Below are positions 1-44,002 of a stretch of 44,002 nt of DNA, in pieces. The first letter of the stretch is position 1. Each line of letters starts with the position of its first letter. This DNA is from Alphaproteobacteria bacterium. Lineage in GTDB: Bacteria; Pseudomonadota; Alphaproteobacteria; Caulobacterales; Aquidulcibacteraceae. The notes below the pieces were generated by a model that was not told where the DNA came from, searched no databases, and saw only the letters and a program-made list of their open reading frames with translations. The stretch is from NCBI GenBank assembly GCA_016124255.1, contig WGOB01000058.1:1-44002 (forward strand). The letters are read 5' to 3'. Both the position numbers and the translations under genes were made by a program.

Positions 1-1059
1 ATTCGCAAGGCCCACGCGGCGAAAGGCAAGCCCCGCAAAGTCGTGCTGGTGTCGGACGGTGCTCACGGCACCAACCCGGCCACCGCGGTGACCTGCGGGT
101 ATACCATTAAGGCCGTTCCCACCAATGCGCTGGGCCATGTTGATTTTGACGCGTTTTGCCAAGTGGTTGACGAGCTGAGCGAAGACATTGCCGCCTTTAT
201 GCTGACCAACCCCAGCACCTGCGGCCTGTTTGAGCCTGACGTCAAACGCATTGCCGCAAAGCTGCACGAGGTTGGCGCTTATTTCTATTGCGATGGAGCC
301 AACTTCAACGCGATTGTGGGCAAGGTTCGCCCCAGCGACCTTGGTGTGGACGTGATGCAGTTCAACCTGCACAAAACCTTCTCAACCCCCCACGGCGGTG
401 GCGGCCCCGGTTGTGGGCCGGTGGCCGTGGTGGAAAGCCTGCGCCCTTACCTGCCGGTGCCGCGCGTGGTTCATCAAGACGGCGCCTACGCCCTCGTTAC
501 GGAAGACCCGCACTCCATCGGGCGGATTAAAGCTTTCCACGGCCACTTTGGCATGATGGTGCGAGCCTTGGCCTACATGCTGTCCCACGGTGGTGACGGC
601 CTGCAACAGGTGGCGGAAGACGCGGTGCTGAACGCGAACTATCTGCTGGCGCGATTGAAGCCGCACCTCAATGCACCCTTCGGCGGCGGGGCCGACAAGC
701 ACGAGCCGTGCATGCACGAAGCGCTGTTCGACGATTCCAATCTGCGCACGCACGGCGTGGAGACGATCGACATCGCCAAAGCGCTGCTCGACGAAGGCTA
801 TCATCCGATGACGACCTACTTCCCGCTGGTCGTGCACGGCGCGATGCTGGTGGAGCCGACGGAGACGGAGTCCAAGGCCGAACTCGACCGCTTCGCGGAC
901 GTGATGATCGCGCTCGCGAAGCGCGCCAAGGGCGATGAGGCCGCGTCGTTCAAGAACGCGCCGACGCTCGCGCCGATGCGGCGGCTCGACGAGACCCGCG
1001 CCGCGCGCCAGCCGAAGTTGCGCTGGCGCGCCAATGCGCCCTCGCACGCGGCGGAATAG
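1..1059 (+). CDS. gcvPB: Glycine dehydrogenase (decarboxylating) subunit 2, 5'-truncated by window edge
   Basis: C-terminal half-type P protein of the glycine cleavage system. With subunit 1 it decarboxylates glycine using PLP and passes the aminomethyl group to the lipoyl H protein. The frame is open from base 1, so the start lies outside the window. The PLP-binding lysine is visible in a F-N-L-H-K-T-F-S motif (codon at 373-375), followed by a glycine-rich GGGGPGCGP stretch, both typical of the family. About 352 codons are present, so most of the subunit is seen. The TAG stop is at 1057-1059. Oddity: codon use changes inside the gene. Six of seven isoleucine codons are ATT before about base 600, and only ATC is used after 700; ACC likewise gives way to ACG. 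Confidence 0.95.
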   Translation: MRKAHAAKGKPRKVVLVSDGAHGTNPATAVTCGYTIKAVPTNALGHVDFDAFCQVVDELSEDIAAFMLTNPSTCGLFEPDVKRIAAKLHEVGAYFYCDGANFNAIVGKVRPSDLGVDVMQFNLHKTFSTPHGGGGPGCGPVAVVESLRPYLPVPRVVHQDGAYALVTEDPHSIGRIKAFHGHFGMMVRALAYMLSHGGDGLQQVAEDAVLNANYLLARLKPHLNAPFGGGADKHEPCMHEALFDDSNLRTHGVETIDIAKALLDEGYHPMTTYFPLVVHGAMLVEPTETESKAELDRFADVMIALAKRAKGDEAASFKNAPTLAPMRRLDETRAARQPKLRWRANAPSHAAE

Positions 1060-1072
1060 TCAGGAACGCCTG

Positions 1073-1175
1073 CTTCCAGCCGGGAGCGCCGGCCTCCAGC
1101 CCGCATGCGACGCTCAGCGCCGCTGGCGGTCGTTGAACTGGTGATCCGCCGGGAAGCCGGCGGGACCGGCCGGTC
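1073..1175. repeat. GC-rich palindromic repeat cluster between gcvPB and atpF
   Basis: This short convergent intergenic region holds three palindromic pieces. At 1073-1108 two head-to-tail units share the core GGCYTCCAGCCCGC. At 1146-1163 there is a perfect 7-bp hairpin (CCGCCGG, loop GAAG, CCGGCGG). At 1164-1175 lies the 12-bp palindrome GACCGGCCGGTC, which abuts the atpF stop codon. The hairpins could end transcription from both sides, but no T-tract follows them. Related units occur at 11051, 27276, 28808 and 42375. Confidence 0.6.
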
Positions 1176-1661
1176 TCAGCCGAATTTCTGCTGCAGTTCA
1201 GCGACGCCCTGATTGATCAGCGCCGATTGCGCATCGGCGCTCATCGCCTCGCGCAGCTTTTTTTCCGCCGCGGCGATCGCAGCGTCGGCGGCGGCGGCGC
1301 GCACGTCGGCTTCCGCCTGCTGGCCGGCGCGCACGATGCGCTCCTCAGCCTGCTTGCGCCGGCGCTCCAGCGATTGCGCATGCTCCGCGCGCGCTTCTGC
1401 AGTCAGCGCGGCGGCCTGTTCCTTGGCCGCGTCGATGATCGTCTTGGCCTCGCCTTCGGCGGCGGCGCGCCGGGCCTCGTATTCGCGGTAAAGCGCTTGC
1501 GCCTCTTCCCGCAGGCGCCGCGCTTCGGCCAGCTCTTTCCCGATCGCGGCGGCGCGCTCATCGAGCGCCTTCGTGATCATGGCGGGGACCTTCAGATAGA
1601 TCAGAAGGCCGATGAAGAGGGCGAGCGCGATGAGCGCGACGAACGTGGCGTCGATCGTCAT
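1176..1661 (-). CDS. atpF: F0F1 ATP synthase subunit b
   Basis: Peripheral-stalk subunit b of the F-type ATP synthase (161 aa). It has one N-terminal membrane helix (about residues 6-28, starting near TFVALIALALFIGLL), then a long charged Ala/Glu/Arg-rich helix that would form the stator coiled coil with b'. It is the last gene of the F0 operon, and its ATG overlaps the stop of the upstream b' gene by four bases (ATGA), implying translational coupling. F1 genes are not in the window, as is usual in alphaproteobacteria, where the F0 and F1 operons are separate. A GC-rich palindrome follows the stop directly. Confidence 0.93.
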   Translation of the reverse strand: MTIDATFVALIALALFIGLLIYLKVPAMITKALDERAAAIGKELAEARRLREEAQALYREYEARRAAAEGEAKTIIDAAKEQAAALTAEARAEHAQSLERRRKQAEERIVRAGQQAEADVRAAAADAAIAAAEKKLREAMSADAQSALINQGVAELQQKFG

Positions 1662-2230
1662 GCCGTCACCTTCTTGGCCGCCGCCGCTTTCGGGGCCCGG
1701 CCCACGAGCTTCGCGACGATCTCTCCGGCCACCTCGTCGGCCACCGCGCCGATCTCCTTGAGCGCCTGATCGCGGCGTGCGGCGATCCTGCCTTCTTCGG
1801 CGGCGATCTTCGCGTTGAGTTCGTCGTCCGCTTTCTCGCGCGCGGCGTTGAGTTCGGCCTGCGCGTCCGCGCGCATCTCGTCGATCAGCTTGCGGGCGTT
1901 GGCGCGGGCGTCGGCGTGAGTGCGCTCGGCTTCCAGACGCGCCCGTTCGGCCGCCTCGCTTTCGCGGTGCGCGAGATCGAGATCGGCCTTGAGGGTCGTG
2001 GCGCGGTTCTCCAGCACGGCGCCGACCTTCGGCAGCACGAACCGCGACACGAAGATGTAGAGCGCGCCGAACGTGATCGCGAACCAGAACAGCTGGCTGG
2101 CGAACAGGCTCGCATCGAACGGGGGAAACGCGACCGCCGCGTGCTCGCCGCCGTGCGCGGCGCCCGCAGCGTCATGCGCTGCGTCTCCGGCGTGGGCGGC
2201 GGCTTCAGATGTTTCCGGCGCGGCGGCCAT
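1658..2230 (-). CDS. atpF': F0F1 ATP synthase subunit b'
   Basis: Second b-type stator subunit (190 aa), as found in phototrophic bacteria and alphaproteobacteria. An Ala/His/Glu-rich extension covers about residues 1-33. It is followed by one membrane helix (about 42-64, SQLFWFAITFGALYIFVSRF) and a long charged helix up to a Lys/Ala-rich tail. A good Shine-Dalgarno (GGAGAAGG) precedes the ATG. It lies 10 bp after atpE and overlaps atpF by 4 bp. b and b' form a heterodimer linking F0 subunit a to the F1 head through the delta subunit. Confidence 0.93.
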   Translation of the reverse strand: MAAAPETSEAAAHAGDAAHDAAGAAHGGEHAAVAFPPFDASLFASQLFWFAITFGALYIFVSRFVLPKVGAVLENRATTLKADLDLAHRESEAAERARLEAERTHADARANARKLIDEMRADAQAELNAAREKADDELNAKIAAEEGRIAARRDQALKEIGAVADEVAGEIVAKLVGRAPKAAAAKKVTA

Positions 2231-2240
2231 CGCCTTCTCC

Positions 2241-2468
2241 CTAGAGCGCGAACAGGAGCAGAAGCGCGATCAGCAGCGAGAAGATGCCGAGCGCTTCGGT
2301 CACGGCGAACCCGAAGATGAGGTTGCCGAACTGGCGCGGCGCTTCCGCCGGATTGCGCAGCGCGCCCTGCAGGAAGTTGCCGAAGATGATGCCCACGCCG
2401 ATGCCGGCGCCGCCCATCCCGATGCAGGCGATCCCGGCGCCAATGTACTTTGCGGCTTCAGCGTCCAT
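2241..2468 (-). CDS. atpE: F0F1 ATP synthase subunit c
   Basis: Proteolipid subunit of the rotating c-ring (75 aa). It is a two-helix hairpin: helix 1 carries the GAGIGVG packing motif (residues 20-26), the polar loop has R38-N39-P40, and helix 2 has the proton-carrying carboxylate E58 in T-E-A-L-G. Glycine spacing in helix 1 and Glu rather than Asp match alphaproteobacterial c subunits. There is no sodium-type ligand pattern next to E58 that I can recognise, so proton coupling is the likely mode. It lies between atpB and the b' gene in the operon. Confidence 0.97.
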
Positions 2469-2504
2469 TGTGTGTTTTCTCCAGTTTCAAGTCGTTGCGG
2501 CCGG

Positions 2505-3278
2505 CTAGTGATGGCCGGGATGAAGGGCGTCGTTGAGATAGACGCAGGTGAGCATGGCGAAGACGTAGGCCTGCAGGAACGCCACCAGGAATTCGAGGCC
2601 ATAGAGCCCCACCGTCATCGCAAGCGGCAGAACCGAGCCGATGACGCCGAGCGCGCCGGCTTCGCTCATCTGCGGCACGAAGCCGGCGAACACCTTCAGC
2701 ACCAGGTGACCCGCCAGGATGTTCGCCCACAGACGAACCGCGTGGCTGAGCGGACGCGAGAAAAACGAGATGATCTCGATCAGCGCCACGAACCACAAGA
2801 TGTACCACGGCACGCCGCTGGGCACGAAAATCTTGAAGAACTTGAACCCGTTCTTCCAGAGCCCGACCACGATCACGGTCGCGAACACCATCAGCGCCAT
2901 CGTCGCCGTGACGACGATCTGGCTCGTCGGCGTGAAGAAATAGGGGAACATGCCGATCATGTTCGCCGCGAAGATGAACAGGAACAGCGTGAAAACGAAC
3001 GGGAAGAAGCGCTTGACGCCTTCTTCGCCGGCGCTGTCGCGCACCATGCCCTGGATGAAACTGTATCCCGTCTCGGCGACGAGCTGGGCGCGGCCGGGCA
3101 CAAGCGCTGCCGGCCGCATCGCCCACATCATGAAGGCGCCGACGGCCGCCACGCCCGCGACCATGAACAGGCTCGCGTTTGTGAACGAGGCGTCCCAGCC
3201 GAACAGCGAGAACGCGAGCGGCTGGCCGGCGACTTCGACAGGCTCGATGTGAAACTGGTGGATCGGGTCGTTCGCCAA
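2505..3278 (-). CDS. atpB: F0F1 ATP synthase subunit a
   Basis: Membrane subunit a (257 aa) that forms the proton half-channels facing the c-ring. Several hydrophobic helices are clear. The essential arginine is R182 in S-H-A-V-R-L-W-A-N (equivalent to E. coli R210). The start is inferred to be TTG at 3276-3278, because the N-terminus it gives (MANDPIHQFHIEP) matches the family and there is no ATG or GTG nearby; GAGGATGA lies about 10 nt upstream as ribosome-binding site. It begins 3 bp after the atpI stop. The TTG start may lower its translation relative to atpE. Confidence 0.95.
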   Translation of the reverse strand: MANDPIHQFHIEPVEVAGQPLAFSLFGWDASFTNASLFMVAGVAAVGAFMMWAMRPAALVPGRAQLVAETGYSFIQGMVRDSAGEEGVKRFFPFVFTLFLFIFAANMIGMFPYFFTPTSQIVVTATMALMVFATVIVVGLWKNGFKFFKIFVPSGVPWYILWFVALIEIISFFSRPLSHAVRLWANILAGHLVLKVFAGFVPQMSEAGALGVIGSVLPLAMTVGLYGLEFLVAFLQAYVFAMLTCVYLNDALHPGHH

Positions 3279-3281
3279 AAC

Positions 3282-3629
3282 TCAATCATCCTCATCGTCG
3301 GGAATGGGCTTGGCGTTGGGATCGGGCGGATTGGCCTGGGAATAGGTGCGCGCCAGGCGCACCACATTCACCACCCCCGCCGCGAACCCGAGCCCGAGGC
3401 CGATCGCCAGCGCCACACCGCCGGTGTGAGCGAAGGTATCGAGTCCATAGCCCAGGAGCGCGCCGACCAGGATCGCCGCGCCGAACTCGCCGCCGTACCG
3501 CAACGCCATCGAGCTGGCGTTCTGCGTCTCCGCGCCGTCCGCTCGCTTCTCGGAACCGCGTGCGGCGTCGACTCGGCGGCGCAACGAGGACAGGCGATCA
3601 GGATCGGTCGGAGGCGTGGGATCGGCCAT
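3282..3629 (-). CDS. atpI: AtpI/AtpZ-type ATP synthase assembly protein
   Basis: Small membrane protein (115 aa) at the head of the F0 operon. A charged N-terminal third (rich in Arg/Asp) is followed by two hydrophobic segments (about residues 45-95, with GAAILVGALLGYGLD and GVALAIGLGLGFAAGVVNV), typical of AtpI/AtpZ proteins. These help c-ring assembly or Mg/ion supply to the synthase; the exact role is debated. It is the first gene of the operon, about 57 nt downstream of a sigma70-like promoter. Confidence 0.88.
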   Translation of the reverse strand: MADPTPPTDPDRLSSLRRRVDAARGSEKRADGAETQNASSMALRYGGEFGAAILVGALLGYGLDTFAHTGGVALAIGLGLGFAAGVVNVVRLARTYSQANPPDPNAKPIPDDEDD

Positions 3630-3685
3630 CGAATCCTTCGCGCGCCAAAGCGGGCCGCAAAGCCCCCTCTGCGCGCGCGGGCCGG

Positions 3686-3714
3686 AAACTAGAGGCGCCC
3701 CCGAAAAACGTCAA
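3686..3714 (-). promoter_or_regulatory. Predicted sigma70 promoter of the F0 ATP synthase operon
   Basis: On the minus strand, a TTGACG -35 element (3709-3714) and a TAGTTT -10 element (3686-3691) are separated by exactly 17 bp. They lie about 57 bp upstream of the atpI start in an otherwise GC-rich, gene-free stretch. The -35 fits the consensus well and the -10 only moderately. Confidence 0.55.
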
Positions 3715-3724
3715 GCAAACGCCA

Positions 3725-3749
3725 TGATCCGAAAAATGTCTTAGGATCA
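3725..3749. repeat. Inverted repeat upstream of the atp promoter
   Basis: TGATCC (3725-3730) and GGATCA (3744-3749) are perfect 6-bp arms around a 13-bp AT-rich centre. The element lies 10 bp upstream of the predicted atp -35 and downstream of the alcohol dehydrogenase stop. It could be an operator or part of the dehydrogenase's 3' end. A second hairpin (CGCGGCA, loop AGC, TGCCGCG) occupies 3765-3781 but has no T-tract. Confidence 0.35.
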
Positions 3750-3795
3750 GATGGTTAGAGCCTTCGCGGCAAGCTGCCGCGGCGCGCCCCCGCGA

Positions 3796-4821
3796 TCAGG
3801 GCGTGAACACGATCTTCTGGCCGGGATCGCTCATGGCGTCAGCCGCCTCCGCGAAGCTGCAGATCCGGTGCGTGACCGTTTCAGGATGGAGCTTGCCGCA
3901 GGCGATGCACGCCAGCGCGTCGGGGAAGACGGCGCGTGAATGCACCCGGCTCGTGTGGAACGTCAGGCCCTGGTAGTACGCGCGCGTCAGCGGCATCGGC
4001 GTCGCGTCGCCGAGATGGATCGCCACGCTGGTGAGAACGCCGTTTGCGGCGCAGGCGCGGACCGCGAAATCGAGGGCTGCTGGATCGCCCGCAGCCTCCA
4101 CCACGATCTCGAATCGCGCGCCGGTCGCGTCCCTCGCCCCGAGCGCCAGCGGGGCGGTTTCAGCGCCGAGCCTGGCGGCCGCGGCGCGGCGCTCTTCATT
4201 GTCGTCGAGATAGAGCGTCCGCGACGCGCCGAGCGCGACCGCGGCGCCGGCCGCGTAGAGCCCGACGCTTTGCGCGAGTCCCCCAACGATCAGGACGTCT
4301 GCGCCGGGACGGTCCTTGAGCGGGCCCGCGACCGCGCGCCAGCCATCGGCGATGTTGTCGCTGACGCTGGCCGCCGCGACAGGATCGACGCCGTCCGGAA
4401 GACGCACCAGCATATGATCCGCATACGGCACGTACATCAGGTCGGAAAGCGCGCCCCCGAACTCGGTCTTGGATGTCGGCTTGAGACCATAGGCGGCGCC
4501 GAACGGATACGCCTCGCATGCATTGGTGAAGCCGCGCCGACAGGTATTGCAGCGCCCGCAAGACAATTGGAACGGCGTCGCCACAAGATCGCCGGGCGCG
4601 ACGCCCGCCTTGTCGCCGGCGTCGACGACGCGCCCGATCGATTCATGCCCGAACGCGAACGGTCCCGGATAACGAATCACGCCGAGCGCGATGTAGAGGT
4701 CGAGGTCGCAGCGCGCGACAGCGACGGGCGCGACGATCGCGTCCGTGTCGCTGTTGAGCCGCGGCGCAGGGACATCGCGCCATTCGAACTGCCCCGGTGC
4801 AAGGAATGTGAGCTGGCGCAT
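3796..4821 (-). CDS. Zinc-dependent alcohol dehydrogenase family protein (MDR)
   Basis: Medium-chain dehydrogenase/reductase of 341 aa, expected to oxidise or reduce an alcohol/aldehyde or polyol with NAD(P). A GroES-like N-terminal domain carries the catalytic zinc region (GHE in F-G-H-E-S-I-G) and the four-cysteine structural zinc motif (C-G-R-C-N-T-C-x7-C). The Rossmann part has a divergent glycine motif (V-G-G-L-A-Q-S-V-G) and an acidic strand end (L-Y-L-D-D), suggesting NAD preference. The substrate cannot be told from sequence. The ATG is chosen because it overlaps the upstream membrane-protein stop (TGATG) and gives the usual N-terminus; the frame continues upstream but reads only antisense-like Arg/Ala-rich sequence. 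Confidence 0.85.
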   Translation of the reverse strand: MRQLTFLAPGQFEWRDVPAPRLNSDTDAIVAPVAVARCDLDLYIALGVIRYPGPFAFGHESIGRVVDAGDKAGVAPGDLVATPFQLSCGRCNTCRRGFTNACEAYPFGAAYGLKPTSKTEFGGALSDLMYVPYADHMLVRLPDGVDPVAAASVSDNIADGWRAVAGPLKDRPGADVLIVGGLAQSVGLYAAGAAVALGASRTLYLDDNEERRAAAARLGAETAPLALGARDATGARFEIVVEAAGDPAALDFAVRACAANGVLTSVAIHLGDATPMPLTRAYYQGLTFHTSRVHSRAVFPDALACIACGKLHPETVTHRICSFAEAADAMSDPGQKIVFTP

Positions 4822-5249
4822 CAGGCCGCCTCCGCGCGCTGCTGCGCGCCGCGCCGCAGGAAATACACTGCGACCAGCAAGAAGAGCGCAATCGCGCCGT
4901 GACGCGCGATGGTGGCGACGGGCGCGCCGGCGCTGTGAGCCAGCCACGCGTCGCCGAGCGGGAGAATGACGCCGGCCAGCGCCACCCATTGCAGCGCGCG
5001 CAAATCCCCCCGGATCAGGAACGCCGCAATGATCAAGGCGATGAACAGCGTGCGCAGCGCGTAGACGTAGACCAGGCCCACGTCTTCGGGCGCCGCAAGC
5101 GGCAGTCCGAAATAAACGGCGAAGCCGGCAGGATCGGCGACGACCCGGATGACGTTCACCACCAGGTAGAGACCGATCGCGAGCGCCAGCCAGAAGCCAA
5201 CGGCGCGCCACGGCGGACTTGAGCGCGGGCTGGATGAACCATGGGGCAT
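4821..5249 (-). CDS. Small membrane protein, DUF4267-like
   Basis: A 142-aa protein with four predicted membrane helices (about residues 17-37, 60-80, 85-105 and 115-135) and a short Arg-rich tail. The pattern (a helix, a G-F-A-V-Y-F-G-L-P segment, then a helix ending before a short Arg/Asp loop) resembles DUF4267 proteins, whose function is unknown. Its stop overlaps the alcohol dehydrogenase start by one base, so the two are probably translated together. The start faces the LysR gene across a short divergent promoter region. Confidence 0.65.
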   Translation of the reverse strand: MPHGSSSPRSSPPWRAVGFWLALAIGLYLVVNVIRVVADPAGFAVYFGLPLAAPEDVGLVYVYALRTLFIALIIAAFLIRGDLRALQWVALAGVILPLGDAWLAHSAGAPVATIARHGAIALFLLVAVYFLRRGAQQRAEAA

Positions 5250-5318
5250 GAGAACTCCTTCGTTTCCCTCGCTACGCCGGGGCGCACCGGTGCGGGAGCG
5301 CGAGAAATCCCCTCGATG

Positions 5319-5335
5319 GATGAAGTCAGTTCATC
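5319..5335. promoter_or_regulatory. Palindromic LysR-type operator
   Basis: GATGAA (5319-5324) and TTCATC (5330-5335) are perfect 6-bp arms around GTCAG. Within it, T5321-N11-A5333 fits the LysR-family T-N11-A box exactly. The site lies between the divergent genes, just before the preferred LysR start and 70-86 bp upstream of the membrane protein/dehydrogenase pair. This is the usual place for a regulator that represses itself and controls its divergent target. Confidence 0.6.
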
Positions 5336-5342
5336 TATATGG

Positions 5343-6266
5343 ATGAGCCGTTTCCCGTCGCCGCCATTCTCCGCGCTGCGCGCCTTCGATGCGGCCGCCA
5401 GGCTGGGCGGCTTCCGCGACGCCGCCGCGGCGCTCGGCGTCACGCCCTCCGCGATCAGCCATCAGGTGCGCGCGCTAGAGGAGGCGGTGGGCGCGCCGCT
5501 GTTTACGCGCAGCGTGCGCGCGGTTGCGCTCACGCCGCTGGGCCGGTCGCTGCACGAGGCGCTTCGGCCGGCGTTCGACCAGATCGGCGCGGCGCTCGCG
5601 CGGACGCGGGCCGCCGCCCGCGAGACACGGCTCAAGATCAGCGCGCTGCCGCTCTTTGTGAACGTCTGGCTTATTCCCCGGCTCGACCGCTTCGCGGCGC
5701 TGCATCCGGAAGCGACGATCGACATCGACACGACCAACGCCATCGCCGACTTCGGACGCGAGGACGTCGACATCGCCATCCGCAGTCTCTTTGCGCCGAC
5801 GCCCGGGCTGAAGGCGCGCAAGCTCCTCGATCTGACGGCGACGCCGCTGTGCACGCCCGCGCTGGCGCGGACGCTGAAGTCGCCGCGCGACCTCGCCGGC
5901 GCGACGCTCATCCATAACAGCGTGCGCAAGGCCGGATGGCCGGAATGGCTGGAGGCGGCGGGCGTGAAGGGCCTGAAAGCCAGGCGCAATCTCGCGTTCG
6001 ACACGGTGCCGTCAGCGGTTGAGGCGGCGGCGCAGGGGCGCGGCGTGTTGCTCGGCCTCATGCCGATCGTGTTCGACGCCCCTGCCGCGACGGATCTCGT
6101 TGCGCCGTTCTCCACGCCGGCGATGGAGGCGGGTTCGTATTACGTGGTGCATCGACGCGGCGACGAGAGCCGGGCGCTGGTGGCTGCGTTCGTCGCGTGG
6201 TTGTTCTCGGAAATGCGCGCCGACGTGCGGCGCCTTGCGCGGTTGGCGAAAGCGCGCACCGCCTGA
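5343..6266 (+). CDS. LysR-family transcriptional regulator, GcvA-like
   Basis: DNA-binding regulator of 307 aa from the preferred ATG. The winged helix-turn-helix covers about residues 8-66 (A-L-R-A-F-D-A-A-A-R ... S-A-I-S-H-Q-V-R-A-L-E). It is followed by the periplasmic-binding-protein-like effector domain (about 92-300), with the GcvA-subgroup pattern D-V-D-I-A-I-R. The frame is open further upstream, with ATGs at 5316 and 5241, but the helix-turn-helix starts only after 5343 and the 5241 start would overlap the divergent gene. No clear Shine-Dalgarno precedes 5343, so a leaderless message is possible. By position it should control the membrane protein/alcohol dehydrogenase pair. Effector unknown. 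Confidence 0.88.
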   Translation: MSRFPSPPFSALRAFDAAARLGGFRDAAAALGVTPSAISHQVRALEEAVGAPLFTRSVRAVALTPLGRSLHEALRPAFDQIGAALARTRAAARETRLKISALPLFVNVWLIPRLDRFAALHPEATIDIDTTNAIADFGREDVDIAIRSLFAPTPGLKARKLLDLTATPLCTPALARTLKSPRDLAGATLIHNSVRKAGWPEWLEAAGVKGLKARRNLAFDTVPSAVEAAAQGRGVLLGLMPIVFDAPAATDLVAPFSTPAMEAGSYYVVHRRGDESRALVAAFVAWLFSEMRADVRRLARLAKARTA

Positions 6267-6321
6267 CGCCCTTGGGTTTGATCTCTCGCCTTGCCGGCGG
6301 CGAGCATGTTACTGCCGAGAG

Positions 6322-6852
6322 ATGGCCGAGACGTTCGAAGAGATGCTGACGGGCGGGCGCCCGAATTCCCTCGGGCGAACGGGCGAAGTCGTCGAGCGCG
6401 TGCTGGAGCAGCCCGCCCGTTTCGAGGAACTCTTTCGCTGCTACGAGAGCGAAGACGAAATCGTCCGTCTACGGACTTCAAACGCCATGAAGCGGATCGA
6501 GGCGGTGCGCCCTGATCTCTTGGCGCCTTACCTCGATCGCTTCATCGAGGACGTTGGGCGAATTGACCAGGCGTCGGCGCAGTGGACCCTGGCCCAGCTC
6601 TTCGACCGCCTATCGCCGGACATGAGCGAAAAGCAGAAGAAATCTGCAACCGCCCTGATGCAGCGAAACCTTGCAAGCCACGACGATTGGATCGTGCTCA
6701 ACACCACCATCGATACCTTGTCGAAATGGGCGAAGACGGACGCCGCTTTGCGCAAGTGGCTTCGACCTCGCCTCCAACGTTTGAGCATGGACGCCAGGAA
6801 GTCGGTCGCCTCTCGCGCGTCCAAACGGCTGAAGGCGCTCGGCAGCCCTTGA
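6322..6852 (+). CDS. HEAT-repeat-like protein
   Basis: A 176-aa, mostly helical, charged protein without signal peptide. It resembles a family of short HEAT/ARM-like proteins found in many bacteria: N-terminal G-R-P-N-S-L-G-R-T, then E-I-V-R-L-R-T-S-N-A-M-K-R, Q-A-S-A-Q-W-T-L-A-Q and H-D-D-W-I-V-L-N-T-T segments spaced as successive helical repeats. Such folds bind proteins or nucleic acids; the function here is unknown. The ATG at 6322 is used because the open frame upstream overlaps lysR in another frame and reads Arg-rich shadow sequence. Its codon use is slightly less GC-biased than smc next door. It converges with smc, with 3 bp between the stops. Confidence 0.75.
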   Translation: MAETFEEMLTGGRPNSLGRTGEVVERVLEQPARFEELFRCYESEDEIVRLRTSNAMKRIEAVRPDLLAPYLDRFIEDVGRIDQASAQWTLAQLFDRLSPDMSEKQKKSATALMQRNLASHDDWIVLNTTIDTLSKWAKTDAALRKWLRPRLQRLSMDARKSVASRASKRLKALGSP

Positions 6853-6855
6853 TTT

Positions 6856-9800
6856 TTAGACGACTGCGGCCAGCGCCTTGGCGCGGCCGAGATCGACGCT
6901 CACGAGTTGCGAGAGGCCGGGCTCCGCCATGGTCACGCCATAGAGCCGGTCGACGCGCGCCATTGTGACTGGATTGTGGGTGATGACCAGGAATCGCGTC
7001 GCCGTCAGCTTCTTCATCTCGTCGAGCATGCGGCAATAGCGGTCGACATTGGCGTCATCGAGCGGGGCGTCGACTTCGTCGAGCACGCAGATCGGCGCGG
7101 GGTTGGCGAGGAACACCGCGAAGATGAGCGCCGTCGCCGTCAGCGCCTGCTCGCCGCCGCTCATCAGCGACAGCGTCGTCAGCTTCTTGCCCGGCGGCTG
7201 GGCCATGATTTCGAGCCCGGCGGCGAGGGGATCGTCGTTCTCCGTCAGCGTCAGCTTGGCCTGGCCGCCTTCGAACAGCGCGGTGAACAGCTTGGCGAAG
7301 TTCTCGTTCACGGTTTCGAACGCGGCGAGAAGGCGCGCCCGGCCTTCCGCGTTCAGCTGCCCGATGGCGCGGCGCAGTTTGGTTACGCCGGCGGCCACAT
7401 CCTCCTTCTCGGTGTTGAGCGTATCGAGGCGCGCTTGCGCTTCCTGCATCTCTTCATGCGCGCGCAGGTTCACCGGGCCGGCGGAATCGCGCTCGGCGCG
7501 GAGGCGGTCGAGCTTGCGTTCCACGTCGCTGATCGGTCCGGTCGCGAGCGCGGACGAGATCAGATTTCCCGCGGCGCCGGCGAGATCGTCCGGCGCGCGC
7601 CCGGCGATTTCGCGCGCCTGGGTTTCGCTGTCGGCGAGGCGTTCGCGCGCCCCCGCGAGGCGCGCATCGGCGGCGGCGCGGGTTTCGCGCGCTTCGGCGT
7701 GGGCGCGCTCAGCGCTCCGCACCGCGGCGTCCGCCTCGCGGGCGACGCGTTCGGCTTCGGCGACAGCGTCCGCCGCGCGGGTCCGTCGCGCCTCTGCGGC
7801 GCGCTGTTCGTCAAGGAGCCCCGCGAGCGCCGCGCGCGCAGCGTCCGGCGCATGCACGGCGTCGTCACGTTGGGCGCGGACGCGATCCAGTTCGATCTCG
7901 ACCGCGTCGATGCGCTGCGCGGCGGCGTCGCGGCGCGTGCGCCATTGCTGGAGTTCCGCGTCGATCGCAGCGCGCCGCGCGACGCGCGCGTCGCGTTCGC
8001 GCGCAAGCCCGGCGTGGGCGGCGCGTGCGTCTGCGGCGCGCGTACGTGTCTCGGCGACGACGGCGCGGGCCGCGGCAAGCGCGTCTTCGCCGGCCTCAGG
8101 GGCGCCGGCGACAGCGGCGGCGGCGAAAGCCGCATCCGCTTCGGCGGCGGCGTATTCGGCCTCGAGTTCGGCGCGCTGCGTGGAGAGCGCGACGCGTTGC
8201 TCGACGCTCCGAGCCGCTTCGGCGAGCGCCGCGTCATGGGCGCGTGCGGCGTCTCCCGCCTTCTGCGCCAGGAGCGGCGCGGCCTGGCGTGCGCTGCGCG
8301 CAGTTTCTTCAGCGGCCCGGCGCTTGGCGCGCGCCGCGTCGGCCGCGGCCTTCGCGCGGTCGGCGCGATCGCTGGCGGCGGAGAGTTCTTTCCGGGCGGC
8401 GCGCAGCCGGTTGCGTTGTTCAAGCCGCGCCGCGGCGGGCGCGGGCGCGGCGGCGGCGCGGACAAAACCGTCCCAGCGCCACAGATCGCCCGCCAGCGAC
8501 ACCAGGCGCGCGCCGGGTTGCAGGCTCTTCTGCAGGGCGTGGCCGGCGTCGGCGTCGACGACGCCGATCAGCGCAAGCCGGGCGGCGAGTTCGCGCGGCG
8601 CCTCGACATGATCCGTAAGCGGATGAACACCGGCCGGCCAATCGATCTCGGGCGCCGCCGCGCCTGTCCAGCGCAACGGTGCGCCCATCTTCCGCGAGGC
8701 TTCCAGATCGTCCCCAAGCGCCGCCGCAAGAGCGCGTTCGTATCCGTCCGCGACCTGGATCTCGCCGAGCACCGGGGGAAACGCCTTGCCCGACGGCGGC
8801 GGCGCCAGCCGCTCGAGCGCGCGCACTTCGGCGTTGAGTTCATCGAACGCCGCATCGGCCGCCCGCGCCGCGGACCAGGCGGCTTCGTCCTCCGCTTCCG
8901 ATGTCTTGAGCGCGGTCTCCGCTTTCGCGAGCGCAGCGCGCGCGGCCGCGCTGGCGCGCTGCGCGGCGTCGGCGGCGTCGCGCGCTGCAGCGATGGCGGG
9001 CGCGAACGTCTCCTCGTTGGGAAGCGCAGCAAGCGCGCTTTGCGCAGCGGCCCGGCGCTCCGCGAGCCGGGCGAGGCGCGCGCGCGCGGCGTCGGCCGTT
9101 TCCGAAAGCGCCCGCGCGCGGGCGAGACGGGCGGCGTTTTCCGCCGCCAGCGCCTCAAGCCTGGTTTCGGCGTCTGCACGTTCAGCTTCGCGGGCGCCGG
9201 CCTCCGCGTCGGCGGCGTTAAGGTCCTCGGCGAAGGTGTCTTCGCCGGGGAGCGCCGCACGCTCGGCCTCAAGCCGCGCTGCCGCGGCGTCGCAATCTTC
9301 CTTCAGCGCGATCAGGCGCTGGGAGTCGTCGTTGAGGCGGACGAGATCGGCCTCGGCGCGCGCGCGCCGCTCCTCGGCGTCGCGCAGATCGCGTTCGTGC
9401 CCCACGCGCACGCCTTCCAGGCGGCGCAGCACGGCGCCGGCGATCGCTTCTTCTTCGCGCAGGGGCGGCAGGCGTTCGCGCGCCGCTTCTGCCGCTTGCG
9501 CGGCGGCGGCGGCGTGCGTGGCGGCCTCCGCGACCAGCCGCTCGGCGGCGCGGTGATCGCCGTCCACCGCAGCGACGGCCGCGCGCGCCTCCATCCAGCG
9601 GCGATGCAGCAGCAGCGCTTCCGTCTCGCGGATTGCCGCCGCCAGCCCGCGATAGCGTTCGGCCTGTCGCGCTTGCTTCTTGAGGCTGGCGAGCTGGGCG
9701 TCGATCTCCGCGACCACTTCGTCGAGGCGCGCCAGATTGGCTTCGGCCGCCCTGAGCTTGAGATCGGCTTCATGCCGGCGCGCGTGCAGCCCGGCGATGC

Positions 9801-10305
9801 CGGCGGCTTCCTCAAGAATGCGGCGCCGGTTTTCCGGTTTGGCGGCGATCAGTTCACTGACCTGGCCCTGGCGCACCAGCGCGGGCGAGTTGGCGCCGGT
9901 CGAGGCGTCGGCGAACAGGAGCTGCACGTCCTTGGCGCGCACGTCCTTGCCGTTGATGCGGTACGTGGAGCCCAGGCCGCGGCGGATGCGGCGCGAGATT
10001 TCGAGCGTGTCGTCTTTGCCGAGCGCGCCGGGTGCGCGGCCCAACGCGTCCTTGAGCACCAGGGTCACCTCGGCGTGCTCGCGCGCCGGCCGCGCGGCGC
10101 TGCCGGAGAAGATGACGGAATCCATGTCGTCGGCGCGCATGCTCTTGGCCGACGTGGACCCCATCGCCCAGCGCACGGCTTCCAGCAAGTTCGACTTGCC
10201 GCAGCCATTGGGGCCGACGACGCCCGTCAGCCCGGGCTCGATCGGCGCACGGACGTGATCGACGAAACTCTTGAATCCGGAGAGCCGCAGCTCAGCGATG
10301 AACAA
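6856..10305 (-). CDS. smc: Chromosome segregation protein SMC
   Basis: Structural maintenance of chromosomes ATPase (1149 aa) that compacts and segregates DNA as a dimer with ScpA/ScpB. The N-terminal head has Walker A G-P-N-G-C-G-K-S-N (residues 31-39). A long Ala/Arg/Glu-rich coiled coil follows, interrupted near the middle by the hinge (about 480-640, around G-E-I-Q-V-A-D-G-Y-E). The C-terminal head has the ABC signature L-S-L-M-S-G-G-E-Q (1045-1053) and Walker B I-C-V-L-D-E-V-D-A-P (from 1072). It lies 6 bp downstream of the thioredoxin-fold lipoprotein. The very biased composition of the coils gives long spurious frames on the other strand. Confidence 0.97.
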   Translation of the reverse strand: MFIAELRLSGFKSFVDHVRAPIEPGLTGVVGPNGCGKSNLLEAVRWAMGSTSAKSMRADDMDSVIFSGSAARPAREHAEVTLVLKDALGRAPGALGKDDTLEISRRIRRGLGSTYRINGKDVRAKDVQLLFADASTGANSPALVRQGQVSELIAAKPENRRRILEEAAGIAGLHARRHEADLKLRAAEANLARLDEVVAEIDAQLASLKKQARQAERYRGLAAAIRETEALLLHRRWMEARAAVAAVDGDHRAAERLVAEAATHAAAAAQAAEAARERLPPLREEEAIAGAVLRRLEGVRVGHERDLRDAEERRARAEADLVRLNDDSQRLIALKEDCDAAAARLEAERAALPGEDTFAEDLNAADAEAGAREAERADAETRLEALAAENAARLARARALSETADAARARLARLAERRAAAQSALAALPNEETFAPAIAAARDAADAAQRASAAARAALAKAETALKTSEAEDEAAWSAARAADAAFDELNAEVRALERLAPPPSGKAFPPVLGEIQVADGYERALAAALGDDLEASRKMGAPLRWTGAAAPEIDWPAGVHPLTDHVEAPRELAARLALIGVVDADAGHALQKSLQPGARLVSLAGDLWRWDGFVRAAAAPAPAAARLEQRNRLRAARKELSAASDRADRAKAAADAARAKRRAAEETARSARQAAPLLAQKAGDAARAHDAALAEAARSVEQRVALSTQRAELEAEYAAAEADAAFAAAAVAGAPEAGEDALAAARAVVAETRTRAADARAAHAGLARERDARVARRAAIDAELQQWRTRRDAAAQRIDAVEIELDRVRAQRDDAVHAPDAARAALAGLLDEQRAAEARRTRAADAVAEAERVAREADAAVRSAERAHAEARETRAAADARLAGARERLADSETQAREIAGRAPDDLAGAAGNLISSALATGPISDVERKLDRLRAERDSAGPVNLRAHEEMQEAQARLDTLNTEKEDVAAGVTKLRRAIGQLNAEGRARLLAAFETVNENFAKLFTALFEGGQAKLTLTENDDPLAAGLEIMAQPPGKKLTTLSLMSGGEQALTATALIFAVFLANPAPICVLDEVDAPLDDANVDRYCRMLDEMKKLTATRFLVITHNPVTMARVDRLYGVTMAEPGLSQLVSVDLGRAKALAAVV

Positions 10306-10311
10306 GGGCGA

Positions 10312-10956
10312 TCAGGCTCCGCTTGCGAGCGCGGCGTCGAGGATGCGGCGCATGCCTTCGGGCGTGCGGAATTCTTCGCTGACTTTCTCGTCGTTGACGA
10401 AGAACGTCGGCGTGGAATCGACGCCCCGGCCCTGCGCGTCGTCCATGATAGATTGCACGCGCTCCGTCCCAGCGGTGTCGCGGATGCAGCCGCGCACCTG
10501 GTCCGGCGACAGGTTGGAGAGCTGCCCGATGCGCACGAGCGCGGCTTCCGCCCCCTGCATCGTCTGCGGCCCAAGAATGGCGCGCTGCTGTGAAAAGATC
10601 GCGCCGACGCGTGTGTAGTATTCATCGGGGCTCGGCGCGCCGCACCGCGCGACCTGGAATCCGGCCACGGCGATCTGGGCAGGCGCGGTGGCGAACTCGC
10701 GAAGCGTGAACTTGACCTTGCCGGTGTCGATGTACTCGCTCTTCAGCACGTCCCAATTGGCCGCGTGGAAGTCCGCGCAGTGCGGGCAGGTGGCGGAGGC
10801 GTATTCGACCACGTGCACCGGCGCGTTGTCCTGGCCGATGGTGATGTCGTCGGCGGTGACGCCGGCGCCGGTTCCACCCTCGCCCCCGCAAGCGGCGAGG
10901 AGCGCGGCGGAGGCGGCGGCCAGAAGCAGCGTGCGCCGGGAAGCCATCAGGTTCAT
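10312..10956 (-). CDS. DsbA-like thioredoxin-fold lipoprotein
   Basis: Periplasmic thiol oxidoreductase-type protein (214 aa). The N-terminus has an Arg-Arg pair and a hydrophobic signal ending in L-L-A-A-C, so C23 is probably lipidated. The thioredoxin fold carries the redox motif C57-P-H-C60, as in DsbA, and the cis-proline loop S-T-P-T-F-F-V near residue 184. It likely introduces or shuffles disulfides in envelope proteins. The ATG at 10956 is preferred because it begins the signal peptide and has a GAGGGGA ribosome-binding site; the frame extends 17 codons further. It is located between dciA and smc. Confidence 0.87.
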   Translation of the reverse strand: MNLMASRRTLLLAAASAALLAACGGEGGTGAGVTADDITIGQDNAPVHVVEYASATCPHCADFHAANWDVLKSEYIDTGKVKFTLREFATAPAQIAVAGFQVARCGAPSPDEYYTRVGAIFSQQRAILGPQTMQGAEAALVRIGQLSNLSPDQVRGCIRDTAGTERVQSIMDDAQGRGVDSTPTFFVNDEKVSEEFRTPEGMRRILDAALASGA

Positions 10957-11050
10957 GTCGTCGTCTTCCCCTCGTCTGGAATCTGATCCGGGTCGGCGAA
11001 ATCGCATGCGCGGCCCGGCGCTGAGGGCGCTTTCACTAGCGCAAAGCCAG

Positions 11051-11072
11051 GGCGGCCGGAAGCCGGCGCGCC
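11051..11072. repeat. Dispersed GC-rich palindrome copy between dciA and the DsbA-like gene
   Basis: On the minus strand this reads GCGCCGGCTTCCGGCC, close to the core of the palindromes at 1073, 27276 and 28808. It lies in the 124-bp gap between two genes read in the same direction. Confidence 0.45.
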
Positions 11073-11080
11073 AGCGCGCC

Positions 11081-11617
11081 TCAGCGGCGGCTCATCGCCC
11101 GCCCCAACCGGGCGAGCGCGGCTTGCAGGCGCGGCCCCCCGACATTCGAGACGCGCTCCGCGACGGCGGCTTCTTCCGCCGCGGTGAGCGCTCGGGCGCG
11201 GGTCTTCGCCGGCGGCGGCGCGGGCGTGCCTTGGCGAATGAGCACCGACTTCACCTTCGCGCCGGCCAGCTGGCAGCGCTCCAGGATCAGCGGCGCCTGG
11301 TGTTGGACGAACGGGGCGATCGCGCCGGGGGCGCGGATTGTCAGGACGCCATTGGCCAGCTTTTCCGGGGCCGTCGCCCTGGCGATCTGCTCGCCGACGA
11401 TCTCCCGCCAACGGCGCTGAAGCTCGCCGACCCCCACACCTGCCTTGGCGAGGAGCGGGCGTACCAGTGCGCCGGCATGGTAGCCCGCGCTTGGGGCCGG
11501 CTTGATCGGGGCCCGGCCGCGGCGGCGCTCAAGTAGCGCAGCGGCGCGGGCCTCGATCTCGGGATCGAGGTCGGTCGGGACGGAGACGGCGCGGCGGGCG
11601 CGGGCAGGGATCGCCAT
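11081..11617 (-). CDS. dciA: DciA family (DUF721) helicase-loader-like protein
   Basis: A 178-aa protein with the DUF721/DciA domain (about residues 45-130: W-R-E-I-V-G-E-Q-I-A-R-A-T then G-V-L-T-I-R-A-P-G and L-I-L-E-R-C). DciA is the ancestral loader/operator of the replicative helicase DnaB in bacteria lacking DnaC/DnaI. A basic, proline-rich N-terminal part and a C-terminal helical tail flank the domain. It is divergent from mutY with a 40-bp gap, and upstream of the DsbA-like gene and smc. The mutY/dciA/dsbA-like/smc neighbourhood recurs in alphaproteobacteria. Confidence 0.85.
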   Translation of the reverse strand: MAIPARARRAVSVPTDLDPEIEARAAALLERRRGRAPIKPAPSAGYHAGALVRPLLAKAGVGVGELQRRWREIVGEQIARATAPEKLANGVLTIRAPGAIAPFVQHQAPLILERCQLAGAKVKSVLIRQGTPAPPPAKTRARALTAAEEAAVAERVSNVGGPRLQAALARLGRAMSRR

Positions 11618-11657
11618 GTCCCTACTCGAATCCTGTCCGCGTTAAGAGAAGGTAAAC

Positions 11658-12677
11658 GTGAGTAAACAGACGGACGTCCCGGCGCTCCGGACAGCGCTTC
11701 TCGCCTGGTACGATCGGTCTCGCCGACGCCTGCCCTGGCGCGCCCTGCCGGGCGAACGGGCTGATCCGTACCGGGTCTGGCTCTCAGAAATCATGCTGCA
11801 GCAAACCACGGTCGCCGCCGCGGGCCCCTATTTCGAGCGGTTCACCGCCCGCTGGCCGGACGCTGCGGCGCTGGCTGCGGCCCCAAGGGAGGAGGTGCTT
11901 GCGGCCTGGGCGGGGCTTGGCTACTACGCCCGCGCTCGAAACCTCCATGCCGCGGCCCAGACGCTGGCGCTGCACGGGCCGCCGGCGGACGAGACCGGGT
12001 GGCGCGCGCTCCCGGGCGTGGGCGCCTACACCGCCGCGGCCATCGCCGCGATCGCCCTCGATCAGCCGGCGACTGTGGTCGACGGCAATGTCGAGCGGGT
12101 CATGGCGCGCTTCTTCGCGGTGGCGGCGCCGCTGCCCGGCGCCAAGCGCGAACTCCACGCGCTGGCCGCGCGCTTCCTCAGTGCTGAGCGGCCCGGCGAT
12201 TTCGCGCAGGCGATGATGGACCTCGGCGCCACGGTGTGCACGCCGAAATCCCCCGCGTGCGCAATCTGTCCGTGGACGGCGGCGTGCGCCGCCCGCGCCA
12301 ACGGCGATCCCGACGCCTATCCGCGGCGCGCCGCGAAAGCTGCAAAACCCGAACGCCACGGCGTCGCGTTTCGGTTGGAGCGCGGCGACGCGATTTTCCT
12401 GGTGCGGCGCCCGGAGAAGGGATTGCTTGGCGGCATGGCGGCGTTGCCGTCGACGCCGTGGGAACCCGACCGCTGGACGCGCGCAGCGGCGCTCGCGCAT
12501 GCGCCCGCAGCCGCCCCATGGAGGGAGATCGGCGCCGTGCGCCACGTGTTCACGCACTTCGCGCTGACGCTTGAGGTTTGGGCGGGGCAGGGCGCCGCGC
12601 CGTCGATCGCCGGCGAATGGAGCACGGACGCCTCGGCGCTGCCGAGCGTGTTTCGCAAAGCCGCAGCGCTGGATTGA
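11658..12677 (+). CDS. mutY: A/G-specific adenine glycosylase MutY
   Basis: Base-excision repair enzyme (339 aa) that removes adenine mispaired with 8-oxoguanine. Visible are E44 in S-E-I-M-L-Q-Q-T, the helix-hairpin-helix L-P-G-V-G-A-Y-T-A (118-126), the catalytic aspartate D142 in V-V-D-G-N-V-E-R-V, and the 4Fe-4S cluster cysteines C194-x6-C201-x2-C204-x5-C210. A NUDIX-like C-terminal domain (about 225-335) would recognise 8-oxoG. The start is GTG, with AGAAGG five bases upstream. It converges with ccrM, 5 bp between stops. Confidence 0.96.
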   Translation: MSKQTDVPALRTALLAWYDRSRRRLPWRALPGERADPYRVWLSEIMLQQTTVAAAGPYFERFTARWPDAAALAAAPREEVLAAWAGLGYYARARNLHAAAQTLALHGPPADETGWRALPGVGAYTAAAIAAIALDQPATVVDGNVERVMARFFAVAAPLPGAKRELHALAARFLSAERPGDFAQAMMDLGATVCTPKSPACAICPWTAACAARANGDPDAYPRRAAKAAKPERHGVAFRLERGDAIFLVRRPEKGLLGGMAALPSTPWEPDRWTRAAALAHAPAAAPWREIGAVRHVFTHFALTLEVWAGQGAAPSIAGEWSTDASALPSVFRKAAALD

Positions 12678-12682
12678 GAGCC

Positions 12683-13882
<1,200 letters not shown>

Positions 13883-13898
13883 TCATCAAGCGCATCGG

Positions 13899-13934
13899 TT
13901 AAGCGGGAATCAAGAGGCTGCGGCGTTCCGACTC
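13899..13934 (-). promoter_or_regulatory. CtrA-like box with two GANTC sites upstream of ccrM
   Basis: Read on the minus strand, TTGA-N7-TTAAC (13913 down to 13898) matches the CtrA consensus TTAA-N7-TTAAC with one mismatch, about 40 nt upstream of the ccrM ATG. A GANTC site (13907-13911) lies across the box and a second one (13930-13934) just upstream. The element lies over the 3' end of rnhB. In Caulobacter, ccrM is CtrA-activated and its promoter region holds two GANTC sites. Confidence 0.6.
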
Positions 13935-14518
13935 AGGCCGATGCTGAGGCTTGCGCGCGCCTCATAGGCGGCGCGCACCGGCTTGAAGCTCATCCGGTGG
14001 ATCGCGCACGGGCCGAGTTCGGCGAGGGCGGCCTGATGCTCCGGCGTGCCGTAGCCCTTGTGCCGGGCGAAGCCGTAGCCCGGGTGCGCCGCGCACAGCC
14101 CCGCCATGATCCGGTCTCGCTCGACCTTCGCGACGATGCTGGCCGCTGAGATGCACGCGACGTGCGCATCGCCGTCGACAATGCACTCGACGGCGCAGGG
14201 CAGATCGGGCGGGGCGGCTGCGCCGTCAATCAGCGCAGCGACCGGCGCCCGCGGCAGCGCGGCGAGCGCGCGCCGCATGGCGAGCCACGTGGCCTGCAGG
14301 ATGTTGATGTCGTCGATCTCGGACGGGCTTGCCGCGCCCACGCCCACCGCGGCGCAGGCGCGGATCTGAGCGGCAAAGTCCTCGCGCTCCTCCGCGCTGA
14401 GCTGTTTGGAATCCGCGAGACCCTTGGGCCGGCCCTTCGCGGGCAGGATCACGGCCGCTGCGACAACGGGCCCGGCCCAGGGCCCGCGTCCGGCTTCGTC
14501 GATCCCGCAAACCGCCAT
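13910..14518 (-). CDS. rnhB: Ribonuclease HII
   Basis: Removes RNA and single ribonucleotides from DNA (202 aa from ATG 14518). The family motif C-G-I-D-E-A-G-R-G (4-12) supplies two metal ligands (D7, E8). Further conserved pieces are V-A-A-L-I-D-G (third Asp), A-A-S-I-V-A-K-V-E-R-D-R (fourth Asp) and H-K-G-Y-G-T. A TTG 14 codons upstream would abut the metallopeptidase stop, but adds no family sequence. Its 3' end overlaps the ccrM promoter region, so ccrM could also be read by run-through from this gene. Confidence 0.94.
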   Translation of the reverse strand: MAVCGIDEAGRGPWAGPVVAAAVILPAKGRPKGLADSKQLSAEEREDFAAQIRACAAVGVGAASPSEIDDINILQATWLAMRRALAALPRAPVAALIDGAAAPPDLPCAVECIVDGDAHVACISAASIVAKVERDRIMAGLCAAHPGYGFARHKGYGTPEHQAALAELGPCAIHRMSFKPVRAAYEARASLSIGLSRNAAAS

Positions 14519-14560
14519 GGCGGACGTGTGCGCGGATTCCGCGCCGGCGGCAACGCGCAA

Positions 14561-15502
14561 TCAGAGCCGGTTGTAGTCGGCGACGCCGAAGGTGTCGCAC
14601 CGGCGCGCGTCGCCGCTTTCGAAGCCGACGCGGAACCAGCGCATGCGCTGTTCGCTCGTGCCGTGCGTGAAGGAATTGGCGTCGGTGTAGCCGCGCGATT
14701 GGCGCTGCAGCGTGTCGTCGCCGATGGCGTGCGCAGCGTTCAGCGCTTCCTGCAGATCGGCGTTGTCGACTTCGAGCGCCCGGCCCGCCGCGCGGCCCCA
14801 GACGCCGGCCAGACAATCGGCCTGCAATTCGAGACGCACGGACATTTGGTTGGCTGTACGGCCCCCGCGCGCCTGATCGACGAGTCGCGTCGCGCCGATG
14901 AGGTTCTGCACGTGGTGGCCGACTTCGTGCGCAATCACGTAGGCCTGCGCGAAATCGCCGGGCGCGTTCAGCCGCTGGCGCATCACGTCATAGAAGCTCG
15001 GATTGATGTAGAGCTGTGAATCTGCGGGGCAGTAGAACGGCCCGACGTCGGTGCCGGCTGTCCCGCACGCGGTGGCGACGCTCGGGCCGAAGAACACGAC
15101 GAGACGCGGCTGCGCATACTGGCCAGCGCGTCCCCCGCTCGGCGCCGGAAGCGCGCCTTGCTGGAACCGCGGGCCCCAAACGTCCTCCGTAGAACCGAGA
15201 ACCGCCTCGAAGAACTGGCAATGCTCCTCCTGGCCGGCGGGACAGGTCTGCGACGCCTCGGCTGGACCGGCCGAACCGCCGCCGCCGCTGCTCGCGCCGA
15301 AGATCTGGCCGTAGACCTGATCCTTCAGCGAAGCCGGCGCCAGGAAATGGAACGCGAGCGCGGCGATCCCGATGATCAGGATCATCGGCAGGCTGAGGCG
15401 GGGAATGCGCAGCGGGATGCCGCCGCCGCCCCGTCCGCCGCCGCCGGCGCCGCCGGTGCGATATTCGACATTGGTTGAGCGCCGCTGATTGTCGAGCCGC
15501 AT
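14561..15502 (-). CDS. ypfJ: Neutral zinc metallopeptidase, YpfJ family
   Basis: Membrane-anchored metalloprotease-like protein (313 aa) of the YpfJ/KPN_02809 family. It has a glycine-rich N-terminus (about residues 17-28), one membrane helix (38-55) and an extracytoplasmic catalytic domain with the zinc signature H-E-V-G-H-H (192-197), plus a downstream R-L-E-L-Q-A-D-C segment supplying the third ligand. Paired cysteines (C87, C95, C146, C158) fit an oxidising compartment. AGGAGA precedes the ATG. Substrate unknown. Confidence 0.88.
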   Translation of the reverse strand: MRLDNQRRSTNVEYRTGGAGGGGRGGGGIPLRIPRLSLPMILIIGIAALAFHFLAPASLKDQVYGQIFGASSGGGGSAGPAEASQTCPAGQEEHCQFFEAVLGSTEDVWGPRFQQGALPAPSGGRAGQYAQPRLVVFFGPSVATACGTAGTDVGPFYCPADSQLYINPSFYDVMRQRLNAPGDFAQAYVIAHEVGHHVQNLIGATRLVDQARGGRTANQMSVRLELQADCLAGVWGRAAGRALEVDNADLQEALNAAHAIGDDTLQRQSRGYTDANSFTHGTSEQRMRWFRVGFESGDARRCDTFGVADYNRL

Positions 15503-15559
15503 CGGGTGTCTCCTGTCCGTCCCGATGCCTAGACCCGGGCGAGCCCGGGCGCAACGCGC

Positions 15560-16792
15560 TCACGCCGCGCCGAGCGGGGCGCTGCGGCGACGCTCGATGC
15601 TCAGGAAAATCATCAGCGCCCCCGCGCAGATGACCGCCGCGAGCGCGAACGCGGCGCCGGGGAAGGGACGTGCGATCGTCTCCGCGGTTGCCGCCGAGAG
15701 CGCTTGCGTGAGCACCAAAGGCCCGATGATGGCGCCCAGCGCGTTAAGGCTCGCCATCGCCCCCTGCAGCGCCCCCTGCTGATCCGCCGGCACGCGCGTC
15801 GTCACCAGCGCGTTGAGCGAGGGACCAGTCAGCGCATGCAGGCTGGCCAGCGCGCTGACTACGAACACCATCCACCCATGGTCGATGAAGACGTAGGCGA
15901 TCATGCCCATGATGGCGAAGCTCATGCCGATAATGACGGCGCCGCGTTCGCCCACCCGGCCGACGACGCGCCCGACGAGCAGCGTCTGCACCAGCGCCAT
16001 GAAGAGGCCGCTCACCGCGAGCGCCGCCCCGATCAGCAGCGGGCTCCAGTCGAACTTGAGCGAGGCGTAGAACGTCCAGGTCGCGGGATAGACCTGGAAG
16101 CCGAGGATGTAGAGGAAGGCCACGAACACGAGCGGCAGCACATTCCCGAACCGGCGCAGCGCCATGAGCGCGGAGAGGGGATTGGCGCGCCGCCAGTCGA
16201 ACGGCCGCCGCAGCTCCGGCGCGAGCGATTCCGGCAGCGCGAACCAGCCGAACGCGAAATTCGCCAGCGCCAGCACGCCCGCCGCGTAGAACGGCGCGCG
16301 CGGATCGAGTTGGCCGATAAGTCCGCCGAGCGCGGGCCCCAGGATGAAGCCGAGCCCGAACGCGGCGCCGACGTATCCGAAGCGCCGCGCCCGCTCTTTC
16401 GGCTCAGTGATGTCCGCGACATAGGCGTTGGCCGGCGCATAAATGGCGCCGGCGACGCCCGCGATTGCGCGCCCGACGAAGAGCCACGCGAGCGTGGGCG
16501 CCATCGCCATGAGGATATAGTTCACGCCGAACGCGGCCATCGAGCCAAGCAGGATCGGCCGGCGCCCGAAGCGGTCGGAGAGATTGCCGAGGATCGGCCC
16601 GCAGACGAATTGCAGCGCCGCGAACGTGAACAGCAACCACCCCGCCTGCGCCGTCGCCACGGACTTCGATACCCCGGAGAGCGCCATCAGATAGTCCGGC
16701 AGCACCGGCAACACGATCGCAAAGCCGATCGTGTCGATCAGCATCGCAAACAGCACGAACGCGAGCGCGCGGCGTGTCCTGCGCTGATCCAT
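15560..16792 (-). CDS. MFS efflux transporter, TetA-like (DHA1)
   Basis: Twelve-helix major facilitator (410 aa). The N-terminal half has D-T-I-G-F-A-I-V-L-P-V-L-P, the usual opening of TetA-type transporters, and the loop 2-3 motif G-N-L-S-D-R-F-G-R-R-P. Motif C-like glycine/proline-rich sequence (G-L-G-F-I-L-G-P-A-L-G-G) is in helix 5. These are proton/drug antiporters. The substrate cannot be assigned; many chromosomal homologues annotated as tetracycline pumps do not confer resistance. No TetR gene lies beside it. Confidence 0.88.
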   Translation of the reverse strand: MDQRRTRRALAFVLFAMLIDTIGFAIVLPVLPDYLMALSGVSKSVATAQAGWLLFTFAALQFVCGPILGNLSDRFGRRPILLGSMAAFGVNYILMAMAPTLAWLFVGRAIAGVAGAIYAPANAYVADITEPKERARRFGYVGAAFGLGFILGPALGGLIGQLDPRAPFYAAGVLALANFAFGWFALPESLAPELRRPFDWRRANPLSALMALRRFGNVLPLVFVAFLYILGFQVYPATWTFYASLKFDWSPLLIGAALAVSGLFMALVQTLLVGRVVGRVGERGAVIIGMSFAIMGMIAYVFIDHGWMVFVVSALASLHALTGPSLNALVTTRVPADQQGALQGAMASLNALGAIIGPLVLTQALSAATAETIARPFPGAAFALAAVICAGALMIFLSIERRRSAPLGAA

Positions 16793-16837
16793 CGATCCCC
16801 CAGCGGAAATACTTGCTTCCAGCGTTAAATAAATCCG

Positions 16838-17920
16838 TCAGGACAGGAGGTCAAGCTGGTCGCCGCTGCGCGGCGGCGCCCGGAACTGCGAGACGTCGAG
16901 CGAAAGGCCCCGCTCGGTGTTGAGCCCGAGGCGCTTGCAGGCGCGCTGGAACCTGTCCGCGATCAGCCGCGCAAACGGGCCCTCGCCCCGCTGGCGCGTC
17001 CACCAGCGCGCGTCGTAATCCTTGCCGCCGCGCATGTCCTGCAGGATGTGCAGGATCCGCCGCGCGCGGTCCGGAGCATGCGCCTCGAACCAGTCCCGCG
17101 CGAGTTCCTTGATCTCCAACGGCAGCCGCAACAGCACATAGCCTGCGCCCCGCGCGCCGGCGCCGGCCGCGGCCTCCAGGATGCGTTCCAATTCGGGATC
17201 ATTGAGCGTGGGGATGATCGGCGCCGTCATCACGGTCACCTGCACGCCGGCCGCGCTCAAGAGCCGGATCGTTTCAATGCGGCGATGGGGAGCAGCCGCG
17301 CGCGGCTCCATCTTGCGCGACAGCGATGCGTCAAGCGACGTCACGGAGACAGCGACCTTGGCGAGGTTCTTCGCCGCCATCGGCGCGATGATGTCGAGAT
17401 CGCGCAGCACGAGCTGCGACTTGGTGACGATCGTGAACGGATGATGGAAGCGCGCGAGCGTTTCGAGCACGGCGCGGGTGACGCCGTAGGTGCGCTCGAT
17501 CGGCTGATAGACGTCGGTCACCCCGCCGAGCGCGATCGGGGCGGGGCGATAGCCGGGCTTGCGCAGCTCTTGCTCCAGGAGCGCTGCCGCGTCGGTCTTG
17601 ACGAACAGCCGCGTTTCGAAATCGAGCCCCGGCGAAAGCCCGGCGTAGGCGTGGTTGGGCCGCGCGTAGCAATAGAAGCAGCCATGCTCGCAGCCCCGAT
17701 AGGTGTTGATCGAACGATCGAACGAAATGTCAGGACTGGTGTTGCGCGAGATGATGGTGCGCGCCTTTTCCTCCTGCACGATGGTCTTGGGCGGCGCCGC
17801 TTCCTCTTGCGGCCAGCCGTCGTCGAAGGCGGCGCGCGCCTCCTTTTCGTAGCGCCCCAATGCATTGGTGCGCGCCCCGCGCCCCTTGATCGGCCCGGCC
17901 GGCGGGTAATCCTCGCTCAT
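16838..17920 (-). CDS. PA0069-family radical SAM protein (SplB-like)
   Basis: Radical SAM enzyme (360 aa) with the cluster motif C-E-H-G-C-F-Y-C-Y-A (CxxxCxxC) near residue 80, within S-I-N-T-Y-R-G-C-E-H-G-C. The N-terminal K-G-R-G-A-R-T-N-A leader and the A-L-G-G-V-T-D-V-Y-Q-P-I-E segment are typical of the PA0069 family, distantly related to spore photoproduct lyase. The reaction is not established. It ends in D-Q-L-D-L-L-S. It is divergent from folB with a 114-bp gap. Confidence 0.88.
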   Translation of the reverse strand: MSEDYPPAGPIKGRGARTNALGRYEKEARAAFDDGWPQEEAAPPKTIVQEEKARTIISRNTSPDISFDRSINTYRGCEHGCFYCYARPNHAYAGLSPGLDFETRLFVKTDAAALLEQELRKPGYRPAPIALGGVTDVYQPIERTYGVTRAVLETLARFHHPFTIVTKSQLVLRDLDIIAPMAAKNLAKVAVSVTSLDASLSRKMEPRAAAPHRRIETIRLLSAAGVQVTVMTAPIIPTLNDPELERILEAAAGAGARGAGYVLLRLPLEIKELARDWFEAHAPDRARRILHILQDMRGGKDYDARWWTRQRGEGPFARLIADRFQRACKRLGLNTERGLSLDVSQFRAPPRSGDQLDLLS

Positions 17921-18034
17921 CGGTTCGGATTAGACCGCAATCCCGAACAAATCAAGAACATTGGACGGAAGCAGCGCGGCTCGTGTATCGCAGCGCGAGC
18001 CGCCTGCGGCGTTCCCGGCGGCGAAGGACGAAGC

Positions 18035-18412
18035 ATGGCCTCCAGCGTATCGATCATCCTTGAAGGCGTAGACGTGGAGGCGCATGTAGGCCTTCACCCC
18101 TGGGAGCGGTTTCCAGAGAAGCCGACGCGGCTGAAAATCGACCTCACGATCAGCTTCGCCTTCGACCGCTATTTTGGCGAACTCGGCGGCTTTGTGGATT
18201 ATGACGGCGTGCGCCGCTTCCTGCTGTCGCTTCGCGATCAGCCGCATACGGACCATCTTGAGACGATCGCGCGCCAGGTGCTCGACCACGTCTTCAAGAA
18301 CGCCGGCGCCGCGCGCGCCTCGCTCACCATCCTGAAGCCCGACATCTTCAACGAGGCCGACGCCGTCGGCGTCTCGTTCGACGTGACGCGCGAGGACTAT
18401 CTCGCCTCATGA
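18035..18412 (+). CDS. folB: Dihydroneopterin aldolase family protein
   Basis: Small FolB/FolX-type enzyme (125 aa) that converts dihydroneopterin to 6-hydroxymethyl-dihydropterin plus glycolaldehyde, or epimerises related pterins. Visible are L-E-G-V-D-V-E-A-H-V-G-L-H-P-W-E (N-terminal strand with substrate-binding residues), F-V-D-Y-D-G-V and a D-H-L-E-T-I-A segment holding the conserved Glu. GAAGGA precedes the ATG by a good distance. Its stop overlaps the following reductase start (ATGA). It might act as aldolase or as epimerase; sequence alone does not decide. Confidence 0.85.
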   Translation: MASSVSIILEGVDVEAHVGLHPWERFPEKPTRLKIDLTISFAFDRYFGELGGFVDYDGVRRFLLSLRDQPHTDHLETIARQVLDHVFKNAGAARASLTILKPDIFNEADAVGVSFDVTREDYLAS

Positions 18413-19161
18413 GCGCCGCCGCCAAAGACGCGATCGTGCTGGTGACGGGCGCCGGCGTGCGCGTGGGCGCAGCGATCGCGCGGCGGCTGGCGGAAGAAGG
18501 CTGGACGATCGCGGCCCATTTTCGCCGCTCGAAAGAAGACGCCGCGGCTTTGGCCAAGGAACTCGGGAATAGCGCGTTTGCGATCGGCGCCGACCTCGAC
18601 GACCAGACATCCATCGACGCCATGGCCGCCGAGATCGGCCGCGCCGGGCGCCGCTGGGCCGGCATCGTCAACAGCGCCGCGTCGTTCGACTACGATTCCA
18701 TCGACGATTTTTCATATGACAAGGCGCTGGCGGCGTTGCGCACCAATCTGGTCGCGCCGGTCTATCTCGCGCGCGCGCTGCGGAGCGCGGGCGGCGCCGG
18801 CGACAAATTCGTCGTCAACATCGCCGATCAGAAGATCGTCAATCCGAACCCGGACTTTCTCTCCTACACGCTGGCCAAGCTCGCGCTCGCGCACGCCACC
18901 GATACCCTGGCGATGGCGCTGGCGCCGGGAGTGCGCGTCAATTGCGTCGCGCCCGGCCTGATGCTGATCAGCGGCGAACAGACGCCGGAGAACTTCGCGC
19001 GCATGCATGCGCGCACCGCGCTCGGGCGCGGCGCGACGCCCGAGGATGTCGCCGGCGCGATCGCCTATCTCGCCGGCGCGACCGCCGTCACCGGCGCGAT
19101 CACGCTGGTTGACGCTGGCCAGCATCTCGTGCGCGCGGCGCGTGACGTGATGTTCGAATAG
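18409..19161 (+). CDS. SDR oxidoreductase, probable pteridine reductase (FolM/PTR1-like)
   Basis: Short-chain reductase (250 aa). The cofactor loop is T-G-A-G-V-R-V-G (13-20), the TGxxxRxG form seen in FolM and PTR1 rather than the classical TGxxxGxG. R39-R40 after strand 2 suit NADPH. The catalytic Ser is replaced by D140, exactly 13 residues before Y153, with K157 (Y-T-L-A-K): the Asp-Tyr-Lys arrangement of pteridine reductases. It overlaps folB by 4 bp, which supports a role in dihydromonapterin/dihydrofolate reduction. The exact substrate is inferred. Confidence 0.75.
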   Translation: MSAAAKDAIVLVTGAGVRVGAAIARRLAEEGWTIAAHFRRSKEDAAALAKELGNSAFAIGADLDDQTSIDAMAAEIGRAGRRWAGIVNSAASFDYDSIDDFSYDKALAALRTNLVAPVYLARALRSAGGAGDKFVVNIADQKIVNPNPDFLSYTLAKLALAHATDTLAMALAPGVRVNCVAPGLMLISGEQTPENFARMHARTALGRGATPEDVAGAIAYLAGATAVTGAITLVDAGQHLVRAARDVMFE

Positions 19162-19162
19162 G

Positions 19163-20650
19163 TTAGCCGGCCCAGACCGGCGGGCGGCGGTCGCGCCACG
19201 GCTGCGCCTCTTCCAGTTCGTACGCGAGCTCCAGAAGCGTGCGCTCATCGCCGCGCTTGGCGCTGAAATGCGCTCCGATCGGCAGGTCGTCCACGCTCCA
19301 CGCCAGCGGCAGCGAAATCGCCGGCGCGCCGGAGGCGTTTTGCAGCGGCGTGTAGGCGACATACTCGCCGATGCGCTGGAACGCCTGCGGATTGGTCGGC
19401 GCGAACGCGCCGATGCGCGCCGGCGGCTTGGCGAGCACGGGAGTGAGCATCACGTCCATATCTGCGAACCAGGATTCATATAATGGCTCCACGCTGCGCA
19501 GAAACGCGATCGCGTCGCCGATCGCGCCTTCAGGCGCGGCATTGTAGGTTTGCTCCAGCGCGAGCGAGAGCGGCTCCACCAAGTCCTCGATGGCGCGGTC
19601 CGGAAACTGTTCGCGGATGGCGGCGTTGGTGAGCGCCGCGCCCGAGGCCCAATAGAGCGTGAATGCATTGGTGAATCCGGCGCCATCGAACTCTGGCGTG
19701 AACGCGCCGACGTCATGGCCGAGACCGCGACACAACTCGGCCGCGGCCTCGATCGCCGCACGCACCTGCGGATCGGGGTCGCGGCCGTAGAAATCGGCGA
19801 TGGCGACGCCGATGCGCAGGCGCCGCGTGTTCGGTCCGCGCACCAGCCCGACCGGATCGTACTCGCGATTGCCGCCGGTGCGCTCGGTAAGCGCGAGCCA
19901 CGCGGCGGTGTCGCGCACGGTGCGCGAGACGCAGCCGACGACGCTGATCTCCACCGGCGGCGGCTCTTCGCCGAGCGAGGCGGCGAGGTGGCGCCGGCGC
20001 GAGGGTTTCAGGCCGACCAGGCCGTTGCAGCTGGCCGGGATGCGGATCGAGCCGCCGCCGTCGCTGGCGTCGGCGATCGGCACGACGCCGGCCGCGACCG
20101 CCGCCCCCGAGCCGCCGGACGAGCCGCCGCACGAATAGGCCGGATTCCAAGGATTGCGCGTCGCGCCGGTAAGCAGCGGCTCGGTCGTCGCCGTGTAGCC
20201 GAATTCCGGCGTCGTCGATTTGCCGATCGGCACGAGGCCGCCGCCGAGGATGGCGTCCACGTAAGGAGGCTGACGGTCGGAGACGTTGTCGGCGTAGGCG
20301 CGCGAGCCGTACATCGTCTTCACGCCCGCGAGCGGCATCAGGTCCTTGATCAAGGTCGGCACGCCGCCGAGCGGCCCTTGCGGCGCTGCGACCGCACGCG
20401 CGCGCGCAAAATCGAACGCCGGCGTGGCGATGAAGTTAAGTTGCGGATTGACGCGCTCGGCGCGGGCGATCGCGGCGTCGATCGCCTCCTGAGGGGTGAT
20501 CTCGCCGTTGCGGACACGCGCCGCGACGCCGACCGCGTCGTCGCCGCCGAGCGCGTCGTCCGTCCGCGCGGCCGGTGCGCTGGCGCACGACGCGGCGGAA
20601 AGTGCGGCTGTTGCTGCGAGCACGCCGCGCCGGGTCATAATGGAGTGCAT
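19163..20650 (-). CDS. Amidase signature family protein, exported
   Basis: Serine amidohydrolase (495 aa). The N-terminus M-T-R-R-G-V-L-A-A-T-A-A-L-S-A-A-S-C has twin arginines and a hydrophobic stretch, consistent with Tat export, perhaps as lipoprotein (C22, imperfect lipobox). The amidase Ser-cisSer-Lys triad is present: K102 in L-I-K-D, the G-G-S-S-G-G-S-G loop (175-182) and S201 in D-G-G-G-S-I-R-I-P-A. Substrate unknown. ATG at 20650 is chosen for its GGAGGGGG ribosome-binding site. The open frame upstream is a shadow of tlyA. Confidence 0.88.
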   Translation of the reverse strand: MHSIMTRRGVLAATAALSAASCASAPAARTDDALGGDDAVGVAARVRNGEITPQEAIDAAIARAERVNPQLNFIATPAFDFARARAVAAPQGPLGGVPTLIKDLMPLAGVKTMYGSRAYADNVSDRQPPYVDAILGGGLVPIGKSTTPEFGYTATTEPLLTGATRNPWNPAYSCGGSSGGSGAAVAAGVVPIADASDGGGSIRIPASCNGLVGLKPSRRRHLAASLGEEPPPVEISVVGCVSRTVRDTAAWLALTERTGGNREYDPVGLVRGPNTRRLRIGVAIADFYGRDPDPQVRAAIEAAAELCRGLGHDVGAFTPEFDGAGFTNAFTLYWASGAALTNAAIREQFPDRAIEDLVEPLSLALEQTYNAAPEGAIGDAIAFLRSVEPLYESWFADMDVMLTPVLAKPPARIGAFAPTNPQAFQRIGEYVAYTPLQNASGAPAISLPLAWSVDDLPIGAHFSAKRGDERTLLELAYELEEAQPWRDRRPPVWAG

Positions 20651-20719
20651 TGGACGTCCCCCTCCCGCCAATCGTTGCGGCGATGTTGCGACGGCCGCGC
20701 CTCGCGCGCAACATCTCCG

Positions 20720-21448
20720 ATGATGGCGACGATGCGGCTGGACCTGCTTCTCGTGCAACGCGGCCTCGCGGAAACGCGGGCGAAGGCCCAGGCCGCGATC
20801 GCCGCCGGCGGCGTGACCGTGAACGGCGTCGTGGCGACGCGCGCGAGCGCCCCTGTGGCGTCCGATGCAGCGGTGACGCTCGCTGCGCCCCATCCATGGG
20901 CATCGCGCGCAGGCGTGAAGCTCGCTCATGCGCTTGATGCGTTCAGCGTCGATCCGGCCGGGCGCGTGTGCCTGGATGTCGGCGCCTCCGCCGGCGGCTT
21001 CACCGACGTGCTGCTTGCGCGCGGCGCGGCCCGTGTCGTCGCCGTCGATGTCGGGCGCGCGCAATTGCATCCACGCCTGCGCGCCGACCCGCGCGTTTCC
21101 GCGCTTGAAGCGACGGATGCGCGGGCGCTGACGCAGGAACGTCTCGGCGCCGCGCCGGACGTGATCGTCGCCGACGTCAGCTTCATCGGCCTCTTGAAAG
21201 CAATCGCGCGGCCGCTCGCGCCTGCAGCCGAGAAGGCCGCGCTCGTCGCGTTGATCAAGCCGCAATTCGAAGCCGGGCCGAATGCGGGCAAGGCCGGCGT
21301 GCTAAACGATGCAGATGCCCGCGCGGTGGCGCACGCAACGGCCGAGGCGCTTGATGGCCTGGAAGGCTTTCGCGTGCGCGGCTTCATCGAAAGCCCAATC
21401 CGCGGCCGCGACGGCAATCGCGAGTTTCTCGTCCACGCGGCGCGCTGA
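20720..21448 (+). CDS. tlyA: TlyA family rRNA 2'-O-methyltransferase
   Basis: S4-domain plus FtsJ-like methyltransferase (242 aa), the family once called hemolysin A. The S4 RNA-binding domain spans about 5-65 (M-R-L-D-L-L-L-V-Q-R-G-L ... G-G-V-T-V-N-G). The Rossmann methyltransferase follows, with D-V-G-A-S-A-G-G-F-T-D (SAM motif, near 88) and V-A-D-V-S-F-I and L-I-K-P-Q-F-E carrying catalytic-tetrad residues. TlyA enzymes methylate 16S/23S rRNA cytidines. ATGs at 20720, 20723 and 20732 are in frame; none has a clear ribosome-binding site and the last gives the most typical start. Divergent from the amidase by 69 bp. Confidence 0.9.
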   Translation: MMATMRLDLLLVQRGLAETRAKAQAAIAAGGVTVNGVVATRASAPVASDAAVTLAAPHPWASRAGVKLAHALDAFSVDPAGRVCLDVGASAGGFTDVLLARGAARVVAVDVGRAQLHPRLRADPRVSALEATDARALTQERLGAAPDVIVADVSFIGLLKAIARPLAPAAEKAALVALIKPQFEAGPNAGKAGVLNDADARAVAHATAEALDGLEGFRVRGFIESPIRGRDGNREFLVHAAR

Positions 21449-21460
21449 GCGCCATACGTC

Positions 21461-21495
21461 CAAAACAAAACCGCCCCGGTCATGGACCGGGGCGG
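21461..21495 (-). terminator. Rho-independent terminator of the glycine-zipper gene
   Basis: A perfect 11-bp stem (21471-21481 with 21485-21495, loop ATG), followed on the minus strand by TTTTGTTTTG (21470 down to 21461). It lies 24 bp beyond the stop of the minus-strand gene. The stem alone may also slow transcription arriving from tlyA. Confidence 0.85.
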
Positions 21496-21519
21496 GCGCA
21501 AGGGTGCGGCGATAAAATT

Positions 21520-22047
21520 CTACTCGGCGGGACGCCACACGCCGTCGCGGCCGATGCACATCCACACGCGCTCGTCATGCTGGCGCCGCCCGCGACGGTC
21601 GTAATAGCTCATCGTGCCCCAGCGGCAGCGATCGTTCTGCGCGTACTGGCGCGGGGCTTCGTAGTACTCGTCCTCGCCGTAGTACGGCTCTTCGTACGGC
21701 GCCTCGCCATAGGCGTACGCATCGTCATCGCCGTAATAGGCGCTGTTGTAGTCGTCGCAAGTGTTGCGGCCGCGCGCGATCGCGCCGCCGGCGACGCCGC
21801 CGACCACCGCGCCGATCACCGATCCGTCGGACTGGTCGTGCGCAACATTGTTTCCAACCGCGCCGCCGATCACCGCGCCGAGGACGGCGCCGATGGCGGT
21901 GCGCTGGTTGCGCTCACGCTCGCAGGAATCGCGCGCCGAATTGTAGCGATAGCCGTCGTCGTAATACCGATCCTGGGCCGCCGCCGGCTGGGCCATCGCC
22001 AGGAACGCCGTTGCGCCCGCAAGGGCGAGCACTACCTGAGCACGCAT
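21520..22047 (-). CDS. Exported glycine-zipper 2TM-like protein
   Basis: A 175-aa secreted protein of unknown function. The signal peptide is about residues 1-25, ending Q-P-A-A-A-Q. A central glycine zipper (about 50-92: A-I-G-A-V-L-G-A-V-I-G-G-A-V-G-N and V-I-G-A-V-V-G-G-V-A-G-G) resembles Rick_17kDa/SlyB-type outer-membrane proteins. After it come a Tyr/Glu/Asp-rich segment (about 98-135) and a C-terminal C-x-W...V-W-M-C-I-G-R-D-G-V-W domain with two or three cysteines. ATG at 22047 starts the signal peptide; the frame is open 28 codons upstream. Confidence 0.75.
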   Translation of the reverse strand: MRAQVVLALAGATAFLAMAQPAAAQDRYYDDGYRYNSARDSCERERNQRTAIGAVLGAVIGGAVGNNVAHDQSDGSVIGAVVGGVAGGAIARGRNTCDDYNSAYYGDDDAYAYGEAPYEEPYYGEDEYYEAPRQYAQNDRCRWGTMSYYDRRGRRQHDERVWMCIGRDGVWRPAE

Positions 22048-22120
22048 CGTATGACTCCCAATCCCTCGGAACTGTCCCGCGGTCCAGGCATCAGCTAAGC
22101 AGGGGCAAGCTGAACGCAGC

Positions 22121-23428
22121 ATGAAGCGCATGAACCGCCTTTCCCGGGCGCGGCCAGCAGGTCGCGCCGAGCGCGCCGCCCCGGTCGGCGCGGAGGCCGT
22201 GCTGGCGTTCGGCGAGATCGGGGCGCGAGGGGACGCCGCCGCCCGTCACAATGATCGCCCGGTCTACGCCCCGTTCCTGCTGCCGGGCGAGGAGGCGCGG
22301 GTGCGTGTGCTCGGCGAACGCGCCGAACTGATGGAAATTCTTCAGGAAAGCGCCGAACGCCAGGGCCCGGTCTGCCCCCATTTCGGCCGCTGCGGCGGTT
22401 GCCAGCTGCAGCATTGGCGCGAGGGCCCGTACTTGGGCTGGAAGCGGGAGCTGGTGGTCAAGGCGATGGCGCGCCGCGGGGTTGAAGCCGAGGTGCTGGA
22501 CGTTGTCCCGGCCTGGGGCGTGGGCCGCCGGCGCGCCGCGTTCCATGCCGAGCGCGCCCGGCGCGGCGTCGCGCTTGGATTCGTGGAGCGCGGCGGCGCG
22601 CGGATCACCCCGATCGAAGCCTGCCCGGTGTTGACGCGCAACCTGCAGACGGCGCTGCCGGCGGTGCGCAAGGTGGCCGAATTGTTCGCCCCGCCTCGGG
22701 GCGAGGCCTCGCTTACCTGCCTCGACACGGACGCCGGCGTCGACGTGAACGTGAAGGGCGCGGGCCGGGCCCTCGCGCTCGATCGCGCCCGGCTTGAGGC
22801 GGCGGTGGATATCGCCGACGTTGGCGATCTGGCGCGACTTTCCATCGACGGCGACCAGATCATCCAGCGCCGCCAGCCGATGCTGACGATGGGCGATGCG
22901 CGCGTCACGCCGCCGCCGGGCGCGTTCGTGCAGGCGACCCGCGCCGGCGAAGACGCGCTGGCGGAGCGCGTGGTCGCAGCCCTCGGGGGCGCGGGACGCG
23001 TGGCCGACCTGTTCTCGGGCTGCGGGACCTTCGCGCTGCGGATCGCGGCGTTCGCGCCGGTGCATGCGCTCGAAGGCGACGCGGCGATGCTGGAGGCGCT
23101 GAAGCACGCCGCCGACGGCGCCGGCGGCGCGCTGCGCGATGTCACGACGCAACGGCGCGATCTCCTGCGCACGCCCTTTTCCGCGCTCGAACTCAAGCAT
23201 TATGACGCGGTCGTGCTCGATCCGCCGCGGGCGGGCGCGCGGCTGCAGACCCAGCAGATCGCGGCGTCGAAGGTGTCGCGCGTCGCGTCCGTCTCCTGCG
23301 ACCCAGCGACTTTCGCGCGGGATGCGCGCATTCTCATCGACGCGGGATTCGCGCTCGGGCCGGTGACGCCGATCGACCAGTTCCGGTACACCGCGCATGT
23401 GGAGGTCGTGGGCGTGTTCACGCGATGA
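22121..23428 (+). CDS. 23S rRNA/tRNA m5U methyltransferase family protein (RlmD/TrmA-like)
   Basis: SAM-dependent RNA uracil-5-methyltransferase (435 aa). An iron-sulfur cluster motif [10 protein letters not shown] (near 85-94), with a fourth cysteine in E-A-C-P-V-L, indicates the RlmC/RlmD type. The Rossmann domain has [13 protein letters not shown]. The catalytic cysteine is in [12 protein letters not shown] and D-P-P-R-A-G is the substrate-side motif. No clear TRAM domain is visible at the N-terminus. ATG at 22130 is an alternative start. It overlaps the next gene by 4 bp (ATGA). Confidence 0.88.
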
Positions 23429-23910
23429 CGGGCAGGACGAAGGTCGCGCCGTTCTGGAAGACGAAGGCGCTCAACGAGATGACCGAGGCGGAGTGGGAAT
23501 CGCTCTGTGACGGCTGCGGGCGCTGCTGCGTGATCGGGCTCGAAGACGAGGACACGGGCGCGCAATATATGACCGACCTTTCGTGCGCGCTGTTTGATTC
23601 CGGCGCGTGCGGATGCGGCGACTACGCCAACCGGTTCCAGAAGGTCGACGATTGCACCAAGCTGACGCCCGAGAACGTGCCGGATCTTTATTGGCTGCCG
23701 CCAACGTGCGCCTATCGGCTCGTCGCTCAGGGGCGCGATCTTTATTGGTGGCATCCGCTGAAAAGCGGCGATCCCGAAACGGTGCACGCCTCCGGCGCCT
23801 CGGTGCGCGGCAAGGTGAAGCCCGAGCGCGGACAGAAAGTGCGCTCGCTGATGCGCCACATCGTGGATTATCCCGAACCCGCAAAGCGCGCGCCGCGAAA
23901 GGCGCGGTAG
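23425..23910 (+). CDS. ycgN: YcgN family cysteine-cluster protein (UPF0260)
   Basis: A 161-aa protein of the UPF0260/YcgN family, whose function is not established. Two cysteine groups are visible: L-C-D-G-C-G-R-C-C (28-35) and C-G-C-G ... C-T-K-L plus P-P-T-C-A-Y-R-L, a pattern thought to bind a metal or iron-sulfur cluster. It starts inside the methyltransferase stop, so the two are translationally coupled. The C-terminal tail is basic (A-K-R-A-P-R-K-A-R). Confidence 0.88.
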
Positions 23911-23914
23911 CGCG

Positions 23915-24493
23915 CTACTCGCGCCCAGTCTGGCCGGGCAGAAACCGTTCGTCCGGCGCAGCCGCGCCCGGCGCGTCGCGCTCCGCCAGCACGCCGGCGG
24001 CGGCGACGCCGCTTTCCCAATAGATGCAGGTTTCGCGCGCGACGCTGGAGAGAAAGCACAGCATCGGCGCGTTGCGGTCGCGGATATCTTCGTAGGTTTC
24101 GCGGCTGAACGGCGTGACGATGCCTTCGTGCCACGCGGGCGCAGCGCCTGTCGTTGCGCTCGCCGCGGCCGCCCAGCGATCGAGGAACGCCTGCATCTCC
24201 TGGCGCGAGAGCGGCGTCTCCACACGTGGCGCAAACGAATCGCCGAACGTCGGATGCATCGGCGCCGCCCACGCATAGATCGGCACGCCTTCATGCGAGC
24301 GCACGGCGAGCACAGCGACGGCCGCCCCGCAATCCGCGCCGATCGCGCGGGCTTCAACGGCGTCGTTCGCGTCGGGCGCGGAGAACACGACCGCGCTCGA
24401 CGCTTCCGCGTCGCACCGTGTGGTCTCGCCGCTGCGGCCGCAGCCCGCGAGCGCGGCTGCAACCAGGATCAAGAGAAACATCCGCCCCGTCAT
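23915..24493 (-). CDS. Hypothetical lipoprotein
   Basis: A 192-aa protein that I do not recognise. A lipoprotein signal M-T-G-R-M-F-L-L-I-L-V-A-A-A-L-A-G-C puts the lipidated cysteine at residue 18. The mature part has four further cysteines (about 27, 55, 146 and 156), which could pair in the periplasm. Nothing in it indicates an enzyme. It lies between two other genes, convergent with ycgN (4-bp gap) and 39 bp downstream of the patatin gene on the same strand. Confidence 0.65.
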   Translation of the reverse strand: MTGRMFLLILVAAALAGCGRSGETTRCDAEASSAVVFSAPDANDAVEARAIGADCGAAVAVLAVRSHEGVPIYAWAAPMHPTFGDSFAPRVETPLSRQEMQAFLDRWAAAASATTGAAPAWHEGIVTPFSRETYEDIRDRNAPMLCFLSSVARETCIYWESGVAAAGVLAERDAPGAAAPDERFLPGQTGRE

Positions 24494-24532
24494 GGGCGCG
24501 AGCTAAACCACGCGTGCCGCGATGGCAAATGC

Positions 24533-26365
24533 TCAGCCCGCAGGCTCCAGGATTTCGGCGTTGGCCTCCTCGAACGGATCGGGCGGCGGCGGGGCGAAGA
24601 ATTCCGGCTGTTTCTTCAGTACGGCCACGCATTCCTCGTAGCCGGCGACGACCGCTTCATCGAACTTCTTCCAGTCGCGCAGGTCGACATTGGGCATGTC
24701 CGGCGCCACCAGCATGTCGACGCCCTGGCGGCCTTCCCATGGATCGACCATCAGCGTCGCGGCGCGCATCAGCAGCGACGCGATCGGCGGCGGCGATTGG
24801 AGTCCATGCGCGGCGATCCAGCCGAAGAAGCCCGGCGGGTTCATGAAGTCTTCCGGATCGATGCCCTGGCGCTGAGCGACGTCGACGCCGATGATCTGTC
24901 CGCGATGCATGTCCTTCAGGATGTCGACGGGGAAGTTCTTCATCACCGCGCCGTCGACAAGCAGGCCGTTCTTGCCGTCGACCACCGGCGGAAGAATGCC
25001 GGGCAGCGCGATCGACGCGCGCAGCGCCTGGCGCAACAGCCCGGTGCGGTGCACGCGCGTGGCGCCCGCCGCAAGATTGGTGGAGACGCAGAAGAACGGG
25101 ACCTGCAGATCCTCGATCAGCGTCTCGCCGAAATGCTCCCGTAGCCGATCCTCGACGCGCTTGCCGCGCACGAGCGACACCACCGGCATCACGTAATCGC
25201 CAAGCGGATTGGATTCCACGAACCCCTTGCGGATGCGGACCTCGATCTCCTCGTCGTCCCATCCCATGGCGACGCACGCCGCGATGATGCCGCCCATCGA
25301 GGTGCCGCCGACGACGTCGAACGGCACGCCCGCTTCGCGCAGCGCCCGCACCACGCCGATATGCGCATACGCGCGCGCCCCGCCCCCCGAGAGCACCAGC
25401 CCGATCGACCGCCCCGCCACGACGCGCGCGAGGCGCGCGGCGTCGGGATCATCGAGGCCGCGCCAATGGAAGAGCCGCGCCGCATCGCACGCCGCGCGCC
25501 ATTCCTCGGTGGTCGCCGCCTGGCGATCCATGCCGTGATGCAGCAGGATGACGTCGACGAAACGGAATTGCCGCGCCGGCGAGGGATCCTCTTCCGGGAG
25601 GAGCGGCGTGGACGGCCGCGCATCGGCGCGCGCCAGCACCCAAATGCGGTCCGCCTGGCGGATGCAGGCGCGAAACCAGCTCGTGTCCGCGATCGGCGAT
25701 ATCAGGAAGACGGCGTCGTGCTTGTGCTCCAGCGCGTCGAACCACACCGATTGCATCTCCGCGCCTTCGTCGCCGACGATGGCGGCGGTCTTGCCGAGGC
25801 GGGCGAGCGCGGCCTGCAGCGTCCGTGCGCGCAGGCGCAGATCGATGGTCGGCGAGGTGCCGATCAAGGCGTAGACCTTCGGCTCGGCGCGGGGCCGCAC
25901 GCGTTGCGGTTCGCGCGCGCGCGACAGCATCAGCCGCGCCATCCGCTCCATCAGCGTGGGCTCGGCGCGGATCAGGATCTCGAAACCCTTGCGCGAGAGC
26001 CGCACGATCTCGCTGTCGCGCATCGCGAAGACGGAGCCTGCATGCGGCGCCCGCGCGATCAGACCCATTTCGCCGACCGGCTCACCGCTGCGGATATAGC
26101 CGAGCAGGATTTGCTCGTTGTTGGGGCCGATCCGGAACGCGGCCAGCGCGCCCGACATCACGAAATAGACGCATTCCGCCGCCTCGCCCTGGCGAAAGAG
26201 GGGCCAGCCCGCGGGGACCGAAAACCACGTCGCCTCCGCCTCGGCCTCCGTCAACGCCGCCGGTGCGACGTTGGCGAGGAACGGGATCTCGGCGAGCGCG
26301 GGCTGCATTGGGGGCCTGGAAGCACGGGGCTTCCCCGTACTCCTAAAGATCGAGGCGCGCTTCAT
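24533..26365 (-). CDS. Cyclic-nucleotide-domain patatin-like phospholipase (NTE family)
   Basis: A 610-aa fusion. An N-terminal cNMP-binding (CRP-like) domain spans about 25-145 (P-L-F-R-Q-G-E-A ... G-E-P-V-G-E-M-G-L). A middle Rossmann-like region (about 163-280) follows. The C-terminal patatin lipase has the oxyanion loop G-G-G-A-R-A-Y (327-333), nucleophile S356 in G-T-S-M-G and partner D471 in V-D-G-A. NTE/RssA-type enzymes hydrolyse lysophospholipids or other esters; cyclic nucleotides may gate activity. ATG at 26308 (19 codons in) is an alternative start; 26365 has no Shine-Dalgarno, but a TAATTT box just upstream would permit a nearly leaderless message. Confidence 0.88.
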   Translation of the reverse strand: MKRASIFRSTGKPRASRPPMQPALAEIPFLANVAPAALTEAEAEATWFSVPAGWPLFRQGEAAECVYFVMSGALAAFRIGPNNEQILLGYIRSGEPVGEMGLIARAPHAGSVFAMRDSEIVRLSRKGFEILIRAEPTLMERMARLMLSRAREPQRVRPRAEPKVYALIGTSPTIDLRLRARTLQAALARLGKTAAIVGDEGAEMQSVWFDALEHKHDAVFLISPIADTSWFRACIRQADRIWVLARADARPSTPLLPEEDPSPARQFRFVDVILLHHGMDRQAATTEEWRAACDAARLFHWRGLDDPDAARLARVVAGRSIGLVLSGGGARAYAHIGVVRALREAGVPFDVVGGTSMGGIIAACVAMGWDDEEIEVRIRKGFVESNPLGDYVMPVVSLVRGKRVEDRLREHFGETLIEDLQVPFFCVSTNLAAGATRVHRTGLLRQALRASIALPGILPPVVDGKNGLLVDGAVMKNFPVDILKDMHRGQIIGVDVAQRQGIDPEDFMNPPGFFGWIAAHGLQSPPPIASLLMRAATLMVDPWEGRQGVDMLVAPDMPNVDLRDWKKFDEAVVAGYEECVAVLKKQPEFFAPPPPDPFEEANAEILEPAG

Positions 26366-26477
26366 GCGCGTTAAGCGCTAAAATTAGGCTGCACATCTTA
26401 AGAGGCAATGAGGGGTCTCAGCGAAGCCCCCCTGGGCGCCCTTTGACGCCGGCGCCGGCGCACGCAAGAAGGGCCTC

Positions 26478-28085
<1,608 letters not shown>

Positions 28086-28185
28086 ATCCCGGTCGCCCGC
28101 TCGGCGCAGCGCGATTGTCCTTGGCGCGCTTCCGCTTATAAACAGGGGCGGAGCGGACGCGCGCGGGGGTCCATAGGAAGCGGGC

Positions 28186-28728
28186 ATGAATTCGGACGAA
28201 GTGCAGACTGACCAGTTCGTCATGTTGCAGGCGCGTGCCTGGATTGACGCAACAAAGGTCAGCGGTGAGCGCCTGCTCTCCTGGACGCAGACGCGCCAGG
28301 ACGCCGACTCCCGCTTTCGGCGCACGTGGGAAGGCGAAATGTTCGTGTTTGCGGCGCTGAAGCTCGCGCGCTGGGCGTTTCTCGCCAAGGTGCGCAATAT
28401 CGCCCCGCCGGCCGCGTTCCGGTCCATTCTGGCCGTCGAGCCGCTGATCAAGGAAGTGGCCGACATGTTTGCGCACGCTGACGACCACGTCGTCGGCCTC
28501 GCCGGGCGCCGCCAGGCCGCCGCAGCGGGCGGTCGCGCCGCCGCGCAGCCCGCGGCTGCCCCCGCCCCGCCGCCGACGGAGGCGACGACGAGCGTGGTGA
28601 TTGACGGGGAATTGTTCGTCGCCGGGCGCCTCAGCGTGAAGCGCGTGCTGGAAGCCGTGCGCGAAGCCCACGCCGAATTCGAACACATCGCCGCGCAAAG
28701 CGACACGTTCCGCTGGCTCATTCGATAG
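28186..28728 (+). CDS. Hypothetical protein with Ala/Pro-rich linker
   Basis: A 180-aa protein that I do not recognise, with no signal peptide. An N-terminal helical part (about residues 1-105, with R-R-T-W-E-G-E-M-F-V-F-A-A-L-K-L-A-R-W-A-F) is joined by an Ala/Pro/Gly-rich linker (about 106-132) to a C-terminal segment V-V-I-D-G-E-L-F-V-A-G-R-L-S-V-K-R-V. AGGAAG precedes the ATG. It follows mccB by 100 bp on the same strand, so it could be co-transcribed, but nothing links it to leucine breakdown. Codon use fits the neighbourhood, so it is likely a real gene. Confidence 0.65.
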   Translation: MNSDEVQTDQFVMLQARAWIDATKVSGERLLSWTQTRQDADSRFRRTWEGEMFVFAALKLARWAFLAKVRNIAPPAAFRSILAVEPLIKEVADMFAHADDHVVGLAGRRQAAAAGGRAAAQPAAAPAPPPTEATTSVVIDGELFVAGRLSVKRVLEAVREAHAEFEHIAAQSDTFRWLIR

Positions 28729-28807
28729 CTGGCGCGACGGCGCCGGGATGAAGGCCTCATCGCAGAGGCGCTGCTTGGCCAGCCGTCTGGCGACTGGGGA
28801 CCGCCGC

Positions 28808-28843
28808 CTTCCAGCCGGCATGCGGGCTGGAAGCCCGCGCTCC
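28808..28843. repeat. Dispersed GC-rich palindrome between hypothetical gene and TPR gene
   Basis: CTTCCAGCC (28808-28816) and GGCTGGAAG (28825-28833) form a perfect 9-bp inverted repeat around GGCATGCG, followed by CCCGCGCTCCC. It is the clearest copy of the family, lying between convergent genes in a 203-bp gap with no other recognised content. Confidence 0.65.
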
Positions 28844-28931
28844 CGCCCTTGGGATATGAGCCGTGCTGCGCCGGCCACGCCACTGGCGCGCCTCGACGAT
28901 GGGGCGCCCTCGCGACGCCGGCGCGCCCAAA

Positions 28932-30701
28932 TCAGAGGCTATTCGCAGTCACCGCGCCGCGGCGCCCGAGATAGGCCTGATTGAACATCTGCCGCGCGGC
29001 GTTGGCGCCGACGCGGTCGCCTTGGCGGCGGCGCGCTTCGGAGAGGCCCCAATAGGCGTACGCGTCGTTGGGGCTCTCGATCAGCGTAGCGAGGAATTCC
29101 ATCTCGGCGCGTTCCGGCTGGCCGTTGAGCATGTAGGCCGCGCCCAGCGTCCGGCGCACCGGATAATAGATGTAGGGCGGCTCCATGTAGGGCAGGGCCT
29201 GCTGGATCGCGATCGCCTGTTCGAGCTGCGCGATGGCGTCGCCGTACCGGCGTTCCGCCATGTTCGCCTTGGCGAGCAGGATGAGGCGATAGCCGTCGAC
29301 GATCTCGCGCGCCGGCACGCGGTTGTCGATCAGTTGCGAGAAATCGCCGGTGTCGAGCAGCGTCTGGATCGCGGCCGCCTCGGCGCGCGCCTCGATGACG
29401 CGCCCGGCGCGGATCTGCGCCATGCCGCGCGCATACCGCCACGCGCCGGTCACGAGCGGCACGGCGTCGCCCGGCGAGGGCGCAGCGAGCACCGCCGCCG
29501 GTTGCGCATAAACAGCGCGCGCAAACCAGGGCGCAGCCTTCACCGCCTGCGCAATCGGCACCGCCGCCGCCATCTCGATCGGCAGCGCAGCATCGAGGCG
29601 GTCTGCATAAGAGAGTGCGGTGCGTCCATCCCCGCCCATCGCCGCGCTGGTCAGCACGAAGTGCAGATTGTGCGGGTAATACCCGTATTGATACATCGGG
29701 CTCGCGTTCGCGGCGCGGATATAGGCTTCGTCCGCGGCCGACGCCGCGATGTTGGCGCGCATGGAATCGCGGAAGCGGCCGATGCGGTAATAGATGTGCG
29801 CGGGCATGTGCACGAGGTGGCCGGCTGACGGCGCCGCCGGCGCCAGCCGATCGGCGGCCTCCGCCGCGCGCCACGGATCGGTCGAGGCTTCCGCGAGGTG
29901 GATGTAGAGGTGATTGGCGCCGGCGTTCGTCGGGCTGCGCGCCAGCACGGTTTCAACGAAGGCGATTGCGTCGCCCATCCGGCCTTTCGGCGCGCGCCCG
30001 CCGTTCTGCCAATAATCCCACGGCTGGGTGTCCATCGCGGCTTCAGCGGCGAAGATGAGCGCGATGTCGCTGTCGGGATAGCGCGTGGCGACCGCATGCA
30101 TGGCGTCCGCGAAGGCCGCGTCGAGGCCCGCGCGATCGGCCGGCGCGGTGCGCAAATAACGGACCTGGATCGCTTCGATCAGCGCCTGCTCCAGGGCAGA
30201 GGCGGCGTCGGCGCGCTGCTCTGCGGCGCGCGCCGCCTCATACGCGGCGGCGTTGTCGTCCGGATTCATCGGCGCGTTGATGTTGGGCCCGAGCGCGAAC
30301 GCTTCGCCCCAGAAGCACATCGCGCATTGCGGATCGAGGCGCTGGGCCTCCTTGAACGCGCGGATCGCTTCGGCGTGGTTGAAATTGTGCAGCATCCGCA
30401 GGCCTTGATCGAAGAAGGCCTGCGCGCGGGGCGCCGCGGTCGTGATCTGCAGATGCGCGTCGCCAAGGCCGTTCATCAGCGGCGGAGGGGCGCTCATGTC
30501 GCCCGGCAGCGTCTGGGCGTAGGCGGCCGCGCCGATCAGCAGCTCGCCCAGCGCCGCGCGCCGCGCGAGCCCTTCTTCCGGGCCGCAGCGGACGCCTTGG
30601 ACCATCGCTTCCAGCCCCGAGGCTTGGGGCGAGGCTGGCGGACGCACCGAAACGCCAACGAGAGCGGCCGCAAATGCGCCCGCGAAAATCGCATGCTTCA
30701 T
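28932..30701 (-). CDS. Exported tetratricopeptide-repeat protein
   Basis: A 589-aa protein with an N-terminal signal-like segment (M-K-H-A-I-F-A-G-A-F-A-A-A-L-V-G-V) and scattered TPR helices. One TPR-like pair is near residues 95-135 (F-F-D-Q-G-L-R-M-L-H-N-F-N-H-A-E-A-I-R-A), with a further pair near the C-terminus (A-Y-A-Y-W-G-L-S-E-A-R). C-A-M-C-F-W-G-E-A and H-M-P-A-H-I-Y-Y-R are conserved in this family, whose function is unknown. ATG at 30701 has an AGGGGA ribosome-binding site; the longer open frame upstream is Arg-rich shadow. It is divergent from the TIR-domain gene with a 218-bp gap. Confidence 0.8.
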   Translation of the reverse strand: MKHAIFAGAFAAALVGVSVRPPASPQASGLEAMVQGVRCGPEEGLARRAALGELLIGAAAYAQTLPGDMSAPPPLMNGLGDAHLQITTAAPRAQAFFDQGLRMLHNFNHAEAIRAFKEAQRLDPQCAMCFWGEAFALGPNINAPMNPDDNAAAYEAARAAEQRADAASALEQALIEAIQVRYLRTAPADRAGLDAAFADAMHAVATRYPDSDIALIFAAEAAMDTQPWDYWQNGGRAPKGRMGDAIAFVETVLARSPTNAGANHLYIHLAEASTDPWRAAEAADRLAPAAPSAGHLVHMPAHIYYRIGRFRDSMRANIAASAADEAYIRAANASPMYQYGYYPHNLHFVLTSAAMGGDGRTALSYADRLDAALPIEMAAAVPIAQAVKAAPWFARAVYAQPAAVLAAPSPGDAVPLVTGAWRYARGMAQIRAGRVIEARAEAAAIQTLLDTGDFSQLIDNRVPAREIVDGYRLILLAKANMAERRYGDAIAQLEQAIAIQQALPYMEPPYIYYPVRRTLGAAYMLNGQPERAEMEFLATLIESPNDAYAYWGLSEARRRQGDRVGANAARQMFNQAYLGRRGAVTANSL

Positions 30702-30919
30702 GTCCAGTCCCCTGCGAAAAGCGCGGCGCGCCGGGGGCGTGCGCGCAGGGCGGGCGCCTCTTGGCTCAGGGAGGCGCTCAAGAACCCCGTCCTTATCGCA
30801 GACCTGCGACGTTTTGAACCCACGGCGCGCGCGAGGCGAACCGGCCGGCTGGCCCGGCGCCTCCCCTTGGTCGGCGGGGGTTGCTAGGAAGAGCGCCTCG
30901 TCCGCCCTCTGGAGCGCCA
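30702..30919. other. Divergent intergenic region between TPR and TIR genes
   Basis: A GC-rich 218-bp stretch. GCGCCTC and GAGGCGC arms occur near 30764-30790. No convincing -35/-10 pair, GANTC cluster or CtrA box was seen by eye. It must hold the promoters of both divergent genes. Confidence 0.4.
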
Positions 30920-32116
30920 ATGACCGTCCATATCGCCCATGCCCCAGCCGATGCAGCCGCCGCGGAAGCGCTGCAGACCTATCTCGAACGGCGCGGGCAG
31001 TTCGTGGACCGCGAGACGGGCGAACGGGGGTTCCGCCCGCTGATGGGCGCAGACGCGGTGGTGCTGTTGTGGTCGAAGGACACGACGTTCACACCGCACC
31101 GCCTCCAGATGGAGAAGCGCGCGCTCGACGCCTGGGCCGACGGGCGCTTGGTCCTGGTCAAGCTCGACCATCATTTCGCGCCGGTGGGCATGCGCGATCT
31201 GCCGTTTGTGGACGCGAGCTTCGAGGCGCAGCGCGATCTTGTTGCGTGGCCCGAGATCGTGAAGCGGGTGCAGGCGGCGACGCGGCCCCCGCCGCCGATG
31301 AGCGGCGAGGCGCCTGACGCAATGCGCGCCCCGGCGCCGGGCGCGCCGCAACCGCCGCCGCAGATGGCGCGCAAGGGCGGCGGCGGCCGCGCCTTCTTCT
31401 GGATCGTCGCCGTGCTTGCGATCCTCGCGGGCGCCGGCGCTGTCGCAGTGATGGCGTCGGTGTGGCTGGTGAACCGGATCGGCGCCACGCCCGGCACGCT
31501 CGAGGATCTGCGCGCCGGCGTCGACGCGTTCGCCGTCCAGTACGGCCTGCCGGATGGGGTCGGCTTCTACGCCGCGGCCGGGCTTGTCGCGATGGCGCTC
31601 TGTTTCATCGCCTACGCGCTCTTCCGGCGCCCGCGCCGCGCCGTCGCCGCCAAGCCGCGCAAGCGTGATGCAGCGCCGCGCGAACGCGCCGCGGAAGAAG
31701 AGGGCGCGGTTGGCGGCGCAGCGCCCGCGTCCGTGTTCGTCTCCTATGCGCGCGCGGATTCCGCGATCGTCATCCCGGTGTGCGAAGCGGTGAAGGCGCA
31801 GGGCCCCTCGCTCTGGCTCGACAAGGACGGTATCGGCGCCGGCGAGAATTGGGCCGGCGAGATCGTGCGCGCCATCAAGGCGGTGCGCGGCGTGGCGGTG
31901 ATGTGTTCGAAGGCGGCGTTCGAAAGCGATCACGTCAAGCGCGAGATCTATCTCGCGGACCGCTACAAGAAGCACCTCCTGCCGGTGTTCATCGAAGAGG
32001 CGACGCCGCCGGAGGACTTCGAATATTTCTTCGCCGGCGTGCAGCATCTGAAGCTGCACGAAACCCCGGAAGCCGAACGCGGGCCGGCGATGGCGAAAGC
32101 GCTGGCTGCTGTTTGA
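30920..32116 (+). CDS. Membrane protein with N- and C-terminal TIR-like domains
   Basis: A 398-aa protein with a TIR-TM-TM-TIR layout. The C-terminal domain (about 270-373) is a clear bacterial TIR: A-S-V-F-V-S-Y-A-R-A-D (strand A), L-W-L-D-K-D-G-I-G-A-G-E-N-W (BB-loop region) and C-S-K-A-A-F-E-S-D-H-V-K-R-E, whose E342 sits where NADase TIRs have the catalytic Glu. The N-terminal domain (1-112) is a divergent relative (V-H-I-A-H-A-P-A-D; V-V-L-L-W-S-K-D...Q-M-E with E65). Proline-rich linker 122-150, helices at about 158-184 and 215-235. ATG at 30920 follows GGAGCGCC. TIR proteins cleave NAD or act as adaptors; the role here is unknown. It ends 45 bp before the hydratase gene. Confidence 0.82.
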   Translation: MTVHIAHAPADAAAAEALQTYLERRGQFVDRETGERGFRPLMGADAVVLLWSKDTTFTPHRLQMEKRALDAWADGRLVLVKLDHHFAPVGMRDLPFVDASFEAQRDLVAWPEIVKRVQAATRPPPPMSGEAPDAMRAPAPGAPQPPPQMARKGGGGRAFFWIVAVLAILAGAGAVAVMASVWLVNRIGATPGTLEDLRAGVDAFAVQYGLPDGVGFYAAAGLVAMALCFIAYALFRRPRRAVAAKPRKRDAAPRERAAEEEGAVGGAAPASVFVSYARADSAIVIPVCEAVKAQGPSLWLDKDGIGAGENWAGEIVRAIKAVRGVAVMCSKAAFESDHVKREIYLADRYKKHLLPVFIEEATPPEDFEYFFAGVQHLKLHETPEAERGPAMAKALAAV

Positions 32117-32161
32117 GGCAACCATCGCTCTCTCCCGCAGGGGAGAAGGAGGAGATCAATC

Positions 32162-33010
32162 ATGACGCTCGCGCCCGAACCCGTTATTCTCGATGTCTCG
32201 CCTGCGGGCGTGGCGGTGGTGCTGCTCAACCGTCCTGCAAAAAAGAACGCGTTCGACGAATTGGTGATCGCCGGTCTCGCTGAGGCCTTCGAGACCTTGA
32301 AGGGCGCCGATCATGTCCGCATCGTCTTCCTCAAGGGCGCGGGCGACACCTTCAGCGCCGGCGCCGATCTCGACTGGATGAAGCGCCAGGGCGAGCATCT
32401 GCGCGCGGACAATGAGAAAGATGCGTTGGCGCTCGCCAAGATGCTGAAGGCGCTGCACGAGCTGCCGCAATTCACCGTGGCGCTGGTGGACGGCGCAGCG
32501 ATGGGCGGGGGCGCGGGGCTCGTCGCGGCCGCCGACTATGCTGTAGCCACGGCGCGGACCAAGTTCCGATTCTCCGAGGTCCGCTTGGGGCTGACGCCGG
32601 CGACGATCAGCCCCTACGTCATCGAGGCGATCGGCGCGCGCAACGCCCGCGCGCTCTTCGCATCGGCCTTGCCGTTCAACGCCGCCGAGGCGCATCGATA
32701 CGGCCTCGTCCACGAGGTGGTGGAGGATGAGAAGGGGCTGGAATCCGCCATGAGCCGGCTTGCGGGCCTGGCGATGGAGAATGCTCCCGGCGCGGTGGCG
32801 GACGCCAAAGCCCTGGTGCGCCACGTCGTCGACGACGTCACCCGCATCCGCAACGCCGTGCCGGTCGTGCAGGTGGCGCCGGGACACGTGATCGACAGCG
32901 AGCTGATGCACGACACCGCACGCCGGATCGCGGATCGGCGCGCGTCCGACGAAGGGCGCGAAGGGCTTGCAGCGTTCCTGGAAAAGCGCTCGCCGAAGTG
33001 GAGCCAATGA
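32162..33010 (+). CDS. liuC: Enoyl-CoA hydratase family protein, probable methylglutaconyl-CoA hydratase
   Basis: Crotonase-superfamily enzyme (282 aa). The oxyanion-hole sequences are S-A-G-A-D-L-D-W-M (near 65-73) and G-A-A-M-G-G-G-A-G-L (near 112-121). The A-D-L-D-W-M form is typical of AUH/LiuC hydratases, which turn 3-methylglutaconyl-CoA into HMG-CoA, the step after methylcrotonyl-CoA carboxylase. The catalytic Glu pair is less certain by eye (F-S-E-V-R-L-G-L-T is present). GGAGGAG lies upstream of the ATG. The stop overlaps the DUF3667 start. The location near mccB and mccA supports the assignment. Confidence 0.8.
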   Translation: MTLAPEPVILDVSPAGVAVVLLNRPAKKNAFDELVIAGLAEAFETLKGADHVRIVFLKGAGDTFSAGADLDWMKRQGEHLRADNEKDALALAKMLKALHELPQFTVALVDGAAMGGGAGLVAAADYAVATARTKFRFSEVRLGLTPATISPYVIEAIGARNARALFASALPFNAAEAHRYGLVHEVVEDEKGLESAMSRLAGLAMENAPGAVADAKALVRHVVDDVTRIRNAVPVVQVAPGHVIDSELMHDTARRIADRRASDEGREGLAAFLEKRSPKWSQ

Positions 33011-34137
33011 GCGGCGATCTGGACGCGGCCGGCGCAGCGGCGACAGCCGCCCTGGTCGCACGCGAGATCGAGGGGCGCGCCGGCACGCGTCACGGCGACG
33101 GCAAATGCCTCAACTGCGGCGCTGCCCTCAGCGGCAAATATTGTTCCGAGTGCGGACAGCCCGCCCATGTGCACCGGACGCTCGGGCACGTGTTCGAAGA
33201 ATTCTTGCATGGCGTCGTGCATTTCGACACCAAGGCATGGCGCACGCTCCCGCTGCTCGCGGCGCGCCCTGGCACGCTCACGCACAACTACATCCACGGC
33301 AAGCGCGCGCGCTATATCTCCCCGCTCGCCATGTTCCTGTTCGCCGTCTTCACGATGTACTTCGTGTTCGCGCTGGTGACCCCGCGCAACTTCATCGAGT
33401 TCGGGGAGACCGAACTCAGCGAATACTCGCGCGCTGAACTCGACGAACGCCTTGCGGAACTGCGTCGGAGCGAAAGCGAGCTCGCCGCCAGCCCGGAATT
33501 GGAGAAGACTGCGGGAAAAGGCGCAGCGGCCGCGACCCGTCGCTTGGTTGCGCGCCAGCGCGTCGCCTTCGAGCAGGAGATCGCGCGGCGCGAGGGCCGG
33601 CCGGTTCCAGCTTCGCCCATTCCTGAGGGCAGCATCGAGGGTGATGCGAGCGACGCGATTTCGAGCGCCGCGAAGGACGGCAATTTCGTCCTCATCGCCG
33701 GCGCCGACGACCTGAATGCAAAGCTCAACGAAAAGCTCAAGAATCCGGAACTGCTCGTCTATAAGGTGCAACAAAGCGCCTACAAATTCTCGTTCCTTCT
33801 GGTGCCGCTCTCGCTGCCGTTCGTGGCGCTGTTGTTCGTGTGGAAGCGCGGCTGGACATTCTATGACCACACCGTCTTCACGCTCTATTCCCAGGCGTTC
33901 ATGTCGCTGCTCTTCGTTGTGGTGTCGCTGCTGACGATCGCAGGCGCGTGGACGAGTTGGGCCATACCATGGCTGGTGTTGCTCGGGATCCCCGCGCACA
34001 TGTATTTCCATCTCAAGGGAACCTACGATCTTGGCTGGTGGTCCGCGCTCTGGCGCACGCTCTTTCTGATCGTCTTTGCGCTCGTCGCGCTCATCGTGTT
34101 CATCGTTCTCATGGTTATTTTCGGCGTGGTCAGCTGA
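33007..34137 (+). CDS. DUF3667 zinc-ribbon membrane protein
   Basis: A 376-aa DUF3667-type protein. The zinc ribbon is C34-L-N-C37 with C46-S-E-C49. After it comes the family segment R-T-L-G-H-V-F-E-E-F-L-H with D-T-K-A-W-R-T-L, then a first membrane helix (about 103-123). A long charged loop (about 130-245) precedes three or four C-terminal helices. Function unknown for the whole family. ATG at 33007 overlaps the hydratase stop (ATGA), and its own stop overlaps the mccA start (TGATG), so it is translated inside the leucine operon. A GTG three codons upstream is an alternative. Confidence 0.82.
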   Translation: MSGDLDAAGAAATAALVAREIEGRAGTRHGDGKCLNCGAALSGKYCSECGQPAHVHRTLGHVFEEFLHGVVHFDTKAWRTLPLLAARPGTLTHNYIHGKRARYISPLAMFLFAVFTMYFVFALVTPRNFIEFGETELSEYSRAELDERLAELRRSESELAASPELEKTAGKGAAAATRRLVARQRVAFEQEIARREGRPVPASPIPEGSIEGDASDAISSAAKDGNFVLIAGADDLNAKLNEKLKNPELLVYKVQQSAYKFSFLLVPLSLPFVALLFVWKRGWTFYDHTVFTLYSQAFMSLLFVVVSLLTIAGAWTSWAIPWLVLLGIPAHMYFHLKGTYDLGWWSALWRTLFLIVFALVALIVFIVLMVIFGVVS

Positions 34138-36125
34138 TGTTCGCTTCGGTGCTTGTGGCCAACCGGGCCGAGATTGCGTGCCGCATTTTCCGCACGGCGC
34201 GGGCGATGGGGATGACCACGGTCGCGGTTTATTCCGATGCGGACGCGAAGGCGAAACACGTGCGCGAAGCCGATCGCGCCGTGCACATCGGTCCCGCGCC
34301 GGCGAGCGAGAGCTATCTGCGCGGCGACAAGATCATCGCCGCGGCGCAGGAAGCGGGCGCCGAGGCGATCCATCCGGGCTACGGCTTCCTCTCCGAGAAT
34401 CCCGACTTTGCGCAGGCCGTGATCGACGCCGGCCTCATCTGGATCGGGCCGACGCCGGCCGCGATCCGCGCGATGGGCCTGAAGGACGAAGCCAAGCGCA
34501 TCGCGGAGGAGGCGGGCGTGCCCGTCGTGCCCGGCTATCGCGGCGACGCACAGGACGCCAAGACGCTGGCGAAAGCCGCGAAGGACGTGGGCTTCCCGGT
34601 GCTGATCAAGGCGATCGCCGGCGGCGGGGGGCGCGGCATCCGCGAAGTCAACGCCGCAGGCGAATTCGCCGCCGCGCTGGAGAGCGCCAGGCGCGAAGCC
34701 AGCGCCGCCTTCGGCGATGACCGCGTCATCGTGGAAAAGTTGATCCAGCGCCCGCGCCACATCGAAGTGCAAGTGTTCGGGGACAAGCACGGCAACCTCG
34801 TGCATCTCTACGAGCGCGATTGCTCGCTGCAGCGGCGGCGCCAGAAGGTGATCGAAGAAGCCCCCGCGCCGGGCATGACGGACGAAGTGCGCGCCGCCAT
34901 GACGGACGCCGCGCTGAAAGTCGCGCGCGCGGTGAACTACGAAAACGCCGGCACGGTGGAGTATGTCGTCGACGGGACCGGCGCGTTGCGTGAGGACGGG
35001 TTCTGGTTCCTGGAAATGAACACGCGGCTACAGGTGGAGCATCCGGTGACGGAGGCGGTCACGGGCCTCGATCTCGTCGAATGGCAATTCCGCGTCGCCG
35101 CGGGCGAGAAGCTGCCAAAGACGCAAGATGAGATCGAACTCAACGGCCATGCCATCGAAGCGCGCTTGTGCGCCGAAGACCCAAGCGAAGGCTTTCGCCC
35201 AAGCGTGGGGCGGCTCGAGCGCTTTGACCTCATTGATCCTCGCGGCCGAGGTCGCGTCGATGCAGGTTACGAACGGGGCGATGTCATCTCCTCCAGCTAC
35301 GATTCCTTGATTGCGAAACTTGTGGTGCACTCAAAGGATCGAGAGACCGCGATCACGCGATGCGGCGACTTTCTGGATCATCTGAGGGTGTTTCCGCTTA
35401 AGTCGAACGGCGGATTCTTGCGCAAATGCCTGCGCTCGATGACGTTCGTTCGCGGCGTCCATCACGTAGGCGCCGTCAGCGAGGAAATCGGCGTCCTGAC
35501 CAGTCGTACGCGTGGAACGCATTCGGCGGCGCTCGCGGCCGCGTGTCTCGATTTCGCTGAGGCCGGCTATGCAGACTCGCCATGGGATGTGCTCGATGGA
35601 TGGCGCGCCAATGGCCCTGCTTCGGTCCGCTGGCGCTTCAAGATCGATGATGAGGATATAGAGCTTGTGCTCTCGCCCGTTGGCGACCCTTCTTACCGCA
35701 TGGCGGACGGCCGGTGTGTTTCTGGGTTCTTCGAAGACAGCGTTGCGGAGTATGGGGACATCGATTTCGAGATCGACGGACAGCCGGTCAGTATAGGGTT
35801 CATGCGTCGCGGAGGAACGCTCCACGTGTTCACCGAGGGCGACACGTTTACCGTAGAAGCACCAGGCGCCTCACGCGAGCATGCCGACAGCGCCGGCGGT
35901 GATGTCGTGAAGGCGCCGCTCCCCGGGAAGGTCGTCGCGATCTGCGCCAAGGCCGGCGCGGCGGTGAAGAAGGGCGAACCGCTTGTCACGCTCGAAGCGA
36001 TGAAGATGGAGCATCAGCTCAAGGCGCCGCGCGATGGAATCATCGCCGAGATCGCGGCGGAAGAGGGCGCGCAGGTGAAGGAAGGCGCGCTGCTGGTGCG
36101 GCTTGCGGAGGAAGAAGCGGCGTGA
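34137..36125 (+). CDS. mccA: Methylcrotonoyl-CoA carboxylase biotin-carboxylase (alpha) subunit
   Basis: Biotin carboxylase/BCCP subunit (662 aa) partnering MccB. The N-terminal biotin-carboxylase domain (about 1-450) has V-A-N-R-A-E-I-A, the glycine-rich loop G-G-G-G-R-G (near 162), E-R-D-C-S-L-Q-R-R-R-Q-K and E-M-N-T-R-L-Q-V-E-H. The C-terminal biotinyl domain has E-A-M-K-M with biotinyl-lysine K623. The ATG overlaps the DUF3667 stop. Oddity: codons about 355-580 (35200-35880) use rarer codons (ATA at 35658 and 35793, several GGA, CGA, GTA) and the protein there is less like typical MCC alpha, while both flanks are normal. A geranyl-CoA or propionyl-CoA carboxylase is less likely given the neighbours. 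Confidence 0.9.
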   Translation: MFASVLVANRAEIACRIFRTARAMGMTTVAVYSDADAKAKHVREADRAVHIGPAPASESYLRGDKIIAAAQEAGAEAIHPGYGFLSENPDFAQAVIDAGLIWIGPTPAAIRAMGLKDEAKRIAEEAGVPVVPGYRGDAQDAKTLAKAAKDVGFPVLIKAIAGGGGRGIREVNAAGEFAAALESARREASAAFGDDRVIVEKLIQRPRHIEVQVFGDKHGNLVHLYERDCSLQRRRQKVIEEAPAPGMTDEVRAAMTDAALKVARAVNYENAGTVEYVVDGTGALREDGFWFLEMNTRLQVEHPVTEAVTGLDLVEWQFRVAAGEKLPKTQDEIELNGHAIEARLCAEDPSEGFRPSVGRLERFDLIDPRGRGRVDAGYERGDVISSSYDSLIAKLVVHSKDRETAITRCGDFLDHLRVFPLKSNGGFLRKCLRSMTFVRGVHHVGAVSEEIGVLTSRTRGTHSAALAAACLDFAEAGYADSPWDVLDGWRANGPASVRWRFKIDDEDIELVLSPVGDPSYRMADGRCVSGFFEDSVAEYGDIDFEIDGQPVSIGFMRRGGTLHVFTEGDTFTVEAPGASREHADSAGGDVVKAPLPGKVVAICAKAGAAVKKGEPLVTLEAMKMEHQLKAPRDGIIAEIAAEEGAQVKEGALLVRLAEEEAA

Positions 36126-36535
36126 GCCAGGAGCAATTGCTCATCACGTTGGCGTCGGGCGGCGCGGTGCTCGCGCTCATCTTGATCGCCTGGGCGCTCG
36201 GCTTCCGCGACGCCGCGCGTGTCGCCAACGACGACGATGTGCGCCGCGCGATCGCCGGCCATGAGCCGGCCGCAACGCTTGGCGCGACCCTGATCGATGC
36301 GCGCGGCCGCGCCGCCCTGGCGCAGCTGGGCGATGGGCGCTTTGCTGCGGTGCGCGCCCTGGGCGACGCCTTCGCCGTGCGCGTGTTCAAGGCGGGCGCC
36401 GCGCGCATCAGGCCGACGCGGCGGGGCGTCATCGTGACATTTGCGGATATCGGCTTTCCAAGTTTAGAGATTCGGTCCGCGGTCGCGCCGCCCGATTGGC
36501 TCGCGCCGCTGATGGAGAGGCGGGCGCGGGCATGA
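36122..36535 (+). CDS. Hypothetical single-pass membrane protein
   Basis: A 137-aa protein that I do not recognise. One N-terminal membrane helix (about residues 5-26, L-I-T-L-A-S-G-G-A-V-L-A-L-I-L-I-A-W-A-L-G) is followed by a soluble domain with small-strand character (A-A-T-L-G-A-T-L-I-D-A-R-G-R-A-A-L-A-Q-L ... G-V-I-V-T-F-A-D-I-G-F). The GTG start overlaps the mccA stop (GTGA) and its stop overlaps the sterol desaturase start (ATGA). The pairing with a desaturase-like enzyme is suggestive, but a role is not shown. Confidence 0.7.
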   Translation: MSQEQLLITLASGGAVLALILIAWALGFRDAARVANDDDVRRAIAGHEPAATLGATLIDARGRAALAQLGDGRFAAVRALGDAFAVRVFKAGAARIRPTRRGVIVTFADIGFPSLEIRSAVAPPDWLAPLMERRARA

Positions 36536-37458
36536 TTCCGGCCGATGTGCGGGCGACGCTTGAGACGCTCGACGTCGTGACGCTGGCGGTCCCCGCGTTC
36601 GTGGCGCTGGTGATCATCGAGATGATCGTCGTCCGGCTCACCAGGCGCGGGCGCTACAACGCGCTCGATTCCGGGGCGAGCCTCGCCATGGGCCTGGGCA
36701 ACACGATCGCCGGCGTGTTCTTCGGCGGGCTCGTCGTGGCGGGGCATTTTTTCGTCTACCAGTATCGCCTGTTCGACATCCCGTGGGCGTGGTGGTCGCT
36801 TGCGCTCTGCTTCTTCGGCGAGGACCTGGCCTATTACTGGTTCCACCGCATCGCGCATGAGCGGCGCTGGTTCTGGGCGAGCCACGTCGTCCACCACACC
36901 TCCCAGCACTACAATCTGACCACGGCGCTGCGCCAGACCTGGACCGGCGCGATCAGCTTCTCCTGGATTTTCGCGCTGCCGCTCTCGCTGATCGGCTTTC
37001 CCCCGCTGATGACGTTCTTCTTCGGCGGCGTGAGCCTCGTCTATCAATTCTGGATCCACACCGAGACGATTCAGCGGATGGGCCCGCTCGAATGGGTGAT
37101 GAACACGCCCTCCCATCACCGCGTCCATCACGCCACCAACCCGCGCTATCTCGATGCGAACTATGCCGGTGTGCTGATCATCTGGGACCGCATCTTTGGC
37201 ACCTTCGTGCCCGAGCGTGACGACGACAAGCCCCGCTACGGCGTCATTTCCAATCTCGGGTCGTTCAATCCCTTCCGCGTCGCCTTCCACGAATGGGCGG
37301 GCATCTTCCGCGACGTGCGCAGCGCCAGGAGCGTGCGCGAGGTCTTCGGCTACGTGTTCGGCCGGCCCGGCTGGAGCCCGGACGGCTCGCGAAAGACGAG
37401 CCGATCGATCAAGGCCGAATGGGAAGCGCGCGAAGCTGCGCGCGTTCCGGCGGAATAA
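36532..37458 (+). CDS. Sterol desaturase family (fatty acid hydroxylase superfamily) protein
   Basis: Integral-membrane di-iron oxygenase-like protein (308 aa). The eight-histidine signature is visible: H105-R-I-A-H109, H118 with H121-H122 and H126, H176, and H195-H196-R-V-H199-H200. There are hydrophobic helices before, between and after these motifs (about 15-35, 50-75, 84-104, 140-170). The family hydroxylates or desaturates lipids; bacterial substrates include carotenoids, hopanoids/sterols, ether lipids and sphingolipids, and which applies here cannot be told. It is coupled by ATGA overlap to the preceding membrane protein, the last link in a five-gene overlapping series starting at the hydratase. 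Confidence 0.87.
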   Translation: MIPADVRATLETLDVVTLAVPAFVALVIIEMIVVRLTRRGRYNALDSGASLAMGLGNTIAGVFFGGLVVAGHFFVYQYRLFDIPWAWWSLALCFFGEDLAYYWFHRIAHERRWFWASHVVHHTSQHYNLTTALRQTWTGAISFSWIFALPLSLIGFPPLMTFFFGGVSLVYQFWIHTETIQRMGPLEWVMNTPSHHRVHHATNPRYLDANYAGVLIIWDRIFGTFVPERDDDKPRYGVISNLGSFNPFRVAFHEWAGIFRDVRSARSVREVFGYVFGRPGWSPDGSRKTSRSIKAEWEAREAARVPAE

Positions 37459-37476
37459 TGTAGCATCCCGAATCGC

Positions 37477-37887
37477 ATGACGGTGCACATCATCAAACTT
37501 TGTGTGGGCGCAGACAGCGTCGACGATCTCGCCGCCTGGCAGGCCCAGCAGATCAAAAAGCGCGGGCGCCCGGTGTGCGGCACGCGCATGGCGCCGAAGC
37601 GCGAAGCCGACGTGCTCGCCGGCGGTTCGCTCTATTGGGTGATCAAGGGCGTGGTCGCGGTGCGCCAAAGGATCGTCGAGATCTCCCAGGTGCGCGACGA
37701 TCACGGCCTGCGCTGCGGCCTCTGGCTTGATCCCAAGCTGGTGCGCGTGACGCCCCATCCGCGCCGCGCATTCCAGGGCTGGCGCTATCTCGAACCGAAC
37801 GACGCCCCCGCCGACCTTTCCAAGCGCGCAGCCTCCACGTTGCCCGAAGACCTCCAGCGCAAACTCGTGGAACTCGGCGCGTGGTAG
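37477..37887 (+). CDS. DUF1489 family protein
   Basis: A 136-aa protein matching DUF1489, a family largely confined to alphaproteobacteria and of unknown function. Characteristic segments are M-T-V-H-I-I-K-L-C-V-G, R-P-V-C-G-T-R-M-A-P-K-R, G-S-L-Y-W-V-I-K-G and F-Q-G-W-R-Y-L. No membrane helix or signal is seen. It lies 18 bp after the sterol desaturase gene and converges with panC (4-bp gap). Confidence 0.85.
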   Translation: MTVHIIKLCVGADSVDDLAAWQAQQIKKRGRPVCGTRMAPKREADVLAGGSLYWVIKGVVAVRQRIVEISQVRDDHGLRCGLWLDPKLVRVTPHPRRAFQGWRYLEPNDAPADLSKRAASTLPEDLQRKLVELGAW

Positions 37888-37891
37888 AGCC

Positions 37892-38770
37892 TCAAGCATC
37901 ATTCCCGGCGACGGCGCGGGGAAGGACGGAAAAGTTGTCGATCAGACGCGTCTTGCCGAGCCATGCCGCGGCGAGAATGCGCGCCGGCCGATCGACGCGC
38001 GGGCCAAGCACGGAGAGATCGCCCGCATCGCGCACGGCGACATAATCGATCGGATTGAAGCCCGCTTCATCCAGAGCCATCGTGGCGTCGCGCTCGATCG
38101 CGGCGATGTCGCCGCCGTATTCGAGGTCGGCGACAGCGCGTTTCAGGATCACGTTCATCTGCGTCGCAGCCGAGCGCTCATTCGCGCTCAGATACGCGTT
38201 GCGCGACGACATCGCCAGCCCGTCGCCTTCGCGCACGGTCGGACCCGCAACGACAGCGACGGGGATATCGAGATCCCGCACGAGCCGGCGGATCATCAGC
38301 AATTGCTGATAATCCTTCTCGCCGAACACCGCCGCGTCCGGCAGACATTGCAGCAAGAGCTTCGTCACCACTGTAGCGACGCCGCCGAAGAAATGCGGGC
38401 GCATCGCGCCTTCCAGATCGTCGCTGACGCCGGAAACGGTGACCGCCGTAGCGAAGCCTGGCGGGTAAATCTCCGACGCCGGCGGCGCAAACAGAAGATC
38501 GCACCCCGCCTGGCCGAGCTTGGCTGCGTCGCCCGCTTCATCGCGGGGATAGCGATCGAGATCCTCGTGCGCCGAAAATTGCTTGGGATTGACGAACAGT
38601 GAGGCGACGACGCGCTCGCCATGCATGCGCGCCAGCCGCACGAGCGAAAGGTGGCCCTCGTGCAGCGCCCCCATCGTCGGAACCAGCGCCACGCGAAGGC
38701 CCTCGCGGCGCCAGACATGAACGACGGCGCGCAGATCGGCGACGGAGCGGACAAGGACGGGATCAGGCAT
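37892..38770 (-). CDS. panC: Pantothenate synthetase
   Basis: Joins pantoate and beta-alanine with ATP in coenzyme A synthesis (292 aa). The nucleotidylyltransferase-type motifs are P-T-M-G-A-L-H-E-G-H (HxGH-like, 31-40), F-V-N-P-x-Q-F, F-G-E-K-D-Y-Q-Q-L and M-S-S-R-N-A-Y-L (KMSKS-like ATP loop). The length is normal. It is divergent from mipZ across a 140-bp region that contains a perfect CtrA box; whether panC also responds is unknown. Confidence 0.96.
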   Translation of the reverse strand: MPDPVLVRSVADLRAVVHVWRREGLRVALVPTMGALHEGHLSLVRLARMHGERVVASLFVNPKQFSAHEDLDRYPRDEAGDAAKLGQAGCDLLFAPPASEIYPPGFATAVTVSGVSDDLEGAMRPHFFGGVATVVTKLLLQCLPDAAVFGEKDYQQLLMIRRLVRDLDIPVAVVAGPTVREGDGLAMSSRNAYLSANERSAATQMNVILKRAVADLEYGGDIAAIERDATMALDEAGFNPIDYVAVRDAGDLSVLGPRVDRPARILAAAWLGKTRLIDNFSVLPRAVAGNDA

Positions 38771-38784
38771 GCATGCTCGATTGC

Positions 38785-38845
38785 GAATCCGTCATCGTTT
38801 CGTCAAGACGACTTAAGCACGCCTTAACCGGATTTGCAGAGAGTC
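38785..38845 (+). promoter_or_regulatory. CtrA box flanked by two GANTC sites upstream of mipZ
   Basis: TTAA-N7-TTAAC at 38813-38828 is an exact match to the CtrA full-site consensus, pointing towards mipZ and ending 82 bp before its GTG. GANTC (CcrM) sites lie on both sides, GAATC at 38785-38789 and GAGTC at 38841-38845. A further TTAAC half-site is at 38871-38875. In Caulobacter, mipZ is a known GcrA/GANTC-methylation target. Confidence 0.75.
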
Positions 38846-38910
38846 CGCGGCATGGTCGCGCGACGCAGCTTTAACATCATGGCGCGCGCGCATGGGCGGA
38901 GCGACGGCGC

Positions 38911-39777
38911 GTGACGATCGACATCCCGCACCCGCGCACAAGCCCCGTCTCCGAAACGCTGTCCGCGCACGTCATTGTCGTGGGCAATCAGAAGGGCGGG
39001 GCCGGCAAGTCCACGATCGCGATGCATTTGGCTGTGGCGCTGATGCGGATGGGACGGCGCACGGGCGCGCTCGATCTCGACGTCCGCCAGCGCACGCTCT
39101 CGCGCTATGTGGAGAACCGCGCCGCCACCATCGCAGCGACCGGCGCCAACATCCCCACCCCGCAAATGTTGGACGTGACGCTCAGCGCTGCGCGGCAGGG
39201 CGAAGTGGCCGACATGGAGAACGAAGCCGCGCTCGCGGTGGCGTTGAAGCGGCTTTCCGCGACGAGCGACTATATCGTGATCGACGTGCCGGCCGGCGAT
39301 TCCCACATCTCGCGCGCCGCCCACGCCGAAGCCGACACGCTGGTCACGCCGATGAACGACAGCTTCGTCGACTTCGATCTGCTTGGCGCGGTCAGCCCCA
39401 GCGCCCCGGAAGACGTGCGTCCCAGCGTTTACAGTGAATGGGTCTGGGAGTGCCGCAAGCGCAAGGCGCAGGCCTCCGGACGCGCGATCGATTGGGTCGT
39501 CCTGCGCAATCGAACCGCCACAAGCCGGATCGAAGCGAAGAACAAGCAGGCGGTCGGCGATGCGCTGAAGACGCTTTCCACCCGGATCGGGTTCCGCCTG
39601 GTGCCGGGGCTTTCCGAGCGCGTGATCTTCCGCGAGCTCTTCCTGCAGGGGTTGACGCTTCTCGACGCGGACCGCGACGGCCTCAAGATGACGCACTTGG
39701 CCGCGCGCCAGGAATTGCGCGACTTGTTCATCGCGCTGAAGCTCCCTGGCTTCGAAGGCGAGGCGCTTCGCTTTTAG
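38911..39777 (+). CDS. mipZ: Division plane positioning ATPase MipZ
   Basis: ParA/MinD-type P-loop ATPase (288 aa) that forms a bipolar gradient with ParB and inhibits FtsZ assembly away from midcell. The deviant Walker A K-G-G-A-G-K-S-T spans 28-35, and the A' motif A-L-D-L-D-V-R-Q-R-T is near 53-62. A Walker B-like I-V-I-D-V-P-A-G-D-S-H follows near 125. P-M-N-D-S-F-V-D-F-D-L-L-G and the C-terminal segment match alphaproteobacterial MipZ rather than ParA. The start is GTG with GGAG upstream; an ATG at 38892 is out of frame. The promoter carries a perfect CtrA box and GANTC sites. Confidence 0.95.
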   Translation: MTIDIPHPRTSPVSETLSAHVIVVGNQKGGAGKSTIAMHLAVALMRMGRRTGALDLDVRQRTLSRYVENRAATIAATGANIPTPQMLDVTLSAARQGEVADMENEAALAVALKRLSATSDYIVIDVPAGDSHISRAAHAEADTLVTPMNDSFVDFDLLGAVSPSAPEDVRPSVYSEWVWECRKRKAQASGRAIDWVVLRNRTATSRIEAKNKQAVGDALKTLSTRIGFRLVPGLSERVIFRELFLQGLTLLDADRDGLKMTHLAARQELRDLFIALKLPGFEGEALRF

Positions 39778-39842
39778 CCTCGCGCGCGACGGTAGCCGGG
39801 CTATATCTGGGCCGGAATGAATCTTGCCGCCAATCTATTCCG

Positions 39843-40310
39843 ATGACCTTGCTTGCGCCTCTTGTTGTGCTCGTCGCTGCGGTGTTCGCAGGGCTGTTCA
39901 TTCTGCGCCTCGGCGGCGCGCATCGGCGCTCCGTTTCACGCTTCGCCCCGGCTATAATCTGCGCAGGCGCTGCGATTCTCTTTGCAGCGCGCGGGGCGAT
40001 GTGGATCGCGCTTGCGTTCGGCGTCGCGTCGATTGCGCTCTACGCGTGGTCGACGCGGGAATCTCAGGCCGCAACGAAACAGGCGCGCAACAAATCCTCG
40101 CGTTCGCATGGAGCGGCGCCGCCGAAGAAGGGCAGTGCAATGAGCGATGCGCAGGCGCGGGCGATACTGGGCGTTCATCCGGGGGCGAGCGAAGCCGATA
40201 TCCGCTCGGCGTACCGGCGCAAGATGGCGCGCGCGCATCCCGATCTCGGCGGCTCTACGGAGGAGGCCGCACAGCTCAGCGCTGCGCGCGACGCGCTCCT
40301 GCGCCGCTGA
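39843..40310 (+). CDS. Membrane-anchored J-domain protein (Tim14/Pam18-like)
   Basis: A 155-aa protein with two hydrophobic N-terminal segments (about residues 3-22 and 37-67), a basic Ser/Lys linker, and a C-terminal J domain (about 100-155: A-I-L-G-V-H-P-G-A-S-E-A-D-I, then the H-P-D motif and a short helix 4). This layout, with membrane anchor first and J domain last and the zinc finger/substrate domain missing, is that of Tim14/Pam18 and its alphaproteobacterial relatives. It would stimulate DnaK-type ATPases at the membrane. It lies 65 bp after mipZ on the same strand. Client unknown. Confidence 0.8.
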   Translation: MTLLAPLVVLVAAVFAGLFILRLGGAHRRSVSRFAPAIICAGAAILFAARGAMWIALAFGVASIALYAWSTRESQAATKQARNKSSRSHGAAPPKKGSAMSDAQARAILGVHPGASEADIRSAYRRKMARAHPDLGGSTEEAAQLSAARDALLRR

Positions 40311-40355
40311 CGGCGCATCTGTAATTATTCCGCACCCGGAATATCCGTACGCTGA

Positions 40356-41450
40356 TCAGTCCGCGTCGAGCGCGTGTTCGGGCTCGCCCGCAGCGTCTTC
40401 TTCCAACGACATCGGATCGACATCGCCCTGCGCCGCGTACGATGTGACGCGCCGATCGAGCGGCCCGCGCAACGGGCTCACCGGGCCGGAAAGCTGGATG
40501 ACGCTTGAATCGCTCTGCCGCACGATCGTCGCGCCGGTCGAATCGAAGGCGGCGGTCACGCTCTGGACAGGGCGGCTGGTCGCCGCCACGTCCGTCTGCA
40601 GCGCGTCGCGACGGTCGAGTTCCTCGTAGGCCCCTTCGATCAGGTAGGCGACCTGGGCGTCGCGGGCGGCGGCGCTGGCCCCGCCCATCACGACCGCGAT
40701 CACGCGCCGCCCGTCTCGCACCGCAGCGGTGGCGAGGTTGAAGCCGGAGGCGCGAGTGTAGCCGGTCTTGATGCCGTCGACGCCTTCAACGGCCCCGAGA
40801 AGGCGGTTGTGGTTGCGCGCCTCGCGGCCGCGCCACGCGTTCGTGGGCGTCTGGAAGACGTGATAATATTGCGGGAAGTCGCGCCAGATGGCGATCGACA
40901 GAGTCGCCATGTCGCGCGCCGTCGTGCGAATCCGCGGGTTGGGCAGACCGCTCGCGTTCATGAAGCGCGTGTGCTCCATGCCGAGTTGACGGGCGCGCCG
41001 CGTCATCTGTTCGGCGAACCCGGCCTCGGTCCCGCCGAGCTGCTCGGCGACCATCACGGCCACGTCGTTGGCGGATTGAACGACAAGCGCGTTGATCGCC
41101 TGCTCAACCGTGAGCGTGTCGCCGCGGCGAACGCCCAACCGGGACGGCGGCTGGCGCGAGGCGTACCGCGACGCCGTCATTCGATCTTCGAGCCCGATCT
41201 CGCCCCGCTCCATCGCCTCGAACAGCATGTAGAGCGTCATCATCTTGGTGAGAGAGGCGGGGTAGCGCTGCTCGTCGGCCTGGTCGGCGTGGAGGACCTC
41301 GTTGGTCTCCACATCGATGACGATTGCGGCGTAGCGGTCGTTGGTTTGCGCGAAGGCCGGCGCCGATGCGGCGATCACCAGCGCAGCCCCGAAGACCGCG
41401 GCATGGCGGGCGCCAAACACAGCGGAATTGCGTCGTCCCAAATGGATCAT
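40356..41450 (-). CDS. D-alanyl-D-alanine carboxypeptidase (PBP5/6-type, S11)
   Basis: Periplasmic penicillin-binding protein (364 aa) that trims D-Ala from peptidoglycan stem peptides. The signal peptide ends near A-P-A-F-A-Q (about 30-35). Active-site motifs are S66-L-T-K69, S126-A-N128 and K228-T-G230. After the catalytic domain comes a Ser/Thr-rich tail with an acidic end, without the usual amphipathic anchor helix that I can see. ATG at 41450 with GAGGGGA upstream is preferred; the frame is open 13 codons further. Convergent with the J-domain gene. Confidence 0.92.
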   Translation of the reverse strand: MIHLGRRNSAVFGARHAAVFGAALVIAASAPAFAQTNDRYAAIVIDVETNEVLHADQADEQRYPASLTKMMTLYMLFEAMERGEIGLEDRMTASRYASRQPPSRLGVRRGDTLTVEQAINALVVQSANDVAVMVAEQLGGTEAGFAEQMTRRARQLGMEHTRFMNASGLPNPRIRTTARDMATLSIAIWRDFPQYYHVFQTPTNAWRGREARNHNRLLGAVEGVDGIKTGYTRASGFNLATAAVRDGRRVIAVVMGGASAAARDAQVAYLIEGAYEELDRRDALQTDVAATSRPVQSVTAAFDSTGATIVRQSDSSVIQLSGPVSPLRGPLDRRVTSYAAQGDVDPMSLEEDAAGEPEHALDAD

Positions 41451-41680
41451 CGGCGTCCGTCCCCTCGTCGTGCGGACTTTTCCAGGCAAACGCTATGCCG
41501 CGCAGCTTACAGAGTCGTTACCACCCCGCCCTTAAGCAGGATTGACCACGGATCCGGCGCCATGCAACCCGCGGGCGCCGCAGCGGCTGCGTTTTTTCTC
41601 CGCGCTTGGGGATAAGCCGCAGTTCAGCGCGAGCCTGACGGATCAAGGCCGGCCGATCAATTCACCCTGGGAAACTCCGG

Positions 41681-41701
41681 TTTTTGTGCAATGCACAAAA
41701 A
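41681..41701. promoter_or_regulatory. Palindromic operator upstream of phasin
   Basis: Perfect inverted repeat with 10-bp arms (TTTTTGTGCA and its complement) separated by a single A, ending 5 bp before the phasin -35. The size and symmetry fit a dimeric repressor. The TGCA core resembles TGC/GCA-type sites described for the PHB-responsive repressor PhaR, which controls phasins, but that link is inferred. Confidence 0.7.
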
Positions 41702-41706
41702 AGCGC

Positions 41707-41735
41707 TTGACTTCGCAGGTGCAGCAAATCATATC
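41707..41735 (+). promoter_or_regulatory. Predicted sigma70 promoter of the phasin gene
   Basis: TTGACT -35 at 41707-41712, with an AT-rich CATATC -10 region at 41730-41735 (17-bp spacing). The -35 is strong and the -10 weak. About 110 nt separate it from the phasin ATG. Confidence 0.5.
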
Positions 41736-41847
41736 AGGGACACCCGGCGGAGACGAGCTGTCTCATCTGGGGAATTTGAGTCGCATCACTACCCGTCAAA
41801 CCGTTCATTTGGGCCCTTGGGCCCCACAGATTCAGGAGCCCGCACCC

Positions 41848-42306
41848 ATGGCGACCGCCAAGACCGCCGTCCGCAAGACCACCGAAGCCGCCCACAACGC
41901 GTTTGAGTCCGTCTCGACCGCCTCCAGCGAGGCCTTCCGTGAGAATGTTGACCGCAGCATCGCGGCCATGTCGGAAATGGGAGCCTTCGGAAAGCAGAAC
42001 CTCGAAGCCATGATCGCCTCGGCGACGGCGACCCAGAAGGGCGTTGAAGCGCTCTCGGCGCGCGCCGTGGCCTTCTCCAAGACGGCGATGGAAAAGCACG
42101 TCGCCGCCACGAAGTCGCTGATGGCGTCCAAGAGCGTCCAGGAATTCGTCGAGAAGCAAACCGAATACGCCCGCTCCTCGTTCGACGCCTACGTGGCCGA
42201 GCTGAACAATGTTTCAGACGTCCTCCAGGGCGTGGCCAAGGACGCGTTCAAGCCGATCAACGAGCGCATGAGCGCCATGTCGCATCTGATGCAGGTCGGC
42301 CGCTAA
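41848..42306 (+). CDS. Phasin family protein
   Basis: A 152-aa, almost wholly helical, Ala/Ser/Lys/Glu-rich protein of the alphaproteobacterial phasin (Phasin_2-like) type, which coats polyhydroxyalkanoate granules. Typical segments are A-F-G-K-Q-N-L-E-A-M-I-A-S-A-T-A-T-Q-K-G, A-V-A-F-S-K-T-A-M-E and a C-terminal P-I-N-E-R-M. AGGAG precedes the ATG; the open frame upstream runs through the promoter and is not coding. A strong operator/promoter and a textbook terminator bracket it, so it is a single-gene unit. No PHA synthase is nearby. Confidence 0.9.
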   Translation: MATAKTAVRKTTEAAHNAFESVSTASSEAFRENVDRSIAAMSEMGAFGKQNLEAMIASATATQKGVEALSARAVAFSKTAMEKHVAATKSLMASKSVQEFVEKQTEYARSSFDAYVAELNNVSDVLQGVAKDAFKPINERMSAMSHLMQVGR

Positions 42307-42330
42307 CCAGCGCCGCCTGCGGGGCAAGCG

Positions 42331-42360
42331 AAGGCCCGGCCGGAGACGGCCGGGCCTTTT
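42331..42360 (+). terminator. Rho-independent terminator of the phasin gene
   Basis: Perfect 11-bp stem (42331-42341 and 42348-42358, loop GGAGAC) whose descending arm runs into TTTT, 24 bp after the phasin stop. Confidence 0.88.
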
Positions 42361-42374
42361 CGCGTCCGGGGTAT

Positions 42375-42450
42375 GGAGCGCCGGCGCCCTCGCCGGCGTT
42401 TGATCCTCTGCATGGCCGAGCCGCTCCGCCGGCGGGGGCGCCGGCGCTCC
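42375..42450. repeat. Large GC-rich inverted repeat after the phasin
   Basis: Two 24-bp arms (42375-42398 and 42427-42450) are complementary with one mismatch around a 28-nt loop. Each arm begins or ends with GGAGCGCCGGCG, linking it to the dispersed palindrome family. It lies between the phasin terminator and an unknown membrane-protein gene. Confidence 0.7.
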
Positions 42451-42501
42451 GGGCGCGCCTCCAGGCTAGGTCGTTAATGGTCGCGCTGGTAGCATTGCGC
42501 C

Positions 42502-42966
42502 ATGGAGCCGAGCATCGTCTCGCCATCGCGGCCCCGATTCAGCCGCACATGGAAGTTCTGGGCCTATAGCGCCCTGATCGGCCTTGTGATCGGCGGGATC
42601 GTTTATGTGTCGCCCGAGGGGCAGCGGGGCGAGGGCTTCGGCTTTGTCGGGCGCGCCAATGCGCTGCTCTTCTCCACGCTCTTCGCATTTGCGTTCTCGG
42701 CGCTGGCGCGGTCGCTCTTGCACCTCTCCGGTCGGCTCGTCGGCAAGGAGAGTGCGGCCTATTTCAGCAAGGAATTCCTCGTCTTGCTTGGCGTCTCGGG
42801 AGCGCTTTCGGCGCTCCTCGGGCTCTCTGCGGGCGGCGAGCTAGAGGGCGCCACGTCGAGTTTCCTGTTCGGCTTTGCGTCGTCGGCGGTGGTGCTTATT
42901 CCGTTGTTCGCCTTGGCCGTGGCGATGTTTCGGGTGATGCGCCGGATGCTGTTCCCGCGGACCTGA
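42502..42966 (+). CDS. Hypothetical four-helix membrane protein
   Basis: A 154-aa protein that I do not recognise. Predicted helices are at about residues 18-36 (F-W-A-Y-S-A-L-I-G-L-V-I-G-G), 53-72, 90-108 (F-L-V-L-L-G-V-S-G-A-L-S-A-L-L-G-L) and 119-145, with basic ends. It might be a small inner-membrane protein; nothing suggests a transporter family. It is free-standing between the phasin and clpS. Confidence 0.65.
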   Translation: MEPSIVSPSRPRFSRTWKFWAYSALIGLVIGGIVYVSPEGQRGEGFGFVGRANALLFSTLFAFAFSALARSLLHLSGRLVGKESAAYFSKEFLVLLGVSGALSALLGLSAGGELEGATSSFLFGFASSAVVLIPLFALAVAMFRVMRRMLFPRT

Positions 42967-43148
42967 GCGGCGCGATGGCGAGGCGTTTGCGTCGCCTGGC
43001 GCAGCGCGGAGCTGCTGGGGCGCGGCAATCGGAAGTCAAGGGCTTCCATTAACACCCCCAATCCATAGATTATCGATCGTGCGGGGCGTGCGCTCCCTCG
43101 AGCGACGCCGTCTCCCCCGCATGCGCGTGAGGACGATTGACAAGTTCG

Positions 43149-43502
43149 ATGGCTGACGAGCCCTGGGACGACAATGACGACGCCGACGGCGCCGGTGAAC
43201 GCCCTGGTCGCGAGTCCGGGACCGCCACGAAGACGCGCACGCGCACCAAGAAGCCGGCGCTCTACCGGGTTCTGCTCCTGAACGACGATTACACGCCCAT
43301 GGAGTTCGTTGTTTACGTGCTGGAGCGGTGCTTCAACAAAAGCCGCGAGGAGGCCACGCGGATCATGCTTCACGTTCACCAGAACGGCGTGGGGCTGTGC
43401 GGCGTCTACACCTACGAAGTCGCAGAGACCAAGGTGGCGCTGGTTCTGGATCTCGCGCGGCGGGCCGAACATCCGCTGCAATGCACGATGGAAAAGGACT
43501 GA
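43149..43502 (+). CDS. clpS: ATP-dependent Clp protease adaptor ClpS
   Basis: N-end-rule adaptor (117 aa) that delivers N-degron proteins to ClpAP. An acidic, disordered N-terminal extension (about 1-33) precedes the core [17 protein letters not shown]. Pocket residues include N45, D46, M51 and H75 (H-V-H-Q-N-G). ATG at 43149 is used by convention; a TTG at 43137 four codons earlier has a GAGGA ribosome-binding site just upstream and could be the true start. clpA follows after one base. Confidence 0.93.
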
Positions 43503-43503
43503 C

Positions 43504-44002
43504 ATGGCGACCTTCTCGCGCACGCTCGAACAAACGCTCCGGCGGGCGCTCTCGCTCGCGAACGAGCACCGGCACGAATACGTGACGCTGGAGCACCTGC
43601 TGCTCTCGCTGATCGACGATGACGACGCCGCCCAAGTGATGACGGCGTGCAAGGTCGATCTCGATAAGCTTCGGGTGAATCTCGAAAACTATCTGGACGA
43701 CGAACTGGAAAACCTTGTCGTCGAGCACGGCGACCAGGAGGAGGCGCGCCCCACCGCGGGCTTCCAGCGCGTCCTGCAGCGCGCGATGCTCCACGTCGAT
43801 TCCAGCGGCCAGCGCGAGGTCACCGGCGCCAACGTGCTCGTCGCGATCTTTTCCGAGCGCGAGAGCCACGCTGCCTATTTCCTGCAGGAGCAGGACATGA
43901 CCCGCTACGACGCGGTCAATTACATCAGCCACGGCCTCGCCAAGCGCCCGGGCGCCTCGGCCTCGCGCCCCGCGCGCGGAACCGGCGAGAGCGAAGACGG
44001 CG
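43504..44002 (+). CDS. clpA: ATP-dependent Clp protease ATP-binding subunit ClpA, 3'-truncated by window edge
   Basis: The first 166 codons of the ClpA unfoldase. The Clp N-domain is visible (M-A-T-F-S-R-T-L-E-Q-T-L, then H-E-Y-V-T-L-E-H-L-L-L-S-L and G-A-N-V-L-V-A-I-F-S-E-R-E-S-H-A-A-Y-F-L), with the repeated helical pattern that docks ClpS. A linker rich in Ser/Ala/Arg begins at about 150 and the AAA+ modules lie beyond the window. It starts 1 bp after clpS, a conserved pair. Confidence 0.95.
   Translation, partial: MATFSRTLEQTLRRALSLANEHRHEYVTLEHLLLSLIDDDDAAQVMTACKVDLDKLRVNLENYLDDELENLVVEHGDQEEARPTAGFQRVLQRAMLHVDSSGQREVTGANVLVAIFSERESHAAYFLQEQDMTRYDAVNYISHGLAKRPGASASRPARGTGESEDG

Follow-up and report, generated by a model that had tools for sequence, protein, structure and literature searches.

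The amount of the division-site ATPase MipZ matters in Caulobacter. In C. crescentus the mipZ gene, orthologous to the one considered here, has promoters P1 and P2; CtrA is described as associating with it directly and its promoter as cell-cycle regulated (PMC4287350, PMC3667746, PMC3708114). P2 is presented with a CtrA half-site at the -10 element, DnaA boxes and a conserved GANTC site. Half motifs over the -10 element are linked with repression in this organism, with mipZ P2 in that group, and full motifs whose 5' base lies near -35 to -39 are assigned to promoters that CtrA activates in predivisional cells (PMC4287350). GcrA binding and a role for GANTC methylation have also been described at Caulobacter mipZ (PMC3667746, PMC3708114), in agreement with the dependence on GcrA and CcrM that the initial annotation of our locus gave for this gene. 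That annotation further took direct CtrA control besides GcrA to be something new; the combination is already published for Caulobacter (PMC4287350, PMC3667746). Set against this work, what our locus would add is the position of the CtrA site and the predicted sign of its effect. In Hyphomonas neptunium the CtrA consensus obtained by ChIP-seq is TTAA-N7-TTAAC, and the account of mipZ in that study gives the gene as not regulated by CtrA (PMC7200025).

Three described arrangements bear on how mipZ might be translated here, and 375 leaderless mRNAs have been reported in Caulobacter (PMC4117421). Gene pairs that overlap as ATGA or TGATG were found to be coupled in 13 of 14 cases tested, by termination and re-initiation (PMC6728339). 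An engineered design in Corynebacterium joins a leaderless promoter, a short fore-cistron and a Shine–Dalgarno (SD) sequence for the second gene (PMC10367133). Leaderless small ORFs placed before a gene are known from mycobacteria (PMC4633059). Searches of open-licence papers found nothing on a mini-ORF or translational coupling at mipZ and nothing on the CtrA regulon of Terricaulis.

The stretch of DNA analysed, hereafter the window, comprises 44,002 nucleotides from a member of the Aquidulcibacteraceae, the family into which Terricaulis, Aquidulcibacter and Vitreimonas have been separated (PMC12700997). The features of its panC/mipZ region are listed in Table 1. The point worth following is a conserved and probably leaderless mini-cistron before mipZ, together with an apparent reversal of the CtrA sign.

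Table 1. Features of the panC/mipZ intergenic region and its flanking genes (window coordinates; offsets from the first T of the CtrA site).
Feature	Positions	Strand	Remarks
panC, pantoate--beta-alanine ligase	37892–38770	-	ATG 43 nt from first T of CtrA site
GAATC (CcrM site), upstream	38785–38789		Not found here in the other three genomes of its genus
TTGACG (plus-strand CGTCAA), candidate panC -35	38801–38806	-	Beside CtrA site
CtrA full-site motif TTAA-N7-TTAAC	38813–38828	+	Predicted position -38/-39 of mipZ promoter
Predicted -10 element, GAGAGT in the window	38839–38844	+	A27 33/33, T31 28/33
GAGTC (CcrM site)	38841–38845		Overlaps predicted -10; place shared with G002 alone among 33
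20-codon mini-ORF	38852–38914	+	ATG at predicted +1 (offset 39); TGA overlaps mipZ GTG by 4 nt
Extra TTAAC half-site, within mini-ORF	38871–38875	+	1/32 genomes
mipZ, division-site ATPase	38911–39777	+	GTG start; structure match 2xj4

The CtrA site and its conservation

The plus strand of the intergenic region reads TTAAGCACGCCTTAAC at 38813-38828, an exact match to TTAA-N7-TTAAC. The initial annotation had described this site with a GANTC on either side and an additional TTAAC, and all of these elements were found where it placed them. In the 44-kb window this is the single occurrence of TTAA-N7-TTAA, compared with 0.01 expected from shuffles. In the whole genome (3.34 Mb) the full-site motif is rare and shows no global enrichment over its reversed control, with nine matches to TTAA-N7-TTAAC at seven distinct places and eight matches to the control pattern. 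Since the count does not exceed that of the control, the case for CtrA rests on the place of the site and on its conservation.

The flanking genes were identified from their products. PanC exceeds the cut-off of TIGR00018 (260.9 bits versus 212.75), and MipZ matches the solved MipZ structure 2xj4 over residues 19-286 with an E value of 2.6e-72; no NCBIfam model scored above its cut-off for the latter protein. The MipZ query gave matches in 61 of 61 genomes, those in G051, G055 and G059 being weak and resembling other ParA proteins, and under a stricter limit it matched in 58 of 60 genomes of the window's family. These three weak ParA-like matches and two genomes with no match (G071, G073) were dropped before counting.

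We oriented 79 mipZ loci, one per genome, on a conserved G-N-x-K-G-G motif, which serves as the anchor. Counts are over 76 of them, each with at least 250 bp upstream; G015 and G027 (no anchor) and G066 (141 bases upstream) were left out. Six named loci, L130, L132, L134, L145, L161 and L163, duplicate G003, G034, G018, G036, G035 and G033, respectively, and were not added, nor were L131 and L133, whose site string and distances equal those of G072 and G077.

Of the 76 genomes, 33 carry an exact TTAA-N7-TTAA at 80-260 bases upstream of the anchor, and all of these belong to the window's family. It is present in 4/4 genomes of genus g1, 1/1 of g2, 1/1 of g8, 3/3 of g9 and 24/27 of g11, and the three remaining g11 genomes carry the site with one mismatch. 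Over the same interval the exact site is absent from the other 19 genomes of the family and from all 21 genomes of four other families. In a quick MipZ tree a single clade of 38 rows (SH-aLRT 96) takes in every site-bearing row, together with g10 and g14, where no site adjoins mipZ. Alignment columns beyond the site, the -10 element and the start codon are mostly well under 1 bit. Judged by this conservation at mipZ, the CtrA motif is beyond chance. We note that the site string and distances of G077 (g11) are identical to those of a metagenome-assembled genome named Terricaulis.

The ctrA gene itself was not found in the window's assembly, where the best match reaches 174.8 bits against a cut-off of 350, and it scores above the cut-off in all three other members of the genus. 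Contig C16 of the assembly begins about 770 bp from the place that ctrA occupies in the nearest relative, and the ctrA flank of that relative matches bases 2-727 of the contig. An assembly gap is therefore the likely reason for the missing gene.

Promoter geometry, panC and the GANTC sites

Offsets are counted from the first T of the CtrA site. An A at offset 27 is found in all 33 genomes with an exact site and a T at offset 31 in 28 of them. These bases match the -11A and -7T expected in a -10 element and, taken with the conserved start codon described below, would place the +1 at offset 38-39. The second half-site reads TTAAC in the direction of mipZ in 33/33, and the -10 pattern lies on that side. 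The full site would thus stand some 38-39 bases before the predicted +1, at the position of an activator. The predicted geometry is that of promoters activated through a full motif (ctrA P2, PMC4287350; the H. neptunium motif, PMC7200025), which have the same TTAA-N7-TTAAC with its 5' base about 39 upstream of +1; the difference here is that a start codon stands at the predicted +1. On these grounds of conservation and geometry, the direct control of mipZ by CtrA that the initial annotation proposed is a well supported prediction for this lineage.

Compared with Caulobacter P2, the window's clade has a full site at the activator position, GANTC sites without conserved places and a mini-ORF. 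The 260 bases that precede the anchor in the window contain no DnaA core (TCCACA/TGTGGA), and reading by eye found no GCGAC or GTCGC of a SciP half motif at 38761-38791, the -60 to -90 interval. Relative to Caulobacter, the sign of CtrA at mipZ is apparently reversed, from repressor to activator. If this is true, CtrA would turn on mipZ in this clade, whereas its placement in Caulobacter is one for turning the gene off.

The site also lies close to panC. On the panC strand a TTGAC is found within 16 bases of the CtrA site in 27 of 33 genomes, in 29 of 36 the distance between the site and a panC start codon is 40-43 bases, and in the window the panC ATG is about 30 bases from the TTGAC. From these distances the panC start may lie close to that gene's +1, and panC may respond to the binding of CtrA, which makes the suggested effect on panC through the shared region plausible. 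The gene may itself be near-leaderless, with two such starts back to back around one CtrA site. One could go further and suppose that CtrA represses here or mainly serves panC, the site lying between two promoters and shutting one of them, as has been proposed for Caulobacter ctrA P3 (PMC4287350). In 14 of the 32 g1, g8 and g11 genomes a TTAA does lie over the predicted -10 element (offsets 29-37), the place of the repressor half-site of Caulobacter mipZ P2. The uniform orientation of the TTAAC half-site and the side on which the -10 pattern lies point to mipZ instead, and the site is kept in G010, in whose locus no panC motif was found, and in G018, where the panC motif is 1,355 bases away. 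We consider repression, or service mainly to panC, unlikely and prefer activation of mipZ.

The GcrA/CcrM arm has its genes in this genome. A GcrA match of 168.9 bits is encoded, and a likely ccrM lies in the window at 12683-13867 on the minus strand, with a RAMA domain and a DPPY motif (the DPPY read by eye). A second GcrA-family match, with one stop codon inside, occurs at G000:C37:13955-14377. The window is depleted in GANTC (81 sites versus 209 expected from shuffles), as would be expected with an active CcrM. Against this density, the two GANTC sites around the CtrA site compare with 0.17 expected in their 91-base span, which is unusual for this genome, though the span was picked after looking.

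The initial annotation proposed joint control by CtrA and GcrA/CcrM through these flanking sites, in keeping with the action of GcrA and CcrM on Caulobacter mipZ (PMC3667746, PMC3708114). Among the 33 site-bearing promoters, however, a GANTC occurs between offsets -60 and +80 in just 12, at differing positions, and between -12 and +40 in three. The GAGTC over the predicted -10 element, at offset 28, is found there in the window's genome and G002 only. From -200 to -30 the site-bearing promoters hold 16 GANTC, a count that matches shuffled sequence (18.5) and exceeds the 9.4 expected from GANTC density over the remainder of these loci (P = 0.03), the one genomic background used for the comparison. 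Around the site there are 17, compared with 7.7 from the same-loci background. The excess is larger in the 43 mipZ promoters without the site, which hold 26 GANTC between 200 and 30 bases before the anchor compared with 12.0 expected from the same kind of background. GANTC is thus mildly in excess of a background that is itself depleted, and intergenic sequence generally might show the same. The GcrA/CcrM arm is weakly supported, by the presence of both genes and by this excess, and its places are unconserved; joint control through the flanking GANTC sites is in our view improbable.

Two elements were set aside as parts of the design. GANTC as a fixed-place partner of the CtrA site was rejected on account of positions that are not shared, and the extra TTAAC was rejected because it is kept at its place in one of 32 genomes.

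A mini-ORF between the predicted promoter and mipZ

In 31 of the 32 genomes of g1, g8 and g11 an ATG stands at offset 37-39, and in the other a GTG; away from this peak, no single position from offset 17 to 74 has an ATG in more than five of the 32. Across these three genera the conserved start opens a mini-ORF of 18-29 codons, which the initial annotation had not noticed. Its frame relative to mipZ, measured to the anchor and hence independent of the choice of start, is identical in 32/32. The stop of the mini-ORF and the start of mipZ overlap by 4 nt in 29 genomes and by 1 nt in two, with a 2-nt gap in one, so that an overlapping stop/start (ATGA, GTGA or TGATG) is present in 31/32; the mipZ start was sought near the mini-ORF stop, a choice on which the overlap count depends and the frame count does not. 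The tree requires no fewer than 13 changes in the spacing between the mini-ORF start and mipZ, each a multiple of 3, and at least six changes among 37, 38 and 39 in the offset from site to start. Genome G004 (g2) has the CtrA site and no start codon at the predicted +1.

Codon positions 1, 2 and 3 of the mini-ORF diverge by 0.33, 0.25 and 0.30, respectively, in 38 g11 pairs, a pattern without a signal of selection, and a functional peptide is not supported. What is kept, with no selection on the peptide, is then the start, the frame and the overlap. An open frame of such length is in itself common, with 22.6 of 32 expected by shuffling and 31 observed.

Over the same interval the mipZ frame is open in 28/32 genomes and the third frame in 19/32. 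The openness of the mipZ frame makes a coding extension of mipZ a rival: the CtrA promoter would be real and the upstream ATG no mini-cistron, translation of mipZ beginning at its own start or at an in-frame one that extends the N terminus, with the spacing by threes a trace of coding sequence. A mipZ-frame start codon does lie near the predicted +1 in 13/32 genomes, and an SD-like stretch (loose pattern) precedes the mipZ start in 24/32. Yet 19/32 genomes, the window's included, have no in-frame start near +1, and a stop closes the mipZ frame in the window. Such an extension would also leave unexplained the ATG at offset 38 ±1 and, likewise, the same position of the start of a different gene in relatives (gene X, below). 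We regard it as doubtful.

The explanation that we favour, and judge reasonably probable, is a CtrA-activated leaderless mRNA on which a mini-cistron couples translation to mipZ. In the Terricaulis-related clade phosphorylated CtrA would bind the full site at about -38/-39 and activate the mipZ promoter, and the transcript would begin at the AUG or one base before it. A ribosome would initiate on the leaderless end, translate some 20 codons, stop at the UGA that overlaps the mipZ start and re-initiate on mipZ, helped by the SD-like GGGCGG which the mini-ORF of the window contains. The synthesis of MipZ would in this way be tied to the timing of CtrA and scaled by one coupling step. Counting against this explanation are the reported absence of CtrA control over mipZ in H. 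neptunium, the failure to find ctrA in the assembly, the lack of a selection signal in the peptide, the commonness of open frames of this length, the missing start codon in G004 and the relatives, given below, that have no site at the panC promoter.

Polycysteine attenuators occur among the leaderless small ORFs of mycobacteria. The mini-ORFs described here share with those small ORFs their placement before a gene (PMC4633059), and differ in having no common amino-acid run that would suggest attenuation. With the coupled pairs of PMC6728339 they share the ATGA and TGATG overlaps and an SD-like stretch within the upstream ORF; the upstream partner is here only 18-29 codons long, its peptide is unconserved and its coupling to mipZ is putative. 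The Corynebacterium design (PMC10367133) offers the same order of elements in synthetic form, and ours, if real, would be a natural and conserved case on a division gene.

Gene X and the probable history of the promoter

In other relatives a further gene, X, which the initial annotation had not noticed, lies between panC and mipZ, in some of them with a full or one-mismatch site before it. The start of X is at offset 38-40 in 9/11 genomes of five genera and in 16/16 named loci, both sets having been picked once sites with no more than one mismatch had been noticed there; some of the loci are near copies (L154 and G045/G049). Among 34 named loci with a recognised panC, five have an exact site at that promoter, 16 have one mismatch and 13 have neither; genus g10 likewise lacks a site there, even with one mismatch allowed. 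X is a fast-changing gene of 142-252 codons (L135-L149, L154, L156 and the f2 genomes). Six X proteins were scanned: three passed the Pfam cut-off for SPOR, two just missed it and the sixth, from an f2 genome, gave no match. In all three g9 genomes mipZ itself begins with the in-frame ATG at offset 38-39.

We revised the view that the window's clade simply gained the full CtrA site at mipZ, since similar sites, often with one mismatch, precede gene X in relatives. The likeliest history has the promoter arising before it came to its present place, and X being lost from the window's clade; the lack of CtrA control over mipZ reported for H. neptunium speaks against it. The promoter would predate the arrangement, as the similar site at the same distance before the X start suggests; with X gone, the mini-ORF, or mipZ itself in g9, would now follow it. 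The direction of change, from X to mini-ORF, is one that we infer.

A broader proposal can be made, which we hold tentatively and at somewhat less than even confidence. The locus would be a natural instance of leaderless bicistronic control, in which a content-free mini-cistron, kept only for its start, its frame and its overlapping stop, sets and steadies the synthesis of an essential division regulator; the sign of CtrA would be reversed relative to Caulobacter, and the arrangement would have arisen when a SPOR-like gene was lost from the leaderless first position. If true, a core cell-cycle regulator would keep its target while the surrounding layout is rewired, and a CtrA-bound start would serve X and mipZ, mipZ alone, or a mini-cistron and mipZ in neighbouring lineages. 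It would also give the engineered leaderless bicistronic design a natural counterpart on a gene that is essential in Caulobacter.

Other full-site motifs of the genome deserve mention. An exact one at G000:C47:65248-65263 (L006) is on the strand of the gcrA match, some 240 bp upstream of it, and another adjoins flagellin-like ORFs. A third, at G000:C1:52102-52117 (L001), precedes a GGDEF-like ORF; this name and that of the flagellin-like ORFs come from reading the translations. Read on the other strand, the L001 motif has an ATG at offset 42 that opens the GGDEF-like ORF of 218 codons, and it is possibly another near-leaderless CtrA promoter.
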